NCBI GenBank assembly: GCA_014055525.1
Contig: WIAH01000018.1
Span: 1-64,000, forward strand
Source: Nitrospira sp. CR1.3
Lineage (GTDB): Bacteria > Nitrospirota > Nitrospiria > Nitrospirales > Nitrospiraceae
Direction of reading: 5' to 3'
Length of the DNA: 64,000 nucleotides
The notes beneath the pieces are model-generated. The model was not told the DNA's origin. It did not search any database and was given only the letters and a program-made list of their open reading frames with translations. This document shows, piece by piece, positions 1-64,000 of the stretch. Position numbers and translations under genes: made by a program. Each line of letters opens with the position of its first letter. The first letter of the stretch is position 1.

Positions 1-188
1 ACCGGTAAAGGGCATGACGACCTTGGCTGTCCCCCGGTCTCTGCGGACCTCGGCACCGTCGGCCTATCACGCCCGAGTTGATGATGCGCCGTATCATTGC
101 CGTACTCGGTCCAAGATACAAGGCACCGGTAATGCCGGAGCCAGTCCCTTCGGGGCTGTTCACCGTGACAGAACCCGCACACCTTTGG
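1..188. other. window edge, no gene supported
   Basis: This is the stretch downstream of the M20 peptidase. I see no ORF with family resemblance, no stem-loop followed by a T run, and no RNA gene. An open frame on the plus strand runs through it into the antisense of the peptidase and has no recognisable start signal or protein character. Confidence 0.4.
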
Positions 189-1562
189 TCAGCCGAAACG
201 CCCCATCTTCGCCAACTCCCCAAAATAGTGCGCGAAGGCCTTCATACCTCCTGACGCCTGGCCCCAATCGAAGTATTCATTCGGCGCGTGGTAGCCATGC
301 TCGGGCAGACTCAGGCCTAAGAACAGTATCGGCACCTTCCACATTTTCTGCATGGTCACGACCGCGCCGATCGAGCCGCCTTCGCGGATGAAGGCCGGCT
401 CCTTGCCGAACCCGGCTTTGGCCGCCCGTTTCACGCAGTCGACGTAGGGCCCGTCGAAACTGCCTTTGAAGGGATGCAACATCCCTTCTCTTTCCACTCG
501 GATGTCCGGATTCAGCTTAGCCACGTACTTCTTGAACAAGGCGAGCACCTTCTCCGGCCGTTGATTCGGCACGAGCCTCATACTGACCTTGAGCTCCCCG
601 TGACCCGGCACAATGGTCTTTACGCCGGGGCCGTGATAGCCGCCTGTCAGACCATGAATTTCAAACGTTGGTGCCGCCCAGATGCGGCGCATGATCTCGG
701 CGGGGTCGTCGGTGCGAAGTTGCTGGAGCCCGTAGGCCCCCTTGAATCGTCTTACCTGAAACCCCGATTTCAAGAAACTTGCGATCTCGGCTTTGGTCGG
801 CTTCACGACATCCTTGTAGAATCCGGGAATTTTCACCTCGCCCGTTCTTGCATTTACGCAGGCCTGGGCTATTTCCATCAACTCGGCTAGAGGATTGCGG
901 GCCGCTCCGCCTGTCACGCCCGAATGCGCGTCCTTGCTTCCGGTTCGCAGGGTCAATCTGGCGCCGAGCAGACCGCGCAGGCCGTAGGGCATGGCCGGCC
1001 GCCCCTTCGCGATCCAGATCGTGTCGGACACGACGACCGAATCGGGACGTGGAATCCCCGCACGGTCCTTGAGCCCTGCTGCGAAATGCGGGCTCCCGAT
1101 CTCTTCCTCCAGCTCCCACAGGAACCGGATGTTGATCGGCAGGCCCTGCTCGACGGCAAAGCGCGCGCCCAATAGGGCCGAGAGTGCCGGCCCCTTGTCG
1201 TCGGTGGCGCCGCGGCCACGGTAGATCCCGTTCTCAATCGTAAATGCGAACGGCTCCTGCTGCCATTCCGGTTCTTGCGCCGGCTGCACATCCATGTGGT
1301 TGTAGATCGTGACGGTGGGATGATGCCCGCCGGTCATCCAGCCGCCGGAGACGATCGGGTAGCCTCCGGTCTCAACGATCCGCGCCTCCGCGCCAAGGTC
1401 CGTAAGAACCTGCGCAGCCACGGTCGCCATACGCCTGACGTCACTCGATCGCGCCGGGTCCATGCTGATCGAGGGAATTTCGACCATCTGTCCGAGCAGA
1501 CCTTCGAATCGCCGTCGGCTTCCCAGGACATACTTCTCAAGCAGGTCGGCTTCCACGCTCAT
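189..1562 (-). CDS. M20 family metallopeptidase (dipeptidase-like)
   Basis: Zinc-dependent M20/ArgE/DapE/CNDP2-type hydrolase, 457 residues, probably a cytosolic dipeptidase; the substrate is not predictable. Metal and catalytic landmarks are visible in order: a HMD motif followed by a D-D-K-G-P segment, a W-E-L-E-E-E-I-G-S segment with the acidic pair, a dimerisation-domain region, and a late H-G-Y-H-A-P-N-E segment. The open frame continues upstream to 1664. The ATG at 1562 is preferred because GGGAGGAAAC lies at the right distance and the family N-terminus starts there. No signal peptide is seen. It is divergent from the exported protein that starts at 1676. Confidence 0.9.
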   Translation of the reverse strand: MSVEADLLEKYVLGSRRRFEGLLGQMVEIPSISMDPARSSDVRRMATVAAQVLTDLGAEARIVETGGYPIVSGGWMTGGHHPTVTIYNHMDVQPAQEPEWQQEPFAFTIENGIYRGRGATDDKGPALSALLGARFAVEQGLPINIRFLWELEEEIGSPHFAAGLKDRAGIPRPDSVVVSDTIWIAKGRPAMPYGLRGLLGARLTLRTGSKDAHSGVTGGAARNPLAELMEIAQACVNARTGEVKIPGFYKDVVKPTKAEIASFLKSGFQVRRFKGAYGLQQLRTDDPAEIMRRIWAAPTFEIHGLTGGYHGPGVKTIVPGHGELKVSMRLVPNQRPEKVLALFKKYVAKLNPDIRVEREGMLHPFKGSFDGPYVDCVKRAAKAGFGKEPAFIREGGSIGAVVTMQKMWKVPILFLGLSLPEHGYHAPNEYFDWGQASGGMKAFAHYFGELAKMGRFG

Positions 1563-1656
1563 TACCGGTTTCCTCCCAAGATTGTTGCGGCGGATTATAG
1601 CGACTGAGCAGTCCATGCGGAAGAGCGCAGCTGCCGGCGAATGATTGAACAAGAAA

Positions 1657-1665
1657 TGGTACAAT
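1657..1665 (+). promoter_or_regulatory. extended -10 promoter, near-leaderless
   Basis: TGGTACAAT fits an extended -10 element (TGn followed by TACAAT) and ends 10 nt before the ATG of the exported protein at 1676. No good -35 is seen, as expected for extended -10 promoters. If used, the mRNA would start within a few bases of the start codon. Confidence 0.4.
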
Positions 1666-1675
1666 AGGCTGGCCT

Positions 1676-2140
1676 ATGAAGATCAGTGCGCAGGCCTTCC
1701 TCTGGTTGTTCCTTACAATGAGCGCTCTATTTCCGGTCCGGCTGTCTCCCGCGTCAGCCGCCGACCTCGTTTCCGTCGCCCAGATTCTCGAAGAACCGTA
1801 CATCTTCCATCTCAAACAGGTCGTCCTCCAAGGCACGGTCAGGAATGTGCAGCCGCTCGATCCTTATAAGCTCCCCGCCGGCACGATGTGTTACGGCGCA
1901 TACCTGTTTTATCTGGAGGATGAGACCGCTTCCATCAACGTGGCTGTATTCGGCATTTGCGGGGTGCCGACCGTGAAGGATCCTGACGTGGAGGAGGGCG
2001 CGCGCATCGAGCTCCGTGCGACCATCCAGGCTCCAAGCCATGGCGGCTACTACTTAAGTTTTCAAGGGCTCAAGGTCGTGGGAGAGCGTGAAGGGGTCAT
2101 ACAGGCTGTGGCCGACCAGATTGCACCGCTGAAGGAATAG
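1676..2140 (+). CDS. exported small protein, possible OB-fold
   Basis: Hypothetical secreted or periplasmic protein of 154 residues. Residues 1-28 form a signal peptide with a hydrophobic core and an A-S-A-A type cleavage site. The mature part reads like a short beta-rich nucleic-acid-binding-type OB fold: a VVLQGTV strand, a CYG...FYLED segment and a final YLSFQGLKVV strand. It has two cysteines (CYG and GICG). The fold call is inference from the strand pattern; I do not recognise a named family. The following lipoprotein gene starts 16 bp downstream on the same strand, so the two probably share a transcript. Confidence 0.7.
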   Translation: MKISAQAFLWLFLTMSALFPVRLSPASAADLVSVAQILEEPYIFHLKQVVLQGTVRNVQPLDPYKLPAGTMCYGAYLFYLEDETASINVAVFGICGVPTVKDPDVEEGARIELRATIQAPSHGGYYLSFQGLKVVGEREGVIQAVADQIAPLKE

Positions 2141-2156
2141 CTGACGATCGATCCGC

Positions 2157-2852
2157 ATGAGATCCGGATTGCTCCTAATCGTGCTGGGTCTGGTGGCCGC
2201 TTGCAGCAGCAGCAAGGGTCTGCCGGTTGAAACGCTGCAAGAAATTCTTCGACAGGAGGCCATACGCTTTGAGGGAGAACGCTCCCCGAAGCCGTCGCCC
2301 TCGCACAACTTTCCGCCTACCCCGCCGGCACTGGGCCTGTATCTCAAGCCGACCGGATTTCTGCAACATGAATTCGAATGGAGCAATGCCGATCGAGACC
2401 ATGTACTGACATGGGCCAGACGCTTGACAGCCGACCACGGTCTGGCAAGCGCGAACTTCGTGCCTCAGTCCTCGCTCAAAGGCGATCAGCTCGTCCAGCT
2501 TCGGGATTCGGCTGCAAGGTACGGCGCTGATTTTCTTCTCGTTTTTGACGGAGCCGCCGCCGTTGATCGGTATAACAACTACAAGGGTCCCTTGCTGTAC
2601 TGGACGATCATCGGCGCGTACGTTGCCGACGGCACCCACAGCGACGCGCTCTGCCTGATCCGAGGCTCCCTCTGGGAAGTGAAGACCGGATCGTTGCTGT
2701 TCCAGGAAGAAGCGCAAGGCCGCGCGCAGACGGTAGGGCCCGCCGCCTTTCTTGAGGACGATGTCGTGGTCGAGGCGGCGAAGGCGAAGGCGCTGGTGGA
2801 GTTGCAGCGCCGCATTGCGGAGCGCGTCAAACGACTGAGGGAACCGTCGTAA
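2157..2852 (+). CDS. putative lipoprotein
   Basis: Hypothetical lipoprotein of 231 residues. The N-terminus is a short basic start, a hydrophobic core and a V-A-A-C lipobox with Cys16 as the lipidation site, followed by a Ser-rich tether. The mature domain has alternating strands and helices (an ADFLLVFDG strand, a LLYWTIIGAYV segment, a WEVKTGSLLFQEEA segment). This resembles the GNA1162/LpoB-like class of lipoproteins that make up an alpha/beta domain, but the assignment is weak. The C-terminus is a basic helix. It ends 16 bp before the convergent BBP2 barrel gene. Confidence 0.7.
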   Translation: MRSGLLLIVLGLVAACSSSKGLPVETLQEILRQEAIRFEGERSPKPSPSHNFPPTPPALGLYLKPTGFLQHEFEWSNADRDHVLTWARRLTADHGLASANFVPQSSLKGDQLVQLRDSAARYGADFLLVFDGAAAVDRYNNYKGPLLYWTIIGAYVADGTHSDALCLIRGSLWEVKTGSLLFQEEAQGRAQTVGPAAFLEDDVVVEAAKAKALVELQRRIAERVKRLREPS

Positions 2853-2868
2853 GCGAACGGCCGAGTCG

Positions 2869-4110
2869 TCAGCGAGAATCGAAGCTCCAGAGCACGGAAA
2901 AGAACAACAGATTCTGTGATGGAGTCAGTCCGATGATCCCGGGGGCGACCTGCCCTCCGGTGTAGAATCCGCCCTGCGGTCCGGTCGAGTGATCGAACCG
3001 GTACTCCAGCCGAAACAGCGTCGTCGTCCAGCGGTACAGCCACTTGTACTCCAACGTGGTGGTCACGGCCTTGATGAATTGCCGGGCGCCTGTGAGTGTC
3101 CCGTCGGGGTCGTAATACAACTCCGGCCGAACGGCAATGGCCCATGGCTGAGCCAACTGCCAGCGGGTCCAGATCGCCCCGCCGGTCCAGAACACTTGTC
3201 GGTCCCCGGCTTGCGGTATCGCGCGCTCCGTCCCGATGTCATAGGCAAAGGCCACGGTAAAGGCGTCGCGCTTCCATTCCAGGATGCTGTCCGAGAAGAA
3301 ACGCCAGTATTGAATATTGGTGTTGGATTGGTCGGGTCCGTAGTAGAGATTTTGTATGAACGTCACCCGCGGCGAGGCAGCCCAGCTCACCTGAGTGCCA
3401 TAACTCGGAAGATTGTTGGGGTACGAGAGAAAGTTGTACCGATTGATGACGTAGAAGACGCCCTTGACCGCCTCGTTGAACCGGTACTGCGCAGAGACCC
3501 CGAACATGAAATAGGGAGAGTTATCCGCGAGATAGGATCGCGTGTAATTGAAGTTGTCTTTGGCGTAAAAGGAGTCATAGCCGATGAAGCTGTTAAAGAG
3601 TCCGGCCGTGATCGTGAGGCCGGTTCCGATGGGGGCCAGGTAGGACACATTGGCGCGGGAAAAGTGGCTGAAGGTCTCGGCGGGCTCGTAGGGGTGCCCG
3701 AACCGATCGCTGGCATTCGGAACTTCTCCATCGACATCGCGACCTGTTTGAAGGGCAAATTCCATTCCCCAGCGTGACGATTCATTCGCCTCTTTCCTGA
3801 CATAGGCCAGCGCCATGTTGAGGTTCAAATCATTCACTCGCTGCGTCGTGACCTTGCTGCGCCATTGATGATTCTCGGGGAAGTTGAAGTCGATGGGATA
3901 GGTAAGATCCAGATAGGCGCCGTAGCGCCAGAGCGATTTGGTCGATTGTTCCTGTTCGGAATTTTCCGCAGGGGGCGGCGGGGTCGAAGTCGGCGGAGAC
4001 TCTTCAGCCCGCACCGCCGAAATCGCCGTCATCCAGATGAGAACGAGCATCATGGCAGAGAATATGCCGACGGCCGGCAGACCCGTTGTCTTTCCCGCTC
4101 GTTCGATCAC
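2869..4110 (-). CDS. outer-membrane beta-barrel protein (BBP2/porin-like)
   Basis: Predicted outer-membrane barrel of 413 residues, BBP2 (OmpL-like, DUF1597) type. It has a signal peptide (about residues 1-35, ending near A-V-R-A), then a Pro-rich linker. The mature protein begins with a WRYGAYLDLTYPIDFNFP motif, continues through alternating amphipathic strands, and ends in WSFDSR, close to a terminal aromatic strand. GTG at 4110 is the assigned start; an internal ATG pair near residue 20 would shorten the signal peptide. It is a close paralogue of the divergent gene at 4299-5510, sharing the FNSFIGY, YYGPDQSNT, WRFFSDSI and QFIKAVTTT blocks. Substrate unknown. Confidence 0.85.
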   Translation of the reverse strand: MIERAGKTTGLPAVGIFSAMMLVLIWMTAISAVRAEESPPTSTPPPPAENSEQEQSTKSLWRYGAYLDLTYPIDFNFPENHQWRSKVTTQRVNDLNLNMALAYVRKEANESSRWGMEFALQTGRDVDGEVPNASDRFGHPYEPAETFSHFSRANVSYLAPIGTGLTITAGLFNSFIGYDSFYAKDNFNYTRSYLADNSPYFMFGVSAQYRFNEAVKGVFYVINRYNFLSYPNNLPSYGTQVSWAASPRVTFIQNLYYGPDQSNTNIQYWRFFSDSILEWKRDAFTVAFAYDIGTERAIPQAGDRQVFWTGGAIWTRWQLAQPWAIAVRPELYYDPDGTLTGARQFIKAVTTTLEYKWLYRWTTTLFRLEYRFDHSTGPQGGFYTGGQVAPGIIGLTPSQNLLFFSVLWSFDSR

Positions 4111-4298
4111 GCAGGCTTACGCCGAGAGATGCTATTTCGCAATGCGGCCCCTTATCACATCCGGTCTTGAGGCCCTTCTGATGCGATTACCACGCCTTTT
4201 TACCTCATTTTGATGGATAATGCGCTATCGTTCCCGCTGGGAGCGATGGCATGGAAATCGGCGATCGGCACCGCACAGGGCTGGGAGGAACAGTTCGC

Positions 4299-5510
4299 GT
4301 GAGCCGGGTATCGTTTCTGGCGCCCTACCTGATCGCGTGTTTAGCTGTCACCATCATTCCAGTTATTGCGGCGGCTGAAGAAGCGCCCCTCCGACCGCCT
4401 GGTGACGACCCTCCTGTCGCCAGCGCGCCGGCAGTATCGCCGGCTGAACCGGCGCAGTCCGACAAACCTCTGTGGCACTACGGAGGGTTCATCGATCTCG
4501 GATATTCGCTCAATTTCAATTTTCCCGCCAACCATTTCTTCCGCGACCGCAGCACGACCCCGAAGGTCAATGAGCTCAACCTGAACATGCTGGCTGGCTA
4601 CGTCCGCAAGGACGCAACCGAATCGTCACGATGGGGAACAGAATTATTGGTCCAAACCGGGGAGGACTCCAAGGCCTTCGGCTTCGCCGTTGGTCTGCCG
4701 AAAGTGCAGGACTCCGATGTGTGGCGTCACTTCGGACGCGCGAATGTGTCTTATCTGGCACCGGTCGGAAACGGCCTTACCGTTCAAGCGGGACTCTTCA
4801 ACAGCTTCATCGGCTACGAGTCGCTCTATGCCAAGGACAACGGCAACTACACGCGCGCCTGGATCGCCGACTATTCGCCGTACCTGATGTTCGGGGTCAA
4901 TGCCGTTTACACGTTTAACGACCAGTGGACCGGCGCGTTCTTCATCATCAACGACTATTTCCACCTTGAGAATTCCAACAGCGTCCCCAGTTACGGAGGG
5001 CAAGTCCAGTACAAACCCACGTCCGCATGGACCATCAAAGAGACGATCTATTATGGGCCGGATCAGTCCAACACAGCGGTGGAATTCTGGCGCTTCTTTT
5101 CAGACAGCATCGTCGAATGGAAAGGAGAGCGTGTCACGGTTGGGATCGACTATCAAGTCGGGACCCAGAAGAACGCCTCCGCGCTCGGCAATCCGCGAGA
5201 TTTCTACACCGGAGCGACCTTGGAAACGCGCTGGCAGATTTCCGGCCCCTGGGCCGTCTCGATCAGACCCGAATTCTATTGGGATCGGAACGGCCTGATG
5301 ACCGGGTCAGAACAATTCATCAAGGCGATCACAACGACCGGCGAATACCGGATACCCTACAAGTGGACCAATACGATCTGCCGGCTGGAGTATCGGTATG
5401 ACGATTCCACCGGACCGGGCGGTGGGTTCTTTAAGGGGACGAACAATGTGCTCACGCCGGGGCAGCAGATGTTGATCTTCTCGGTCATCGGGACGTTTGA
5501 CTCTCCGTGA
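4299..5510 (+). CDS. outer-membrane beta-barrel protein (BBP2/porin-like), paralogue
   Basis: 403-residue BBP2-type barrel, paralogous to the divergent gene at 2869-4110. The GTG at 4299 is chosen because GGGAGGAA (4283-4290) sits exactly 8 nt upstream; an in-frame ATG at 4251 would add 16 residues before the signal peptide and has no ribosome-binding site. A signal peptide covers about residues 1-26 (cleavage near I-A-A-A). It has the same family blocks as its neighbour: LWHYGGFIDLGYSLNFNFP, FNSFIGYESLYAKDN, YYGPDQSNT and a terminal VIGTFDSP strand. Its stop is 3 bp from the end of the convergent kdpE. Head-to-head duplicates that have diverged suggest two barrels expressed under different conditions. 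Confidence 0.87.
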   Translation: MSRVSFLAPYLIACLAVTIIPVIAAAEEAPLRPPGDDPPVASAPAVSPAEPAQSDKPLWHYGGFIDLGYSLNFNFPANHFFRDRSTTPKVNELNLNMLAGYVRKDATESSRWGTELLVQTGEDSKAFGFAVGLPKVQDSDVWRHFGRANVSYLAPVGNGLTVQAGLFNSFIGYESLYAKDNGNYTRAWIADYSPYLMFGVNAVYTFNDQWTGAFFIINDYFHLENSNSVPSYGGQVQYKPTSAWTIKETIYYGPDQSNTAVEFWRFFSDSIVEWKGERVTVGIDYQVGTQKNASALGNPRDFYTGATLETRWQISGPWAVSIRPEFYWDRNGLMTGSEQFIKAITTTGEYRIPYKWTNTICRLEYRYDDSTGPGGGFFKGTNNVLTPGQQMLIFSVIGTFDSP

Positions 5511-5513
5511 GAG

Positions 5514-6212
5514 TTACTCGGTTCTGAGTCGGTACCCGACTCCCAGCTCCGTGTGGAGGTATCGCGGCTGAGCGGGATTCTCTTCGAGCTTGCTTCGGAG
5601 CTGGCGCATATAGACCCGGAGATAGTGAGCCTCCTCGACCCGCAGCGGTCCCCACACCTCCTTGAGCAGTTGGCGATGCGTCAGAACCTTTCCCGCATGG
5701 CGGACCAGCGTCGTGAGCAGCTTGTACTCGATCGGCGTCAGATGAATTTCTTTGCCGGATACGAAGATCTGCCTCCGGCCAAGGTCGATACGCAGTTCGC
5801 CGAGTGTGAACACGGAATCACCTCTTGTTTCGGAGATTCGGGCGACATGTCTGAGAGCGGCGCGCATCCGGGCGAGGAGTTCGTTGACGCCAAACGGCTT
5901 GGTGACGTAATCGTCGGCGCCCAGATCGAGCGCCGCCACTTTCATCTGTTCCTGATCTCGCGCCGACAGGACGATAATCGGTGTGGATGTCCATTCCCGC
6001 ACCTGACGAATCAGTTCGGTCCCGTCCAGATCCGGCAGACCGAGATCGATCAGTATGAGATCGGGATTTCTCGACTTGGCTTCCGCAAGGCCGTCCCCTC
6101 CTGTCACGGCCTCGTACAAGCGAAACCCGTGTGCATGAAGTGTTGTCCGCAGGAACCGGCGAATCTCCGGCTCATCCTCGATTACTAGCACTGTAACTTC
6201 CTGTCCGGACAT
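5514..6212 (-). CDS. kdpE: KdpE response regulator
   Basis: Cytosolic OmpR/PhoB-class response regulator of 232 residues, the partner of KdpD. It has a receiver domain with the acidic pocket (IEDEPEI), the phospho-acceptor Asp in DLILIDLGLPDLDG and the conserved Lys in YVTKPF, followed by a winged-helix DNA-binding domain (LTPIEYKLLTTLVRHAGKV ... LRVYMRQLRSKLE). The frame is open upstream to 6362, but the ATG at 6212 has a GGGAGGT ribosome-binding site and gives the normal family length. It lies 41 bp after kdpD and is the last gene of the kdp operon. Confidence 0.95.
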   Translation of the reverse strand: MSGQEVTVLVIEDEPEIRRFLRTTLHAHGFRLYEAVTGGDGLAEAKSRNPDLILIDLGLPDLDGTELIRQVREWTSTPIIVLSARDQEQMKVAALDLGADDYVTKPFGVNELLARMRAALRHVARISETRGDSVFTLGELRIDLGRRQIFVSGKEIHLTPIEYKLLTTLVRHAGKVLTHRQLLKEVWGPLRVEEAHYLRVYMRQLRSKLEENPAQPRYLHTELGVGYRLRTE

Positions 6213-6253
6213 ATCGGCTGGACCTCCCGACCGCAATTCACTTCCGGAGTCGA

Positions 6254-8956
6254 TCAGGCCGGCTTCGGTTCTGCCCGTTCCGCTTCGACGGAGGGTTGCT
6301 GTTCCAACAGCGGGATCGTGAAACGGAACACCCCTCCTCCTCCGCGCCGGTTCTCCGCCCAAATACGGCCGCCGTGCGCCTCAACGATGCCGCGACATAT
6401 CGTCAATCCCAAGCCAACCCCTCCCTCTCGGGCAAACTTCCCGCGATAGAATTTGTCGAAGATGCGGGCTTCTTCGCCGACTGGAATGCCCGGACCTCGA
6501 TCTGCGATTTCCACCACAACGTCGCTATCGCTCACCGATGCGGTTAGATCAATCGCGCTGCCCGGGGGCGCGTACTTTGCGGCATTCTCGACGAGATTGA
6601 TCACGACCTGCTCCAGCAGAACTCCATCGACCAGCACCAGCGGCAGGTCGATAGGAAACGTGGTATTGAACGAATGATCGCGCAATCGTCCCTCCAATCT
6701 GGTCAGAGCCGCGCCGACGACCTCATCTACGGGGTGCCACTCTTTGCTGAGCCGCACAGCACCGGCCTCAATGCGCATCATGTCGAGCAGATTCTTGAGG
6801 AGGCGGTCCAGGCGATCGGCCTCACGGTAAATGGATCGAGAGAGTTCGCGGCGCGCTGCGTGATCGAGTATCCCCTGTTCCTCCGCCAAGCTACTGGCGG
6901 CCCCGGTAATTGTCGCCAACGGGGTCCGCAGGTCGTGGGAGACCGAACTGAGAATGGCATTCCGCATGCGCTCCGTTTCTACCCGCACATGTGCCTGCTG
7001 CGCCTCTTCGGACAGCCGCGTTCGCTCGATCGCCAACGCGACTTGATTTACGAGAGATTCGAGTAGGTGCAATCGATCAGGGTCCAGCAGTTCGATGGAG
7101 TCAGTCGGTCTGACGGCCACGACCCCGATTGCACCGGCGGAACCGACCAACGGCGTATAGAGCGCGCTGGCCCCGGGGAGCGTATCGGTCCCGAGTCCCG
7201 CCCGCTCGTTGTGCTCGAACACCCATTGGGCCACACCGGCTTCTTTTGGGTCAAACTCGAAATAGAGTTGCTCACCCCGTTGCAACTCCAACCGCTTCTC
7301 GGAATTCGCCAGAAAGACCGCAACCTGGCTGTCGAACACCTCTCGAAGATGTTTCGATGCGAGGTGCGCCAATGTGCCCGCTCCCCTATGAGTCGCAAGA
7401 TCGCGGGTCATCGCATAGAGCACGCCGGTGCGTTTTTCTCGATCCCGCGCCAGTTCGGCCTGTTGGCGGATACGGACGGCAAGGTTGCTGATGACCAAAG
7501 CCACGACCAGCATGACACCGAACGTCAGCAAGTATTGAATGTCGGACACCGCGAAGGAAAAGTAGGGAGGGACAAAGAAAAAATCGAAGCACGCCACGCT
7601 CAAGACCGAAGCCAGGACCGAGGGGCCGCGACCGGATCGAATCGCGACGACAATGACGGCAATAAGATACATCATGATCAGATTTGCCGGCGCGAAATAC
7701 GGGAACATCGACCAGGCGACGGCCGTCGCGATCACAATTCCGAGCGATGCCTGGGCATACCCCGAACGGTCGCTGGTCCTCCGGAGACTGCGGCGGATGA
7801 GAGGCTGTCCTTCCCCTGCTTCTCCAGTGATGACATAGATGTCGATCTCCCCGCTTTGGTGGATAAGTTCCGACACCACGGATCCGAAAATCCATTCCTT
7901 CCACGGAGACCTGACCGGCTTCCCGACGACAATCTTCGTTGCATTCCGCCTGCGCGCGTAACTCAAGAGTTCCTGGGCCACGTTGTCTCCGGTCAAGGTC
8001 ACCGTTTCGGCCCCCAGCTGCTCCGCCAACCGGAGGGTCTGTACCAACCGGTCCCGCTCGACCTGAGGCAATCGGAGATGTCGGGGAATCTGGACATAGA
8101 CAGCGATCCATTTGGCATGCAGATCTGCAGCCATTTGGCGCGCGACTCTGATCAAGCGTGGACCGCGCGATTTCATGTTGACGCAGACCATGATGGTCTC
8201 CGCGGCAGGCCAGGTCCGCACGACCGCATGGTCACGCCGGTAGACTTCCATCTGTTGATCGACCCGTTCCGCGGTACGGCGCAAGGCGAGTTCCCGTAGC
8301 GCGATCAGATTGCCTTTGGTGAAAAAATTTTTCACGGCGTGTTGGATTTGTTCGGGCACGTAGACTTTTCCGTCCTTGAGCCGTTGCAGAAGATCGTCAG
8401 GAGGCAGGTCGATCAGTTCGACGTCGTCAGCCCGCTCCAACATCGAATCGGGCACGGTTTCCCGCACACGCACCGCGGTGATTTGCGCAACGACATCGTT
8501 CAGGCTTTCCAGGTGCTGCACATTGACGGTGGTATAGACGGTAATGCCGGCCTTGAGTAACTCCTGAACATCTTGCCACCGCTTCGCGTGCCTCAAGCCC
8601 GGCGCGTTGGTATGAGCCAACTCGTCGATAAGGATGAGAGTGGGACGACGAACCAGAGCCGCATCAAGATCGAATTCCTGAAGAACGGTGCCGCGATACT
8701 CGACGACCCGCCGAGGCACGACTTCAAGTCCGGTTACCAGGGCCTCTGTCTCCGCACGGCCATGTGTCTCCACAACGCCGATGACGACGTCGACTCCGTC
8801 GCGTCTCTGCTCGTGCGCCGCTTCCAACATGGCGTAGGTTTTTCCCACGCCTGGATTGGCGCCGAAAAAGACTTTGAGTCTCCCTTCCGACTGTCTCACT
8901 TCCTCCGCCTGCACGCGTTTGAGCAGAGCGTCGGGATCAGGTCGTTCCTGGCTCAT
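6254..8956 (-). CDS. kdpD: KdpD osmosensitive K+ channel sensor histidine kinase
   Basis: 900-residue membrane sensor kinase controlling kdpFABC. Domains in order: KdpD N-terminal ATP-binding domain with Walker A GANPGVGKT (residues 32-40) and an ILIDELAHTN Walker B region; a universal-stress-protein-like domain ending near a YVITGEAGEG segment; a DUF4118-type block of four close membrane helices (about 400-500); a GAF-like region; a HisKA domain with the phospho-acceptor His in SVSHDLRTPL; and a HATPase domain with N (VINLVENAAKYA), DRGPGI and GVGLGLTI boxes. Normal length and complete. It lies 75 bp after kdpC. The phosphorylation partner is the adjacent KdpE. Confidence 0.96.
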   Translation of the reverse strand: MSQERPDPDALLKRVQAEEVRQSEGRLKVFFGANPGVGKTYAMLEAAHEQRRDGVDVVIGVVETHGRAETEALVTGLEVVPRRVVEYRGTVLQEFDLDAALVRRPTLILIDELAHTNAPGLRHAKRWQDVQELLKAGITVYTTVNVQHLESLNDVVAQITAVRVRETVPDSMLERADDVELIDLPPDDLLQRLKDGKVYVPEQIQHAVKNFFTKGNLIALRELALRRTAERVDQQMEVYRRDHAVVRTWPAAETIMVCVNMKSRGPRLIRVARQMAADLHAKWIAVYVQIPRHLRLPQVERDRLVQTLRLAEQLGAETVTLTGDNVAQELLSYARRRNATKIVVGKPVRSPWKEWIFGSVVSELIHQSGEIDIYVITGEAGEGQPLIRRSLRRTSDRSGYAQASLGIVIATAVAWSMFPYFAPANLIMMYLIAVIVVAIRSGRGPSVLASVLSVACFDFFFVPPYFSFAVSDIQYLLTFGVMLVVALVISNLAVRIRQQAELARDREKRTGVLYAMTRDLATHRGAGTLAHLASKHLREVFDSQVAVFLANSEKRLELQRGEQLYFEFDPKEAGVAQWVFEHNERAGLGTDTLPGASALYTPLVGSAGAIGVVAVRPTDSIELLDPDRLHLLESLVNQVALAIERTRLSEEAQQAHVRVETERMRNAILSSVSHDLRTPLATITGAASSLAEEQGILDHAARRELSRSIYREADRLDRLLKNLLDMMRIEAGAVRLSKEWHPVDEVVGAALTRLEGRLRDHSFNTTFPIDLPLVLVDGVLLEQVVINLVENAAKYAPPGSAIDLTASVSDSDVVVEIADRGPGIPVGEEARIFDKFYRGKFAREGGVGLGLTICRGIVEAHGGRIWAENRRGGGGVFRFTIPLLEQQPSVEAERAEPKPA

Positions 8957-9031
8957 GGGAATAGATCCTTGCCGTTATCGATTTCCCTACGGAGAGTGGT
9001 GCTCGAATTCTAGGGTAGGCCGGAAAAGTCG

Positions 9032-9670
9032 TCAACGAGACGGTCGATCGTTGGAAGTCGCGGCCCACTCGTCATGACTACCAGGCAGTCGCGCTCCGGA
9101 ATCAGCGCCTTCAAGCGCCAGATTCAATTCCAGAACATTGACTCGTCGCTCTCCCAGGAATCCGAACTGCCGCTCTTCCGTATGCTGTGTAACCAGTGTC
9201 CGCACCGCGCTCTCATCCAGGCGACGTGCGCGAGACACTCGCTTCACCTGGTACTCAGCAGCAGCCGGACTAATGTGAGGGTCCAGCCCGCTTCCGGAGG
9301 CCGTGACTAGATCGACAGGGATGGGCGTTTGATTGCCCGGGTCCGCCGCTTTCAACGCGGTAACCCTGGCCTTCGCAACCTCGACCAGTACCGGGTTCGT
9401 CGGGCCCAGGTTCGAGCCTCCTGATGCCGCGGCGTTGTAGGGAAACGGCGCGGTTGCCGATGGACGGCCCCAAAAATACTCCGGCCTATCAAAAAATTGC
9501 CCGATCAATTTCGACCCGATGACGTGGCCATTGTGAACAATCAAACTGCCGTTTGCCTGGTCCGGGAAAAACATCTGGGCCAGTCCCGTAACCGCCAGCG
9601 GGTAAACCAGGCCGGTAAGAACCGTCAGGATCACGAGCATCGTCAATGCAGGTCTAATCTGCTCTCTCAT
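9032..9670 (-). CDS. kdpC: potassium-transporting ATPase subunit C
   Basis: Single-span inner-membrane subunit of the K+ pump, 212 residues. It has one N-terminal TM helix ([19 protein letters not shown]) and the typical KdpC periplasmic signature [36 protein letters not shown], ending in the usual [10 protein letters not shown]. About 25 extra residues follow that usual end, longer than most family members. ATG at 9670 follows AAGG; a TTG at 9682 that overlaps the kdpB stop (TTGA) is the alternative start. Confidence 0.93.
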
Positions 9671-9678
9671 GGCGACCT

Positions 9679-11829
9679 TCAAGTCAAATTCAGTATGACC
9701 AATAGCATGTCGATCAGTTTGATACCGATAAAGGGCACAACGACGCCCCCCACCCCGTAGATCAAGAGGTTACGCTGCAGCAAGGGACCGGCGCCAATCG
9801 GGCGATATGTGATTCCTCTCAGGGCTAGGGGAATAAGCGCGACAATGATCAACGCATTGAAGATGACTGCGGACAGGACCGCACTCTGCGGAGTCGCCAA
9901 CCGCATGACGTTGAGCGAACTCAATACGGGATAGGTCGTCGCGAAGGCCGCCGGAATAATCGCAAAATACTTCGCTACGTCATTGGCGATGCTGAAGGTG
10001 GTCAAGGCTCCTCGGGTGATGAGCAACTGCTTGCCGATCTCCACGATCTCGATGAGTTTGGTGGGATTGGAATCCAGATCAACCAGATTGCCAGCTTCTT
10101 TTGCGGCTTGCGTGCCGGTGTTCATCGCCACGGCGACATCAGCTTGAGCCAATGCCGGGGCGTCGTTCGTGCCATCGCCGGTCATCGCCACAAGACGGCC
10201 GCCTGCCTGCATGTCGCGAATCAGCTTGAGCTTGGTTTCCGGCGTGGCCTGCGCCAGGAAATCGTCCACGCCGGCTTCTGCGGCCACGGCCGCAGCCGTC
10301 TGCGGGTTGTCGCCCGTGATCATCACCGTCTTGATACCCATGCGTCGCAGCTCTCCAAATCGTTCCTTGATTCCGCCTTTCACTATGTCCTTGAGTGCGA
10401 TAACGCCCAGCACCTTTGGCCCCTCCGCCACAACGAGCGGGGTCCCTCCCTGGATGGAGATTGCATCCACATGCGACCGGACGGCGGCAGAGAATTGTCC
10501 TCTCAACGCCAGGACATAGGCCTCGATCGCATCGGCCGCGCCTTTCCTGATTTCACGGCTGTTCAAATTGACGCCGCTCATGCGGGTTTGCGCGGTGAAG
10601 GGAATAAACGTCGCGCCTAACTCTTGAATATCGCGCGCGCGCAGGCCGTACTTTTCCTTGGCCAGGATCACGATGCTGCGGCCCTCCGGCGTTTCGTCCG
10701 ACAGCGAAGAGAGTTGCGCCGCATCAGCGAGCGTCTGATCGCTTACGTCTTCAGCGGGCACGAACGCCGTTGCCTGCCGGTTGCCCAGGGTAATCGTGCC
10801 TGTCTTGTCGAGCAGCAACACATCGACGTCGCCCGCCGCTTCGACAGCTTTCCCCGACATGGCGATGACATTGGCTTGCACCATGCGGTCCATCCCGGCG
10901 ATGCCGATGGCCGAAAGAAGCGCCCCGATCGTGGTCGGAATCAGGCAGACGAGCAGTGCCACCAATACAGTGACGGTGACAGGCGTCCCTTGTCCCATCG
11001 CGCGGACGCTGTGCAGAGAGAACGGCATCAATGTAACCGTCGCTAGAAGAAAGATGATCGTGAGTGCTGCCAGCAGAATATTGAGGGCGATCTCATTCGG
11101 CGTCTTCTGGCGCCTCGCTCCTTCCACCATGGCGATCATCCGGTCGAGAAAACTTTCTCCCGAGCCGGCAGTGACACGAATGATGAGCCAGTCCGACAGC
11201 ACCTTCGTACCCCCCGTCACCGCGCTGCGATCGCCCCCGCTCTCCCGAATGACGGGCGCGCTCTCGCCGGTAATCGCGCTTTCGTTGACCGACGCGACTC
11301 CCTCGATCACCTCACCGTCGGCGGGAATGTACTCCCCGGCCTCAACGAGAATCACGTCATCCTTCTTGATCTGACCTGCGGAAACCACACTGAATCTATC
11401 ATTTCGTCGGAACGGTGCGCTCGGTCCTGCAGGGTGCTTGCCAGCCGGGTTCGCGCCCCCGAGTTTCTTGGCGGTCAGTTCCTGACGGCTCCGACGAAGC
11501 GAGTCGGCTTGAGCCTTTCCGCGTCCCTCCGCCATCGCCTCTGCGAAGTTGGCAAACAGCACGGTGAACCAGAGCCACAGTGCAATGGCAAGTATGAAAC
11601 CGGTCGACGCCTCTCCGGCTCCGGTCAACGCCTGCCCGAGCAGGAGGGTTGTCACGATGCTGCCGACCCACACGACAAACATAACCGGGTTCTTGATTTG
11701 GTGGCGCGGGTCGAGCTTGCGACAGGCCTCTGCCATTGCGTGCCAGATGATGCCCGGGTCGCCGAGAGAGTGAGTCCTGCGGGTTCCCGTCCGTGCCGGC
11801 ATAGAGCTATGTTCCGCAACTCCTGTCAT
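9679..11829 (-). CDS. kdpB: potassium-transporting ATPase subunit B
   Basis: P-type ATPase catalytic subunit, 716 residues. It shows the actuator TGES motif (187-190; in E. coli KdpB the Ser of this motif is an inhibitory phosphorylation site), the phosphorylated Asp in LLLDKTGT (D341), the K-G-A nucleotide-binding loop and the hinge [21 protein letters not shown], plus TM helices before and after. It has about 30 more N-terminal residues than E. coli KdpB. It sits between kdpA (6-bp gap) and kdpC. The pump imports K+ with ATP when external K+ is low. Confidence 0.97.
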
Positions 11830-11835
11830 GTCGCG

Positions 11836-13632
11836 TCACATCAAGAAATGCTCGACAATCGGCCCCAGGGCCAGAGCCGGTAGAAAGGTAAGCCCTCCGA
11901 CCAGCAGAATCACACCAACGAGGAGCGCGACAAAGAGCGGAGTGTGAGTCGGCAAGGTGCCGGGGCCGGCGGGCACGAACTTCTTTCGAGCCAGCGACCC
12001 GGCGAGCGCCAACGTCGGGATCGCCAGCCAGAAGCGGGAGATCAGCATTGCGATGCCGCCGGTGAGGCTGTAGAAAGGAGTATTGACGTTCAACCCCGCG
12101 AAGGCGCTGCCGTTGTTGTTTCCCTGAGAAGTATAGGCGTACAGAATTTCACTAAAGCCGTGCGCGCCAGGATTGAGTATCGAGGAGGTTCCGGACTCCG
12201 TGACCACGGCGATCGCTGTAAGCCCCAACACGACGAGCGGCATGATCAGAATCAGCAACGAGACCATCTTCATTTCATAGGGCTCGATCTTTTTGCCGAG
12301 ATATTCAGGAGTACGTCCGACCATGAGACCCGCGACGAAAACGGCGACAATGGCGAAGACGATCATGCCGTACAGTCCCGAGCCGACTCCTCCGAACACG
12401 ACTTCGCCCAACTGCATGAGGAACAGCGGCACCAGTCCACCGAGCGGGGCGTAGGAATCGTGCATCGAATTCACGGAGCCGTTTGATGCGGCGGTCGTGA
12501 CGGCGGACCACAAGACGGAGTTTGCGATACCGAATCGCGTCTCTTTGCCTTCCATATTCCCTCCGGCTTGGCCTTCGCGAGGTTGCTGGTCGATCTCCAG
12601 CGCCACGAAGGATGGGTTCCCGCTCTGTTCAGCCCACAGACCAAAAGGAACGAAACAGATCAGCAGAATCGTCATTGCCGCAAGGACAGACCAACCCTGT
12701 CGTGTGTCTCCGACCATCGCCCCGAACGTGTAACAGAGCGCTGCGGGAATGAGGAGAATCCCTAGCACTTCGATGAAGTTGGACCAGGGCGTCGCATTCT
12801 CGAACGGGTGAGCGGAATTGACGTTGAAGAAGCCTCCCCCATTGGTCCCGAGTTGCTTGATCGCGATCTGTGAGGCCGCCGGTCCGACAGCAAGGAGCTG
12901 TTCGGTTGCCGTCGCGGGCTCTGTCCTTGGCCGGCCGCGATCGTCCAACACAGGCTGGCCGGTCACATCAGTCACGGGCTTGGCGTAACCAATTGGCTGC
13001 AGCAACGTCGCTGTCCGATACGAATGGAAGGTTTGGACGACACCCTGGGGCACCAGCAGAAGTGCCCAGAACAGAGAGAGCGGCAGGAGAACGTACAGCG
13101 TGCCGCGGACGAGATCCGTCCAAAAATTGCCGATCGTCGTAGCGCTGCGTCTAGCCAACCCCCTGATCAACGCGATCAGAATCGCCATGCCGGTTGCGGC
13201 GGAAACAAAGTTCTGTACGGTAAGGCCAAGCATCTGGGTCAGATAGCTTAGAGTCGATTCCCCTCCGTAAGCCTGCCAGTTGGTATTCGTCGTGAAGCTC
13301 GCAGCCGTATTGAAGGCCAAATCGGCTGACACGATTCCCAAACCCTCCGGATTCAGCGGGAGGAATCCTTGGAGTCGCTGGAGCGCATACAAGACGACCA
13401 GCCCTGCCGCGTTGAAGACCAACATGGCGGCCGCATACGTTTTCCAGGCCATCTCGTCATGTTGACGCACTCCGCAGCAGCGATATATGAGTCTCTCGAG
13501 AGGGCCCAACACTTTGTCCGGCCAAAATGCCTGGCCCTCGTACACCCGCGCGATATACCAACCCAAGGGCTTGACCAGCGCCAGCAGGACGGCGATAAAG
13601 AGCCCGATTTGACCGAAGCTGTTCAGGGTCAT
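11836..13632 (-). CDS. kdpA: potassium-transporting ATPase subunit A
   Basis: 598-residue polytopic channel-like subunit that binds and passes K+. It has the expected repeated pore regions, for instance [11 protein letters not shown], the [22 protein letters not shown] selectivity region, and [17 protein letters not shown]. The ATG at 13632 is chosen because it overlaps the kdpF stop as ATGA; a GTG nine bases upstream (13641) is in frame but would overlap kdpF further. Full family length with no frame breaks. Confidence 0.96.
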
Positions 13633-13712
13633 GAGAACCACTCCGGTTTCAGCAGGGCGATCATGAGATAGACGAGTAGCCCGACTGACAGAACGGCGCC
13701 GAGCAGAATCAT
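13629..13712 (-). CDS. kdpF: KdpF small membrane subunit
   Basis: 27-residue single-TM peptide, the stabilising KdpF subunit. It starts [11 protein letters not shown], has a hydrophobic helix, and ends in ALLKPEWFS, the classic KdpF C-terminus. GGAGG lies 5 nt before the ATG. It overlaps the kdpA start (ATGA), the usual coupling in kdp operons. Confidence 0.92.
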
Positions 13713-13725
13713 GATGCCCTCCTTT

Positions 13726-13806
13726 TTAGAGACGATCGAATCTGTCGAGCACCCACCATGAGAACGCGAAGAAGAGGAGCGTGATGCCGAGGTATAAAAA
13801 ATCCAT
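13726..13806 (-). CDS. small membrane protein ahead of kdpF
   Basis: A 26-residue ORF reads MDFLYLGITLLFFAFSW and then a short polar tail (VLDRFDRL). That is a single hydrophobic helix with a charged C-terminus. Its stop is 13 bp before the kdpF ATG, and no other gene lies between it and the upstream intergenic region, so it would be the first gene of the kdp transcript. The ribosome-binding site is weak. Short ORFs of this type upstream of kdpF are common in other phyla as far as I recall, but I know no assigned function. Confidence 0.65.
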   Translation of the reverse strand: MDFLYLGITLLFFAFSWWVLDRFDRL

Positions 13807-13984
13807 CTGGTTTTTTCGCTGTGACGGCAATGCTGGTGGAATGATCTACCAGGCATGCCGTAAAAATGGCGTCAAAAACCGAATGGGAGTCGTCAAGAAT
13901 GAGTGAAAACTTCAGTTAACAGGGAAGGCAATGACTGTCTAGCCGGGAGCGGGAATGGAAAGAAGGGCAAACAGCGACCAACAG
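13807..13984. promoter_or_regulatory. kdp upstream control region
   Basis: 178 bp between the DUF1566 gene and the first kdp ORF; both lie on the minus strand. Read on the minus strand it is T-rich (GGTTTTTGACGCCATTTTTA near 13860-13880) and carries two TTGACG boxes, but no -10 at canonical spacing stands out. T-rich sites of this sort are what KdpE binds in E. coli; that link is inference. No riboswitch-like structure was recognised. Confidence 0.35.
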
Positions 13985-14464
13985 TTACTTGGACGGCTCC
14001 CCCAGCAGACACCACATGCGGCGCGTGCCGGATTTCTGGTCGGTCACCGGTTCCCCGCTGAAAAAACTGACCTGCCAGGCGACAATATCATCCTTCGGGT
14101 CCGGCGTGGCCGTCCAATAGATCTCGGATTTGATGTTTGAAAAGGGATGGTCGGGAGGCAGCGCCGGATCATGCTGTGACGGATCGATCAGCGTCTTCAG
14201 TTCCTCGACAGACGGCGCGCGCCAGCCCTTCCGGCCTCCGATCTCTTTCGTCGCGCAGCGCTCATTTGAGCGGCTCCAGACGTCATGCTCCCGGTCCGGC
14301 TCCTGCTCCCAGATCAGCCCGGTCTGGTTGTCCTTCACGGCTGCTCCGTTTAGCACCAACGTGAAGCGAGCCGAGGGAGCAGGATCAGCCCCCGTCGCGG
14401 TGGTCGAGACAACCAACATCCCGGCGGCGATCAGCCAGAAAACAGACCATTGCCGTTCGGACAT
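13985..14464 (-). CDS. exported DUF1566 (Lcl C-terminal domain) protein
   Basis: 159-residue exported protein. A signal peptide (residues 1-25, cleavage near A-T-G-A) precedes one DUF1566/Lcl_C domain with its diagnostic path: DNQTGLIWEQ, a Trp-Ser region, a Cys, GGRKGWRAPSVEELKTLID, YWTATPDP, and a final MWCL. AAGGAGG lies just upstream of the ATG. The domain is linked to a C-type-lectin-like fold and adhesion in other bacteria; a specific ligand cannot be read here. It lies upstream of the kdp operon on the same strand. Confidence 0.85.
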   Translation of the reverse strand: MSERQWSVFWLIAAGMLVVSTTATGADPAPSARFTLVLNGAAVKDNQTGLIWEQEPDREHDVWSRSNERCATKEIGGRKGWRAPSVEELKTLIDPSQHDPALPPDHPFSNIKSEIYWTATPDPKDDIVAWQVSFFSGEPVTDQKSGTRRMWCLLGEPSK

Positions 14465-14524
14465 GAACCCCCTCCTTGTCGGAATGAAGTCCCTATCGTA
14501 GGAGACTTGACGAAACCGCGCAAG

Positions 14525-15463
14525 TCAGTGGAAGGAGAAGGGAACGGGGGCGAAGGTCAGAATAAAGATGGCCAACGCGGTCCATCCGACAATCTTGCGC
14601 GCCTTGCCCAACGGCGTCAGTGGATCCATGACGGGCGGGTGACCGATCCCCCACAAGCCGGCCATGAAGGCCCAGATAAACCAGCCGGGCCACCCCACAA
14701 AGCCCAACACGATCAAGACCGGAACCACGGCGAAGGCCATGGTCCGCTGACGATTGCCCCATAGCGCGTAGGCTACGTGGCCTCCGTCGAGCTGTCCGAT
14801 CGGGATGAGGTTCAGCGACGTCACAAATAATCCGAACCAGGCCGCGAAGGCGACGGGATGCAACAGCACGTCCGCCTGCGGCGGCAAGGATCCAATGACG
14901 AGCCAGGAAAGGAACTGCAGGAGAAGCGGTTCGCCCAATTGCAATCCAAACGTGGAAGTCCGGTCGACGACGGTCGAGAGCTGCAATCCTACGACCAGCG
15001 AGAGGACCGCCACGACGAAGCCGGCCAGCGGACCGGCGACACCGATATCGAAGAGGGCTCGGCGATTGAGGATGGGCCCGCGCATGCGGATGATGGCACC
15101 GAACGTTCCGATGAAGTGGGGAGGACCAGGAATAAACAGAGGCAACGAGGCCGGCACTCGATGGATTTTCGACAGCAGGTAGTGACCCAGTTCGTGCGTC
15201 ACAAGGATGAACAACAGCGTTCCGGCAAACGGAATTCCATTCCACAGCTGCTGGGGATACTCCAGCAGGAAATTCACCGGTCCTCTGATCGTCCCGCTGT
15301 AGGCCTGATAAGCGCCCGCCCACAAGGTGGTGAATACGGTCAGGAGAAACAGACCGAGAGGCAAGGTCCATTGCGAGAACGACGATGGCTCGCTCTCCTC
15401 CTCAGTTTCGAAGTCGGGCTTACCCGCATCCTCGTCGGAAACTTGCCGTTGAAGTTCGTCCAT
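14525..15463 (-). CDS. site-2 protease family (M50) membrane metalloprotease
   Basis: 312-residue polytopic intramembrane zinc protease. The first 35 residues are acidic and cytosolic. The active site is H-E-L-G-H (H90, E91, H94) in a TM helix, and the second metal ligand region is NLIPIGQLDGGH (about 217-228), the N-x-x-P-x-x-x-L-D-G hallmark. Several TM helices surround these. No PDZ domain is present, so it belongs to the compact S2P group rather than the RseP type. It lies 11 bp after the HTH/MBL gene, which suggests co-transcription. Substrate unknown. Confidence 0.9.
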   Translation of the reverse strand: MDELQRQVSDEDAGKPDFETEEESEPSSFSQWTLPLGLFLLTVFTTLWAGAYQAYSGTIRGPVNFLLEYPQQLWNGIPFAGTLLFILVTHELGHYLLSKIHRVPASLPLFIPGPPHFIGTFGAIIRMRGPILNRRALFDIGVAGPLAGFVVAVLSLVVGLQLSTVVDRTSTFGLQLGEPLLLQFLSWLVIGSLPPQADVLLHPVAFAAWFGLFVTSLNLIPIGQLDGGHVAYALWGNRQRTMAFAVVPVLIVLGFVGWPGWFIWAFMAGLWGIGHPPVMDPLTPLGKARKIVGWTALAIFILTFAPVPFSFH

Positions 15464-15474
15464 GCGATCCCTGC

Positions 15475-16317
15475 TTATCGAACGGTCACGAAGGGATTGT
15501 GCTCGCGTTCTTCCGCGACCGTCGTCGCAGGACCATGTCCCGGCAATAAGCGGAACTCGGCCGGAAGCGTGAGGAGGCGACGGTGGACCGAATCGAGATG
15601 GACTTGATAGAGCGGGCTGGGATTGGATCGTCCGATTGAGCCGGCGAAGAGTGTATCGCCCACAAAGCAGAGCGGCTGCTCAGGATCCTCCACCTGGTAG
15701 CAGATCCCACCGGCTGTATGACCAGGCGTGACGAGACACCGGACCCTCTTGCCCCCGACGTAAATGATCACTCCATCATCGGGCGAGGATAGAAGTCGAA
15801 CCTGCGGCTGCCAACTCAACAGACTGCGATCATCTGATCCCAGATACACAGGCACTTCTTGATGAGCCAGGAGCTTCTCGATTCCTTCTGCATGGTCGGA
15901 ATGGCCGTGAGTGAGGCAGATGCCGACCAGACGCAATCGGCGCGTGATGAGTGCGGCGATCATGGCCGGCGCGTTGTAACCCGTATCGATCACCAACGCT
16001 TCGCCTCCATTGTGAACGAGATACCCCTGCACCCCGTAGCCGCCGATCGATCCGTGGATGGTCTCTACCCAGGAAGGGTCCCTTCGGCGTACCGGTTCCC
16101 ATCTGTCCATCGCAATTCGCTGCAGCGGCTCCGGTCTGAGACGCAGGGTTTGTGCCAAGTCCTGAACTTGCGCTCGACCGCGCGGCACATCTCCTCTCTC
16201 AATCGAGCGAATCTCCGATTCGGCCAATCCTGACGCCTGCGCGACCTCTTGGATGGAGAGTCCGAGTCCCGTCCGCGCCTTCTTTACAATATCGCACAGA
16301 TCATCTTCGAGGGGCAT
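15475..16317 (-). CDS. XRE-type HTH fused to MBL-fold hydrolase
   Basis: 280 residues. Residues about 8-60 form an XRE/Cro helix-turn-helix (ARTGLGLSIQEVAQASGLAESEIRSIERG). Residues about 85-275 are a metallo-beta-lactamase fold of the glyoxalase II/persulfide dioxygenase type, with the metal motif THGHSDH (136-142), PGHTAGG, the bridging Asp in CFVGDTLF and a last His in LLPGHGP. The metal site is complete, so a hydrolase or thioesterase-like activity is likely; the HTH suggests DNA binding or autoregulation. ATG at 16317 is used; a TTG six bases upstream is in frame. A repeat arm (16326-16365) abuts its 5' end. This domain pairing is uncommon. Confidence 0.85.
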   Translation of the reverse strand: MPLEDDLCDIVKKARTGLGLSIQEVAQASGLAESEIRSIERGDVPRGRAQVQDLAQTLRLRPEPLQRIAMDRWEPVRRRDPSWVETIHGSIGGYGVQGYLVHNGGEALVIDTGYNAPAMIAALITRRLRLVGICLTHGHSDHAEGIEKLLAHQEVPVYLGSDDRSLLSWQPQVRLLSSPDDGVIIYVGGKRVRCLVTPGHTAGGICYQVEDPEQPLCFVGDTLFAGSIGRSNPSPLYQVHLDSVHRRLLTLPAEFRLLPGHGPATTVAEEREHNPFVTVR

Positions 16318-16325
16318 GGTCAAGA

Positions 16326-16365
16326 CACGAGCTTATGGCTGATGGCTGATAGCCTATAGCACGAG
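16326..16365. repeat. GAGC/heptamer repeat arm (solo)
   Basis: Copy of the heptamer-built repeat family: a GAGC start, then TTATGGC TGATGGC TGATAGC CTATAGC and an ACGAG end. It has four heptamers where the other copies have three. It lies 8 nt upstream of the HTH/MBL start codon and has no opposite arm nearby. Confidence 0.7.
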
Positions 16366-16632
16366 AACGGCGTCACCAATGCGGTCTAGAAGTGTGCCAC
16401 TTCAATTCATTCATCCCCTGGATCGGCTCGATGGCGGTCGCCAGAGCGCAGCGCCGATCACTGTGGCAGAACCTGATAGTGCGCGACGGCATTGCGACGG
16501 TTGTCCTATCATCTCCTCGTATTTAGCCGCGGGTGGCGGCGAGCGGGCGCCCAAGCACGCGCAGCGGGGGACCCCACACCGGGCGGGGGTGCGAGCATGT
16601 TTGGGCTGCTCGCCGACAGGACCCGCGTCGCC
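16366..16632. other. gene-free GC-rich spacer
   Basis: Between the repeat arm and the M16B stop. It contains a strongly GC-rich part (16515-16600) with GGGGG and CCCC runs. No ORF with protein character, tRNA or T-tailed terminator is visible. Structured RNA is possible but unsupported. Confidence 0.4.
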
Positions 16633-18111
16633 TCATCCTTCAGGCCCCAATTTGATCTCTTTCACCTCGCCGAAGCCCGACAGCAGTTTCGGCAGGGCTT
16701 CGCCCGGGCCGACGGCGACGATCGTCAGCCGATCGGGATGAAAGTGCTTCTTGGACGCGGCCAGCAGATCCTCTTTCTTGAGCGCGACGATGCGCGCGCG
16801 CAATTGCTGCAGGAAATCCTTCGGCAGGCCGTCATATTCCAGCTCGATCAAGCGATTCACAATGGAGGAGGCGCTGGGAAACGAAAACACGAAGGAATTA
16901 ACGTAGGCTTCTTTCGCTTCTTCCAATTCCGTATCCGTCACCAGATCGCTCCGCATCCGCTCCAGATTGGCCACAAACCGGCTGATCACTTCCTGCGTGG
17001 AGGGCAACTTGGTTTCGGCCCGCATCAACCATACGCCTTGATCGTGGACCCCGGTGTTCAGACGGCTGCCGACCGAATAGGCCAACCCCCGCTTGGTCCG
17101 GACGTCGTTGAAGAGCCGGCTCCGGAATGAACTCCCCCCGAGAATGTCATTCGCCAGCGCCAGCGCCGCATAATCCGGATCATTCTCCTTGATCGAAAGA
17201 TGTCCGACCCGGAGGTGCGTCTGGGTCGTCTCCTTATCGACGAACCGGATCACCGGCCTGTGAGCGGCAGCTTCCGGCACATCGGGAATCTTCAGGTCCG
17301 GCACGGCACCCTCCTTCCAGTCGCCGAATGTCGCGCGCAGCAGCGTGAGCATGTCGGCCTTCTGAAAGTCTCCTGTCACGCCCAAGATGATGCCGTTGGG
17401 ATGCACCGTCTTGTCGTGAAAGGTCACCAGGTCGTCTCTCGTGATCCGCCGGATAGATTCGATCGTGCTTTCACGGGCGGTTGGATGGTCCGGCCCGTAC
17501 AGTTGCTTGACGAACTCTCGGCTGACGATCGAGCCGGGGTTGTCCTGGCGACGCCTGATGCCTTCGATGGCTTGGAGCTTGGCCAATTCCAGACGGGCCG
17601 TTTCGAAGGCCGGCGTCCGGATCAGGCCGGCGAAGATCTGCAGGCCGCGCTTCAGATCCTTGCTTAAGACGTCGAGACTGGCGGAACCGGATTGCCTTCC
17701 GATGGAGATACTGACGTCTCCGGCAAACTGTTCCAGTTCGCTGTCCACCTGTTCGGCGGACATGCCGCCCCCTCCGCCGGTTCGCATGACCGTACCGGTC
17801 ACGGCGGCCAACCCTATCCTATCGACCGGATCGAGCCAGGCCCCGGTACGAATCGTGGCCGACATGTTGATCAACGGGAGTTCGTGATCTTCAAGGAGGT
17901 ACAGCACCATTCCGTTCTCAAGCACCACCCGCTCAGGGTCGGGAGGCGTGAATTCGACCGGCTTGAACTTCATGGCTCGCGGATCGTCGAAGATGAGATC
18001 GCCGGCAGCGGCAACCATCAAGGGAATCAGCCACAAGACGCTCGCCATCAGTAGCGCTAACCCTTTACCCCTTCCCCTTGCCACTGGCCCCTTACCCCTT
18101 CCCCCCTTCAT
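16633..18111 (-). CDS. M16 peptidase-like protein, inactive-type partner
   Basis: 492-residue exported M16 (insulinase-fold) protein. It has the M16 core (ENGMVLYLLEDHELPLINMS...) and two half-domains, but the segment where HxxEH should be reads G-L-A-A-V-T-G-T-V-M-R-T-G, so the zinc site is absent. This matches the non-catalytic partner of paired bacterial M16 proteases. The ATG at 18111 overlaps the stop of the active partner (ATGA) and follows GAGGTGG. Residues 2-17 are Gly/Lys/Arg-rich and are encoded by a G-run repeat; a signal helix follows (LALLMASVLWLIPLMVAAAG). Confidence 0.9.
   Translation of the reverse strand: MKGGRGKGPVARGRGKGLALLMASVLWLIPLMVAAAGDLIFDDPRAMKFKPVEFTPPDPERVVLENGMVLYLLEDHELPLINMSATIRTGAWLDPVDRIGLAAVTGTVMRTGGGGGMSAEQVDSELEQFAGDVSISIGRQSGSASLDVLSKDLKRGLQIFAGLIRTPAFETARLELAKLQAIEGIRRRQDNPGSIVSREFVKQLYGPDHPTARESTIESIRRITRDDLVTFHDKTVHPNGIILGVTGDFQKADMLTLLRATFGDWKEGAVPDLKIPDVPEAAAHRPVIRFVDKETTQTHLRVGHLSIKENDPDYAALALANDILGGSSFRSRLFNDVRTKRGLAYSVGSRLNTGVHDQGVWLMRAETKLPSTQEVISRFVANLERMRSDLVTDTELEEAKEAYVNSFVFSFPSASSIVNRLIELEYDGLPKDFLQQLRARIVALKKEDLLAASKKHFHPDRLTIVAVGPGEALPKLLSGFGEVKEIKLGPEG
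18061..18106 (-). repeat. G-run repeat, potential G-quadruplex
   Basis: On the minus strand six tracts of at least three G occur in 46 bases (G6, G4, G4, G4, G4, G3, with AA, TAA and similar spacers). The tract lies 5 nt inside the second M16 ORF, directly after the ATGA coupling point. The units look like degenerate GGGGTAA/GGGGAA repeats. It meets the usual G-quadruplex pattern; folding in RNA is inference. Confidence 0.7.
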
Positions 18112-19682
18112 CTCGCCACCTCGCTCTGCGGCACCGTCGCCACCTGCTTCGCCGAGACCTTCTTGACCAGCGTCGCGACAGTCCGGTTCGATTTCGTAAA
18201 GTACTGCGTGGCGACTCGCTGAATGTCGGCAGGCGTCACCGCCGCAATTCTGTCGCGCGATCTGAGCACGTAGCGCCAATCCCCGGCCACCGTCTGGTAG
18301 AGCGAGAGTTGCGAGGCCAATCCGCTGTTCGATCGCAACGCGCGCACCATATCCGCATCGAGATTGTTGATGATTTTCTCAAGCTCTTTGGCCGTGACCG
18401 GCTCGGTCTTCAACCGCTCGAGCTCGGCCAGGATGGCGGCCTCGACTTCCGCCGTCGTATGGGGAGCCAGCGGAGTAGCATTCAGCACGAAGAGGTTGGG
18501 AGCGCGCACCCCCGGATAGTTGGAATCGGAATTGATCGAGGCGGCCAGCCGATTATCCCGCACCAGCTTGGTGTAGAGGCGCGAGGTCAGGCCGTCCGTG
18601 AGGATGCCATCGATGACGTCGAATACATAGTCGTCAGGATGTCCCAGGCCAGGCTTGTGGAAACCGATGGCCAGCGAAGGCTCCGCATCGAACTCGACCT
18701 CCACTCGTCGCTCCCCGCGCTGCGGAGGCTCCGTCGTCACGACCTGAGGCGGAGGCGGCGCGGCTGGAATCTTTCCGAACGTGTTTTCGATCAACGCGAT
18801 GACCTCTTTCGGATTGATATCGCCGACGATCCCGATGGTCGCGCGTCCCGGCCCGTAATAGGTCTTGAAGAAGGCGGCCGTGGCGGCCGGCGTCAGCGAG
18901 AGAATGTCCGATTCCCATCCGATGGTCGGGACACCGTAGGGATGGGCGCGAAAGGCGGCCGACGTGAAGGTTTCGAACAACAGGCCGTTCGGGCTGTCGT
19001 CGTTGCGCAGTCGGCGCTCTTCCATCACCACGCCCCGTTCTTTGTAGAACTCCCTGAGCACGGGATTCGCCATCCGGTCCGCCTCGATCGCCGCCCAGAC
19101 CGGCAATCGGTTGGCCGGAAGGTTGATCATGTACCGGGTGATGTCCTTGCCGGTGGCGGCGTTCAATCCGATGCCGCCGTGACGCTGATAGAGCAGCGCC
19201 ACCTCGTTCCCGGCGACATACTGGACGGATTGGTCCTGCAGTTCCTTGAACCGCTGCTGTAACGCCGCGATCGCTTCCTGCTCATGGGCATCAGGCGGTC
19301 GCTCAGGATCGCGTTTTGCCAGATCGCGAAGCCGTTCCTCGAGTTCGGTTCCGACTCGAAACAGCTCGTCGAGAACCGGCTTCTCTTTCGCGTAGTCCTT
19401 CGTTCCGATCATCCTCGTGCCCTTGAAGGCCATGTGCTCGTACAGATGCGCGAGGCCGGTTTGCCCGACCTGCTCATTGATCCCGCCCACTCCAAACGTC
19501 ATGTTGATCGACATGATGGGTGTCTGGTGCCGCTCGACCATCAACACGGTCAACCCGTTCGCCAGTTTGTGCTCGATGACCCGGTCAGCCAGGCCCGGCG
19601 CGGCAGCCGATGCGAGGTTGAGGTCAAGGTTGAGGTTGAGAAGAACTGCGAGGATCAGCGCCGTGAACGATTTAATTTTCAT
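18108..19682 (-). CDS. M16 zinc protease, active-type
   Basis: 524-residue exported insulinase-family protease. Signal peptide residues 1-27, with a core written almost as alternating Leu-Asn (LLNLNLDLNLASA). The zinc-binding inverted motif is H79-L-Y-E82-H83, and the downstream third-ligand Glu is expected in the EADRM...EERRL region about 110 residues later. A long charged helical insertion (about 105-150) precedes the rest of the domain. Stop and start overlaps (ATGA) couple it to the HAD phosphatase upstream and the inactive M16 protein downstream, so a 1:1 heteromeric protease in the periplasm is likely. Confidence 0.93.
   Translation of the reverse strand: MKIKSFTALILAVLLNLNLDLNLASAAAPGLADRVIEHKLANGLTVLMVERHQTPIMSINMTFGVGGINEQVGQTGLAHLYEHMAFKGTRMIGTKDYAKEKPVLDELFRVGTELEERLRDLAKRDPERPPDAHEQEAIAALQQRFKELQDQSVQYVAGNEVALLYQRHGGIGLNAATGKDITRYMINLPANRLPVWAAIEADRMANPVLREFYKERGVVMEERRLRNDDSPNGLLFETFTSAAFRAHPYGVPTIGWESDILSLTPAATAAFFKTYYGPGRATIGIVGDINPKEVIALIENTFGKIPAAPPPPQVVTTEPPQRGERRVEVEFDAEPSLAIGFHKPGLGHPDDYVFDVIDGILTDGLTSRLYTKLVRDNRLAASINSDSNYPGVRAPNLFVLNATPLAPHTTAEVEAAILAELERLKTEPVTAKELEKIINNLDADMVRALRSNSGLASQLSLYQTVAGDWRYVLRSRDRIAAVTPADIQRVATQYFTKSNRTVATLVKKVSAKQVATVPQSEVAR
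19614..19643 (-). repeat. CTYRACC hexamer repeat inside a signal peptide
   Basis: On the minus strand five near-copies of CTCAACCTTGACC-type words occur in tandem. They encode the Leu-rich core of the M16 signal peptide. A related tract is present at 58515-58544 in an unrelated gene. Confidence 0.6.
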
Positions 19683-20329
19683 TCAAAAATCTCCATGAGT
19701 TGTTCCGGCCGTTCGATGAACCAATCCGGACGGCAGGCGGTCATTTTCTCCCGATTGCCCATGCCATAGCCGACCGCGCACACGCGAATTCCCGCGTTGT
19801 GTCCCCCGTTGATGTCGTTGGTGCTGTCGCCCACCAGCACCGTCCGGTCTTTCGAGACCTTCAAACGTTCCATGATGTGCAACAACATTCCCGGCTCCGG
19901 CTTCAGCCCGAACCCGTCGTCTCCGCCCACCACAAATTGAAAGTGATGCGCGCCGAGACCCTGCAGAATGACGTTCGTATATTCGATCGACTTGTTGGTG
20001 GCGACCGCCTTGCCGGTGTGCGCAAAGTGGACCAGCGCCTCTTCGACGCCGGGATAAAACTGCGTGCGGTCGAGGCAATGCTCCAAATAATGCCCGCGAA
20101 AGACCCGTAGGGCCTCCTCGAAATCGCCGGGGTTGTCTTCTCCCACTGCCTGTCTAAGCAATTTTTTGACTCCGTCGCCCACGAAACCGAATATTTCTTC
20201 GAGCGGCCGTTCCGGAAGCCCGAGCTCGACGAGCGTGAGATTCACGGAAGCGGCGATATCCCACTTCGATTCGATCAGCGTCCCGTCCAGATCGAAGATG
20301 AACAGCTCGACCGGCGTCTTCCCCATCAT
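19679..20329 (-). CDS. HAD-family phosphatase (phosphoglycolate phosphatase-like)
   Basis: 216-residue cytosolic HAD hydrolase. Motif I is FDLDGTLIESKWD (nucleophile Asp13), motif II is VATNKS, and motif III/IV includes K in GLKPEP and VLVGDSTNDINGG. A helical cap occurs between motifs I and II, as in Gph-type enzymes. Phosphoglycolate phosphatase is the best guess from motif style; related HADs act on other sugar phosphates. It overlaps its neighbours by 4 bases on both sides. Confidence 0.87.
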   Translation of the reverse strand: MMGKTPVELFIFDLDGTLIESKWDIAASVNLTLVELGLPERPLEEIFGFVGDGVKKLLRQAVGEDNPGDFEEALRVFRGHYLEHCLDRTQFYPGVEEALVHFAHTGKAVATNKSIEYTNVILQGLGAHHFQFVVGGDDGFGLKPEPGMLLHIMERLKVSKDRTVLVGDSTNDINGGHNAGIRVCAVGYGMGNREKMTACRPDWFIERPEQLMEIFE

Positions 20330-20883
20330 TTTACCTTCCGCAGTTCCTCTTGCAGGCCCGCAAGCCTCTCCCGTTTCGCCGGCTCAGCTTCCTTCACCCA
20401 GGACTCTCGAACAAAATTGAGCATCCGCTTCTGGCCCACGTGCGGCGGCAGCACCGGCTCGACGATTCGCCAGCGATTCTTGACGGATTTCACCCGGACG
20501 CGGATCTCTTCCACTCCGGCCTCGGGAACAAATCCCGCCGTTTCAAAGTACACGGAACCGATCACTTGAAACGAGACGGGAACCACCACCTCCAAGCGAT
20601 CGATGATCTCCCATTTGCTGTAATGTTCCGCAACGGTGAAGCCGCGGATGACCACGGCGCGTCCCCATATCGGTTCCTCCCGCCACGCAGTGAAGGGCGC
20701 GAGTGTTTCGTACGAAAGGGAGTCCAGGCGCGCGCCTTTCTGATCGAGCGCGAAATACTTTCTCACGATCTCAGCAGGCGAATGGTCGAGGGCTCCGGTT
20801 TGACCGGAGGCCCGATCGCTGAGCGTAAGGAAGCCGAGGAGGGTCACGGCGGCTAGGACGAACTTCCGTACCCGCTCATTCAT
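20326..20883 (-). CDS. exported hypothetical protein
   Basis: 185-residue protein with a signal peptide (residues 1-27, ending S-G-Q). The mature part starts SPAEIVRKYFALDQKGARL and continues as alternating strands, resembling an NTF2/SnoaL-like cone fold; this fold call is inference only. A charged helix closes the protein (EAEPAKRERLAGLQEELRKV). Its ATG overlaps the pyruvate kinase stop and its stop overlaps the HAD start, so expression is coupled to both. Confidence 0.75.
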   Translation of the reverse strand: MNERVRKFVLAAVTLLGFLTLSDRASGQTGALDHSPAEIVRKYFALDQKGARLDSLSYETLAPFTAWREEPIWGRAVVIRGFTVAEHYSKWEIIDRLEVVVPVSFQVIGSVYFETAGFVPEAGVEEIRVRVKSVKNRWRIVEPVLPPHVGQKRMLNFVRESWVKEAEPAKRERLAGLQEELRKVK

Positions 20884-22331
20884 AGGACCTCGTGCAACTT
20901 CATGAGGTTCGTCCCCCCCGGGTGGCCGATTCGAGTCCCGGACAGAATCACGATCCGTTGACCCGGCTTTACGAGCCCTTCCGCTTTCAATCGACGTTCC
21001 GCTTCATTGACGCGTTCGTCCGTTTGCGCAATCTGCTGCATGCTGTGGGGAACCACCCCCCAGTAGAGCGCCATCCGTTGCCGGACAGGCTCGAAGGGTG
21101 TGAAGGCGATGATCGGAGCGGCGGGACGCTGTTTGGAGATCAACTGGGCCGTCAAGCCCCGCTCGCTGAAGGCCACGATCGCGCTGGCCGTGATGGCCGA
21201 GGCCGCCGTCGAAGCCGCCGTGCAGATCGCCTCCGAACAAGAGACTTCGTTGCGAGCGGCATCGCGCCGTTGCGGGAGGGATGGCTCGATTCCTTCCTCT
21301 GCGGCTCGGATGATTCTGTCCATGACACGGACCGTTTCGACCGGATGTTGCCCGATCGCCGTTTCAGCCGAGAGCATCACGGCATCGGTGCCGTCGAACA
21401 CGGCATTCGCGACATCCGAGGCTTCCGCTCTGGTCGGGGTCGTGCGTTGCGTCATGGACTCAAGCATCTGTGTCGCGGTGATGACGAGCCGGCGTCGACG
21501 GTTGGCCTCGGTGATGATCCGCTTCTGCAAGATGGGCACCGCTTCGGGGCCCATTTCAACGCCGAGATCCCCCCGCGCAATCATGACGCCGTCCGCTTGT
21601 TCCAGAATGCCGTTCAAGGAGTTTACCGCCTCGAACCGCTCGATTTTCGCGATGATCGGCACATCGCCGCCGCATGCGGTCACCAGCTGCCTGGCCGCGG
21701 CGACATCCTCCGGGCCACAGACGAACGAAAGCGCCAGATAGTCCACGCCTGCCGCCACGCCGAATCTGATATCGTCGCGGTCCTTTTCCGTCACAGCGGG
21801 AGCGCTGACTCTGGTGCCGGGTAGATTGATGCCCTTGTGTGACGTGATCCGCCCGCCCCTGCTGACCGTGCATTCGACCACACCACCGGAGATTCGATTG
21901 ACCGCCATCTCGATGAGCCCGTCGTCGATGAGAATCCGGGCCCCCGGCTGGACGTCGCGGGCCAGATGCTGATAGGTGACGGGGATCTCGATTTGCGCGG
22001 GTTGCGCGAGGGAGGAGACGCCGAGCTGTCCGCCGGACCGCGCCAGCGCCGTTTGCAGACGAACGGCCTGTCCGGCGGTGACCTCGATCCCTCCGGCCAC
22101 GACATCACCGACTCGAATTCGCGGACCTTGCAGATCCTGAATGATGGAGACGGCCACCTGCCGGCGGGCCGCGGCTTCGCGGATCGTCTTGATGGCGCGG
22201 CCGTGCGATTCATGGGTGCCGTGGGAAAAGTTCAGCCGGGCGGCATCCATGCCGCTCTCGATCAGCCGGTCCAGCACCGCGAGTGAATCACTGGCCGGAC
22301 CGATCGTGCAGACAATCTTCGCTTTCTTCAT
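20880..22331 (-). CDS. pyk: pyruvate kinase
   Basis: 483 residues; converts PEP and ADP to pyruvate and ATP. Landmarks: MKKAKIVCTIGPAS start, AARLNFSHGTHE, the catalytic Lys in IIAKIERFE, GVMIARGDLGVEMG, and ITATQMLESMTQRTTPTRAE, then the C-terminal alpha/beta domain with VAFSERGLTAQLISKQRP. ATG at 22331 is preferred over upstream in-frame codons because the family starts there. It is the first gene of a five-gene ATGA-linked operon and is divergent from the PFK fusion. A -35/-10 pair sits about 125 bp upstream. Confidence 0.96.
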   Translation of the reverse strand: MKKAKIVCTIGPASDSLAVLDRLIESGMDAARLNFSHGTHESHGRAIKTIREAAARRQVAVSIIQDLQGPRIRVGDVVAGGIEVTAGQAVRLQTALARSGGQLGVSSLAQPAQIEIPVTYQHLARDVQPGARILIDDGLIEMAVNRISGGVVECTVSRGGRITSHKGINLPGTRVSAPAVTEKDRDDIRFGVAAGVDYLALSFVCGPEDVAAARQLVTACGGDVPIIAKIERFEAVNSLNGILEQADGVMIARGDLGVEMGPEAVPILQKRIITEANRRRRLVITATQMLESMTQRTTPTRAEASDVANAVFDGTDAVMLSAETAIGQHPVETVRVMDRIIRAAEEGIEPSLPQRRDAARNEVSCSEAICTAASTAASAITASAIVAFSERGLTAQLISKQRPAAPIIAFTPFEPVRQRMALYWGVVPHSMQQIAQTDERVNEAERRLKAEGLVKPGQRIVILSGTRIGHPGGTNLMKLHEVL

Positions 22332-22455
22332 GTGACGTTCTTCGTGCTTGACAAGACGGGAACCGACATCCAATCATTGTGGGCCAGCGCCGGCAGGAAC
22401 CGGAGGTCAGCTGGGCTGAGGAGCGTTTCGTCCTCGCGCGTGACGCGCGGGAGTT

Positions 22456-22484
22456 ATTCTAACAAACGAGTCATCGGGCCGCAA
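22456..22484 (-). promoter_or_regulatory. sigma70-type promoter for the pyk operon
   Basis: Minus strand: TTGCGG (22484-22479), 17-bp spacer, TAGAAT (22461-22456), with a TG one base before the -10 (extended -10). The predicted start is near 22449, giving a leader of roughly 118 nt that includes a CGCGCG-based hairpin. The same intergenic region must also serve the divergent PFK fusion. Confidence 0.5.
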
Positions 22485-22520
22485 AGACTCTCGGGGCTCC
22501 GACGAGAGCCGGGAAGCGTT

Positions 22521-24836
22521 ATGAACATCGAAACAGGACGACTCGATTTTGTCACGATCGACGGTCTGCTTGCATACGGGGCCCTGCTTGCTCGACGCCA
22601 GCCGAGCGAAGACGTGCTCCTTCCGGCTACTCCGCCTTCGTCAATCGATCGAGTTCGACTGGTTCACGGCGCCATGGACGGGATCCGCGGACTGGTTCAG
22701 CACGCGACAAGCGGGTTCGACGGAGCTGGAGCCTATCGGGCGGCGCGGCAGGCGATCCTGGAAGAACAGTGCGGGGGCGACCTACTCGTATTTTTTGCCG
22801 CCTGGAACAGGCTCCTCGCGGAAGGAGAGTTGTTGCCCCTGCTGCATGCCCCGATCGGAGCGGTGTCGAAGCCGACCCACCGTCGCCCGGTGGCGATTGT
22901 CCCGCGAGTGCATCTCACGCCCCAACTGGCCGAGGGCCGCATTGTGCTGGACCTGGGAGACGACCGGTTCTGGCTCCTGCCCCGCGATTTGACCGGTCGA
23001 ACCCTTCTGTTCACGATGCGTCATGGAATCTCCCGGGTTGAAAGCAAGACGCACCGCGTCGGCCGGCGCCTGTTGAATCGACTCGATCCGGAGCGGGGTC
23101 TCTCCCGGGCCGACGCGGTCGGGGCCGCCCTTGCCCGCATGGTCGGCGTGGTGGCCCAGCAGCTCGATTTTCTTCAACTGTCGAACTATCTCGACCCGCG
23201 CACCTTCCTCCATTTCATCAGCCGCAGTCCCAACACCAGGCAGCTCTTCCACCGCGTGATCGCCTCGCTGCTTCCGGATTCCGTGACGCCGCCGGAACCC
23301 CTGTTCGAAGCGGCCCTCGAGTCGTCGGATTTCGGGTGGGTCACCGGGATGGAGAAAACGGCGGAGGCCGAGGAGGCAGCCAAGGCCTTCGGGGTGGACG
23401 TCAAGAATGCCAAACGCCTCCTCAAAGATCCGTTGTATTGCTATCCGGGGGGAAATTCGTTCTTCGATCTGTACGTCGATGTCATCGACGGCCTCCACAA
23501 TGTGGGGCGCTCCCATCAGGGCAGAGTGGCCTGTCTCTACACGCACAGCTCGACCTTGCGGGCGCTCATGATTTATTTGGACCCGCGGCCTTTCCATGAA
23601 GCCTTCAGCGAATTCAGCGACTATAAGGAGAGCCAGGATAACGTCGTGCTCCTGACGTTTGAGCAGGGGCGCTTGTCGGGCTATTCCACAGCGGTGGGAC
23701 TCTCGGAGCGGGAACGGGTGGCCCGCGAAGCATGGAGCACGATCGAACGGGAACGGAAGGATCGAGTCAGGCTCAAACCGCGACAGATCAAGCGCATCGT
23801 GGCCCTGGTGTCCGGCGGAGATTTTGCCGGGGCAGGAGCCGCCTTGAAGGAATTGCGCGTGACCGGAAACCGGCTGGGGCTGGAGGTCTGCTTCGTCCGC
23901 CATGGGTTTCTGGGGCTCGCCAACAACTGGATTGAAGCGATCACGGAACACGATACGCGCGGCATGAGCAGCCTTGCGAGCAGTCCGATCGGCAGCAGCC
24001 GCTTCGAAGATTTCAAGGAGGAACAGGTTCAACAGGCCGCGATGCGACACCTTGAGCCCTACATGAAGGACAGCGCCTTGATCGTGCTGGGCGGCGACGG
24101 CAGCCTCCGAGGCGCGCGGGCGATCTACGAAAACTTCGGCGTGCAAGTCGTGGGGCTCCCGGGAACCATCGATAACAACATCGACGGCACCACCTCGCTC
24201 GGATTTCACTCAGCCGTGGCGCTCGCCAATCAATCGATTGAGTCCTTGAAAGCCACGAGCTCCGCCATGGGAAGCGTCTTTTTCGTCGAGGTGATGGGAG
24301 CGGGATCAGGCCACCTGGCTTTGGCTTGCGCCTACCAGGCGAGGGCCGAAGGCGTGTTGGTGAACGAACATCCGGATCCTGATGCCTACATCGACGAGAT
24401 TATTCTGGGGACGTTGAAGAGGACGTTGGGTGTCCCCAACAAGAGCCATCTGTTCGTGGTGGCGGAACGCACGCCTCACCGGCATCACCCGGAAGGCGGC
24501 GTCCACGGCCTGGTGAATCATGTGGCCGAAACGATTGCGCGGTGGCCTCAACGCCAGATGAAGGCCGATCAATACTCGCTGACGCAGGCCACCAAAGCCA
24601 CCATCCTCGGTCATACGCTCAGAGGCGCCCCTCCCACACCGGAGGACAAGACCATCGCGCAGCACCTGGCGTACGAAACCGTCCGACGGCTGGTCGAAGA
24701 GCCCGAGACGATCGTGGGCTGCATGGTCGCCTATCGCGACCCTGCCACGATCGAGATGATTCCACTCCACGCCGTCGCGGCCAAGCCTTTCAACTGGGAA
24801 CTCTTCGCCAGGATGCACGGAAGCGAATCTTCCTGA
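22521..24836 (+). CDS. histidine phosphatase (FBPase-2-like) fused to PfkA-type phosphofructokinase
   Basis: 771-residue cytosolic fusion. The N-terminal half (about 120-395) carries a phosphoglycerate-mutase/FBPase-2 pattern: TMRHG (R167-H168-G169), a YPGGNSFFDLYVDVIDGL block like the YPKGESYEDL block of FBPase-2, and CLYTHSSTLRALMIYLD with H342 where FBPase-2 has its second catalytic His. The C-terminal half (about 424-771) is a PfkA fold: LVSGGDFAGAGAAL, VLGGDGS (524-528; the Gly after Asp points to ATP rather than PPi), PGTIDNN (547-553), FVEVMG, and ATILGHTLRG. Relative to E. coli PfkA, D129, R162 and R171 are replaced and R243 is Lys. Start at 22521 from GGGAAG spacing; an in-frame GTG at 22332 would add 63 unlikely residues. 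Confidence 0.85.
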   Translation: MNIETGRLDFVTIDGLLAYGALLARRQPSEDVLLPATPPSSIDRVRLVHGAMDGIRGLVQHATSGFDGAGAYRAARQAILEEQCGGDLLVFFAAWNRLLAEGELLPLLHAPIGAVSKPTHRRPVAIVPRVHLTPQLAEGRIVLDLGDDRFWLLPRDLTGRTLLFTMRHGISRVESKTHRVGRRLLNRLDPERGLSRADAVGAALARMVGVVAQQLDFLQLSNYLDPRTFLHFISRSPNTRQLFHRVIASLLPDSVTPPEPLFEAALESSDFGWVTGMEKTAEAEEAAKAFGVDVKNAKRLLKDPLYCYPGGNSFFDLYVDVIDGLHNVGRSHQGRVACLYTHSSTLRALMIYLDPRPFHEAFSEFSDYKESQDNVVLLTFEQGRLSGYSTAVGLSERERVAREAWSTIERERKDRVRLKPRQIKRIVALVSGGDFAGAGAALKELRVTGNRLGLEVCFVRHGFLGLANNWIEAITEHDTRGMSSLASSPIGSSRFEDFKEEQVQQAAMRHLEPYMKDSALIVLGGDGSLRGARAIYENFGVQVVGLPGTIDNNIDGTTSLGFHSAVALANQSIESLKATSSAMGSVFFVEVMGAGSGHLALACAYQARAEGVLVNEHPDPDAYIDEIILGTLKRTLGVPNKSHLFVVAERTPHRHHPEGGVHGLVNHVAETIARWPQRQMKADQYSLTQATKATILGHTLRGAPPTPEDKTIAQHLAYETVRRLVEEPETIVGCMVAYRDPATIEMIPLHAVAAKPFNWELFARMHGSESS

Positions 24837-24918
24837 CGAATCGACGTCTGACTCCTCCCTTCGTTGACCTCCGTTCAGAGCGCGTGGTAGCGTTTTGCCT
24901 CCACCAGCGAAGCATCCG

Positions 24919-25335
24919 ATGATGGCCAGCCTGAGCAGACGTGGTGCGTGGATCGCGCTCATCGGCTTCATGCTGGCCGTCGGTTCGACTGTTGCGTCCG
25001 TCGCGCAGTTCGACGGTCATGCAGGGAGCAGGGTACAAGCCTCCGTTGAGCGCCTTCTCCTCGACGATCATCGGACGAAGGAGGCTCCGCAGAAGGCGAG
25101 AGACCTGTTGCAGACGATTCGGGAGCGCCGCGGCGAGGCGCCGCCCGGATACGTCGGCGGACGCACGTTTCACAATCGCGAACGACGCCTCCCGAAAGGC
25201 CGGTATCGCGAGTATGATGTAAATCCAAAATTGTCCGGTCGACCGCGCGACGGCGAACGGATCGTCATCGAGCAAGGGACCGGCAAGGCCTATTACACAG
25301 CCGACCATTATCGGACATTCATTCCGGTCGAGTGA
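24919..25335 (+). CDS. secreted barnase-family ribonuclease
   Basis: 138 residues. An N-terminal signal/anchor helix (WIALIGFMLAVGSTVASV) is followed by a helical spacer and a microbial RNase (N1/T1, barnase/RNase Sa) domain: PPGYVGGRTFHNRERRLP, YREYDVNPK, GERIVIEQGTGKAYYTADHYRTF. The catalytic Glu (in ERIVIEQ), Arg and final His (ADHYRTF) are recognisable. Start taken at the first ATG of an ATGATG pair; a TTG at 24895 is also open. It is immediately followed by a barstar gene, so it is an RNase with a cognate inhibitor, exported for either nutrition or competition. Confidence 0.87.
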   Translation: MMASLSRRGAWIALIGFMLAVGSTVASVAQFDGHAGSRVQASVERLLLDDHRTKEAPQKARDLLQTIRERRGEAPPGYVGGRTFHNRERRLPKGRYREYDVNPKLSGRPRDGERIVIEQGTGKAYYTADHYRTFIPVE

Positions 25336-25341
25336 GTGCTC

Positions 25342-25890
25342 ATGGCACCTCCGTCCTCTCTCGCTTCCTCGATCCAGTCGGCCAAGGCGCCCTGGGTTTC
25401 TTTGCTCGTCGTCAAATCCGGCCAGCGGGCGGAGAAGTTCATCTCGGCCCCGGATGGATTCAGTACGAAAGTGGTCAATGGATCGAAGTGCCGCACAGCG
25501 GCCGGTTTGTTCGATGAATTCGCTCGCGTGTTCGAGTTTCCGGAATATTTCGGACACAACTGGGATGCGCTGGAAGAGTGTCTCGCCGATTTGGAATGGT
25601 TGCCCGCCCGAGGATATGTCCTGCTCATCACGGACGCGGAACAGGTGCTTCCGCGCGATGAGGAGGACTACAGCACCTTCCTCGAAGTGCTCAGCGATGC
25701 CGGCGAAGCCTGGGCTTCCGGACAGGCCGGCACTGGTTCCAAGCGGGCCGTGCCGTTTCATGTCCTGTTGGCCGTTGCCGAACAACAGAAGTCTAAGCGG
25801 GAGCATTGGGCGGTCCCCGAAGTCTCGATCGGACCGGCGCGACGTCCGAAAAAGCGGCCGATGTCGCCACGACGTGCCTCACCGAAATAA
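25342..25890 (+). CDS. barstar-family ribonuclease inhibitor
   Basis: 182 residues. The barstar core is visible: LFDEFARVFEFPEYFGHNWDALEECLADLEWLP, where the GHNWDAL segment and the acidic helix normally fill the RNase active site. Long N- and C-terminal extensions are present; the tail is basic (RRPKKRPMSPRR), which is unusual for barstar. It has no signal peptide, so it protects the cytosol. The start lies 6 nt after the RNase stop (a GTG at 25336 abuts the stop and is also possible), so the pair is translationally linked. Confidence 0.88.
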   Translation: MAPPSSLASSIQSAKAPWVSLLVVKSGQRAEKFISAPDGFSTKVVNGSKCRTAAGLFDEFARVFEFPEYFGHNWDALEECLADLEWLPARGYVLLITDAEQVLPRDEEDYSTFLEVLSDAGEAWASGQAGTGSKRAVPFHVLLAVAEQQKSKREHWAVPEVSIGPARRPKKRPMSPRRASPK

Positions 25891-25960
25891 TAGATGAGGA
25901 TCTGACGATCGGATTCGGGGATCCATCGGGGTAGGCAGCAGGAGAGAGCGGGAGCGTAAC

Positions 25961-26200
25961 TTACGGACCAGTCTTCTTGGTAACTTTCATCAACCCCGCC
26001 CACTGAGAGAAGGCCGACGACAACGCACCGCTTCCTTCCGAAACGAGGGTTGAGCGACGCGACGACCACCAGCGGGCCTCGACTTCATGACGGTGGACCA
26101 GGCAGATGCCGTGCGTTTCCCGCGGATCGTCGAAAGGCGCCTTCTCTCCGACAAAATCGCTTTTTCCTTCACGCCGGCACCACGAGCACACAATCTTCAT
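25961..26200 (-). CDS. small Cys-rich protein, zinc-ribbon-like
   Basis: 79 residues. The N-terminal 45 residues read MKIVCSWCRREG and later THGICLVH, a C-x2-C ... C-x2-H pattern that can bind zinc; the second half is Ser-rich with few features. AAGGA is spaced 7 nt before the ATG. I do not recognise a named family. It is convergent with the barstar gene. Confidence 0.65.
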   Translation of the reverse strand: MKIVCSWCRREGKSDFVGEKAPFDDPRETHGICLVHRHEVEARWWSSRRSTLVSEGSGALSSAFSQWAGLMKVTKKTGP

Positions 26201-26462
26201 GGGGAGTTCCTTCTCATACAGTCTCATCCTAAGAATTACGCAAGATTCAGACCGAAGCTCAGTGTGCCTCAGGAGCCGGAGAATTCCTAAGTAAATCGCG
26301 AACGCGCGTCAGGCGATCTTCGCGCTGATGAATCAAAAAGGAATCGACGGTGGATCCGGACCGCAATTTTTTGGTTTCTCTGCAACGATTCGGCGATTCC
26401 GGTACCTCCCGGGCGGCTTCCTTGACCGCTTCTCGCCGGGCATGATAGGTTGCGCCCCCGCG

Positions 26463-27746
26463 ATGAAAACTTCCCGCTCGGCCAAGCTATTTGCAGAATC
26501 CCAACAACTCATTCCCGGTGGCGTGAACAGTCCGGTCCGCGCCTTCCGTTCAGTCGGCGGACAACCTCGTTTCATCAGTCGCGCGAAGGGATCGCGGCTC
26601 TATGACGTGGACGCAAACGCCTACATCGATTACGTCTTGTCCTGGGGACCGATGATTCTGGGGCATGCGGCTCCTTCCGTCATCAACGCGATCAAGAAGG
26701 CGGCTGGACGGGGGACCAGTTACGGGGCGCCGACCGAATTGGAAGTTACTCTCGCGAAGATGATTCGAGAGGCCTTCCCCTCCATGGAGAAGGTCAGGCT
26801 GGTCAGTTCAGGCACGGAAGCGGTGATGAGCGCGATTCGAGTCGCGCGCGGATTCACGAAGCGTGACGGTGTTTTGAAATTCGAGGGCTGTTACCACGGT
26901 CATAGCGACTACTTGCTGGCCAAAGCGGGATCGGGACTCGCCACGTTGGGAATACCCGATTCGCCCGGCGTGCCGGAGGACTTTGCGAAACACACGTTGA
27001 CCGTCCCTTACAACGACATCGGCGCGGTCCGGCAGTTCGTCAGCGACCATCGAGACCGCCTCGCCTGCATCATTCTCGAACCAGTCGCCGGCAACATGGG
27101 TGTGGTCCCGCCGGCGCCCGATTTCCTGGCCGCCCTGCGGCGACTGACCGCCGAGAACGACATTCTCCTCATTTTTGACGAAGTCATCTCCGGTTTCCGC
27201 GTGGCGTACGGCGGCGCTCAGGCCCTCTACGGCATGAAGCCGGATCTGACCGTGTTGGGGAAAATCATCGGCGGAGGATTACCGGTCGGCGCGTACGGAG
27301 GTCGGAGCGACATCATGGACCTAATCGCGCCCTCGGGACCGGTCTACCAAGCCGGCACCCTGTCGGGAAATCCGCTCGCTGTGACGGCGGGAATTGAAAC
27401 GCTTACGCAACTCAGGAAGAAGGGTGTCTACAAGCTTCTCGAAGACCGGTCTGCGGCACTGGCAAAAGGCATCGGTGAGGCGGCGAAGAAGGCTGCTGTT
27501 CCACTCACGCAGACGAGGGTGGGTTCCATGCTGACTTCGTTCTTTACTTCGGGGCCGGTGGTCGATTGGAATACGGTGAAACAGTCGGACACGAAACGGT
27601 ATGGTCGTTTTTTCCACAGCATGCTGGAACAGGGCATCTATCTCGCTCCGTCGCAATTTGAAGCGGCCTTTCTCTCGACCGCCCACTCAGCAGCGGACAT
27701 CGAAAAGACCGTTCGCGCCGCGCAAGCCGCTATGAAGAGCTTATAG
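26463..27746 (+). CDS. hemL: glutamate-1-semialdehyde 2,1-aminomutase
   Basis: 427 residues; PLP enzyme of the C5 pathway that makes 5-aminolevulinate for heme and siroheme. Visible: the SGTEAVMSAIRVARG phosphate-binding loop, FEGCYHGHSDY, DEVISGFRVAYGG with the PLP-binding Asp, and the Schiff-base Lys K267 in TVLGKIIGGGLPVGA. The frame is open 135 bp upstream, but the ATG at 26463 fits the family N-terminus. TTGACC (26422) with a weak -10 near 26445 suggests a short or absent leader. The last codons (AGC TTA TAG) lie inside a repeat element, which supplies the stop. Confidence 0.96.
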   Translation: MKTSRSAKLFAESQQLIPGGVNSPVRAFRSVGGQPRFISRAKGSRLYDVDANAYIDYVLSWGPMILGHAAPSVINAIKKAAGRGTSYGAPTELEVTLAKMIREAFPSMEKVRLVSSGTEAVMSAIRVARGFTKRDGVLKFEGCYHGHSDYLLAKAGSGLATLGIPDSPGVPEDFAKHTLTVPYNDIGAVRQFVSDHRDRLACIILEPVAGNMGVVPPAPDFLAALRRLTAENDILLIFDEVISGFRVAYGGAQALYGMKPDLTVLGKIIGGGLPVGAYGGRSDIMDLIAPSGPVYQAGTLSGNPLAVTAGIETLTQLRKKGVYKLLEDRSAALAKGIGEAAKKAAVPLTQTRVGSMLTSFFTSGPVVDWNTVKQSDTKRYGRFFHSMLEQGIYLAPSQFEAAFLSTAHSAADIEKTVRAAQAAMKSL

Positions 27747-27822
27747 CCTATGGCGTATGGCCCGAGCTACAAAGGCAAAGACTCCTCTTTGCCCGTGCTA
27801 TAAGCCATTAGCCATATGCTCC
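27737..27822. repeat. 86-bp palindromic heptamer element
   Basis: MITE-like element. Left arm is GAGC, then TTATAGC CTATGGC GTATGGC, then CCGAGC; the right arm (reverse complement) is GAGC, then ATATGGC TAATGGC TTATAGC, then ACGGGC; the arms match at 23 of 31 positions. A perfect 8-bp inner stem (GGCAAAGA/TCTTTGCC, loop CTCC, 27774-27793) lies between them. It overlaps the hemL stop codon and lies before the convergent small gene, so it may also act as a transcription block. Confidence 0.8.
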
Positions 27823-27877
27823 TGCGGATGTATCGAAAAGATTCGACTCGTATCTGGCTCGATACAGCCGCTCTCCC

Positions 27878-28108
27878 TTACTCCTCATCATCGTCGTCTG
27901 CTTCGAGCGCCTCCTGCCTCTTCTGCTCCTCCATAGCGTTGTGCAGTAACATGCGGATAAACATCGAATAGAGGGAACCCTTCTCGAGAGTCCCTCCTGG
28001 TGGAACAGCAATCCTGCCTTCTTTAATCATCTTATCCATCCAGACCTTCTGATCCGGAGCGATGAGAATGGGGATCTCGACGAGTCCGACACGGCCAAAC
28101 ATTTCCAT
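27878..28108 (-). CDS. small conserved-looking protein with acidic tail
   Basis: 76 residues, start at 28108 with GGAGG 5 nt upstream. It reads as a compact helical domain (IPILIAPDQKVWMDKMIKEGRIAVPPGGTLEKGSLY) followed by a charged helix and an Asp/Glu-only C-terminus. I recognise no family. It is bracketed by two repeat elements (27737-27822 and 28127-28222); the upstream one starts 19 bp from its ATG and so probably sits in its promoter or leader. Confidence 0.6.
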   Translation of the reverse strand: MEMFGRVGLVEIPILIAPDQKVWMDKMIKEGRIAVPPGGTLEKGSLYSMFIRMLLHNAMEEQKRQEALEADDDDEE

Positions 28109-28126
28109 TGAAGCCTCCGTGGTCAA

Positions 28127-28222
28127 GAGCCTATCGCTAATGGCGTATGGCAGGAACCGGAGAATGGCATAACCGAGGCCCAGGATTCGAAGTTCGTGCC
28201 ATAAGCTACACGCTGTATGCTC
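28127..28222. repeat. 96-bp palindromic heptamer element
   Basis: Same family as 27737-27822. The left arm is GAGC, then CTATCGC TAATGGC GTATGGC, then AGGAAC. The right arm (reverse complement) is GAGC, then ATACAGC GTGTAGC TTATGGC, then ACGAAC. The interior differs from the 86-bp copy. It separates the small acidic-tailed gene from the plus-strand exported-protein gene. Confidence 0.75.
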
Positions 28223-28323
28223 CCAGAAATTGTTATGTTCTGCGGCATTCCAGCATGCGGTTTTCTCGATTGTCAACCTGAAGAGATGGCCTGGCACGAA
28301 CTCTGCGTGTATGATCCGGCATC

Positions 28324-28704
28324 ATGAGACAGGCCGTCGCATCGACGATCCTGGCTTGCTTCGTCTGCGTGGTCATGTTCTTCCTGCTGCCGACCCGTAG
28401 CGGTCACGCCCAGTCATCAACCGCGCCGCCCTCTTCGTTGCCTACGAAGCCTCTGTCCCCTAATATGGGCGCTCAAGAGGGACCTGCTTCGTGCGAGTTC
28501 TGTCGAAAACTCGAAGGGCGAGATGGCAGCGATATCGCGCGCCATCGCCGGCACAGGGATCCGGACCTGCATTCAAAGAGAAGAGTGGAAGGCATACATC
28601 GATCGATGAAACGAAGTTTCAAATCGTCTCTCCCGGGCCATCCGATCACGCCGCAACCGGACACAGCCCGACAGGAACCGTCTACTGGAGAGGCCACACC
28701 GTGA
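28324..28704 (+). CDS. exported hypothetical protein
   Basis: 126 residues. It has a clear signal peptide (about 1-30, ending G-H-A-Q), then a Ser/Pro-rich stretch, a single C-x2-C (CEFC) and a basic, His/Arg-rich low-complexity tail with no family resemblance. The stop overlaps the start of the amidohydrolase as GTGA, which supports translation of this frame. The tail composition is odd, and it could be a decayed or leader-type gene. Confidence 0.5.
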   Translation: MRQAVASTILACFVCVVMFFLLPTRSGHAQSSTAPPSSLPTKPLSPNMGAQEGPASCEFCRKLEGRDGSDIARHRRHRDPDLHSKRRVEGIHRSMKRSFKSSLPGHPITPQPDTARQEPSTGEATP

Positions 28705-29582
28705 ATCGGCTTCATGCAGCTCCGGCCTTTCGACCAAGCATCGTGGCACTGACTCTCGTCTGTGCCTTGACGCTCTGCAAGGACTCCTCCCTTGCGGGCC
28801 GGATCGAGCTTCCCATCTTCGACGCGCATATTCACTATAATCACGACGTGCGGGAATCGGTCCCGCCGAAGGAGGCGATTGCGCGGTTGCGAAAGGCCGG
28901 AGTCATGCGCGCGCTTGTTTCGAGTTCCGGCGACGAGGGTACGCAGAGTTTGCGGGAGGAAGCGCCCGATCTGATCATTCCCGAACTGAGGCCGTACCGG
29001 GCAAACGGCGAAACCGGCAGCTGGTTCCGCGATGATTCGGTGATCGAGTACCTTCGAGGGCGACTGAACCGGTACCGGTATGTCGCGATCGGAGAATTCC
29101 ACGTGAGCGGCACCGATGCCGATCTGCCGGTCGTGCGCGCTCTCGTGCAGCTTGCGAAGCGGCACGGACTGATGCTCCATGCGCATTCAGACGCTGACGC
29201 GGTGGAGCGCATGTTCGGTCAGGATTCGGACGCCCGGATCCTGTGGGCGCACGGCGGCTATGAGAAGCCTGCTCGGATACGGGAGATGTTGCTCCGGTAC
29301 CACAGTTTGTGGCCGGAGCTTTCATCCCGCGACGACATGCTCTCAAATGGGCGGCTTGCAGAGGAATGGCGCGCGATATTGCTGGAGTTCCCGGACCGCT
29401 TCATGATCGGCACCGACACGCACCGGCCCGAGCGTTGGGACACGATCGCCGCGAATGCGGCCTCCGCGCGCGACTGGCTGGGAGAATTGCCGGCGGAGGT
29501 CGCCGAGCGACTTGCCTATCAAAACGGCGAGAGCCTCATCACCGCGGAATTCTCGCAGAAACGCGCGTTACGCTCTCCTTGA
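28701..29582 (+). CDS. exported amidohydrolase-family protein
   Basis: 293 residues. GTG start at 28701 with GGAGAGG about 8 nt upstream; the signal peptide is about residues 1-33. The domain is a TIM-barrel amidohydrolase (amidohydrolase 2/TatD-like): FDAHIHYN gives the first metal HxH, LHAHSDADAVERMF a further His, ILWAHGGY the next, and MIGTDTHRPERW the conserved Asp. The metal ligands look complete. The export signal is unusual for this superfamily and suggests a periplasmic hydrolase; substrate unknown. Confidence 0.8.
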   Translation: MNRLHAAPAFRPSIVALTLVCALTLCKDSSLAGRIELPIFDAHIHYNHDVRESVPPKEAIARLRKAGVMRALVSSSGDEGTQSLREEAPDLIIPELRPYRANGETGSWFRDDSVIEYLRGRLNRYRYVAIGEFHVSGTDADLPVVRALVQLAKRHGLMLHAHSDADAVERMFGQDSDARILWAHGGYEKPARIREMLLRYHSLWPELSSRDDMLSNGRLAEEWRAILLEFPDRFMIGTDTHRPERWDTIAANAASARDWLGELPAEVAERLAYQNGESLITAEFSQKRALRSP

Positions 29583-29747
29583 CAAGCTCTCGGCATGTGA
29601 AAGATACTCCGGCTCCCTGTTTCCATTTCGATCAAGTGAGAAAACGGGCTTGACCAGCCACTTACGCGCCTTGTGCAGCTTCGCCGTGACAAGCCGCGAC
29701 TCGCCGATAGTCGGCGCTCACTTAGTTGTTGACCCGAACCCTGGAGG
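29583..29747. other. intergenic region with small hairpin
   Basis: 165 bp ahead of the baeRF gene. It holds one perfect 6-bp stem with a 3-nt loop (CGCCGA TAG TCGGCG, 29702-29716) without a T run, and a TTGACC box near 29729 with no fitting -10. No small ORF is supported. Confidence 0.35.
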
Positions 29748-29759
29748 ATGGTGAGCGCC

Positions 29760-30872
29760 ATGACACACATTGATATGCCGACCCGTGCCGACATCGAGAC
29801 ACTGATACGCGACCGCGGCCCAGCCCGCGTTACTGTGTATCTCCCCACCTCACCGCTTACGCAGCAAGCCCAGGCAGACCGCATCGCTCTGAAAAACCTG
29901 GCCAATGAAGCACTCCGTCAACTTGCCGGCCAGGACAAACACGCGATCCGGGCCATTGAGGAGAAACTGTTCGATCTCATCGACGACGACGACTTCTGGG
30001 CGGTTCAGGCCAATAGCCTGGCCATTTTTGTGACAGCCGAGCGGCTGAGCACGTTCCGCCTACCCAACCGGCTGCAACCCATGGTGGAAGTCAGTGACCG
30101 GTTCCATGTCAAGCCTCTGCTTCGCGCCGTCACAGTGCCCCAGTGCGCGTTCGTGCTCGCGCTCGCTCAGAACAGTGTGAGAGTGGTCGAGGTGTCCGAA
30201 GACATGCCGGCCTTCGCATTAAAGATCGACGCCATGCCGAAAGATGCGGCAAGTGCAGTTGGAAAGGCCTCGATCATGGATCGCACCGCGAGCGGTCGCG
30301 TCCAGGGTTCTGAAGGTATCAAAGTCCGCCTCACTCAATACGCGCGAAAGGTCGATCGGGCGCTCCGCGATTTCCTGGCCGGCCGAGAAACTCCGCTGAT
30401 CCTGGCAGCGACCGAGCCGTTATTGTCGATTTACCGCTCGGTGCAGTCGTACCCCCACCTCGCGGCTTCCGCGCTCACCGCCAATCCCGAGGGAATGACC
30501 GACGCCGAACTGGCTGCCGGCGCTCGTACCGTTCTTGATGAACTATTCAGGGAGCAGCTCGCTGGAATCCAGGAATTATTTCAGAAACGACTGAGCCAGC
30601 AGCGGACAACGACCGACATCGCTCACGCAGCCCGCGCGGCCACCCGGGGCGCGGTGCAACAGCTCCTAGTCGACATCGATGAAGTGGTTCCCGGCACGAT
30701 CGACGACGAAGGGGCCGTGACATTCGCCGACGGTCCTTCAGCGGCCACCTACGGCGTCGTCGATGAGATTGCCGGACGCACGTTGCTCATGGGCGGGCGA
30801 GTCTTGGGAGTCCGTCGAGCAGATATTCCGGGCGGCGGCAGCCTGGCCGCCATCATGCGCTATCCGTTCTAA
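29760..30872 (+). CDS. baeRF-type protein (eRF1-like, bacterial release-factor family)
   Basis: 370 residues. The start block (MPTRADIETLIRDRGPARVTVYLPTS) and the three-part alpha/beta organisation match the bacterial archaeo-eukaryotic-release-factor-like (baeRF) families: an N-terminal domain, a central domain near FVLALAQNSVRVVEV, and an L7Ae-like C-terminal region (VQQLLVDIDEVVPGT ... TYGVVDEIAGRTLLMGG). Members are thought to act on stalled ribosomes, but this is inference from homology. GGAGG overlaps an ATG at 29748; the ATG at 29760 or a GTG at 29751 are better placed. Confidence 0.72.
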   Translation: MTHIDMPTRADIETLIRDRGPARVTVYLPTSPLTQQAQADRIALKNLANEALRQLAGQDKHAIRAIEEKLFDLIDDDDFWAVQANSLAIFVTAERLSTFRLPNRLQPMVEVSDRFHVKPLLRAVTVPQCAFVLALAQNSVRVVEVSEDMPAFALKIDAMPKDAASAVGKASIMDRTASGRVQGSEGIKVRLTQYARKVDRALRDFLAGRETPLILAATEPLLSIYRSVQSYPHLAASALTANPEGMTDAELAAGARTVLDELFREQLAGIQELFQKRLSQQRTTTDIAHAARAATRGAVQQLLVDIDEVVPGTIDDEGAVTFADGPSAATYGVVDEIAGRTLLMGGRVLGVRRADIPGGGSLAAIMRYPF

Positions 30873-30919
30873 TACTCAGCGCAGCCGGTCTCGTCACAGA
30901 GAAGCTGTTAAGGCTACGG

Positions 30920-31027
30920 CTATTTCTTTTTCTTATCCGACGGATTGTCTGAAAACAGCAGCCAGCCGAGCACGATGAATCCGATCGCGACGCCTGCGAT
31001 CGCCAGCCAGGTTCCGATTTTGTCCAT
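30920..31027 (-). CDS. 35-residue membrane protein coupled to ybgC
   Basis: A short ORF begins MDKIGTWLAIAGVAIGFIV, continues as one TM helix and ends in a polar tail with Lys repeats (DNPSDKKKK). Its ATG overlaps the ybgC stop as TGATG, a standard re-initiation arrangement. It is too small for most gene callers. Function unknown. Confidence 0.65.
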   Translation of the reverse strand: MDKIGTWLAIAGVAIGFIVLGWLLFSDNPSDKKKK

Positions 31028-31428
31028 CAGCCCATCCCTCTCGCTTCAGACTGTAGCGCGGCGATGATCGCCTTGTCGAGGCGTCTCACCTTGCCGTTTC
31101 CATCTGTTGCCGCCAGGCGCGCGGAGCCCTCCACAATTACGCGCCCACTGCTTTTTTCCTTCACGACGTGGACGAACCTCAGCGAAGCGGTGTTCAGGTC
31201 TGAAATGGAGGTGTCGAGCACCAACTCATCACCGTAACGAGCGGGAGATCGATAATCCACCTCGGCATGTACCACCACAAATACCGTCCCTTCTTCCAGT
31301 AACTTCCTGACCGACAATCCGCGCTCTTCAAGATAGTGCGTCCGCGCCCGCTCGAAGTATTTCAGATAGTTGGCGTAATACACCACTCCGCCGCAGTCGG
31401 TGTCTTCATAGTAAATGCGAATGTCCAT
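31027..31428 (-). CDS. ybgC: YbgC-type acyl-CoA thioesterase
   Basis: 133-residue hotdog-fold thioesterase of the 4-hydroxybenzoyl-CoA thioesterase/YbgC class. The signature is RIYYEDTDCGGVVYYANYLKYFERAR, with the catalytic Asp in YEDTDCGG, followed by strands ending RVIVEGSARLAATD. Normal family length. A mobile repeat element begins 2 bp upstream of its ATG, so its leader and ribosome-binding region come from the element; no Shine-Dalgarno is visible. No tol genes are nearby. Confidence 0.9.
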   Translation of the reverse strand: MDIRIYYEDTDCGGVVYYANYLKYFERARTHYLEERGLSVRKLLEEGTVFVVVHAEVDYRSPARYGDELVLDTSISDLNTASLRFVHVVKEKSSGRVIVEGSARLAATDGNGKVRRLDKAIIAALQSEARGMG

Positions 31429-31430
31429 GG

Positions 31431-31899
31431 GAGCTTATAGCGTATGGCTAATGGCCCGAAACAAAGATCCGAGCAAAAACAATAGTCAAATTTCAAGAAA
31501 TTAGCAGCGTGTTCCTGAATGCATTGATACTTTTTGCGAGTCGCTGACCGGCTTCGTACAAGTCGGTGTGCTCAACTTCCGTAATGTACGCTCGGTCCTT
31601 GGCAAGAAACGCCCCAGCAACCACTTCAAAGGCCGATCCCAATGCAATCTCTAGGTGATAGTCGAACGCCTTGTTACTGTTTTTGGCTGTGCCTTCAGCG
31701 ATATTGAGCGCGATAGAATTGACCGCCCGATTCAACTGGGACTTCAGCCCATAGTCTTCATGTCTTGGAAACTTTGCAGTGATGGCATAGACCCTCGTCG
31801 CATGGTCCTTGGCCAACTGCCAGATTTCGAGCGTCTCAAACCGAAATGCCATTCTCTACCTTCTCCTTGCTCGTGCTACACGCCATAAGCAATATGCTC
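31431..31899. mobile_element. 469-bp element with inverted ends carrying a four-helix-bundle gene
   Basis: Left end 31431-31459 is GAGC, then TTATAGC GTATGGC TAATGGC, then CCGA. The right end 31871-31899, reversed, is GAGC, then ATATTGC TTATGGC GTGTAGC, then ACGA. The arms match at 21 of 29 positions and are the same family as the gene-free palindromes at 27737 and 28127. Between them is exactly one gene (31493-31852). The right end abuts the stop codon of the CARF gene and the left end stops 2 bp from the ybgC ATG. No clear target-site duplication is seen. Confidence 0.65.
31493..31852 (-). CDS. four-helix-bundle (S23/23S IVS-type) protein
   Basis: 119 residues of the S23/four-helix-bundle family first known from intervening sequences of 23S rRNA genes, related to the Avd accessory protein of diversity-generating retroelements. 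It has FETLEIWQLAKDHATRVYAITAKFP, DYGLKSQLNRAVNSIALNIAEGTAKNS and FDYHLEIALGSAFEV, all diagnostic. AAGGAGAAGG precedes the ATG. It sits alone between inverted repeat arms, away from rRNA or reverse transcriptase genes. A role in nucleic-acid binding is plausible; mechanism unknown. Confidence 0.9.
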   Translation of the reverse strand: MAFRFETLEIWQLAKDHATRVYAITAKFPRHEDYGLKSQLNRAVNSIALNIAEGTAKNSNKAFDYHLEIALGSAFEVVAGAFLAKDRAYITEVEHTDLYEAGQRLAKSINAFRNTLLIS

Positions 31900-33156
31900 T
31901 TAAAGGGCTAGCGCCGGAAATTTCGGCAACGATGCCTCACTGATCCCCGAAAGCCTGAGCACAATCTCGTAGAGCTGCTGGACGCGCTCGGCTTTCACCG
32001 GTTCAAAGCCGTGTCCGAGCACGGCATGACTCGCGGCATCGAGCAAGGGCTTCATGGCCGGCCACTCCTTGAGGAACGATTGTCCCGATGGATCGCCCAA
32101 TCCGGCGAGTGCGCGGAATTGTGCCTGCAGCGACAGCTTGTATTTGCCGTCGACATCGTCCAGGTAACAGGTCCGGCAGGTTTGGCGGAGCGCTTCCGGC
32201 AATTGCTCCGGCTGAAGATCCCAGGTCTTGATCCTGTATTGTTTGAAAAGCCGATGCTGCGCGAAGGCTTCAAGAGCCCGCATGAGCGACTGCATCGCCG
32301 CCTCCGGGTCATGCGCCATACGAAGTCGGCGGCCCGCGTGAGCCAGCAAATCCGGCGCGAGACCTTCTTTGACTTCAGCCGGGTCGAGCACGAGTTTCTC
32401 GAGAAATCCCGAATTCGCCTTGATCGCAGGCAGGATGGCCTTGACGCCCGGCGGCCCGCCGAACAACGAGGCCATCTCCATGGCCTTGACCGACGCTTTC
32501 AGTTTCTCCCAGGCCTGGCGATAGTGAAACCGTTCCCACAGATCATAGCCGTCGGCCAGATCGGCAAAGGCGCGATACAGCGGCTTCTGTCCGCCGCTGA
32601 CCCGCGTTTCGATCTGGCGAAACAGTGTTCCGGCAGCGACATAGGCTCCCCCGCTAAAGAGGGCGCACCCTTCCCCTCGCATTCCCGCAGCTGCCTCATC
32701 CCATGGATTGATATGGACCCAGAGTTTCTCCAGTCCGTCGATCGTGATCGCGTCGCCTTCCCGACCTGCTCCGCCGTCGACGATCGAGACGATTCTCGAA
32801 GCATGAGGCATGGCGGCGAGCGTCAAGGCTCCTGCCATCGCCGGAGTCGCTCCGGTCATATCGACAACGAGAGTCCCGGGCTCGATCCCCCACGTGTTGA
32901 GGAGTCGTGGCAGCGTCCGGGCGATCGTGACGTAACAGGAAGGAAAGTTCCCTTCGTCGGGCAGGACGATCCAATCCCACCGTCTCGGCATCTGGACGAG
33001 CTTGGGCTGAACGTCTCGTTCGACCAGGGATTTTGTCCGTTCGGGGAGCACGAAACAGAGCGATTCCGGCCGCAACCGGTTAATGGCATGGACGGCGCTC
33101 CCGATCTCTTCCGTAAGGGCAACGACCAGGGCATGAACCGGCTGTTCTTGTGCCAT
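31900..33156 (-). CDS. orphan CARF-domain protein, Cas02710/TIGR02710-like
   Basis: 418 residues. The N-terminal part has a CARF (CRISPR-associated Rossmann fold) pattern: ALVVALTEEIGSAVHAINRLRP, VLPDEG, and the ligand-loop-like LVVDMTGATPAMAGALTLAAM (D99-M-T-G-A-T). The C-terminal part is helical, with PEAAMQSLMRALEAFAQHRLFKQYRI, the block typical of Cas02710 proteins. An R-x5-H (RRLRMAH) is present, but I cannot say whether it is a HEPN active site. No cas gene or CRISPR array is in the window. A TTGATC/TATAGT promoter predicts a leaderless mRNA. Its stop abuts the repeat element. Confidence 0.75.
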   Translation of the reverse strand: MAQEQPVHALVVALTEEIGSAVHAINRLRPESLCFVLPERTKSLVERDVQPKLVQMPRRWDWIVLPDEGNFPSCYVTIARTLPRLLNTWGIEPGTLVVDMTGATPAMAGALTLAAMPHASRIVSIVDGGAGREGDAITIDGLEKLWVHINPWDEAAAGMRGEGCALFSGGAYVAAGTLFRQIETRVSGGQKPLYRAFADLADGYDLWERFHYRQAWEKLKASVKAMEMASLFGGPPGVKAILPAIKANSGFLEKLVLDPAEVKEGLAPDLLAHAGRRLRMAHDPEAAMQSLMRALEAFAQHRLFKQYRIKTWDLQPEQLPEALRQTCRTCYLDDVDGKYKLSLQAQFRALAGLGDPSGQSFLKEWPAMKPLLDAASHAVLGHGFEPVKAERVQQLYEIVLRLSGISEASLPKFPALAL

Positions 33157-33165
33157 CGCGCGCGG

Positions 33166-33194
33166 ACTATAACATCGGGCATCCCGGTGATCAA
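33166..33194 (-). promoter_or_regulatory. sigma70-type promoter for the CARF gene
   Basis: Minus strand TTGATC (33194-33189), 17-bp spacer, TATAGT (33171-33166). The ATG is 9 nt after the -10 hexamer, so transcription should begin at or next to the start codon. Confidence 0.6.
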
Positions 33195-33221
33195 TTCGCG
33201 CCGGTGTAGGTTTGCCTCGGC

Positions 33222-33250
33222 TTGACGACCTGTGGAAAGGCGCTTACACT
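33222..33250 (+). promoter_or_regulatory. sigma70-type promoter for nfeD-slipin
   Basis: TTGACG (33222-33227), 17-bp spacer, TACACT (33245-33250). The transcript would have a leader of about 48 nt with GAGAGG ahead of the GTG at 33305. It is back to back with the CARF promoter. Confidence 0.6.
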
Positions 33251-33304
33251 TTCGCCGGCAACGCAACTGTTTCTCTGCTCTGAATCCCCTCGAGAGGTTC
33301 CCCG

Positions 33305-33739
33305 GTGGTCTGGTGGTATTGGATGGTCTTGGGTCTGGCTCTGCTCGGCGCGGAAATGACGACGCCGGGCGGGTTCTATATTATCTTTTTTGGTCTTGCC
33401 GCGATCATTGTCGGGACCTTGGCCGGACTGGATGTCGTGCAGACCGACTGGGTCCAGTGGCTGTTGTTCTCGATCATTGCCGTGGCTTCCCTTCTGCTGT
33501 TCCGGGGTCCGCTCCTGGCGAGACTGAGCGAAGGACGCACAGGACAGTCGGACGTCGACTCGATGGTGGGGGAAACCGCGATCCCGCTGGAGTCTCTATC
33601 GGTTGGCGATACGGGCAAGGCGGAACTTCGCGGGACGACCTGGACCGCGAAAAATGTCGGCTCCGGCCGCCTGGAAAAGGGGCAGCGGGGGAAAGTCACC
33701 AGGGTGGAGGGTTTGACCCTCTGGATCACGAGCGAATAG
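33305..33739 (+). CDS. NfeD family membrane protein
   Basis: 144-residue short NfeD: two or three TM helices (IIFFGLAAIIVGTLAGL and WLLFSIIAVASLLLF) followed by a cytosol-facing OB-fold domain (MVGETAIPLESLSVGDTGKAELRGTTWTA ... VTRVEGLTLWIT). GTG start with GAGAGG upstream. It is always paired with SPFH proteins in this arrangement; the slipin gene follows 42 bp downstream. Likely scaffolds membrane microdomains with the slipin. Confidence 0.9.
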   Translation: MVWWYWMVLGLALLGAEMTTPGGFYIIFFGLAAIIVGTLAGLDVVQTDWVQWLLFSIIAVASLLLFRGPLLARLSEGRTGQSDVDSMVGETAIPLESLSVGDTGKAELRGTTWTAKNVGSGRLEKGQRGKVTRVEGLTLWITSE

Positions 33740-33781
33740 TCGCTTCATCCGGCAAGAACATCCATGATGGAGGAGGTCGGC

Positions 33782-34720
33782 ATGGCATCCGGAACCTTAG
33801 TCGTGCTCATTCTGGCGCTGCTCGTGTTGTATGTGATCGCCAAGACGGCGGTCGTCGTGCCTCAACAAAGCGCCTACGTGGTGGAGCGCCTGGGGAAATA
33901 CTCGGGCACTTTGAATGCCGGGTTCCACATTTTGCTCCCTTTCATCGACACCATCCGGTATCGACATTCGCTCAAAGAGACGGCGATCGACATTCCCGAA
34001 CAAGTCTGTATTACACGCGACAACGTGCAGGTCTCCGTAGATGGCATTCTCTATCTCAAGGTCCTGAATCCTGAACGGGCTTCGTACGGGATCAGCGATT
34101 ATAACTTTGCGCTCATCCAACTGGCGCAGACGACGCTCCGAAGCGAGATCGGCAAGATCGAACTGGACCGGACATTCGAAGAACGCACCAACATCAACAT
34201 TCAGGTGGTTAACGAGCTGGACAAGGCCTCCGAGCCCTGGGGGGTGAAAGTCCTGCGCTATGAGATCAAGAACATCACGCCGCCTAAGGATGTGCTCAAT
34301 GCGATGGAAAAACAGATGCGAGCCGAGCGGGAGAAGCGCGCGGTCATTCTCACCTCCGAGGGCGAGCGCGATGCCGCCATCAACCAGGCCGAGGGCGAGA
34401 AACAGCAGGTGATCAAAGCCTCCGAAGCGAAAAAACAGCAGCAGATTAATGAAGCGGAAGGAGCAGCGGCTGCGATTCTGGCCATTGCTCAAGCGACGGC
34501 TGAGGGACTGAGGAAAGTCGCTGAAACCATTCGCATCCCGGGAGGCCAGGAAGCGGTCCAGCTGCGCGTCGCCGAACAGTACATCACCAAGTTCGGTGAG
34601 CTGGCGAAAGCAAGCAATACGCTCGTGCTGCCCGCCAGCGTCTCGGACGTCGGCTCCATGATCGCCCTCGCCATGAACGCCGTTCGGCAGACTTCGCTTT
34701 CCCCTCCGACGAAGTCGTGA
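33782..34720 (+). CDS. SPFH/Band 7 slipin (QmcA-like paraslipin)
   Basis: 312 residues. N-terminal membrane anchor (VVLILALLVLYVIAKTAVVV), then the SPFH/PHB domain (QQSAYVVERLGKYSGTLNAGFHILLPFIDTIRYRHSLKE), and a long coiled coil with REKRAVILTSEGERDAAINQAEGEKQQVIKASEAKKQQQINEAEG. The start is moved from 33764 to the ATG at 33782 because GGAGG lies 5 nt before it and inside the longer version. Together with NfeD it should form membrane-quality-control oligomers. Confidence 0.93.
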   Translation: MASGTLVVLILALLVLYVIAKTAVVVPQQSAYVVERLGKYSGTLNAGFHILLPFIDTIRYRHSLKETAIDIPEQVCITRDNVQVSVDGILYLKVLNPERASYGISDYNFALIQLAQTTLRSEIGKIELDRTFEERTNINIQVVNELDKASEPWGVKVLRYEIKNITPPKDVLNAMEKQMRAEREKRAVILTSEGERDAAINQAEGEKQQVIKASEAKKQQQINEAEGAAAAILAIAQATAEGLRKVAETIRIPGGQEAVQLRVAEQYITKFGELAKASNTLVLPASVSDVGSMIALAMNAVRQTSLSPPTKS

Positions 34721-34736
34721 CGTTCGACGCATGGGT

Positions 34737-34765
34737 TTGACAGGACAGCGCCTGTCACCTAGAAT
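34737..34765 (+). promoter_or_regulatory. near-consensus promoter with palindrome, gmhA
   Basis: TTGACA (34737-34742), 17-bp spacer, TAGAAT (34760-34765), then 8 nt to the gmhA ATG, so a leaderless mRNA is predicted. A 7-bp inverted repeat TGACAGG...CCTGTCA (34738-34757, 6-bp spacer) overlaps the -35 and spacer, which is where a repressor site would lie. Confidence 0.6.
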
Positions 34766-34773
34766 CGCGCGCG

Positions 34774-35352
34774 ATGAAGGATTTCGTTCTTAACGCATTC
34801 GCGGAAAGCACGGCTGTCAAGCAGCAGTTCGCGCGCGAGCAGGCGGAACGGATCGTCCAGGTCGCCAAACTGATGGCGGACGCCTTTCGCGAAGGGCACA
34901 AGGTCTTGCTCTTCGGCAACGGAGGCAGCGCGACCGATGCCGCCCACCTCGCGGCCGAGTTCGTCGGACGGTATAAACGTGACCGCGCGCCCTTGCCCGC
35001 CATCGCCCTTGCAACCGATATCGCCGCCATTACCTGCATTGCCAACGATTACGGTTACGATGAACTTTTCGCCCGCCAGGTCCGCGCGCACGGCCAGAAA
35101 GGCGACATCGCGATCGCCATCAGCACCAGCGGCAATTCACCGAACGTCCTAAAGGGTGCGGAAGCCGCGAAGGGCTGTGGTCTCACCACGATTGCCTGGA
35201 CCGGAGGTACCGGCGGCAAACTGGCCGGCCTCGTAGAATTTCCCTTCGTCGTCCCCTCGACGGTGACCGCTCGCATTCAAGAGTGCCATATCACGATGGG
35301 TCATGTGCTCTGTGAATTGATCGAGGATCACCTCCTTGGCAAAGCCTCCTGA
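34774..35352 (+). CDS. gmhA: phosphoheptose isomerase (SIS domain)
   Basis: 192 residues; converts sedoheptulose 7-phosphate to D-glycero-D-manno-heptose 7-phosphate, the first step to ADP-heptose for LPS core. SIS-fold signature: VLLFGNGGSATDAAHLAAEFVGRYK, ISTSGNSPNVLKGAEAAK, and a C-terminal ECHITMGHVLCELIE helix with the catalytic His/Glu pattern. No Shine-Dalgarno; promoter spacing predicts leaderless translation. The adenylyltransferase for the same pathway is at 38191. Confidence 0.93.
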   Translation: MKDFVLNAFAESTAVKQQFAREQAERIVQVAKLMADAFREGHKVLLFGNGGSATDAAHLAAEFVGRYKRDRAPLPAIALATDIAAITCIANDYGYDELFARQVRAHGQKGDIAIAISTSGNSPNVLKGAEAAKGCGLTTIAWTGGTGGKLAGLVEFPFVVPSTVTARIQECHITMGHVLCELIEDHLLGKAS

Positions 35353-36328
35353 CCGGAAACGACCGCCCCTGACGACCCGCATCCTGACTCCGCCGATCGA
35401 CGTGTCGGACCTGAGGACCTATCCGCTCAAGAAACGGCACAGCAAGGTGCGCATTTCCGACTTCGCCAAACCCTGGCGGCGGGGAGACAGTTTCAACCGC
35501 TTCTACCATTCACTCCCGGATATCCTCGGAGCCAGGACGCTTCGCGCCGTGGCCGCTTCGATCGCCGCCGCTCACCGCAAGGGCAAGCCGGTGATCGTCG
35601 GCATCGGCGCGCACGTCGTGAAAGTCGGCCTGAACCCGATCCTCGTCGATCTCATGAAGCAGGGCGTCGTCTCGGCCGTGGCGATGAACGGAGCCGGCAT
35701 CATCCACGACTTTGAGCTGGCCCTCATGGGCCATACGTCGGAGGAAGTCGACGCCGAAATCGACGACGGTCGATTCGGGATGGCGGAGGAAACCGGCCGC
35801 ATGATTAATCACGCCATTGTCGGAGGCGCAAAAGAAGGCCAGGGGCTCGGTGAAGCCGTGGGGCATTACATCAACCGTTACCAGGGGCAGTTTCGGAACC
35901 GCGACACCAGTATCCTGGCGACCGGCGCCAGGCTCGGCATTCCGGTCACGGTCCACGTGGCGCTCGGAACCGACATCACTCACATGCATCCGTCCGCCGA
36001 CGGCGCGGCGATCGGCGCCACATCGTTGCTCGATTTCCGGCGGCTGGCGGCCGTCGTCGCCGGGATGGAAAGCGGCGTGTATCTCAATCTGGGGTCAGCC
36101 GTAATCCTGCCGGAAGTCTTTCTCAAGACCGTGTCGCTCGGGCGGAATCTCGGTCACGCCCTTTCCAATATCACGACCGTGAACATGGACTTCCTGTCCC
36201 ACTATCGCCCCTTGACGAACGTGGTGCGCAGGCCGACGCAAAAGGGCGGGAAGGGCTTCTCGCTCATCGGCCATCACGAGATCATGGTCCCCTTGCTGGC
36301 CGCGGCAATTTACGAAGAACTGGGATAA
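35336..36328 (+). CDS. deoxyhypusine synthase-like protein
   Basis: 330 residues of the deoxyhypusine synthase (DS) NAD-binding fold: ILGARTLRAVAASIAAAHRKGKPVIVGIGAHVVKVGLNPILVDLM, VAMNGAGIIHDFELALMG, ALGTDITHMHPSADG and NMDFLSHYRP. Bacteria lack eIF5A, so the substrate is probably another amine, by analogy with homospermidine synthase-type members; this is inference. It starts at a TTG that overlaps the gmhA end by 17 bases, with no obvious better start. Member of the gmhA operon. Confidence 0.83.
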   Translation: MAKPPDRKRPPLTTRILTPPIDVSDLRTYPLKKRHSKVRISDFAKPWRRGDSFNRFYHSLPDILGARTLRAVAASIAAAHRKGKPVIVGIGAHVVKVGLNPILVDLMKQGVVSAVAMNGAGIIHDFELALMGHTSEEVDAEIDDGRFGMAEETGRMINHAIVGGAKEGQGLGEAVGHYINRYQGQFRNRDTSILATGARLGIPVTVHVALGTDITHMHPSADGAAIGATSLLDFRRLAAVVAGMESGVYLNLGSAVILPEVFLKTVSLGRNLGHALSNITTVNMDFLSHYRPLTNVVRRPTQKGGKGFSLIGHHEIMVPLLAAAIYEELG

Positions 36329-36335
36329 TCCGAAC

Positions 36336-36974
36336 ATGGCCTCACACCAGACTCCTCCCTTGACCACTGATGAACTCGCCGCCATCTGGTTCGACCTGAA
36401 CGTGCGGTATTTCGACGGCGCGTTGCCTCCCATCGATCTCGTATGGAGCCGGCGGCTCACATCCTCGGTCGGGATGTTCGTCAGCCGGGGAGGACCTCGA
36501 TCGTCATGGAGAGAATCCTCCCCCCACCGCCCTCCGAGGCGGGAAATCCGCCTTTCGCTTCCGCTGCTCACTCCCCTGCTGACCCAGTCGCCGCACGGCT
36601 TCCACGAACTCGTCAGCACCCTGGCTCATGAGATGATCCATCAATGGCAATACGACATTCTCAAGCGGCGACCCAGTCACGGACCGGATTTTCTCCGCAA
36701 GATGACGGAGGTCAATCGCGACGGCTCTCTGGCCATCACGATCTATCATTCGTTGCAGAATGAAGTGCTCGCTCTCGCGCGATTCGCGTGGCGGTGCCGG
36801 CAGTGCGGCCGCATCTACCGACGCCAGCGACGGACCATTCAACCGCGCCGACACCATTGCGGAAGCTGTCGGGGAGCCTTACAGGAATTGGGAGCGGTCG
36901 GCCGCATTGCGCGTCATCCTGTCTCCCCCGCGCGCCGCTCCCCGCAGCCGGTTCAACTCTCGTTTACATTCTAG
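36336..36974 (+). CDS. SprT-like zinc metalloprotease domain protein
   Basis: 212 residues. A SprT/WLM-type minigluzincin core: LAAIWFDLNVRYFDGALPPIDLVWSRRL, then the HExxH zinc motif in THAHEM-type position as LAHEMIHQWQY, a third His in SHGPDFLRKM, and a C-terminal zinc ribbon (CRQCGRIYRR ... HHCGSCRG). Related SprT/Spartan proteins cleave DNA-protein crosslinks, and the next gene is a translesion polymerase, which fits a DNA-damage role. It follows the previous gene by 7 bp. Confidence 0.85.
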   Translation: MASHQTPPLTTDELAAIWFDLNVRYFDGALPPIDLVWSRRLTSSVGMFVSRGGPRSSWRESSPHRPPRREIRLSLPLLTPLLTQSPHGFHELVSTLAHEMIHQWQYDILKRRPSHGPDFLRKMTEVNRDGSLAITIYHSLQNEVLALARFAWRCRQCGRIYRRQRRTIQPRRHHCGSCRGALQELGAVGRIARHPVSPARRSPQPVQLSFTF

Positions 36975-36998
36975 GCGGTCGTGCTGTCGGAGTGTTCG

Positions 36999-38156
36999 AT
37001 GCGTTGGCCGCGCCAGATTCTCTTTGGCGACGTGGACGCGATGTTCGCATCCGCCGCCATCGTCAAGGACCCGAGCCTTGCCGGAAAACCGGTGGCAGTC
37101 GGCGGGCCGCCGCCGCGAGGCATCATTGCGGCGGCGAGTTACGCGGTGCGGGCGTTCGGCGTCCGTTCCGCCATGCCCACCGTCGAGGCCTTCCGGCTCT
37201 GTCCCGGGATTGTTCTGATCCCTCCGGACCGTCCCCTCTACCGCCGGCTCCACGAGCAGATGCAAGCCGTGACCGGTCGTCTTTTCCCGGTGACCGAATG
37301 GACCAGCATCGACGAGTTTTACGCCGAGACGACGGATTTGCAAACCCTGTATCCCGATCCGGCTGCGACGGGACGCCTGGTCAAAGAAGCCATCTTCGCC
37401 GCAACCGGATTGCGCTGCACGATCGGAGCGGCCACCGGAAAGATCGTCGCCAAGATCGCGGCCGATACGAATAAGCCGGACGGCCTCGTCGTCGTTTCAC
37501 CTGGTATGGAAGCGGCCTTTCTTGCCGGTCAACCGGTCAGGGCTCTCCCCGGCATCGGTCCCAAGACCGGCGCTCGATTGCAATCGCTCGGACTCAGGAC
37601 AATCGGCGACCTCTTGGATGAACGATGGGACCAGCCCCTTCGTCATCTCTTCGGTCCCCGGCTTCACTGGATACGCGAAGCCGCGCGGGGCCTCGATCAC
37701 GAACCGGTCGTGGCGGACCGGGAGTCCAAGAGCATGAGCCATGAAACGACCTTCGAGCACGACACCCGTGATCGCGTCTACCTCGAGCAGGTCCTCCACG
37801 GATTCCTCAGAACCCTCGCGGCAGAGCTCCGGCAAGATGGTCTGGCCGCTGCTGCGATCGCCGTCAAGCTCAAGGACTCACATTTTACAATCACGAGCAG
37901 GCAGCGTCGCTTCCCCCGCCCGCTCAACTACGATCCGGACATGTGGCCCACGATCCGGCAGGCGTTGCAGGAACTCATGAAACCCGCGACGTTCTACCGC
38001 CTGGCCGGCCTCGCCCTCACATCGTTGACTCCCGCGCCTTCCGGCCTGTTCGATCAGCGCCGGAGCAAGGCCATCGAGGCAATGGACGCCATCATTGCGC
38101 GACATGGCGCAACTGTTATGGGGTTGGGCGGGGTCAGCAAATCGGAAGAAGAGTAA
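36999..38156 (+). CDS. dinB: DNA polymerase IV (Y-family)
   Basis: 385 residues. The palm metal sites are ILFGDVDAMFAS (first Asp) and SIDEFYAE (Asp-Glu), with RGIIAAASYAVRAFGVRSAMP fingers, two HhH motifs around ALPGIGPKTGARLQSLGLRTIGDLL, and a little-finger domain after about residue 245. The steric-gate aromatic (Phe in DAMF) is kept. The ATG at 36999 follows GGAG; the GTG at 36981 is upstream in frame. It lacks an obvious beta-clamp motif at the C-terminus, which ends in acidic residues. Lies behind the SprT-like gene. Confidence 0.92.
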   Translation: MRWPRQILFGDVDAMFASAAIVKDPSLAGKPVAVGGPPPRGIIAAASYAVRAFGVRSAMPTVEAFRLCPGIVLIPPDRPLYRRLHEQMQAVTGRLFPVTEWTSIDEFYAETTDLQTLYPDPAATGRLVKEAIFAATGLRCTIGAATGKIVAKIAADTNKPDGLVVVSPGMEAAFLAGQPVRALPGIGPKTGARLQSLGLRTIGDLLDERWDQPLRHLFGPRLHWIREAARGLDHEPVVADRESKSMSHETTFEHDTRDRVYLEQVLHGFLRTLAAELRQDGLAAAAIAVKLKDSHFTITSRQRRFPRPLNYDPDMWPTIRQALQELMKPATFYRLAGLALTSLTPAPSGLFDQRRSKAIEAMDAIIARHGATVMGLGGVSKSEEE

Positions 38157-38190
38157 CCTCCACTCTTTCCATTCTCGGATGCAAGCCGGT

Positions 38191-38688
38191 ATGATGCTGA
38201 TGCCCATGTCCACAAAACTGCTCGCCAGTGAGGAGTTGGCTGCCGTCCTTCGACGCGCGCGATCCTCGCACCAGCGCATTGTCTTCACCAACGGCTGCTT
38301 TGACCTCATGCATGTCGGACACACTCGCTATCTTCAGGCTGCCAAAGCGCTCGGCGACCTGCTGGTAGTCGGCGTCAATAGCGACGAGTCCGTGCGCGCC
38401 TTGAACAAGGCGCCGGATCGTCCGATTGTTCCGGAAGCCCAGCGGGCCGAAGTGCTCGCCTCATTGGGATGCGTGGACTACGTCGTGATTTTCAACGAAC
38501 CGGATCCGTTGCGCCTGATCACGATGGTGCAACCGGATGTCCTGGTAAAGGGCGGTGATTGGACTCCGGATCGCATCATCGGCCGCGATGTGGTCGAGGG
38601 GCGCGGCGGGACCGTCAAGACCATTCCGCTCGTCCCAGGCATCTCCACCACATCTCTCATCCAGCGTATCCGCTCACAACCGATCTAA
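38191..38688 (+). CDS. D-glycero-beta-D-manno-heptose 1-phosphate adenylyltransferase
   Basis: 165 residues, nucleotidyltransferase fold equal to the C-terminal half of HldE (RfaE2). NGCFDLMHVGHTRYL carries the HxGH motif; VVGVNSDESVRALNK and LVKGGDWTPDRIIGRDVVEGRGG complete the site, and it ends in a STTSLIQRI block typical of the family. Several ATGs are close together (38191, 38194, 38200, 38206) with no clear ribosome-binding site, so the start is uncertain by up to five residues. Pairs functionally with gmhA at 34774; the sugar kinase is elsewhere. Confidence 0.92.
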   Translation: MMLMPMSTKLLASEELAAVLRRARSSHQRIVFTNGCFDLMHVGHTRYLQAAKALGDLLVVGVNSDESVRALNKAPDRPIVPEAQRAEVLASLGCVDYVVIFNEPDPLRLITMVQPDVLVKGGDWTPDRIIGRDVVEGRGGTVKTIPLVPGISTTSLIQRIRSQPI

Positions 38689-38691
38689 CCG

Positions 38692-41600
38692 GTGTCGAAC
38701 ATCGAGTCCGTCACATCAGCAGGTCGATGGCTAATGCCCCTCCTTACCGCCCTGGCCGGCGCCGGAGGCCGACCATGTCTGACAGGCCTGCATGGTTCCT
38801 CGACCGGCTTTGCCCTCACGGCGCTGCTGCATCCCGGAGCCGGCCCGCTGAGCGCCGGATCCTGCCTGATCGTGACGAAGTCCGACGAGGCTGCCGGGCG
38901 TCTCTTTGACGATCTTCTCTTCTTTCACCGACTGATGGGCCTGCCCACGACATCCCTCACGCTCTTTCCTCGATGGGAGACGTTGCCGTACGAATCGACG
39001 GCGCCGCACATCGATCTCATCGCGCGGCGGATGAACGCCCTCCACCAGATCCACAGTATGGCGGCGGTGCGGGTGGTCGTGTCGGTTGATGCCTTGATGC
39101 AGCGCCTGATGCCGGTGGAGACCTTCGTGCGGGCGCTGCTCCAGTTCAGGGTCGGCGGTTCCATCGAACGGGACGTCCTCACCGGCGGACTGTTGCGGCT
39201 TGGATATCGGCGGGTCTCGGTCGTGGAGATACCGGGCGAGTTCAGCGTCCGGGGCGGCATCATCGATATTTTCTCCACTGCCTATGCCGATCCGCTGCGT
39301 GTGGAGTTTCTCGGTGAAACAATCGACTCCCTCCGCCTCTTCGACCCTTCCACGCAGAAGTCGACCGGGAAGCTGGATCGCGCCGTCGTCCTTCCGGCGC
39401 GCGAGTATGTACAGCTTGATCCGTCGCCCGACGCGCTGGCTCCTATAGCGACCGATGCGGAGTGGCGCGCCCCGGATCTCTATCCCCGGATGCACACCCT
39501 CCTCGACTATTTTCTTGAACAGCCCCTGCTCGCGCTCGACCAGCCGGCCGCGTTGAAGCAATCCTCCGCCGACCTCTGGGACAGAATCGACGATGGGTAC
39601 CTGCGCCACAGCGAACGGGACGCCTCGTCTCCTTATCCATCGCCGGAGCGATTGTTTCTGACATGGCAGGAGTTGATGGACGACACGGCCGGATGGCCCC
39701 GGCTCGCGCTCGAGCCGCTGGCGGAACCAGACGCTTCGTGGCAACCGGTCGAGATGTTCCCCGCTCAACTGCCGGCCAGCGCAGGCCTGGGCGTGCGCGG
39801 GACCCCCTTTACGCACACTCTGGCAATCCTCGAGCAGCTCCGCGAAGCCGCCCGTGTCGTGCTCGTGGCGAGAAGCCGAGGCCAGGTCGATCGTCTCCTG
39901 GCCCTGTTGCGCGAGCATGACGTCCCGGCCATCGAATGGACTGCGGCAAGTTGGCGAGCCTCCGGCCATGCGAAGACGCCCTTCTATGTCCTGCAGGGGG
40001 AGTTATCCGCCGGATTCCTCTCGTCGGAACTGCGACTGGCGCTGCTCACGGAAGAAGAACTCTTCGCCAAAGGCGCCCGGCATAAACCGCAGGCCAAGAG
40101 CAAGGCCGCGACCTTTTTGTCTTCGCTCGAAGACCTCAATGTAGGCGACTACGTTGTTCACGTCCAGCACGGCATCGCCAAGTACCATGGACTCAAGCGC
40201 CTGTCGGTCATGGATTTCGACAGCGACTATTTGATCCTCGAGTTTTTCGGCGGAGACAAGCTCTATGTGCCTCTGGACCGGTTGAATCAAGTCCAGCGAT
40301 ACAGCGGCGCCGAGGGCCACGTCCCACGGCTGGATCGTCTGGGCGGCACCACATGGGCCAAGACGACGGCGCGCGTGAAGAAGGATATCGAGGAAATGGC
40401 GCAGGAGCTCATTGACCTCTATGCCAATCGCGAGCTCGCGAAGCGCCATTCGTACGGATTCGACAGTACGCTCTATCATGAGTTTGAGGCCGCCTTCGAA
40501 TATGAAGAAACTCCCGATCAGCTCAAGGCGATCGACGACATCACGCGGGACATGGAATCCAGCAAACCGATGGATAGGCTGGTCTGCGGCGACGTCGGGT
40601 ACGGGAAGACCGAGGTGGCGATGCGAGCGGCATTCAAAGCCGTGGAGGACAATCGCCAGGTCGCCGTCCTGGTTCCGACGACGCTCCTTGCTCATCAACA
40701 TTACGACAATTTTGCCGAGCGCTTCGCGCCCTTCCCGACGAAGGTTGCGCTGCTGTCGCGATTTCAGTCCCCGAAAGAAGCCAGGGCCATCCTGAAGGAC
40801 GTGGCGGCTGGAACGATCGACGTGGTGATCGGCACCCACCGCCTGCTGCAGAAGGACGTCATCTTCCGGAATCTTGGCCTCGTCATTGTCGATGAGGAAC
40901 AGTGGTTCGGCGTGAAGCACAAGGAACGGCTGAAGGCCCTGCGCACGCAGGTGGATGTCCTGACCCTGACGGCCACGCCGATCCCCCGTACCCTGCAGAT
41001 GGCCATGGCCAGTGTACGGGACCTGTCGATCATCGACACGCCCCCGGCCGGCCGGCTGTCCATCCGCACGCAGGTCGTTCGATCGAGCGAAAAACTGATC
41101 CGGGAATCCATCTTGCGCGAGCTGGGGCGGGGCGGGCAGGTCTATTTCGTGCACAACCGCGTCGAAACGATGGAGCGCACCGGAGCCTGGCTTCAGCAGA
41201 TCGTGCCGGAGGCCCGCATCGTCATGGCGCACGGCCAGATGGACGCGAAGCCGCTGGAAGCCGTGATGCTCAAGTTCTTCCATCGGGAGGCGGATGTGCT
41301 GATCGCCTCCGCCATCATCCAATCCGGCCTCGATGTGCCGAACGCCAACACGATCATCGTGAACCGAGCCGATACGTTCGGGCTTGCGCAGCTGTACCAG
41401 TTGCGCGGGCGCGTGGGTCGCGGCGGAGATCAAGCCTATGCCTATTTTTTGATCCCCGACGAAGGGACGCTCACGGGCGACGCGCAAAAACGACTGGTCG
41501 CCATTCAGCAGTTCACCGAGTTGGGGTCGGGATTTCGAATCGCGGCAGCCGATCTCGAAATCAGAGGCGCGGGGAATCTGCTGGGCAAGCAACAGTCCGG

Positions 41601-42153
41601 CCACATCGCCGCCATCGGCCTCGATCTCTACATGCAAATGGTCGAGCAGGCGGTCCAACGGTTGAAAGGCCAGGTCGTCGAAGAAGAGCCGGACCCCACG
41701 CTACGGTTGAACGTGTCGGCCTTCATTCCGGAGGAGTATGTCGTAGATCCTCATCAACGGCTGTCGTTCTACAAGCGGCTGTCCTCCTGCAATCAAGTCG
41801 GCGAACTGGCTCTGCTTCACGGCGAACTCCAGGACCGCTACGGGCTTCCTCCGGATCCGGTGGAACGGTTGTTCGAGGTCATGCAGATCCGCCTGCAAGC
41901 CAAAGCGCTGCGTCTGGCTTCGATCGAACTCAAAACCCAGTCTGTTGTCGTCACGTGGGATGCAAGGAGCCGGATCACCCAAACCGCCATTCAGCGTCTG
42001 ATGGATCAGCACACGTCACGCATCCGATTTCTCTCCCCGCTCTCGTTCGAACTGCGCCTCTCGGACCAGAACTGGACTTCCGCTTTTCGAGAACTCGCCG
42101 CAACCTTGCAAAGCCTGGGAGTCTGTGATACCAACACGACAGCGAAAGCTTGA
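38692..42153 (+). CDS. mfd: transcription-repair coupling factor
   Basis: 1153 residues; SF2 translocase that removes stalled RNA polymerase and recruits UvrA. An N-terminal UvrB-homology module is followed by the RNAP-interaction (CarD-like) domain at LEDLNVGDYVVHVQHGIAKYHG, the helicase with GDVGYGKTEVAMRAAFKA and the DEEQ box, QLRGRVGRGGDQAYAYF (motif VI), and the TRCF C-terminal domain. The DEEQ box is followed by Trp rather than the usual Arg. GTG at 38692 lies 3 bp after the previous stop; an in-frame ATG at 38734 is the alternative. Confidence 0.96.
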   Translation: MSNIESVTSAGRWLMPLLTALAGAGGRPCLTGLHGSSTGFALTALLHPGAGPLSAGSCLIVTKSDEAAGRLFDDLLFFHRLMGLPTTSLTLFPRWETLPYESTAPHIDLIARRMNALHQIHSMAAVRVVVSVDALMQRLMPVETFVRALLQFRVGGSIERDVLTGGLLRLGYRRVSVVEIPGEFSVRGGIIDIFSTAYADPLRVEFLGETIDSLRLFDPSTQKSTGKLDRAVVLPAREYVQLDPSPDALAPIATDAEWRAPDLYPRMHTLLDYFLEQPLLALDQPAALKQSSADLWDRIDDGYLRHSERDASSPYPSPERLFLTWQELMDDTAGWPRLALEPLAEPDASWQPVEMFPAQLPASAGLGVRGTPFTHTLAILEQLREAARVVLVARSRGQVDRLLALLREHDVPAIEWTAASWRASGHAKTPFYVLQGELSAGFLSSELRLALLTEEELFAKGARHKPQAKSKAATFLSSLEDLNVGDYVVHVQHGIAKYHGLKRLSVMDFDSDYLILEFFGGDKLYVPLDRLNQVQRYSGAEGHVPRLDRLGGTTWAKTTARVKKDIEEMAQELIDLYANRELAKRHSYGFDSTLYHEFEAAFEYEETPDQLKAIDDITRDMESSKPMDRLVCGDVGYGKTEVAMRAAFKAVEDNRQVAVLVPTTLLAHQHYDNFAERFAPFPTKVALLSRFQSPKEARAILKDVAAGTIDVVIGTHRLLQKDVIFRNLGLVIVDEEQWFGVKHKERLKALRTQVDVLTLTATPIPRTLQMAMASVRDLSIIDTPPAGRLSIRTQVVRSSEKLIRESILRELGRGGQVYFVHNRVETMERTGAWLQQIVPEARIVMAHGQMDAKPLEAVMLKFFHREADVLIASAIIQSGLDVPNANTIIVNRADTFGLAQLYQLRGRVGRGGDQAYAYFLIPDEGTLTGDAQKRLVAIQQFTELGSGFRIAAADLEIRGAGNLLGKQQSGHIAAIGLDLYMQMVEQAVQRLKGQVVEEEPDPTLRLNVSAFIPEEYVVDPHQRLSFYKRLSSCNQVGELALLHGELQDRYGLPPDPVERLFEVMQIRLQAKALRLASIELKTQSVVVTWDARSRITQTAIQRLMDQHTSRIRFLSPLSFELRLSDQNWTSAFRELAATLQSLGVCDTNTTAKA

Positions 42154-42185
42154 TATCCCACGACGCATCGAGGTTTTGCCGGCAC

Positions 42186-43088
42186 ATGGCGCCACGTCTC
42201 ACTCTCCCGAACTCCCCCGCACCATTCCGTTCGATATGTGCCTCGGCAGCGGCATGCGGCTGCCTGCTGTCGCTCCTGGCCGGCTGTACTCCGCCGCCTG
42301 CTGAAGAGAGGGTCGTCGCCTTCGTCAACGGACGGCCGATCACCCAGGTCGAGTTCGAGGCCGAATGGAATGAACTTCCCGATGCGACCAGAGCCCGTTA
42401 CGAAAAGGAGGGTGGTAAGCCTCGGCTGCTGAGCGAGGTGATCACCCGCGAACTCCTGCTGCAGGAGGCGCGCAAGCAGGGATTTGATCAAAACGATCAG
42501 ATCCGGGACCGCGCCCGCCGCTACAAGGAAAAGTTGATGCTCGACGAGTTGCTCAAGGACCGGATCAAGACCAAGATTGAATTGACCAAAGAAGAGCTGG
42601 ATGCCTATTACGAGAAGCACGCGCGCCAGCTGTTGACCCCGCTGAAGGTGCGGGTGGCCGTGATGTTGTTGCCGAACTTCCCCGCGGCCAAGGATCTCGA
42701 AAAGCAAGTCAACCAGGGCGGCGACTTTGCGAAATTCGCCCAGCGGTACTCCGTCGATCCCAAGACCAAAGCCAACGGCGGCGATCTCGGCCCGTATCGT
42801 AAGGACCTGGTGGTCCCGGAGGTCGATGAAGTGATTCGCCAGCTCAAGCCCGGAATGGTCAGCGCCCCGATCAAAACCGACGCCGGCTACTATCTCGTGA
42901 AGATTACCGCCCTCGATCCAGAAATCATTCAGGCGGATTTAGCGACGAGAGAGCGGCTCCGACAAGAGCTGCTCAATGAGAAGCGTCAGAAACGGTTTGA
43001 CGACGTGATCGCAGACATCCGCGCCAAGGCTGTGGTCAAGGTTGCCGATGCGTCGCGGTACGGCGGGGGCGAGATGGTCACCCGCTAA
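42186..43088 (+). CDS. peptidylprolyl isomerase lipoprotein (PpiC/SurA-like)
   Basis: 300 residues. Signal peptide with lipobox L-A-G-C (Cys34), so it is anchored to a membrane facing the periplasm. N-terminal SurA-type helices (FVNGRPITQVEFEAEW ... EVITRELLLQEARKQG), then one parvulin domain (KVRVAVMLLPNFPAAKDLEKQVNQGGDFAKFAQRYSVDPKTKANGGDLG). ATG at 42186 with GAGG 12 nt upstream; a TTG overlapping the mfd stop is the alternative start. Likely an outer-membrane-protein folding helper; forms a pair with the next gene. Confidence 0.88.
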   Translation: MAPRLTLPNSPAPFRSICASAAACGCLLSLLAGCTPPPAEERVVAFVNGRPITQVEFEAEWNELPDATRARYEKEGGKPRLLSEVITRELLLQEARKQGFDQNDQIRDRARRYKEKLMLDELLKDRIKTKIELTKEELDAYYEKHARQLLTPLKVRVAVMLLPNFPAAKDLEKQVNQGGDFAKFAQRYSVDPKTKANGGDLGPYRKDLVVPEVDEVIRQLKPGMVSAPIKTDAGYYLVKITALDPEIIQADLATRERLRQELLNEKRQKRFDDVIADIRAKAVVKVADASRYGGGEMVTR

Positions 43089-43203
43089 CATCGCTGATCC
43101 GCCCCTCCTCATTCGGGCCAGAATCCTGTACAATTGACCGGTTATGGATCGGAGCAACCAGCCGATCTGGCCGTACCGGTCCACCCCTTTCTTTCCATAG
43201 ACC

Positions 43204-44223
43204 ATGACCCGTCCGACGTTGTTCATAACAGGTATCTTGGGGGTTGCCGCTTTCTGCGCCCCGTTGCTCCCGTCGGTCGCGCCTCCGGTGTCCGCCGCGC
43301 ATGTCGAGGACCGCATCGTGGCCATCGTCAACACGGACCTCATTATGCTGTCGGAGATGAAACGGGAACTCAAGCCTGAGAAGGACCGAATCCAGAAACA
43401 GTATCGTGGGGAGGAAGCCGCGCGACAGCTCGCAATTGTGGAGGCCATGACCTTGACGAACATGATTGAACGGAAACTCCAGCTGCAAGAGGCCAAAGCC
43501 CGCTCGGTGGAGGTGTCCGATCAGGAGGTGAAGCAGGCGGTTCAGCAACTCAAGCAGCAGGGTGAAAAGATCGACGAGACCGACCCGGCGAACATGAAGG
43601 CGGTTCGGGAGCAGCTGACCCTGCTCAAGGTCGTCGATCGGGAGGTTCGAAGCGGCGTGATGGTCGCAGACCCGGAGATGAGGCGCTACTACAACGAGCA
43701 TCGCGACCGGTTTTCGCTTCCGGAGGAATACACGCTCAGTCAGATCCTCATCCGGCCGCAGTCACCCGAAGATGTGGCTCGGGCCAAGGAGAAGGCGCGC
43801 GAAGTCATGAGCCTGCTCAAGCAGGGAGAGTCGTTCGAGGATCTGGCCCTTCGCTATTCAGACGGAGCGAATGCCTCGCGCGGAGGCAAGTTGGGTCTTG
43901 TTCGGCAGGGAGAATTGCTGCCGGTAATTGAGCGGGGCGTCGCGAATCTGGTTCCGGGCGGGATTTCGGACGTGCTCCAATCCCCTGAGGGATTTCATAT
44001 CGTCCGTTTGGAAGACAAGAAACCGAAGCAATTCCGGCCCTATGATGAAGGGAGGCTGGAAATCCAATCGTTGGTCTTCCAGCAGAAGAGCGAAGACATG
44101 TTTCAAGGCTGGCTGTCGGATTTGAAGAACAAAGCCTACATTGAAATCAAGTTCGACGCTGCTGCTTCAACGCAGCCCATAGCCGATCCCGCCCCTCGCC
44201 CGTTACCGACGAATAAGCGATGA
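43204..44223 (+). CDS. surA: SurA-like peptidylprolyl isomerase
   Basis: 339 residues, periplasmic. Signal peptide (about 1-31, ending V-S-A-A-H), SurA N-terminal domain (VEDRIVAIVNTDLIMLSEMKRELKPE), and a parvulin domain (EEYTLSQILIRPQSPEDVARAKEKAREVMSLLKQGESFEDLALRYSDGANASRGGKLG). One parvulin domain only, unlike the two in E. coli SurA. The last 77 bp overlap the convergent engB. Probably escorts outer-membrane barrels such as those at 2.9-5.5 kb. Confidence 0.9.
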   Translation: MTRPTLFITGILGVAAFCAPLLPSVAPPVSAAHVEDRIVAIVNTDLIMLSEMKRELKPEKDRIQKQYRGEEAARQLAIVEAMTLTNMIERKLQLQEAKARSVEVSDQEVKQAVQQLKQQGEKIDETDPANMKAVREQLTLLKVVDREVRSGVMVADPEMRRYYNEHRDRFSLPEEYTLSQILIRPQSPEDVARAKEKAREVMSLLKQGESFEDLALRYSDGANASRGGKLGLVRQGELLPVIERGVANLVPGGISDVLQSPEGFHIVRLEDKKPKQFRPYDEGRLEIQSLVFQQKSEDMFQGWLSDLKNKAYIEIKFDAAASTQPIADPAPRPLPTNKR

Positions 44224-44749
44224 CGGGTGCGCGATCATCGAGACCAAGTCCTTCCTCCAGCCGGCGCAGGGCGGAGACCCGCTCGCTCGGCCTCAGCTTG
44301 TCCACCTTCGTCGCCACGACGAGCGGAGGGCATCCGATGGCTGAGAGCCAGTCGATCGTCTCGCGGTCCTGCGCGCCCAGGACCCGGCCCTCCACGAGGA
44401 GCACGACCGTCCGCAGCTGCTCTCGCTGCGTGAGGTACTGCTCGATCAAGGGAGCCCATTGCGCGCGGACCGACTTCGACACCTTCGCGTAACCATAGCC
44501 GGGTAGATCGATCAGCAGAAACCTGGACAGCAGCGTGTCGTCGGTGACCACGGAAAAGACGTTGACCGCCCTGGTTTTTCCCGGCGTGCGGCTGACTTTC
44601 GCCAATCCCTTTCGTTGCAAGAGCGAGTTGATCAGTGAGGATTTTCCGACGTTCGACCGGCCGACAAAGGCCACCTCGGGCAGATTGCCCTTCGGAAACT
44701 GTTCGGAGCCGACGCAACTTCTGATAAACTCAGCCGTCAGAATCTTCAT
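44147..44749 (-). CDS. engB: ribosome biogenesis GTPase EngB/YihA
   Basis: 200 residues. G1 is GRSNVGKSSLIN, G2 region TPGKTRAVN, G3 is DLPGYGYAKV, G4 is TKVDKL and G5 near YSSVTGEG, all in order. Needed for 50S subunit assembly. ATG at 44749 has AGG at 8-nt spacing; a second ATG six bases upstream is equally open. Its 3' end overlaps surA by 77 bp in the opposite direction and its 5' end is 29 bp from divergent mtgA. Confidence 0.93.
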   Translation of the reverse strand: MKILTAEFIRSCVGSEQFPKGNLPEVAFVGRSNVGKSSLINSLLQRKGLAKVSRTPGKTRAVNVFSVVTDDTLLSRFLLIDLPGYGYAKVSKSVRAQWAPLIEQYLTQREQLRTVVLLVEGRVLGAQDRETIDWLSAIGCPPLVVATKVDKLRPSERVSALRRLEEGLGLDDRAPVIAYSSVTGEGRDRLWAALKQQRRT

Positions 44750-44778
44750 CGTCATTACCTGTTCATAGGCAGCCTCCG

Positions 44779-45513
44779 ATGCGGAAGTCAACCTCGCGCC
44801 GACGCACACGTCTGATTCTTGTCCTGATTCTCTGCATCGGTCTTCCCCTGGCCGCCCTCGGATTTCTCTGGCTCCTTACGATGCCGGACGTGTCGTCCTT
44901 GCAAACGACCAATCCGATCGCCACCGCGCTGATCGAGACTCGGCAGGCTCAGGCCAAGCGGGAAGGCCGTTCGATCGGACGTCACTGGATCTGGGTTCCG
45001 CTTTCCCGCATCTCGCCTGCTCTGCGCCAGGCTGTCGTCGCGGCGGAAGACGCCGCCTTCTTTACCCATGAAGGGTTCGACTGGGAAGGCATGAAGGACG
45101 CCGCCATGTACGATCTGGAGAAGGGCGAGCTCAAGCGGGGAGGCAGCACGATCACCCAACAACTGGCGAAAAACCTCTACCTCTCTTCCGAGCGGTCGCT
45201 GCTGCGGAAAGCGCACGAGGCCTTGATCACCCGCTCGCTCGAACACCATCTCTCAAAAGACCGAATTCTCGAACTGTACTTGAACGTTGCGGAATGGGGC
45301 GACGGAGTGTACGGGGCAGAAGCCGCGGCGCGGCATCACTTCAAGAAGCCGGCTCGCGACCTGACGCCTGAGGAAGCGGCGTGGCTGGCGGCGATCCTGC
45401 CTTCGCCGCGACGGTATGACCCAATCAGGAAAACGACGGCCTTGGCTCGTCGCTACGAACGCATCCTGCGGCGCATGAATCGGATCTCGACTCAGTCTGG
45501 GACTCCGTTGTAG
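44779..45513 (+). CDS. mtgA: monofunctional biosynthetic peptidoglycan transglycosylase
   Basis: 244 residues, GT51 family. N-terminal basic segment and one TM anchor (LILVLILCIGLPLAALGFLWLL), then the catalytic EDAAFFTHEGFDWEGM (first Glu), RGGSTITQQLAKNLYLSSERS, and ILELYLNVAEWGDGVYGAEAAARHHF (second Glu). Polymerises lipid II glycan strands in the periplasm; complements the lipid II flippase murJ at 55387. Divergent from engB with only 29 bp between. Confidence 0.94.
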   Translation: MRKSTSRRRTRLILVLILCIGLPLAALGFLWLLTMPDVSSLQTTNPIATALIETRQAQAKREGRSIGRHWIWVPLSRISPALRQAVVAAEDAAFFTHEGFDWEGMKDAAMYDLEKGELKRGGSTITQQLAKNLYLSSERSLLRKAHEALITRSLEHHLSKDRILELYLNVAEWGDGVYGAEAAARHHFKKPARDLTPEEAAWLAAILPSPRRYDPIRKTTALARRYERILRRMNRISTQSGTPL

Positions 45514-45901
45514 TGAGTGAGTATGTTTCAGATTGGCTGGTCCTGTCGGCGGGCAGCCCCGACATCCTCGCTCCGCACTTGGGAAATCCGGGATGAGATG
45601 CCCGCATACTCCGGCGCCTCAGGTCGACCGTACGATGCTTTGCCTCTGCTCGGCTGCGCAACTCGGTCCGTTCGAGCTTCGCATGAACGGGCCATCGAAC
45701 AGTGCTCGCCGTCGTGCAGCACGACCGCCTCGGCACAAGTCGTATGCGCAGCATCCCATCCCTCTCTCGTAGATCATAGGCCTGCTCGCGCTGAACGCGC
45801 CATGGGTCAAAGACGGCGTCTTCTTGCGGGACAGTGTGGGCGAAATAGTCCCTCCCTCAGTGCAATCGCCCATTGCCAATCTGAATTGATCCTATTTTGG
45901 T
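45514..45901. other. gene-free border of the R-M island
   Basis: 388 bp between mtgA and the restriction locus promoter. An open plus-strand frame (45517-45912) has no family character, a biased composition and no ribosome-binding site; I leave it uncalled. No tRNA, att-like direct repeat or terminator was recognised. Confidence 0.45.
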
Positions 45902-45930
45902 TTGCACCGTGATCTCGGGTTAGTTACTAT
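45902..45930 (+). promoter_or_regulatory. sigma70-type promoter for the R-M locus
   Basis: TTGCAC (45902-45907), 17-bp spacer, TACTAT (45925-45930). The res ATG is 8 nt after the -10, again predicting a leaderless transcript. Confidence 0.6.
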
Positions 45931-45938
45931 GCCGCCTC

Positions 45939-48587
45939 ATGACTCACCTTCATGAGCAGGTGGCAAGTCGAGCAGCCGCCTGGCGCGCAGAAAGTTATTC
46001 CTCTACCGAACACCCTGCTATCGCGGAGATTTTGGAATGGGCACATGTGCCGGAGACGGGACATGCACGGTTTCTCCGGAGACCTCAACTCCGTGCCTTG
46101 GAAACCTATTGGTATCTGCGCCTCGTTGAAAAGACTCCGCATGTCTTTGATCTCTACAGGAAGTTCTACCCCAAGCAGTCAGAGCTGCTCTCAGCGCTGG
46201 GACTCAATCACAGTGGCATCAAGGAATACGTTCTCGATGAAGGGCTCGAGGCTCTTCTGAAGCGCATTGAGACGGACGATTCTTTTGTCCGTGACTTCGA
46301 CCTCGAATCGCTCCGCGAGACGTTGACGCTCGATTATCCTAGCTACATCCTGGCCTTGGCGATGGGAGCGGGAAAGACCATCCTGATGGGGGCGATCTTC
46401 GCGACGGAATTTGCCATGGCCTTGGAGTACCCGGACGGTCCCTTCGTCCAAAATGCCCTGGTCTTCGCACCGGGCAAAACGATCCTCGAATCGCTCCGGG
46501 AGTTGGTCGAGGTGCCCTACGAGAAGATCCTGCCCCCTCGCTTCTTCAAGCCATTTGCTGCATCAGTCAAACTGACATTCACCCGCGACGGGGAAAAGGA
46601 CGTGCCGGTCATTCGCGGATCTTCGTTCAATGTGGTGGTCACGAATACCGAGAAGATCCGCATTCAGAAAGAGACCATCCGTAAATCGGACTTGGGCGGT
46701 CTGTTCCCAGCCGGTCGGGAAGACGAGGCGCGTTCCGAGGTGGCGAATCTGCGGCTTCAAGCCATCGCATCGCTGCCTCACCTGGCGGTGTTTTCCGACG
46801 AAGCGCATCACACGTACGGCCAGTCCCTCGATGTCGAGCTCAAAAAAGTTCGGAAGACCGTGGACTACCTGGCAGCCAACACCAACGTGATTTGTGTCGT
46901 CAACACCACTGGCACGCCCTACTTCCAGCGCCAGCCGCTCAGGGATGTCGTGGTCTGGTACGGCCTCTCCGAAGGCATCAAGGACGACATTCTGAAAGAC
47001 CTGGCCGGGAACATTCAGGCCTACGACTTCTCGGGAGAGGCCAAGGCCTACGTGGCGCACGTCATCGTGGACTTCTTTAAGGACTACGGCCATGTGACTC
47101 TGCCTAACGGCGCACCCGCCAAATTGGCCCTGTACTTTCCCCAAAACAATGATTTAAAGGAACTGAAACCGGTGATCGACCATACACTCGTCACAATCGG
47201 TCAGAGCCCGGCCCTGTGTTTAGTGAATACGTCTGACGAGACGATGACCAAACAGGCCGACATCGATGCTTTCAACCGTTTGAATGACCCGTCAGCGCCG
47301 CATCGGGTCATCTTGCTTGTTAACAAGGGCACCGAAGGATGGAACTGTCCCAGCCTCTTTGCTTGCGCCCTGGCCCGGAAACTCAAGACCTCCAACAATT
47401 TTGTCTTGCAGGCGGCGACCCGCTGCTTGCGACAGGTACCGGGCAACAAGACCAAAGCCCGCGTCTATCTTTCGTCGGATAACTTCACGGTCCTGGATAA
47501 GCAACTACAAGAAACCTACGGTGAAACGATCGCCGACTTAAATCACACCGGGCAAGAGACCCGCCACGCTCGCATCGTTCTCCGCAAACTCGACCTTCCG
47601 CCATTGGTGGTCACACAACTTGTCCGTACCGTAATCAAGAAAGATGGAGGGGGCTCACCACTGCGTCTCGAGAAGCCGGAGATGAGGCGGGCCGGCGGAC
47701 TCTCGAAGTCCGTGTTCACGATCGCCGAACAGGAATCGACGTTTAATGTTTTGCGCCAAGTGGATCCGACCGTCACGATCGAAACGGTTCCTGATACGAC
47801 CGATGCCTATGCCGCCGCCGTGGACCTCGCAGCCCGGTACCGGCTCGATCTCTGGGCCCTGTACGACGAACTCAAACGACTGTATGGTAACGAAGACATC
47901 CCGTCCGCCCATCTCAATGACCTGGCCTCTCAGGTGGAAGCGCAGACTCGCGCCTATGGTGTCAAGGAAGAGAAGGTGGATGTGGCGCTGGCGCTGGTGA
48001 AACCGGAAGGATTTGCCAAGAGATTCGACGCGTCGGGCGCGGAGGTTTATACAGCCGACATCATCTATCCCAGGGACCGCGAACACCTGCTGCTTTCTTG
48101 GGAAACTATGAAGACACACAATGCCGGCGCCTTCGGCTTTCATTACAGTCCGTATGATTTCGACTCCAATCCTGAAAAGAGTTTCTTCGAGCAGATGCTC
48201 GGCCACTTGAATCTCAAGGCCGGCGAGATCGAAGACATCTATTTCACCGGCGCCGTGACCGATCCGAACAAGACCGATTTCTACGTCGAATACAAAGACG
48301 AGAAGGGCAAATGGCGGCACTATACGCCGGACTTTGTCATCAGGCGGAAGCCTGACCAAGGCAAGAAAGCCGCCAGCGGCAAGGTGTTCATCGTGGAAAT
48401 CAAACGCGAGCACGACCGGGCGCATCCGTTGGACGGCGAAAACGGGCGTAAGGCGGTCGCGTTGCGTAAATGGGAAGCGTTGAATCCGGAGCGCCTGCAA
48501 TACCAGATGATCTTCACCGCGAGCGACACGGTGAGCGCCGACCAGTTGCAAGAGGCGAAAACATTTGTCGAAGGAATAGAGACCTGA
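45939..48587 (+). CDS. type III restriction endonuclease subunit Res
   Basis: 882 residues. SF2 helicase with Walker A ALAMGAGKTILMGAI (K146), DEAH box in FSDEAHHTYGQ, and helicase motif VI-like FVLQAATRCLRQVPG. The C-terminal nuclease is PD-(D/E)xK type: YTPDFVIRR ... KVFIVEIKRE (about 793-823). Its partner for modification would be the Mod encoded at 49996-52119, which is broken. Order is res before mod, the reverse of the classical operon. Start fits the promoter rather than a Shine-Dalgarno. Confidence 0.92.
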   Translation: MTHLHEQVASRAAAWRAESYSSTEHPAIAEILEWAHVPETGHARFLRRPQLRALETYWYLRLVEKTPHVFDLYRKFYPKQSELLSALGLNHSGIKEYVLDEGLEALLKRIETDDSFVRDFDLESLRETLTLDYPSYILALAMGAGKTILMGAIFATEFAMALEYPDGPFVQNALVFAPGKTILESLRELVEVPYEKILPPRFFKPFAASVKLTFTRDGEKDVPVIRGSSFNVVVTNTEKIRIQKETIRKSDLGGLFPAGREDEARSEVANLRLQAIASLPHLAVFSDEAHHTYGQSLDVELKKVRKTVDYLAANTNVICVVNTTGTPYFQRQPLRDVVVWYGLSEGIKDDILKDLAGNIQAYDFSGEAKAYVAHVIVDFFKDYGHVTLPNGAPAKLALYFPQNNDLKELKPVIDHTLVTIGQSPALCLVNTSDETMTKQADIDAFNRLNDPSAPHRVILLVNKGTEGWNCPSLFACALARKLKTSNNFVLQAATRCLRQVPGNKTKARVYLSSDNFTVLDKQLQETYGETIADLNHTGQETRHARIVLRKLDLPPLVVTQLVRTVIKKDGGGSPLRLEKPEMRRAGGLSKSVFTIAEQESTFNVLRQVDPTVTIETVPDTTDAYAAAVDLAARYRLDLWALYDELKRLYGNEDIPSAHLNDLASQVEAQTRAYGVKEEKVDVALALVKPEGFAKRFDASGAEVYTADIIYPRDREHLLLSWETMKTHNAGAFGFHYSPYDFDSNPEKSFFEQMLGHLNLKAGEIEDIYFTGAVTDPNKTDFYVEYKDEKGKWRHYTPDFVIRRKPDQGKKAASGKVFIVEIKREHDRAHPLDGENGRKAVALRKWEALNPERLQYQMIFTASDTVSADQLQEAKTFVEGIET

Positions 48588-48599
48588 TGGTCAGAAGGC

Positions 48600-48680
48600 G
48601 GTCGCACATTGCGACCCCTTCGGTCGCTTGAGATTCCAAATTGGAATCTCAAACTTGAAATCACGCACTGTGATTTCAAG
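48600..48680. repeat. ladder of perfect hairpins with 5-nt loops
   Basis: Consecutive perfect inverted repeats: GGTCGC/GCGACC (48600-48616, loop ACATT); the same GCGACC pairing with the next GGTCGC (48611-48627, loop CCTTC); a 10-bp stem (48628-48652, loop AAATT); and an 11-bp stem (48654-48680, loop GCACT). The first two share one strand and so exclude each other. No T run follows. Located 13 bp after the res stop and 17 bp before the DUF6978-like ATG. Confidence 0.85.
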
Positions 48681-48697
48681 AAGAAAAGGCAACGGTT

Positions 48698-49186
48698 ATG
48701 GCGATTCGTCTGAGCGAGGCAGAGATTTCCCGACTTCTGGCCGAACGGAAACCTTTGCCGCCTGATTATCGAGAGCGCATCCAGGCAAAACCTAAGCATG
48801 GTCACAAGGAACGCGAGTTGGACGTCATAGGCACCGATGGGTCCGAGTTTCGATTGATTTTTCGGCAGAGCGAATTTAATCCGCTCGACTTTTCGGTTAT
48901 TCTTGCCTATCGGCCGCCCAAGACAAATCAGCTTTTCCGGCTCCGCCGGTATAATGGCAAGAGTCACGAACACACGAACACTCTTGATGGCCATACTTTT
49001 TATGATTTTCACGTGCATAAGGCCACTGAACGGTATCAGGACGAATCAGGCCTACGCGAAGACTCTTATGCAGAGCCGACAAAAAGTTTTGCCGATTTTC
49101 ATGGCGCCATCCGCGCGATGCTGGGAGACTGCGGATTCGATGTGCCTCCCGACACTCAAGGCACTCTCTTTGAGGAGGAACAGTAG
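48698..49186 (+). CDS. DUF6978-like protein in R-M locus
   Basis: 162 residues. Begins with a helix ([39 protein letters not shown]) and continues as a beta-rich domain ([53 protein letters not shown]). It matches my recollection of the DUF6978 family; function unknown. It lies between res and the DUF1828-type gene with only a 2-bp gap to the latter, so the two form a unit. Base use is visibly more A/T-rich than the flanking chromosome. Confidence 0.72.
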
Positions 49187-49188
49187 CC

Positions 49189-49968
49189 ATGCCCCTTGAG
49201 ACGATTGAGCGAGATTTCAAACAAAAGGTTTGCGAAAGCCTCCACCTCACCTCAGAAGGTGTGGATCGTTATCGAGTATTCACGCCCTTTCTGTTCGAGG
49301 ATGGCGACCATTTGGCTATTGTCCTCAAGCGTGAGCAGAGTCGCTGGATTCTCTCGGATGAGGGCCACACCTATATGCACCTTACCTATGACTTGGATGA
49401 AAAAGACCTCCAGCGCGGCACACGTCAAAAGATCATTACAAGCGCTCTCTCCGCCTTCGCGGTCGACGACCGGAACGGCGAGTTGATTCTCGGCATCCAG
49501 GACAATCGCTACGGAGATGCGCTTTACAGCTTTGTTCAAGCGTTACTCAAGATCTCCGATGTGACTTACCTTTCGCGGGATCGCGTCCGCTCCACGTTCA
49601 TGGAAGATTTCCGCACGTTCATGCAAGAGCGAGTGCCTGAATCGCGCCGACGATTTGACTGGTACGATCCCGCGCACGATCCCGAGGGGAAATATGTTGT
49701 GGACTGTCGAGTGAATGGGATGGCACGCCCGCTCCTTGTCTATGCCTTACCCAACGACGACAAAGTTAGAGACGCCACCATCAGCTTGCTCCAGTTTGAG
49801 CGATGGGAATTGCCGTTCCATTCTGTCGGAGTGTTCGAAGATCAGGAAGAGGTCAACCGGAAGGTCCTGGCTAGGTTCAGTGATGTCTGCGAAAAGCAGT
49901 TTTCCAGTCTCGCGGCCAACAAGGACCGCATCAGTCGATACTTAGACGAAACCCTTGGGCAAGGATAA
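49189..49968 (+). CDS. DUF1828/DUF1829-domain protein in R-M locus
   Basis: 259 residues. The DUF1828 part has [38 protein letters not shown] (SDxGxT-type strand motif), followed by an acidic link, and the C-terminal half (about 130-255) resembles DUF1829 ([36 protein letters not shown]). The molecular activity is not established as far as I know; homologues occur in phage- and R-M-linked loci. Two bp after the DUF6978-like gene. Composition is A/T-leaning. Confidence 0.75.
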
Positions 49969-49995
49969 GACCGCTGCATTGAAGCCGCACCTGCG

Positions 49996-51424
49996 ATGGC
50001 AAAAGTGAAATCAAGAAAAGTACGGACGGATAAACCGACAGGGAAAGGCATGCGCACGAAGAAGGCAGCGGTGACGCCCAGCCCCGTTGCGTCGGTAAAG
50101 AAAGTCGAGGTCAAGATTACTGCCGCCAAGGGGCGTCCGATGTTAACGTGGGTGGGCAAGCGGCCGCTTTCACAGGTCACGGCATTCCCGGCCCAGCATG
50201 TGGAGACCTTCGACCCAACCGGTTCATTCGGTGGCAAACCTGCAACTCCCGATCTCTGGAACGACTGGCCTGCCGCTTATCCAAAAGGCGGCATGTTGTT
50301 TCACGGGGACAACAAGGAAGTGTTGGCCCATCTCCTTGCCCAATGGGTTCCGTGGAAAAGTAAGTCTGATTTACATCGACCCACCGTTCGATTCCGGCGC
50401 TGACTATGTGCGGAAAGTTTCCCTCAGGGGCGCGAAAGGGACGGCAAAGCTCGACGGCGAGAGCTACACGTTGGGCGAGCAGATTCAGTACACCGACATC
50501 TGGGCCAACGACAATTACCTTCAGTTCATGTATGAGCGATTGATGCTGATGAAAGAGTTGCTGGCGGAGGATGGAAGCCTCTGGCTCCATTGTGATGCGC
50601 ATCGGTCTCATTTTCTCCGCTGTTTGTTGGATGAAGTGTTTGGTGCCGAGAATTTTCGCAACGAGGTTATTCGGGAAAAACAGAGAGGCGGCAAGCATCA
50701 CGCCAACCTGGCAGTCGGCTCTATCCACGACACACTACTGCATTTCTCAAAGAGCGAGAAATTTACATGGAATGAGATTCGAAGGGAGATACCTGAGCGA
50801 ATTCTTCTAGAGCGATATCCGCTCGAGGATGAGATTGGTAGGTATGCTCTTTCTGATTGTACCAATTTCAAGGTTTCAAGGCCTAACCTGACCTATGAGT
50901 TTCTAGGTTTCAATAGAACCTGGAAGTGGACCAAAGAAGAAATGCTTCGGAAGTACGAAGAAGGCGAGGTCGTCCAGATTGCTCCGGGAAATATCCCCCG
51001 TCGTAAGGTCCGCCCGAATCCCGAAGGCGACAAGCTTCAAAGCATCTGGTATGACGTGGCTGATACTGAAAAGGTGAGTGATTATCCAACTGAAAAATCT
51101 GCGACTCTCCTGGAAAGAACAATTGAGGTGTCCTCCCATTCACTTAGTGTGGTCCTCGACTGCTTCATCGGCTCCGGCACGGCGGCAGCAGTGGCTCAAA
51201 AGCTTGGCAGGCGCTGGATCGGCTGCGATATCAACAAGGGCGCGATTCAAACCACGGCCAAGCGGCTACAAACGATCATCCAGGATCAGATAGAGGTGGA
51301 GAAGACGCGCCCTCTCACGCTGCCTCTCGATTCGGAGACGGGGACAGCACCGACTGCGTCGGAGCCAGTCCCCGAGACGCGGAGCCAGTTCCCGCGCAAT
51401 CGGCTTTCAGCGTCTGGCGCGTGA
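49996..51424 (+). pseudogene. type III DNA methyltransferase Mod, frameshifted
   Basis: The N-terminal segment (49996 onward) reads through GGMLFHGDNKEVLAHLLAQ and then leaves frame; the next frame, open from 50198, carries NGFRGKVSLIYIDPPFDSGADYVRK and the rest. One extra C in the CCC at 50339-50341 explains the break (GCC AAT GGG expected). The catalytic DPPF and the SAM motif VLDCFIGSGTAAAVAQKLG are both in the second part, with a variable target-recognition region between. The frame is lost again near 51380 so that the C-terminal segment is in a third frame (51421-52119). Modification is probably lost unless frameshifting rescues it. Confidence 0.82.
51340..51399. repeat. REP-like palindrome plus 20-nt direct repeat inside mod
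   Basis: GGGGAC...CCGAC pairs with GTCGG...GTCCCC (51340-51373) as an imperfect hairpin. CGGAGCCAGTYCCCG occurs twice, 20 nt apart (from 51360 and from 51380). Removing one 20-nt unit joins the frame ending SEPVP to the frame AQSAFSVWRVNDYDL, restoring a continuous Mod. Confidence 0.7.
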
Positions 51425-52119
51425 ACGACTACGACCTGGCCATTCAGCACAACGAGGCAGTCAACCTGGCCTGCGAGCACATCGGCATCCAACGCACCCG
51501 TTCGGATGCCTTCTTTGACGGCACACTCGGCAAGTCGCTGGTCAAGATCGTGCCGTTCGGTCACCCGCTCACGCCGCTCGATCTGGAAGAACTCAAGCGC
51601 GAATTGGACGCCCGTCCCGATGAAGACCGGCCGATCACCCTGGTCTGCCTCGGAATGGAACTGGGCGCGCTCTTGTGGATCGGAGACTGGAACCGCCTCC
51701 GCAAAGGCAAGGATGCGGTCAATCGCCTTGTAGTGATCGAACTGCGCACCGACCCCAAGTACGGCAAGTTCATCAAGCACGAGCCGGCCCGCGCGAAAGT
51801 GAAGTTTGCCCGCAAGAGCGGCAAGCTCCTGTTGGAGATTGAGGATTTTATTTCACCGACGATCATCGAGCGGCTCCAGCAGCAGGCCGGTCTGCTACAG
51901 CACAAGATCGACGATTGGCGGGCCATGGTGGACTGCGTCATGATCGATCCGGCCTACGACGGGAAGGTCTTCAATGTCGCGCTGGCCGACGTGCCCGAGA
52001 AGAAAACCGATCTCGTGGCAGGTCACTATGAACTGCCCGCGCCAAACGGCAAGACCACCGTAGCGGTGAAAATTGTCGACATGCTCGGCGAGGAGGTTCT
52101 CGTCGCTCAGCCCATCTAG
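51421..52119 (+). CDS. Mod C-terminal segment, separate frame
   Basis: 232 residues from a GTG that overlaps the preceding stop (GTGA). The sequence (NDYDLAIQHNEAVNLACEHIGIQRT ... LRTDPKYGKFIKHEPARAKVKF ... WRAMVDCVMIDPAYDG) looks like the usual C-terminal domain of this Mod class rather than a free-standing protein. The same frame upstream of the GTG reads AQSAFSVWRV, which is more of that domain. It may be translated by coupling and complement the frameshifted part in trans, or may be debris. Confidence 0.68.
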   Translation: MNDYDLAIQHNEAVNLACEHIGIQRTRSDAFFDGTLGKSLVKIVPFGHPLTPLDLEELKRELDARPDEDRPITLVCLGMELGALLWIGDWNRLRKGKDAVNRLVVIELRTDPKYGKFIKHEPARAKVKFARKSGKLLLEIEDFISPTIIERLQQQAGLLQHKIDDWRAMVDCVMIDPAYDGKVFNVALADVPEKKTDLVAGHYELPAPNGKTTVAVKIVDMLGEEVLVAQPI

Positions 52120-52417
52120 GCCTCTTCCGCTATCCTCCCCTATAGCCGAATCGAGGAGACCGTAACAGCCGGCTGGTGACCGCGCGGGGTGCTGGTCGAA
52201 ACGCCATTACGGCGCCGCTGTGCTGATGTGCGTGGCTGGTGAATGCGCGAGGCCCGGCCGTCCTTGCACATTGTCCAGGCAAGGGCGGACCGGAACCCCT
52301 CGCGTCTCGTGGGGGATGGGGGGAGCCGCAGCCGTTCACCGGCGAGCTACAGCAGCTAGGCGGCGACGCACTCAAGTGGAGAACAGCACCCGGCAGGAGA
52401 AGATGGCAAGAAGGCTA
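52120..52417. other. gene-free spacer at the end of the R-M island
   Basis: 298 bp, GC-rich, between the Mod C-terminal frame and the convergent VOC gene. No credible ORF, no tRNA, and no terminator with a T run. Base composition returns to that of the chromosome. Confidence 0.4.
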
Positions 52418-52852
52418 TCACGGCTCGCCGGTATCGCCGACTTCCGGAACATCGCGTTCGCCGAAGATGGCCGACTCATGCGTGTAATGTTTGAACTCGA
52501 GAAGATTCTGCGAGGGGTCTTGAAGAAAATAGGTATGGTGCTCGATCCTGGTTCCCGGAAACCGCACCCGTGGCTGCTGATAAAACTGCAATCCGCGGGA
52601 TTTCGCCCGGTCGGCAAATTCCTGCCACTGTCTCTTTGACAGAAAGACCAGTCCGAAATGTCGGGGATAGATGCCCTGTTGCGGCTGAGGTTCGTCGGTC
52701 AGGTGGGCCACGAGTTGATGGCCGGCGAGTCCGAACGTCACCGCCCTCTTCGATTCGCGCCCCAGGGTGCAGCCGAGTCCCTCGACGTAGAACCGCTTCG
52801 CCGACGCGATGTCGTGAGTCGGAAAGGCCAAATGAAAGAGCATACTACTCAT
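52418..52852 (-). CDS. VOC-family (glyoxalase/dioxygenase-fold) protein
   Basis: 144 residues. Typical VOC layout: MLFHLAFPTHDIASAKRFYVEGLGCTLGRESKRAVTFGLAGHQLVAHL, a HFGLVF strand with a His ligand, and TYFLQDPSQNLLEFKHY with the Glu ligand. Ligands H-H-E look present, so a metal enzyme is possible; substrate unknown. The ATG at 52852 overlaps the stop of the isoaspartyl peptidase (ATGA). Last gene of a three-gene coupled set. Confidence 0.87.
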   Translation of the reverse strand: MSSMLFHLAFPTHDIASAKRFYVEGLGCTLGRESKRAVTFGLAGHQLVAHLTDEPQPQQGIYPRHFGLVFLSKRQWQEFADRAKSRGLQFYQQPRVRFPGTRIEHHTYFLQDPSQNLLEFKHYTHESAIFGERDVPEVGDTGEP

Positions 52853-53733
52853 CGCCATCGATCTCTGATGACCGGCTGGCCGGTTCCTGCCCACCAACCG
52901 GCAGCCATCCTTGGCGTGACATGAGAGACGGCGAACCGTCCGTCCGCCGCAAGAACTACTGTACCAGCCGCACCGTCAATTCGCGAGACCAGCTGACGCA
53001 ATACCTGTCTGGCTGCCGCAGCAGGGCTATTCCCCGCTGCAAGACGATCGCAGATGGCCTTGGCAACAGTCAGGCGGATAATGCCTTCGCCGAGCCCCGT
53101 CATCGACACGGCTCCGCTTCGATTGTCGGCATACACACCACAACCGATGAGCGGCGTGTCGCCGACTCTGCCGGGCAGCATGGAATCGATGCCGCCCGTC
53201 GAGGCGCCGGCTGCCACGGTCCCTGATTGATCCAGCGCGACGGCTCCGACCGTGCCGTGGCGGTTTCCCGAGGTTGTCTTTTTGGCAAGCATGCGATCAT
53301 AAGCCGAACGCCGAAGCGATCTGGAGCGTGGGAGACGTTGCAACTTGAAAAGTCTGGCAAACCTCGTCGCCATCGGGCCGACAAGCAAGACATGCTCCGT
53401 TTCTTCCATGACGAGTCTGGCTGCGACGATCGGATGGAGGATCCTTTCGAGGGAAGCGACCGCGCCGGCCCGTAGGTTCGCCCCCTCCATAATCGAGGCA
53501 TCCATGCGCTGGACGCCGTCTAATTGTCGGTTGGAGCCGCGCCCGGCGTTAAAGAGCCCCGATTGTTCGAGGAGCCCGATCGTGCATTCGACCGCGATCA
53601 CCGACGGCCCTCCCTGCCGGAGGATCGCGTAGCCGGTCGCAAGGGCATCTTCAAGGCTGGCCGCCTGTGCCGTCGTCATGCGTCGGCGACCGGCGCCTCC
53701 GTGAGCGAGCAGAAGAGGACGAGGATGTGTCAA
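52849..53733 (-). CDS. isoaspartyl peptidase/L-asparaginase (Ntn hydrolase)
   Basis: 294 residues. Plant-type asparaginase fold: LLLAHGGAG, NAGRGSNRQLDGVQRMDASIMEG, and the autocleavage site NRHGTVGAVALDQSG with nucleophile Thr161, then ASTGGIDSMLPGRVGDTPLIGCGVYADNRSGAVSMTGLGE. Needed residues are in place, so it should self-process into two chains and remove isoaspartyl damage. Overlaps genes on both sides by 4 bases. Confidence 0.92.
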   Translation of the reverse strand: MTHPRPLLLAHGGAGRRRMTTAQAASLEDALATGYAILRQGGPSVIAVECTIGLLEQSGLFNAGRGSNRQLDGVQRMDASIMEGANLRAGAVASLERILHPIVAARLVMEETEHVLLVGPMATRFARLFKLQRLPRSRSLRRSAYDRMLAKKTTSGNRHGTVGAVALDQSGTVAAGASTGGIDSMLPGRVGDTPLIGCGVYADNRSGAVSMTGLGEGIIRLTVAKAICDRLAAGNSPAAAARQVLRQLVSRIDGAAGTVVLAADGRFAVSHVTPRMAAGWWAGTGQPVIRDRWR

Positions 53734-54296
53734 TTGAGGAGAAGATCCTTGGCTTGACGATAGGTTGGGTCACGCAGGCGGTCCAAGTCGGATCGTACAA
53801 ATCCCAGGCCGGTGACGCAGAGTTCGAAGTTGTCCGAAAGTTTCCTGAACAGAGGAGTTTCCTCGGGGCCCGGACTCTCAGCCATCTGGGCCACGATCCC
53901 GTAGGACCGTTTTCCTGTCTTGACGTAATCCACGAGAAAATCCTGGTGATAGATCATCCCGGCGCTCTTCAAACGGCGTAAGTATTCGGGAAAGAGCCCG
54001 GCCATGAAGAGGGTAAAATCACCGATATGCTGATGGACATCGCGCTCGCGATCCAGGGATTGCGCCTCGAGGAGCACCTCGGATTCGTAGAGTAAATCAA
54101 CGACGGTATCGGCCGATTTCCCCTGCTGGGTGCGGATCTTGTAGAGCTGGTCGGTTCGGGTAAAGTCGACGAGAAGGTTCGACACGTAGGTGGTGACATT
54201 CTGATCGGGCCAGCCGAGATGCTCGGTAAAGCTTTTCTCGGTCAGGGCGCCGAACAGCTGCCGTAGCGGGTGTCGAGGAGGAACCTGAGTTCCCAT
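53730..54296 (-). CDS. hypothetical protein
   Basis: 188 residues, start at 54296 with AAGGAG at 7-nt spacing. Mostly helical, with HPLRQLFGALTEKSFTEHLGWPDQNVTTYVSNLLVDFTRTDQLYKI and DVHQHIGDFTLFMAGLFPEYLRRLKSAGMIYHQDFLVDYVKTGKRSYGI. No signal peptide, TM segment or motif that I recognise. It heads the coupled set with the isoaspartyl peptidase and VOC genes. Confidence 0.72.
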   Translation of the reverse strand: MGTQVPPRHPLRQLFGALTEKSFTEHLGWPDQNVTTYVSNLLVDFTRTDQLYKIRTQQGKSADTVVDLLYESEVLLEAQSLDRERDVHQHIGDFTLFMAGLFPEYLRRLKSAGMIYHQDFLVDYVKTGKRSYGIVAQMAESPGPEETPLFRKLSDNFELCVTGLGFVRSDLDRLRDPTYRQAKDLLLN

Positions 54297-54411
54297 CGCT
54301 TTCTCCTTGGTTGAGAAGCGCTCGTCTGTAGTATAGCAGACAAGCGGAAAATTCCACCTCCACTTCACCAACCGCCGCGCTCGATCCGTCATCCGCGAGT
54401 CCTATCATGTC

Positions 54412-54852
54412 TCAGCGGGTGTCCAAGACGAACGTTACCGGTCCGTCGTTCACCGATTCCACGTTCATATGGGCAGCAAAGACTCCCGTCTCCACCAAGG
54501 TCCCTTGTCTGCGCAACTCGCAGGCGACCATTTCATACAGTCGTTTCGCCTCCTCCGGCGGAGCGGCTTCCTCGAAACTCGGGCGGCGGCCGTTTTTCGC
54601 GTTCCCCAGGAGCGTGAATTGGGAGACGAGCAGAATCGCTCCTCCCACATCCGTCAGCGATCGATTCATTTTGCCTTGGTCGTCGGAGAATATTCGGAAA
54701 GTTCTCAACTTCTCCGCCAGCGACCGTCCGTCCGATTCCTTGTCTCCTCTTGCCACACCCAGCAGAACCAACAATCCGTGGCGAATCTGTCCGACGATCT
54801 GTCCGTCGACTTCCACGGATGCTCTGGTGACTCGCTGGATGACGGCTTTCAT
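54412..54852 (-). CDS. dtd: D-aminoacyl-tRNA deacylase
   Basis: 146 residues. [39 protein letters not shown] is the classic start; the active-site motifs are [26 protein letters not shown] (SQFTL) and a C-terminal [23 protein letters not shown] (NxGPVT in family; here NDGPVT). Removes D-amino acids and glycine from tRNAs. Standard length. Confidence 0.95.
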
Positions 54853-54861
54853 GGCAGCAGC

Positions 54862-55377
54862 TTATCGGCGTACCCGCGATAGTGTCCCCTCCAGATTTAG
54901 CAGTCGTCGCTTCATCGACAACCCTCCGGAGAAGCCGCCCAGGGTCGCATCTTGCGCGACCACCCGGTGACAAGGGATGACGATAGGAATCGGGTTGGCG
55001 CCGACGGCATTTCCTACCGCCCTGGCATAGCGTTCGCCCCCGACGCGGGCAGCCACCCATTGATAGGAACGAAGGGAGCCGTACGGCATGCGCCGGAGCA
55101 CCTGCCACACCCGTCGTTGAAAGACGGTTCCCTGTTCGACATCGAGCGGCAGCGAAAACGTCCGGCTGCTTCCTGCCAGATATCGGAGCAGTTGTCCCTT
55201 GGCTCTTTGCAGCGCAGTAGAGGGTTTTCCGACTGTGAAAGGGCCGGCGGACGTCCGCAAGCTCGACTCGGCCTCACGCTTCGTCGCCTGAGGGAGGCTG
55301 ACGGCGCAGATCCCCTTTGACGATTCCGCAATCCCGACCCATCCCCACGGCGAACGAAACAGCGTTGCACGCACCAT
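54862..55377 (-). CDS. ogt: methylated-DNA-protein-cysteine methyltransferase
   Basis: 171 residues. The active-site block is NPIPIVIPCHRVVAQDATLGGFSGG with the acceptor Cys136, preceded by the DNA-binding HTH region RMPYGSLRSYQWVAARVG and the family LDVEQGTVFQRRVWQVL block. Repairs O6-alkylguanine by suicide transfer. It has no Ada regulatory domain. 9 bp upstream of dtd on the same strand. Confidence 0.94.
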   Translation of the reverse strand: MVRATLFRSPWGWVGIAESSKGICAVSLPQATKREAESSLRTSAGPFTVGKPSTALQRAKGQLLRYLAGSSRTFSLPLDVEQGTVFQRRVWQVLRRMPYGSLRSYQWVAARVGGERYARAVGNAVGANPIPIVIPCHRVVAQDATLGGFSGGLSMKRRLLNLEGTLSRVRR

Positions 55378-55386
55378 GTATGCCTC

Positions 55387-57003
55387 CTATCGCCTGATGA
55401 CGCGACTAAACTTTTTCTGAACCATGCCCCAGGCGAGCGTTAATTCTTCCGAGCCGAAGAGCGCATGAACCGCCGCATATCCGCCAACGCTGAACCCGAT
55501 TGCCACGAACAGCATCACCGACTTAGCGATCCAATCGCCCGGATGGCTCCAGATCTGCGCGCCGGCTACCGACAGGCAGGCGACAACCAGCGGCAGGCAC
55601 CCGACGACCGCGCGCAGCGACGTGCGTCCCACCGATCCCCAGTCGACGCCGCCCAATCGACGGTTGAGGACAGCAACCAGGATCCCTCCGTTCACGATGG
55701 CCGCCAAGGCGGTCGCGAGGGCCAGCCCGGAAACGCCGAGGGGCGACATCAGCATGAGCGAGAAGGCGATGTTCGCGGTCACGGCGATCGCCGCGGTGAT
55801 GGCCGGCGTCTTCGTGTCCTGCAGAGAGTAAAAGGCGGCGACGATGATGCGGACCCCGGCAAAAGCCCAGAGCCCGACGGCATAACAGAATACGGCCGTC
55901 GCCGTCGCGGTCGTATCGGCATGCGTGAAGGAGCCGTGCTCGAAAAACAGGTGTACGAGCGGCTCACGCAGCAGGATCAATCCGAGCATCGCCGGGAGAA
56001 TGATGAAGAGGATCATGCGTAACCCGAAGCCCACGGTCGCTCGCAGTTCGTCGAGGGCGCCTCTGGCCGATTGCGCCGATAAGGTCGGTAGAATGGCCGT
56101 GGCCAAGGCCACCCCGAAGATGCCAAGCGGAAACTGGATCAGCCTCATACCGTAGAACAGATAGGTCGGGCCTCCGGCGAAGAATGACGCCAGGATGGTG
56201 CTGACCGTAATGTTGATCTGCGTAACTGAAAGACCCAGCAGCGACGGGAGCATCAGCTTGCCGATCCGACGAACGCCGGGATGGCCCGGCGCAACCACCA
56301 ATCCGAACAACATCCCGCGGACCTTGAGCCCCGGCAGTTGCATGGCAAATTGCGCCGCGCCGCCTGCCACCACTCCGACCGCCACGCCGAGGATCGGTTC
56401 CGCCAAGGTCGGGGAAAGGAAGAGAGCGCAGCCGATGATGAAGATGTTGAAAAACACCGGTGAAAATGCCGGAGCGGCAAAGGCCCGCAAGGAGTTCAGC
56501 ACTCCCATGGCCAGGGCGGCGAGACTGATGAAGAGCAGGTAAGGGAACATGATGCGCGTGAGGAGAGTGGTCATGGCCAGCTTCTCGGGATCGTCATGAA
56601 ATCCGGGCGCCAGGAGCCAGACGATTCCTGGGGCAGCAATCACACCCAGAATCGTGATGCCGGTGACCAGGGTCAGCAACGTGGTGAACACAGCGCTCGC
56701 CAGCTCCCAGGCATCTCGTTTGGATTTCAACGTCTGGTATTCGGCAAAGATCGGAATGAAGGCGGAAGACATGGAACCTTCGGCGAAGAGCTCGCGCAAC
56801 AGGTTGGGAACGCGATAGGCCACGAAGAAGGCGTCGGCGGCCGGCGTCGCGCCGAAGAGACGCGCGAGGACCATGTCGCGGATGAAACCGAGCACGCGGC
56901 TCGAGAATGTGGCGGTCCCGATCAGCCCGGCGGCTTTGACGACTGAGTGGTTTTCGTCTTTGACCTGTGTTGGAACGGCGGGGTCGGCTGTAGGCTCAGA
57001 CAT
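55387..57003 (-). CDS. murJ: lipid II flippase MurJ
   Basis: 538 residues, MOP-superfamily transporter with about 14 TM helices. Family landmarks: GTATFSSRVLGFIRDMVLARLFGATPAADAFFVAYRVPNLLRELFAEGSMSSAFIPIFAEYQ at the start (Arg pair and acidic residues of the cavity), SQITQINI-type TM8 region as LSVTQINITVSTILASF, and RIIVAAFYSLQDTKTP. Moves lipid II to the outer face for the transglycosylase (mtgA). Confidence 0.94.
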   Translation of the reverse strand: MSEPTADPAVPTQVKDENHSVVKAAGLIGTATFSSRVLGFIRDMVLARLFGATPAADAFFVAYRVPNLLRELFAEGSMSSAFIPIFAEYQTLKSKRDAWELASAVFTTLLTLVTGITILGVIAAPGIVWLLAPGFHDDPEKLAMTTLLTRIMFPYLLFISLAALAMGVLNSLRAFAAPAFSPVFFNIFIIGCALFLSPTLAEPILGVAVGVVAGGAAQFAMQLPGLKVRGMLFGLVVAPGHPGVRRIGKLMLPSLLGLSVTQINITVSTILASFFAGGPTYLFYGMRLIQFPLGIFGVALATAILPTLSAQSARGALDELRATVGFGLRMILFIILPAMLGLILLREPLVHLFFEHGSFTHADTTATATAVFCYAVGLWAFAGVRIIVAAFYSLQDTKTPAITAAIAVTANIAFSLMLMSPLGVSGLALATALAAIVNGGILVAVLNRRLGGVDWGSVGRTSLRAVVGCLPLVVACLSVAGAQIWSHPGDWIAKSVMLFVAIGFSVGGYAAVHALFGSEELTLAWGMVQKKFSRVIRR

Positions 57004-57052
57004 CGGTCTGGATTCTAGCGGAAGCGCGGCGAGCAGTCTATTGAACTGTCGC

Positions 57053-57715
57053 TCATGATTCTTCGATCACGCGGTCCGGCAATTCATTCGGGTTGTCGCC
57101 CGAACTCACCGGGCAAGCGCGGGCAAGGATTTCGCCGCAACGGATCACGCCGGAGCAGAGCGCTCCGGCCACATCGTTCGCTCTCACTCGTTCGGTCATG
57201 GATTGCACCACGTCATTCCACTGATCGGACGGTACCAGCCGCGCCAGTTCCTGATCCGGCAGCACGTAGACCTGATGCTCCAGCAACGAGAGCATGAGCA
57301 AGGCGCCCGTTCGTTCGCGGGTTTGGGAAATTCCATGCTGCGCGAAGGCTCGTTCAGCCCTCAATCGGACTTTCTGACGCATCCGTTCCTTCGAGGTGAC
57401 GAGTCTGACGATCGGCGCGAACGTGCCAGACCATGCTCCGACGGCGTAGGCTGCAACCGTGGACAAAACCAGCCAGGCAGCGTTTGCGGCGTGCCAGCCC
57501 CACGGCAGCCAGGCCGCTTCCAGCGTGAGCAGCCCGGTCAGCGCGAGCAGCGCAAGGATGAGACCGGCGCGGTGCTGCGCATCCCGATACAGACCCGATC
57601 GCGAAACGACCATCGGAACGATTTCCGCGCGAGTCTCTCGTTCGGCGGATCGGACCGCTTCGCCTATTCGGGCTCGATCGTTCGCCGTCAGGCAAGTCAG
57701 CTTACCAATTTCCAC
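57053..57715 (-). CDS. TPM-domain membrane protein
   Basis: 220 residues. The frame is open to 57895, but the upstream part is antisense-like Gly/Ala sequence overlapping the neighbour; GTG at 57715 has GGAGGAGG upstream. TPM-like N-terminus (LTANDRARIGEAVRSAERETRAEIVPMVVSRSGLY), a two-helix membrane segment (LILALLALTGLLTLEAAWLPWGWHAANAAWLVLSTVAAYAVGAWSG), and a second soluble part (QHGISQTRERTGALLMLSLLEHQVYVLPD). Overlaps the upstream TPM gene by 14 bp; third gene of lemA-TPM-TPM. Confidence 0.82.
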   Translation of the reverse strand: MEIGKLTCLTANDRARIGEAVRSAERETRAEIVPMVVSRSGLYRDAQHRAGLILALLALTGLLTLEAAWLPWGWHAANAAWLVLSTVAAYAVGAWSGTFAPIVRLVTSKERMRQKVRLRAERAFAQHGISQTRERTGALLMLSLLEHQVYVLPDQELARLVPSDQWNDVVQSMTERVRANDVAGALCSGVIRCGEILARACPVSSGDNPNELPDRVIEES

Positions 57716-58610
57716 TGGCCCCTCCTCCGCCGAAGTCTCCGCCTCCTCCGCTGAACCCGCTATCGGACGAACCGCCGCTCCACCCGCCGCTCCGGCTGCT
57801 ATACCACGTCCAGTCATCGTATGCGCTTCCGCTCCGGCTCCCACGATTGGCCCAGAGCACCAGCCACAACAGAACGGCGGTAATCCCCGCCGCAACTATT
57901 CCCAGTGGAATACTCGCGGACTGTGCCACGAGATAGGCCAGCAGGCTCCCAAAGAGCGCTCTGGTGCGGCGAAGGCCTTGGCTGAGAACGATTCCTGCCA
58001 GAAACCCCACCACGATTCCGATGAAGACAGCGTGTACGGCGCTTGTATCCAAGCCCGTGCCTGTTGGGATCGTCGGATGATCCTGCGCCTGGTACGTGCC
58101 CTCGATGGTCTTGAGAATGGCCTCGACGCCCGCGCGCACGCCGCCCGGCATGTCGCCGGACCGAAATCGCGGCACGATCTCGTTGCGAATAATGTGCGCG
58201 GAGCGAAGATCGGTCAGCGCGCCTTCAAGCCCATAGCCGACTTCGATGCGCAGCTTTCGTTCCTTCACCGCGATCAGGAGCAGGACGCCGTTGTCGGTGC
58301 CCTTTTTGCCGAGCCTCCATGTCGTCGCGACGCGATGGGAGTACTCCTCCAGCGACTCTCCTTCGAGCGACGGGAGGATCAGAACCGCCACTTGATTGCC
58401 GGTTTTCTCTTCGTGAGCCTTGAGGGCCGCCGACAGTGAGTCGGCTTCGTTTGCGGGGAGGACGCGCGCGAGATCGACGATGCGGCCGGCGAGGGAGGGA
58501 ACGTCCAGCGCAGACAAGGTCGAGGCTAAGGTTAAGGTCAAGGCAGCCAGGTAACAGCAGCGCGCAAGGCGGCCGGTTCCTCGTGGTCTCAACCTTCGCC
58601 TCAGCCTCAA
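57702..58610 (-). CDS. TPM-domain (YgcG-like) exported protein
   Basis: 302 residues. An Arg-rich start and signal peptide, then the TPM phosphatase-like domain (VPSLAGRIVDLARVLPANEADSLSAALKAHEEKTGNQVAVLILPSLEGESLEEYSHRVATTWRLGKKGTDNGVLLLIA), a C-terminal TM pair and a Gly/Ser-rich tail ending GGGGASGNW. The TTG start lies in a hexamer repeat tract and the signal core (LALTLTLASTL) is encoded by another (58515-58544). Such proteins are linked with LemA and membrane-quality-control roles. Confidence 0.85.
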   Translation of the reverse strand: MRLRRRLRPRGTGRLARCCYLAALTLTLASTLSALDVPSLAGRIVDLARVLPANEADSLSAALKAHEEKTGNQVAVLILPSLEGESLEEYSHRVATTWRLGKKGTDNGVLLLIAVKERKLRIEVGYGLEGALTDLRSAHIIRNEIVPRFRSGDMPGGVRAGVEAILKTIEGTYQAQDHPTIPTGTGLDTSAVHAVFIGIVVGFLAGIVLSQGLRRTRALFGSLLAYLVAQSASIPLGIVAAGITAVLLWLVLWANRGSRSGSAYDDWTWYSSRSGGWSGGSSDSGFSGGGGDFGGGGASGNW

Positions 58611-58616
58611 TCTCGA
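58515..58616 (-). repeat. two hexamer-repeat tracts at a gene start
   Basis: 58588-58616 and 58515-58544 carry GAGGYTNAGG / CTYRACC-type words, the first around the TTG start codon and the second in the signal-peptide core. The second tract resembles the tract at 19614-19643 in the unrelated M16 gene. Confidence 0.6.
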
Positions 58617-58617
58617 T

Positions 58618-59208
58618 TTAGAATTTCACCTCCGGCGGCTTGGCCACGGCTTTTTCATCGGCCACCGTGAAGTTGGGTCGTTCGTCCAGATGCAGCATAA
58701 ACTTGGCGGTCAAATTGGTCGGAAAGTAGCGGACCATCTTATTGTATTCGGCGACGCGGTCGATGTAGCGCTTCCGAGCGACCGCGATGCGATTTTCCGT
58801 CCCTTCAAGCTGGCCTTGCAGATCGCGAAAATTCTGGTCGGCTTTGAGATTGGGATAATTCTCGGCGATGGCGATCAAGCGTCCAAGCGCCGATGTCAAT
58901 CCCGCCTGGGCTTTCTGGAACTGCTCGAACGCCGCCGGATCTTTCAGCAGCTCCGGAGTGATCTGAATGCCGGTGGCTTGCGCTCGCGCCTGCACGACGC
59001 CTTCCAGCGTATCCTTCTCATGGGCCGCATAGCCCTTCACGGTCGCCACGAGATTGGGGATTAAATCGGCCCGGCGCTGGTATTGATTCACGACTTCACT
59101 CCAGGCGGCCTTGGTATCCTCGTCCAGACCTTGCAGATCGTTATAGCCGCAGCCCCAGAGTCCAGCGACGATGAAAAACCCGGCGACTGCCGCGCGAGAT
59201 CTCTCCAT
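58618..59208 (-). CDS. lemA: LemA family lipoprotein-like protein
   Basis: 196 residues. N-terminal anchor with L-W-G-C lipobox-like site, then the long LemA four-helix bundle: YNDLQGLDEDTKAAWSEVVNQYQRRADLIPNLVATVKGYAAHEKDTLEGVVQARAQA and ENRIAVARKRYIDRVAEYNKMVRYFPTNLTAKF, both diagnostic. ATG at 59208 preferred (GGAGG at 6 nt) over the ATG two codons upstream. First gene of the lemA-TPM-TPM set. Confidence 0.92.
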   Translation of the reverse strand: MERSRAAVAGFFIVAGLWGCGYNDLQGLDEDTKAAWSEVVNQYQRRADLIPNLVATVKGYAAHEKDTLEGVVQARAQATGIQITPELLKDPAAFEQFQKAQAGLTSALGRLIAIAENYPNLKADQNFRDLQGQLEGTENRIAVARKRYIDRVAEYNKMVRYFPTNLTAKFMLHLDERPNFTVADEKAVAKPPEVKF

Positions 59209-59286
59209 GACCATCCTCCTTCTGATGCGATGCCGGCACATGCTATCATGGGCCCCACCATTAATATACGGCCGATGAGGACCGCG

Positions 59287-59592
59287 ATGTCTCTCGAACC
59301 CTCTTCACATCTGCCGGGAGGATTTCAGATCCGGCATCGTTCTCTCGGTCTGTACCAGGGAAGCGCCATCGAGCTGGCGTTCTGGCATCCGTCGTCCGGC
59401 ATGCCGGAATACGGGCTCTGTCGCTTCTCGACGAAGGAGAAGGCTCAATCCATGATCGACTTCTTGGCCTCGCCGGCCTGTGCCGAGCCGCTTGTCCGGG
59501 AGGATCTGCAGATCGAGCCGTTCAATCTCGCCGAACATGAGCGGCTGATTGCGGAACATCCGCTCCCTTCCGCCTGGGAACAACCTCTCTAG
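59287..59592 (+). CDS. hypothetical protein
   Basis: 101 residues; start at 59287 with GAGG at 6 nt. A compact alpha/beta-looking sequence (IRHRSLGLYQGSAIELAFWHPSSGMPEYGLCRFSTKEKAQSMIDFLASPACAEPLVREDLQIEPFN). No family recognised. It is divergent from lemA and lies in reading frame with an upstream open stretch that I do not include. Confidence 0.62.
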   Translation: MSLEPSSHLPGGFQIRHRSLGLYQGSAIELAFWHPSSGMPEYGLCRFSTKEKAQSMIDFLASPACAEPLVREDLQIEPFNLAEHERLIAEHPLPSAWEQPL

Positions 59593-59593
59593 A

Positions 59594-59625
59594 ATCGTGA
59601 AGCGTGTGTTGTGAAGCGTATCTCG
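59594..59625. repeat. degenerate TGAAGCGT-word repeat
   Basis: Two GTGAAGCGT words 15 nt apart, then ATCTCG. A reverse-complement relative lies at 61221-61254 (CGAGRTACG...TCAC...CACGCWT). It fills the gap between the convergent 101-aa gene and the PilZ gene. Confidence 0.4.
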
Positions 59626-59682
59626 CAGTCAGGGTGGAGGCCACCCCGGCGGATACGAGCGAAGAGGCTTGGCAACGAAGAT

Positions 59683-60201
59683 TCAGCTGGCGGCGCGCAG
59701 CTTGGGAGAGAGTCTGTCGAGTTGTTCCATCGTCCTGGATTGCACGAAAGCCAGCAGCCGCTTGTTTTCCTGAGCGGCGCGCAGGAACTTGAAGGCAATT
59801 CCGCGCTGGTTGACAGACCGCACCATCGCCGCCACTTCCAACGGCGGATCGTCCTGGTCGGTCACGATCTCCAGATAAAAAATATCGTCCACGCGAACCT
59901 GTGTTTCGCTCTTGATGATGCACCCGCCGACCGATAGATCCATCACGATGCCTTCGCCGCGCACTTTCCCGCCTGAGAACGACAGGTAGAGCCGAACCGG
60001 GATCCGGAGGTGCTGGCGCCGTTCGATTCCATGCCTCGGAAGATCCAATCCGATGCGGGAAGCCATGAAGCGGCAGCTGCAGTGCTGACAGGAGAACGGG
60101 GACATCATGAACAGCGCCGCGACACGTTCACTCGTCGAGAGCGGCCGTGATCGCAACACCTTTTCGTGACGGCATTGAGGACAGTGGAGCAGGCGAGCCA
60201 T
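59683..60201 (-). CDS. PilZ-domain protein with Cys-rich N-terminus
   Basis: 172 residues from the ATG at 60201. The N-terminal part holds two C-x2-C-like pairs (CPQCRHEK and CQHCSCRF), so a zinc ribbon is likely; then a PilZ c-di-GMP-binding domain with the RRQHLRIPVRL (RxxxR) and MDLSVGGCIIKS (D/NxSxxG) motifs. The frame is open further up to about 60324 with plausible helical sequence, so the true start may be upstream. A TTGACA/TATCGA promoter (60324-60296) argues for the shorter form. Confidence 0.85.
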   Translation of the reverse strand: MARLLHCPQCRHEKVLRSRPLSTSERVAALFMMSPFSCQHCSCRFMASRIGLDLPRHGIERRQHLRIPVRLYLSFSGGKVRGEGIVMDLSVGGCIIKSETQVRVDDIFYLEIVTDQDDPPLEVAAMVRSVNQRGIAFKFLRAAQENKRLLAFVQSRTMEQLDRLSPKLRAAS

Positions 60202-60295
60202 AGGCAACTGATACGGTGGAATGCGCTGATCCAGCTTCGTGACCAACCGCAAAGCGGCTTTCCGAGCGTCGTTATCCGGATCGTCCCTGAGTTCA

Positions 60296-60324
60296 TCGAT
60301 AATGCAACTCCTTGATTCTGTCAA
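60296..60324 (-). promoter_or_regulatory. promoter candidate for the PilZ gene
   Basis: Minus strand TTGACA (60324-60319), 17-bp spacer, TATCGA (60301-60296). The leader to the ATG at 60201 would be about 88 nt. The -35 is consensus and the -10 is weak. Confidence 0.35.
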
Positions 60325-60397
60325 GAAAACAACTCTTTCTCCTGGAGTTTTCCGAGACGGCCCGGTATGGGGGACGCTGCGGAGAGGAAAAGCCGAT

Positions 60398-61189
60398 CTA
60401 GCGGAACTCCGCATGGGGGTCCGAAGGGATCTCGGTAAGCGGACCGGGCTCGGCAACAGTGGCGCGGAGAAATTCCCGATTGAAGGCGGCGATGAAGTGC
60501 ACGCTGATCGACTTGGGACAGACCGCCTCGCACTCATATTGATTGCCGCAGGAGCCGAATCCCTCTCGATCCATCGCCTTCATCAAAGCCTTCGCGCGAG
60601 TCGCCCGCTCCGGTTCTCCCTGCGGCAGGAGTGCGAGGTGAGAGACCTTGGCCGCAACGAACAGCATGGCCGAAGCGTTCTTGCAGGCGGCCACGCAGGC
60701 GCCGCAGCTGATGCAAGAGGCGGCGTCCATGGCGGATTCGGCCCGGTCTTTTCCGATCAAGATGGTATTCCCGTCTACCGCTCCGCCGGTGTTCGAGGAA
60801 ATATAGCCTCCCGCCTGCATGACGCGGTCCAAGGCGCCCCGATCTACGACAAGATCCCTGATGATCGGGAAGGCCTTTGCGCGCCATGGCTCGATCGTGA
60901 TCGTGGTCCCTTCGGTAAACCGTCGCATATACAGTTGACAGGTCGCGACTCCCCGATCCGGACCATGGGGAATTCCGTTGATGACGAGAGAGCAGCTTCC
61001 GCAGATGCCTTCCCGGCAGTCCGATTCGAAGGCAACCGGCTCTTGGCCCTTCAAGACCAGCTGTTGGTTCAGCACGTCCAGCATTTCCAGAAACGACATG
61101 GCGGGGCTTACGTCTCTGGCCGGATAGATGACGAACCTGCCCCTCTCTCCCGCACCGCGCTGTCGCCACACTTTCAATGTGAAATTCAT
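60398..61189 (-). CDS. sdhB: succinate dehydrogenase/fumarate reductase iron-sulfur subunit
   Basis: 263 residues. [2Fe-2S] ligands in [30 protein letters not shown]; [4Fe-4S] in [19 protein letters not shown]; the third cluster in [22 protein letters not shown]. Passes electrons from SdhA FAD to the membrane quinone site. It follows sdhA by 67 bp that contain a repeat. Type B arrangement with a single cytochrome subunit. Confidence 0.94.
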
Positions 61190-61220
61190 GCGCTCCTGAA
61201 TCCTTCTCCTTGACGCTTCC

Positions 61221-61254
61221 CGAGGTACGGCTCACGCATCACGCATTCATTCAC
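61221..61254. repeat. degenerate CACGCWT-word repeat
   Basis: In the sdhA-sdhB gap: CGAGGTACGGCTCACGCATCACGCATT, related to the reverse complement of 59594-59625 in word order and spacing. It is also a possible source of mRNA structure between sdhA and sdhB. Confidence 0.4.
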
Positions 61255-61256
61255 AT

Positions 61257-63170
61257 TCATTGGTAACTCCGCATTGCCGGCTTGATGAACTCAAAAGTGA
61301 GCGGCTCCTTGTACAAGATGGGCGCGCCATTGGGCACATGCTCCCAAGCCGCCACGTGGGCGAACCCCTTGTCATCGCGAACCGGCTCCCCGTCCACTGT
61401 CTGATGTTCTTCCCGGAAATGGGCGCCGCAGGACTCCTCGCGGTGCAGTGCGTCGTGGCAGAGAAGCTCGGCAAACTCCAGGAAGTCCGCCACCCTTCCC
61501 GCATATTCCAATTCCTGGTTGAAGGATTCTCCTGAACCAGGCACGGCGATCTCGCGCCAGAAATCGTGACGCAGAGGAGGGATCGTTTGCAGGGCATGCT
61601 TGAGGCCTGCGCGGTGTCGTGCCATGCCGCAGGCGTTCCACATGATGCGGCCGAGCGCGCGATGGAAGGAGGCGGCGGTCCGTCTCCCGTTTCCCTGTAA
61701 CAGCTTGGTCGTCCTCATCGTCACCCGGTCCGCCGCGATCCGCGCCTCCGCATGGTCATGGGAAATCGGGCCGTTCTTGGTCGTGGCCAGGTAATGGCCG
61801 ATCGTATAAGGCAGGATGAAATACCCGTCGGCCAGCCCTTGCATCAGCGAACTGGCTCCCAAGCGGTTGGCGCCGTGATCGGCGAAGTTTGCCTCGCCGA
61901 CGACGAAGAGTCCCGGAATCGTGCTCATCAAATTGTAATCGACCCACAAGCCTCCCATCGTATAATGCGGCGCGGGGTAGATCCGCATCGGGACCTCATA
62001 GGCGTCTTCCCCGGTAATCCGCTGATACATGTCGAAGAGATTTCCGTAGCGCTCCCGGACCAGTCCGAGTCCCTCCCTGGCGATCACATCGGAAAAATCG
62101 AGATAGACGCCGTGCCCGACTGGTCCTACCCCGCGCCCCTCGTCGCAAATCGCTTTCACCGCGCGCGATGCCACATCCCGGGGGACGAGATTGCCGAATC
62201 GTGGATAGCGGCGTTCAAGGAAGTAGTCCCGCTCGGCCTCGGGAATCTGATCCGGGGATCGGCGATCGGAGGCCTCCTTCGGCACCCAGATTCGACCGTC
62301 GTTGCGAAGGGATTCCGACATGAGAGTCAGTTTCGCCTGATGCTCTTCGCTTGGTGGAATGGCGGTGGGATGGATCTGCGTAAAGCAGGGATTGGCAAAG
62401 GCCGCGCCTTGCTTCCAGGCCCGATAAGTCGCCGTCACGTTGCTGCCGGTCGCATTGGTGGAAAGATAGAAGATGTTGCTGTATCCGCCTGTCGCCAGCA
62501 CGACGGCCTGGGCTGTGTGGACGGCGATCTTTCCGGAAACGAGATCCCGCGCGACGATGCCCCGAGCATGGCCGTCGATCACGATGAGATCCAGCATCTC
62601 GGTTCGAGGATGCATGGCGACCTGCCCGCGCTCGATCTGCCAGCAGAGCGCCGAATAGGCGCCCAGCAACAATTGCTGTCCGGTCTGTCCTCGACAATAG
62701 AAGGTGCGCGACACCTGCACGCCGCCGAACGAACGGTTGGCCAGCTGGCCTCCATATTCTCGGGCAAACGGCACTCCCAGCGCCACGCACTGATCAATGA
62801 TCTGGGTGCTGACCTGCGCCAGCCGATAGACGTTCGCCTCACGGGAACGGAAGTCGCCCCCCTTGATGGTGTCGTAGAACAAACGAGCCACGCTGTCTCC
62901 GTCATCCTGGTAATTCTTCGCCGCATTGATGCCGCCCTGAGCGGCGATGCTGTGGGCGCGACGAGGGCTGTCATGAAAGCAGAAACAATCGACGTGGTAG
63001 CCGAGTTGCCCCAGCGTCGAAGCGGCGCTGGCTCCGGCCAAGCCTGTGCCCACGACGATAATCTTGATGTGTTGTTTATTGTTGGGGCTGACGAGCTTTT
63101 CGGTAAATCGGTGCCGGTCCCACTTCGTTTCCAACGGCCCGGAAGGCACTTTGGAATCGAGGGCGATCAT
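61257..63170 (-). CDS. sdhA: succinate dehydrogenase/fumarate reductase flavoprotein subunit
   Basis: 637 residues. FAD dinucleotide motif [18 protein letters not shown]; covalent-FAD His73 in [10 protein letters not shown]; substrate-site blocks [46 protein letters not shown], and a C-terminal helical domain. The ATG at 63170 overlaps the sdhC stop (ATGA); the frame is open upstream but that part is antisense of sdhC. The long family variant and the type B organisation fit Bacillus-like/Nitrospira-like SQR. Confidence 0.95.
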
Positions 63171-63847
63171 GCGCGAAGGACTCCCAAGGCGATCGCCAGG
63201 ATGATGGCCGCGTTGCCCAACACCACGATTCCCGCCACCAGCGGTCCGGCCGCCCGGAAAAGTCGGTTGAGGAGCGGATGTTCCAACCCCAGCGTTTGCA
63301 AACTGCTCGACAGGCCATGGCTCAAGTGCAACCCCAACAGCCCTTGGGCGGCCAGATAAAGCACGACGAACCACGGGTTCTGAAAAGCATGAATCACCTT
63401 GCCGTACACGTCCCGGTGGCCGCGCGGATCGAGCCTGTCGGAGAATGAGGCGTCCACCACACCGGCCGTGAAGTGCAGCAGATGGAAAATGATGAAGATC
63501 AGAAGAAGGCCTCCGGTCAGCGCCATGGTGCGGGAGGCCATGGAGGCCTTGCGGTACTCACGAACCGCGTAGGGCACGGGACGTGCCCGGCGGTTGTGAA
63601 TAGCCAGCCGAATTGTGAGGCCGACATGAAGCACGGCGATCAGCAGTAGTCCGACACGCGCCGACCAGAGGAGGATGGGCAACTCTCGGAGGAACGCGGC
63701 GTAGGTATTGAGCGACTCCGAGCCTTCGAACACTTGAAGATTACCGAGCATGTGAAAGACCACGAAGCCGGCGAGCCCCAGTCCGGTCAGGGCCACTACG
63801 ACTTTGCTGCCGAGCGAGGTCAGAAGTACCGTGAAGAGGCGGGTCAT
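63167..63847 (-). CDS. sdhC: succinate dehydrogenase cytochrome b subunit (type B)
   Basis: 226 residues, five TM helices, the single membrane subunit of type B complex II. His residues expected to ligate two b hemes are seen in [21 protein letters not shown] and [18 protein letters not shown] at 63847 is preferred to the upstream in-frame 13 codons. It couples to sdhA by the 4-base overlap. First gene of sdhCAB. Confidence 0.92.
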
Positions 63848-63857
63848 GTTCTCTTTC

Positions 63858-64000
63858 CTATAACAACGGCGATTCGATCTCCGCACCCTTCTCTCTGATG
63901 GTCACAGTCGAGACCGGATACCAGCGATCATCGCGCTTCCCTTCGATAGCCAAATACACGCCGGCGGACCGGCCGTCTTCGCTCAAAATCGCAACATCCA
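63858..64000 (-). CDS. partial CDS, C-terminus only
   Basis: The last 47 codons of a minus-strand gene that runs out of the window, ending in EIESPLL then TAG. The visible part (VAILSEDGRSAGVYLAIEGKRDDRWYPVSTVTIREKG) is a beta-strand-rich tail with no recognisable motif. It ends 10 bp before the sdhC ATG, so it may be co-transcribed. Confidence 0.55.
   Translation of the reverse strand, partial: DVAILSEDGRSAGVYLAIEGKRDDRWYPVSTVTIREKGAEIESPLL

Follow-up and report, generated by a model that had tools for sequence, protein, structure and literature searches.

We propose that the 469-nt unit at positions 31431-31899 of the window (the whole 64,000-nt stretch of Nitrospira sp. CR1.3 DNA that was analysed), in which a PF05635 gene is enclosed by inverted GAGC(NNATRGC)3 arms, acts as the "driver" locus in a mobile repeat system of two components. 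A four-helix-bundle (FHB) protein with the S23/IVP/Avd fold, encoded between inverted arrays of the heptamer of its clade (here NNATRGC), would recognise the heptamers of its own clade and, with enzymes from the host or from another element, would promote the copying of gene-free palindromes. The copied palindromes, each consisting of two inverted arms and roughly 70-160 nt long, would settle at new intergenic sites, often in the gap between a stop codon and the start codon that follows it. The unit with the gene would stay put and be inherited or lost, like RAYT genes relative to REPINs. The FHB protein is proposed to recognise the arrays and to drive copying because its gene is bounded by arms, because the protein cluster predicts the repeat word within the family, and because presence of the gene predicts copy number. 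We infer binding of the arms by the protein, an active role for it in copying (as opposed to regulation or tolerance of the repeats), and the participation of an enzyme that cuts or copies. We give this reading a probability of roughly 0.55.

The unit, its protein and its gene-free relatives

The left arm (31431-31455, plus strand) reads GAGC TTATAGC GTATGGC TAATGGC, is followed inward by CCGA, and lies 2 nt upstream of the ATG (31428) of a YbgC/FadM-like thioesterase gene (31027-31428, minus strand, assigned by profile matches). The inverted right arm (31875-31899, minus strand), GAGC ATATTGC TTATGGC GTGTAGC, directly adjoins the stop codon of a CARF-HEPN/Csm6-like gene (31900-33156, minus strand; TIGR02710, PF09670), which PADLOC types as CARF1--CARF_HEPN; the spacing to this ORF, whose end including the stop is at 31900, is 0 nt. 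Both flanking genes are host neighbours and lie outside the element. The sole gene within the unit encodes the FHB protein of 119 aa (31493-31852, minus strand; PF05635 23S_rRNA_IVP, TIGR02436). An earlier note, made from the sequence alone, had described inverted heptamer arms around one S23/Avd-like FHB gene, fitted precisely between a stop and a start codon, and this description is confirmed. The two arms do not repeat each other exactly, as both N positions in every heptamer vary freely.

The same arms are found with the arm pattern at two gene-free palindromes (27737-27821 and 28127-28222), in agreement with the earlier note, which had assigned them to one arm family. A lone arm of four heptamers (16329-16360, plus strand) has no partner arm nearby at up to 3 mismatches. 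With at most 1 mismatch, the full arm pattern has 13 matches in the 3.46-Mb genome (35 contigs) and the backward-read pattern has 0, so the arms are beyond chance. The genome contains six PF05635 genes over the cut-off, plus one weak match, and NNATRGC arms are present at the window gene only.

The two palindromes touch neighbouring reading frames. At 27735-27746, the last residues of the upstream gene and its stop codon (AAG AGC TTA TAG) come from the first palindrome; the gene is called hemL-like from a reading of its translation and not from a family search, and a gene ending supplied in this way recurs in G001 (L053) and G005 (L054). The second palindrome lies just upstream of a minus-strand ORF of 80 aa (27881-28120), which has no Pfam or NCBIfam match and has a similar counterpart at the corresponding place in G005 (L054).

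The transposon-like ends suggested at first sight hold up in part. Terminal inverted repeats, a feature of MITEs and TIR transposons, are present, but they are clade-specific heptamer arrays, and a search for a target-site duplication at the exact ends of eight units in G000 found direct repeats of 2-9 nt at none of the 8 (assigning AA to the arm yields a single 3-nt direct match).

The assignment of the window FHB protein to its family is firm, with 106.2 bits against PF05635 (cut-off 33.8, E 1.3e-30) and 100 bits against TIGR02436 (cut-off 24). Its AlphaFold model, based on an alignment of 43 sequences, has a pLDDT of 96.4 and four helices. The predicted structure resembles that of a Xanthomonas protein (PDB 2gsc, TM 0.86-0.96 across five chains) and also matches a Bacteroides protein (PDB 2rld). 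Foldseek reports a looser match to Avd (4dwl, E 0.058, TM 0.80 by query length), and the model also resembles chains of DGR ribonucleoproteins (8ub7, 8ube). Pfam and NCBIfam profile searches matched no catalytic domain in the protein. According to PDB titles and PMC4990558, structures of S23/IVP proteins have been solved, but their function is not known. Nothing in phage records matches the window protein at 1e-4; 20 plasmid records have a match, every one with less than 60% identity.

Inverted arrays and repeat words at PF05635 loci

The earlier note had suggested that FHB genes might be enriched between inverted pairs. This applies to the gene class, and not to the NNATRGC motif alone. As a measure, we used the best ungapped inverted repeat between the 150 nt upstream and the 150 nt downstream of a gene, with a threshold of 13. 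We took 95 PF05635 loci from among the first matches listed for the window's genome and its relatives, of which 89 are usable (5 could not be placed and 1 was dropped for an internal stop; the weak match L007 was not used). The threshold is reached at 74 of these 89 loci and missed at 15, compared with 0/53 pairs of far flanks and 11/265 swapped pairs. A second, cross-phylum set of 80 loci, chosen from a GTDB-based collection as those most similar to a single query and therefore not random, yields 51 loci at or above threshold and 28 below among 79 usable ones, with 0/70 far pairs and 2/234 swapped pairs. Control ORFs from the same loci reach 13 in only 1 of 89 cases (0/30 and 1/59). The test undercounts, because the differing free positions of the window locus hold its score to just 10.5. 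Of the six FHB loci in the window's genome, three reach the threshold (L001, L003, L004), and L002 and L006 have no visible arms.

The repeat unit of the arrays, read by eye from the arms of the family set, is 6-8 nt long, and 7 nt in most cases. A period scan (at least 21 of 28 matches at lag 7) detects 13/89 upstream flanks, 7/89 downstream flanks and 1/89 far stretches, and is on its own weaker than the inverted-arm test. All 8 cyanobacterial plasmid loci examined, out of 25 matching records, score 15-30 in a set that had no control of its own, and a Nostoc plasmid FHB gene has GGGAACA arrays on either side. On plasmids of Trichormus and Scytonema (L390, L395), both typed as conjugative, the FHB gene has CAGAATT-type arms, and the two plasmids share one layout of hypothetical genes around it.

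Inside the family, the heptamer word is specific to the protein clade. For 79 family loci among the matches listed (score at least 11; 21 protein clusters, 5000 shuffles), the Jaccard index of arm 5-mers is 0.282 inside protein clusters and 0.023 between them (p 2e-4), and it is still 0.237 for 159 pairs with protein similarity below 0.75. There is no such overall link across phyla. Mantel tests show no overall correlation of word and protein either between the family and other phyla (rho -0.025, p 0.78) or among the other phyla themselves (rho 0.034, p 0.17). Among close pairs (similarity at least 0.6), 42% of 26 share a word, compared with 2-3% in the similarity bins between 0.2 and 0.5; these 26 include the pair L264 and L107, which are the same contig with identical protein and arms. 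The TCAGC word of the MRDF cluster is kept in its nearest relatives from Methylobacillus (L234), Deltaproteobacteria (L235) and Dehalococcoidia (L242), yet L237, L241 and L244, which are 0.53-0.58 similar to family proteins, share zero 5-mers with them.

A sessile gene, dispersed palindromes and the rival explanations

A match to the Csm6-like gene turned up in 70 of the 76 family genomes. A ybgC-like gene is nearby at 62 of the 70 loci examined, and the junction could be read at these 62. Nine of the 62 junctions are nearly empty (0-22 nt), among them that of G005 (21 nt), which belongs to the window's genus. The window-type FHB gene (best match at 68% identity or more) occupies 19 of the junctions, in some cases truncated, and the left arm begins 0-6 nt past the csm6 stop codon. 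A second FHB clade, with full-length matches and CGTGAAGCGTATCTCGT-like arms, is present at 9 junctions, and 4 more hold remnants. As sorted by eye, the junction of G007 carries a gene-free palindrome of the window's word, and those of G046, G060, G050, G043, G038, G015 and G002 carry palindromes of other words. In the congeners G003, G004 and G006, the junctions are not clean empty sites and contain 123, 1130 and 123 nt of other sequence, respectively.

Gene-free palindromes vary in a similar way. G001, G003 and G004 show 5-16 unaligned nucleotides at the C26 palindrome site, where G005, G002 and G006 have 80-87 nt of other sequence. The palindrome at the C20 site is absent from G005 (3 nt unaligned, with part of the flank missing). 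The guaB/guaA junction, named by reading the gene ends, contains an NNATRGC palindrome in G000 and G001, one of the CGTGAAGCGT type in G005, one of the NNTCAGC type in G002, and 86-112 nt of degenerate or other sequence in G003, G004 and G006. Both the gene-free palindromes and, as seen from G005, the gene-bearing unit are thus polymorphic insertions in the genus. The earlier note had held that its proposal would fall if the arms had no association with FHB genes and if relatives had no empty-site allele between ybgC and the CARF gene; the association and the empty alleles were both found.

The window-type gene is nevertheless sessile. It is present in 19 of 76 genomes and sits next to the csm6-like gene in every one of them, and what is dispersed are the gene-free palindromes. 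The earlier picture of a mobile element with one gene-carrying and two MITE-like copies is therefore borne out as regards the bounded unit and its gene-free copies, but the gene unit shows no sign of hopping. The arm pattern is found in 65 of the 76 genomes, with a maximum of 141 matches and 0 for the backward control in every genome, although these counts overstate the number of elements, since overlaps in the 7-nt register are possible and the arms at the FHB locus are counted in. In the 15 genomes with an intact window-lineage gene, the median number of arm matches is 49, versus 6 in the 61 genomes without it (within-genus permutation p 1e-4, where label shuffling removes kinship only in part). 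The independent NNTCAGC lineage repeats this pattern more weakly, with a median of 85.5 in 8 genomes with the gene versus 11 in the other 68 (within-genus p 0.035). Twenty arm stretches of G009, picked from listed places and not at random, comprise 16 with facing plus and minus arms (spans of about 70-160 nt) and 4 lone arms. On one 25-kb contig of this genome (G009:C28; L371, L372, L373), an identical arm, GAGCCTATGGCATATGGCTTATAGC, occurs four times, always on the minus strand, and is possibly part of a larger repeat.

The association of gene and copy number is not strict. Arm-rich genomes without the window lineage include G025 (141 matches), G022 (92), G030 (74), G033 (70) and G035 (65), and conversely, G071 has the window-lineage gene and merely 3 arm matches. 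Such genomes speak against the driver reading, as do the missing overall correlation across phyla, the lack of a catalytic domain match and the FHB loci below the arm threshold. They also fit a different explanation, in which the FHB protein acts as a regulator that binds the repeats, or is a passenger, the palindromes spread by slippage, recombination or the action of another transposase, and the gene persists by the arrays through binding, for example for self-regulation. The sessile nature of the gene, the many arm matches in genomes without the cognate gene and the lack of a catalytic domain match all speak for this account. Neighbouring ORFs add to it: the FHB gene shares its strand with the called upstream ORF at 69 of 79 family loci and 43 of 48 other loci where a neighbour was called, and with the downstream ORF at 53 of 72 and 38 of 47, respectively, in counts that had no control set. 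Given this same-strand bias, host transcripts may include the FHB gene. Regulation or passenger status alone, however, leaves unexplained why palindrome number tracks the cognate gene within genera, and why inverted arms stand on two sides of the gene. We consider this explanation rather unlikely.

The palindromes could also act at the RNA level, in the manner of the 23S rRNA intervening sequence (IVS). The arms would pair in RNA, processing would be by RNase III, and the element would return to DNA via a reverse transcriptase acting in trans, with the FHB protein playing the role of Avd in DGRs. According to PMC4990558, the Coxiella IVS is of similar size (428 nt), encodes a protein of the same family, has 2-3 tandem heptamers upstream of the ATG of its S23 gene, and is excised by RNase III. 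The resemblance of the FHB model to Avd and to DGR ribonucleoprotein chains is in line with this route, and so is the strand shared with the upstream ORF, with the same caveat that a control set was lacking. In the window lineage, both arms could be parsed in 28 of 30 elements. The five fixed heptamer positions agree between the paired arms of an element, but the free positions agree in 42% of cases versus 38% for shuffled partners (p 0.085), and the R position of the heptamers in 46% versus 51%. A hairpin maintained by covariation is thus unsupported in this lineage. A protein that reads linear sites is favoured over a maintained stem, because the free positions of the arms hardly agree beyond shuffled partners. 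In addition, Rfam yields no RNA family match anywhere in the window. An RNA-level element appears distinctly unlikely.

Finally, a RAYT or IS200-type Y1 transposase might move the palindromes in trans as ordinary REPINs, with the FHB gene merely incidental. The layout of the palindromes is REPIN-like, and Y1_Tnp, the transposase family covered by the search across the family, is matched in 45 of the 76 genomes. However, that search at E 0.001 matches nothing in nine arm-rich genomes (G009, G014, G021, G024, G036, G048, G067, G042 and G033), and none of the 22 Y1 loci that could be inspected, out of 30, is bounded by these heptamer arms. Several of them have other inverted ends, and two have heptamer arms elsewhere in the stretch that do not bound the transposase gene. 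On these grounds, we reject a Y1 transposase as the mover, and regard this origin of the palindromes as very improbable indeed. The Y1 transposase genes at L326, L327 and L329 have long inverted ends of their own, which are GGTGTCAGGAACCATT-like and unrelated to the heptamer arms.

Comparison with known systems

The driver system proposed here is related in organization to several known ones. As in the REPIN-RAYT system (PMC3116915), a single-copy gene stands beside its own repeats, gene-free inverted doublets are dispersed, and a genome may contain several independent pairs. RAYTs have been proposed to drive the copying of REPINs in trans (PMC3116915). In contrast to the RAYT gene, which encodes a Y1 tyrosine transposase (PMC3116915), the gene in the window encodes an FHB protein without a transposase match, and the repeats are arrays of 6-8-mers, with free positions that are unpaired in the window lineage.

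The Coxiella 23S rRNA IVS (PMC4990558) is likewise a small element with one S23/IVP FHB ORF and tandem heptamers just upstream of it. Unlike the IVS described there, the window unit lies between two protein genes and not inside a 23S rRNA gene, and it has two-sided inverted arrays and many gene-free relatives. The DGR protein Avd (PDB 4dwl) shares the four-helix-bundle fold predicted for the window protein, which nevertheless scores 16.5 bits with the NCBIfam Avd equivalog model, far under the cut-off of 80, and is encoded between csm6-like and ybgC-like genes.

Heptameric repeats whose role is open have been reported in Xanthomonas (GGGAATC) and Nostoc (GGGGA(C/T)T) (PMC4692102) and in Beggiatoaceae (TAACTGA; PMC4679880). 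The role of the Xanthomonas and Nostoc heptamers "remains to be elucidated", and heptamers are over-represented among the short tandem repeats of many bacterial genomes, according to PMC4692102. Like the arrays described here, the heptamers of these three groups are tandem and mostly intergenic, and inverted pairs occur in two Xanthomonas genomes, with 70 and 75 cases (PMC4692102, PMC4679880). The main texts of PMC4692102 and PMC4679880 do not mention "four helix", "S23" or "intervening". In the open-licence literature searched, we found no link between the FHB gene class and flanking heptamer arrays.

It is conceivable, and somewhat short of probable, that S23/IVP/Avd-like FHB proteins are sequence-specific drivers of mobile heptamer repeats throughout prokaryotes, each clade with its own word, which would flank the clade's gene as inverted arrays and make up the gene-free palindromes that the protein spreads. 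The 23S rRNA IVS and the heptamers of Nostoc, Xanthomonas and Beggiatoaceae would then be special cases. The tie between a class of small FHB genes and heptamer repeats puts both the function of S23/IVP proteins and the role of the heptamers within reach of testing. If the FHB protein drives copying, it would be a driver of mobile repeats without a known transposase domain.

In the tests made here, the element lacks at least one defining feature of each of the RAYT, IVS, MITE and DGR sets. On a more cautious view, it could be regarded as a form of IVS that stands alone. The many related FHB genes, each in arrays of its own seven-letter word, point to a kind of mobile repeat system that has so far gone undescribed.
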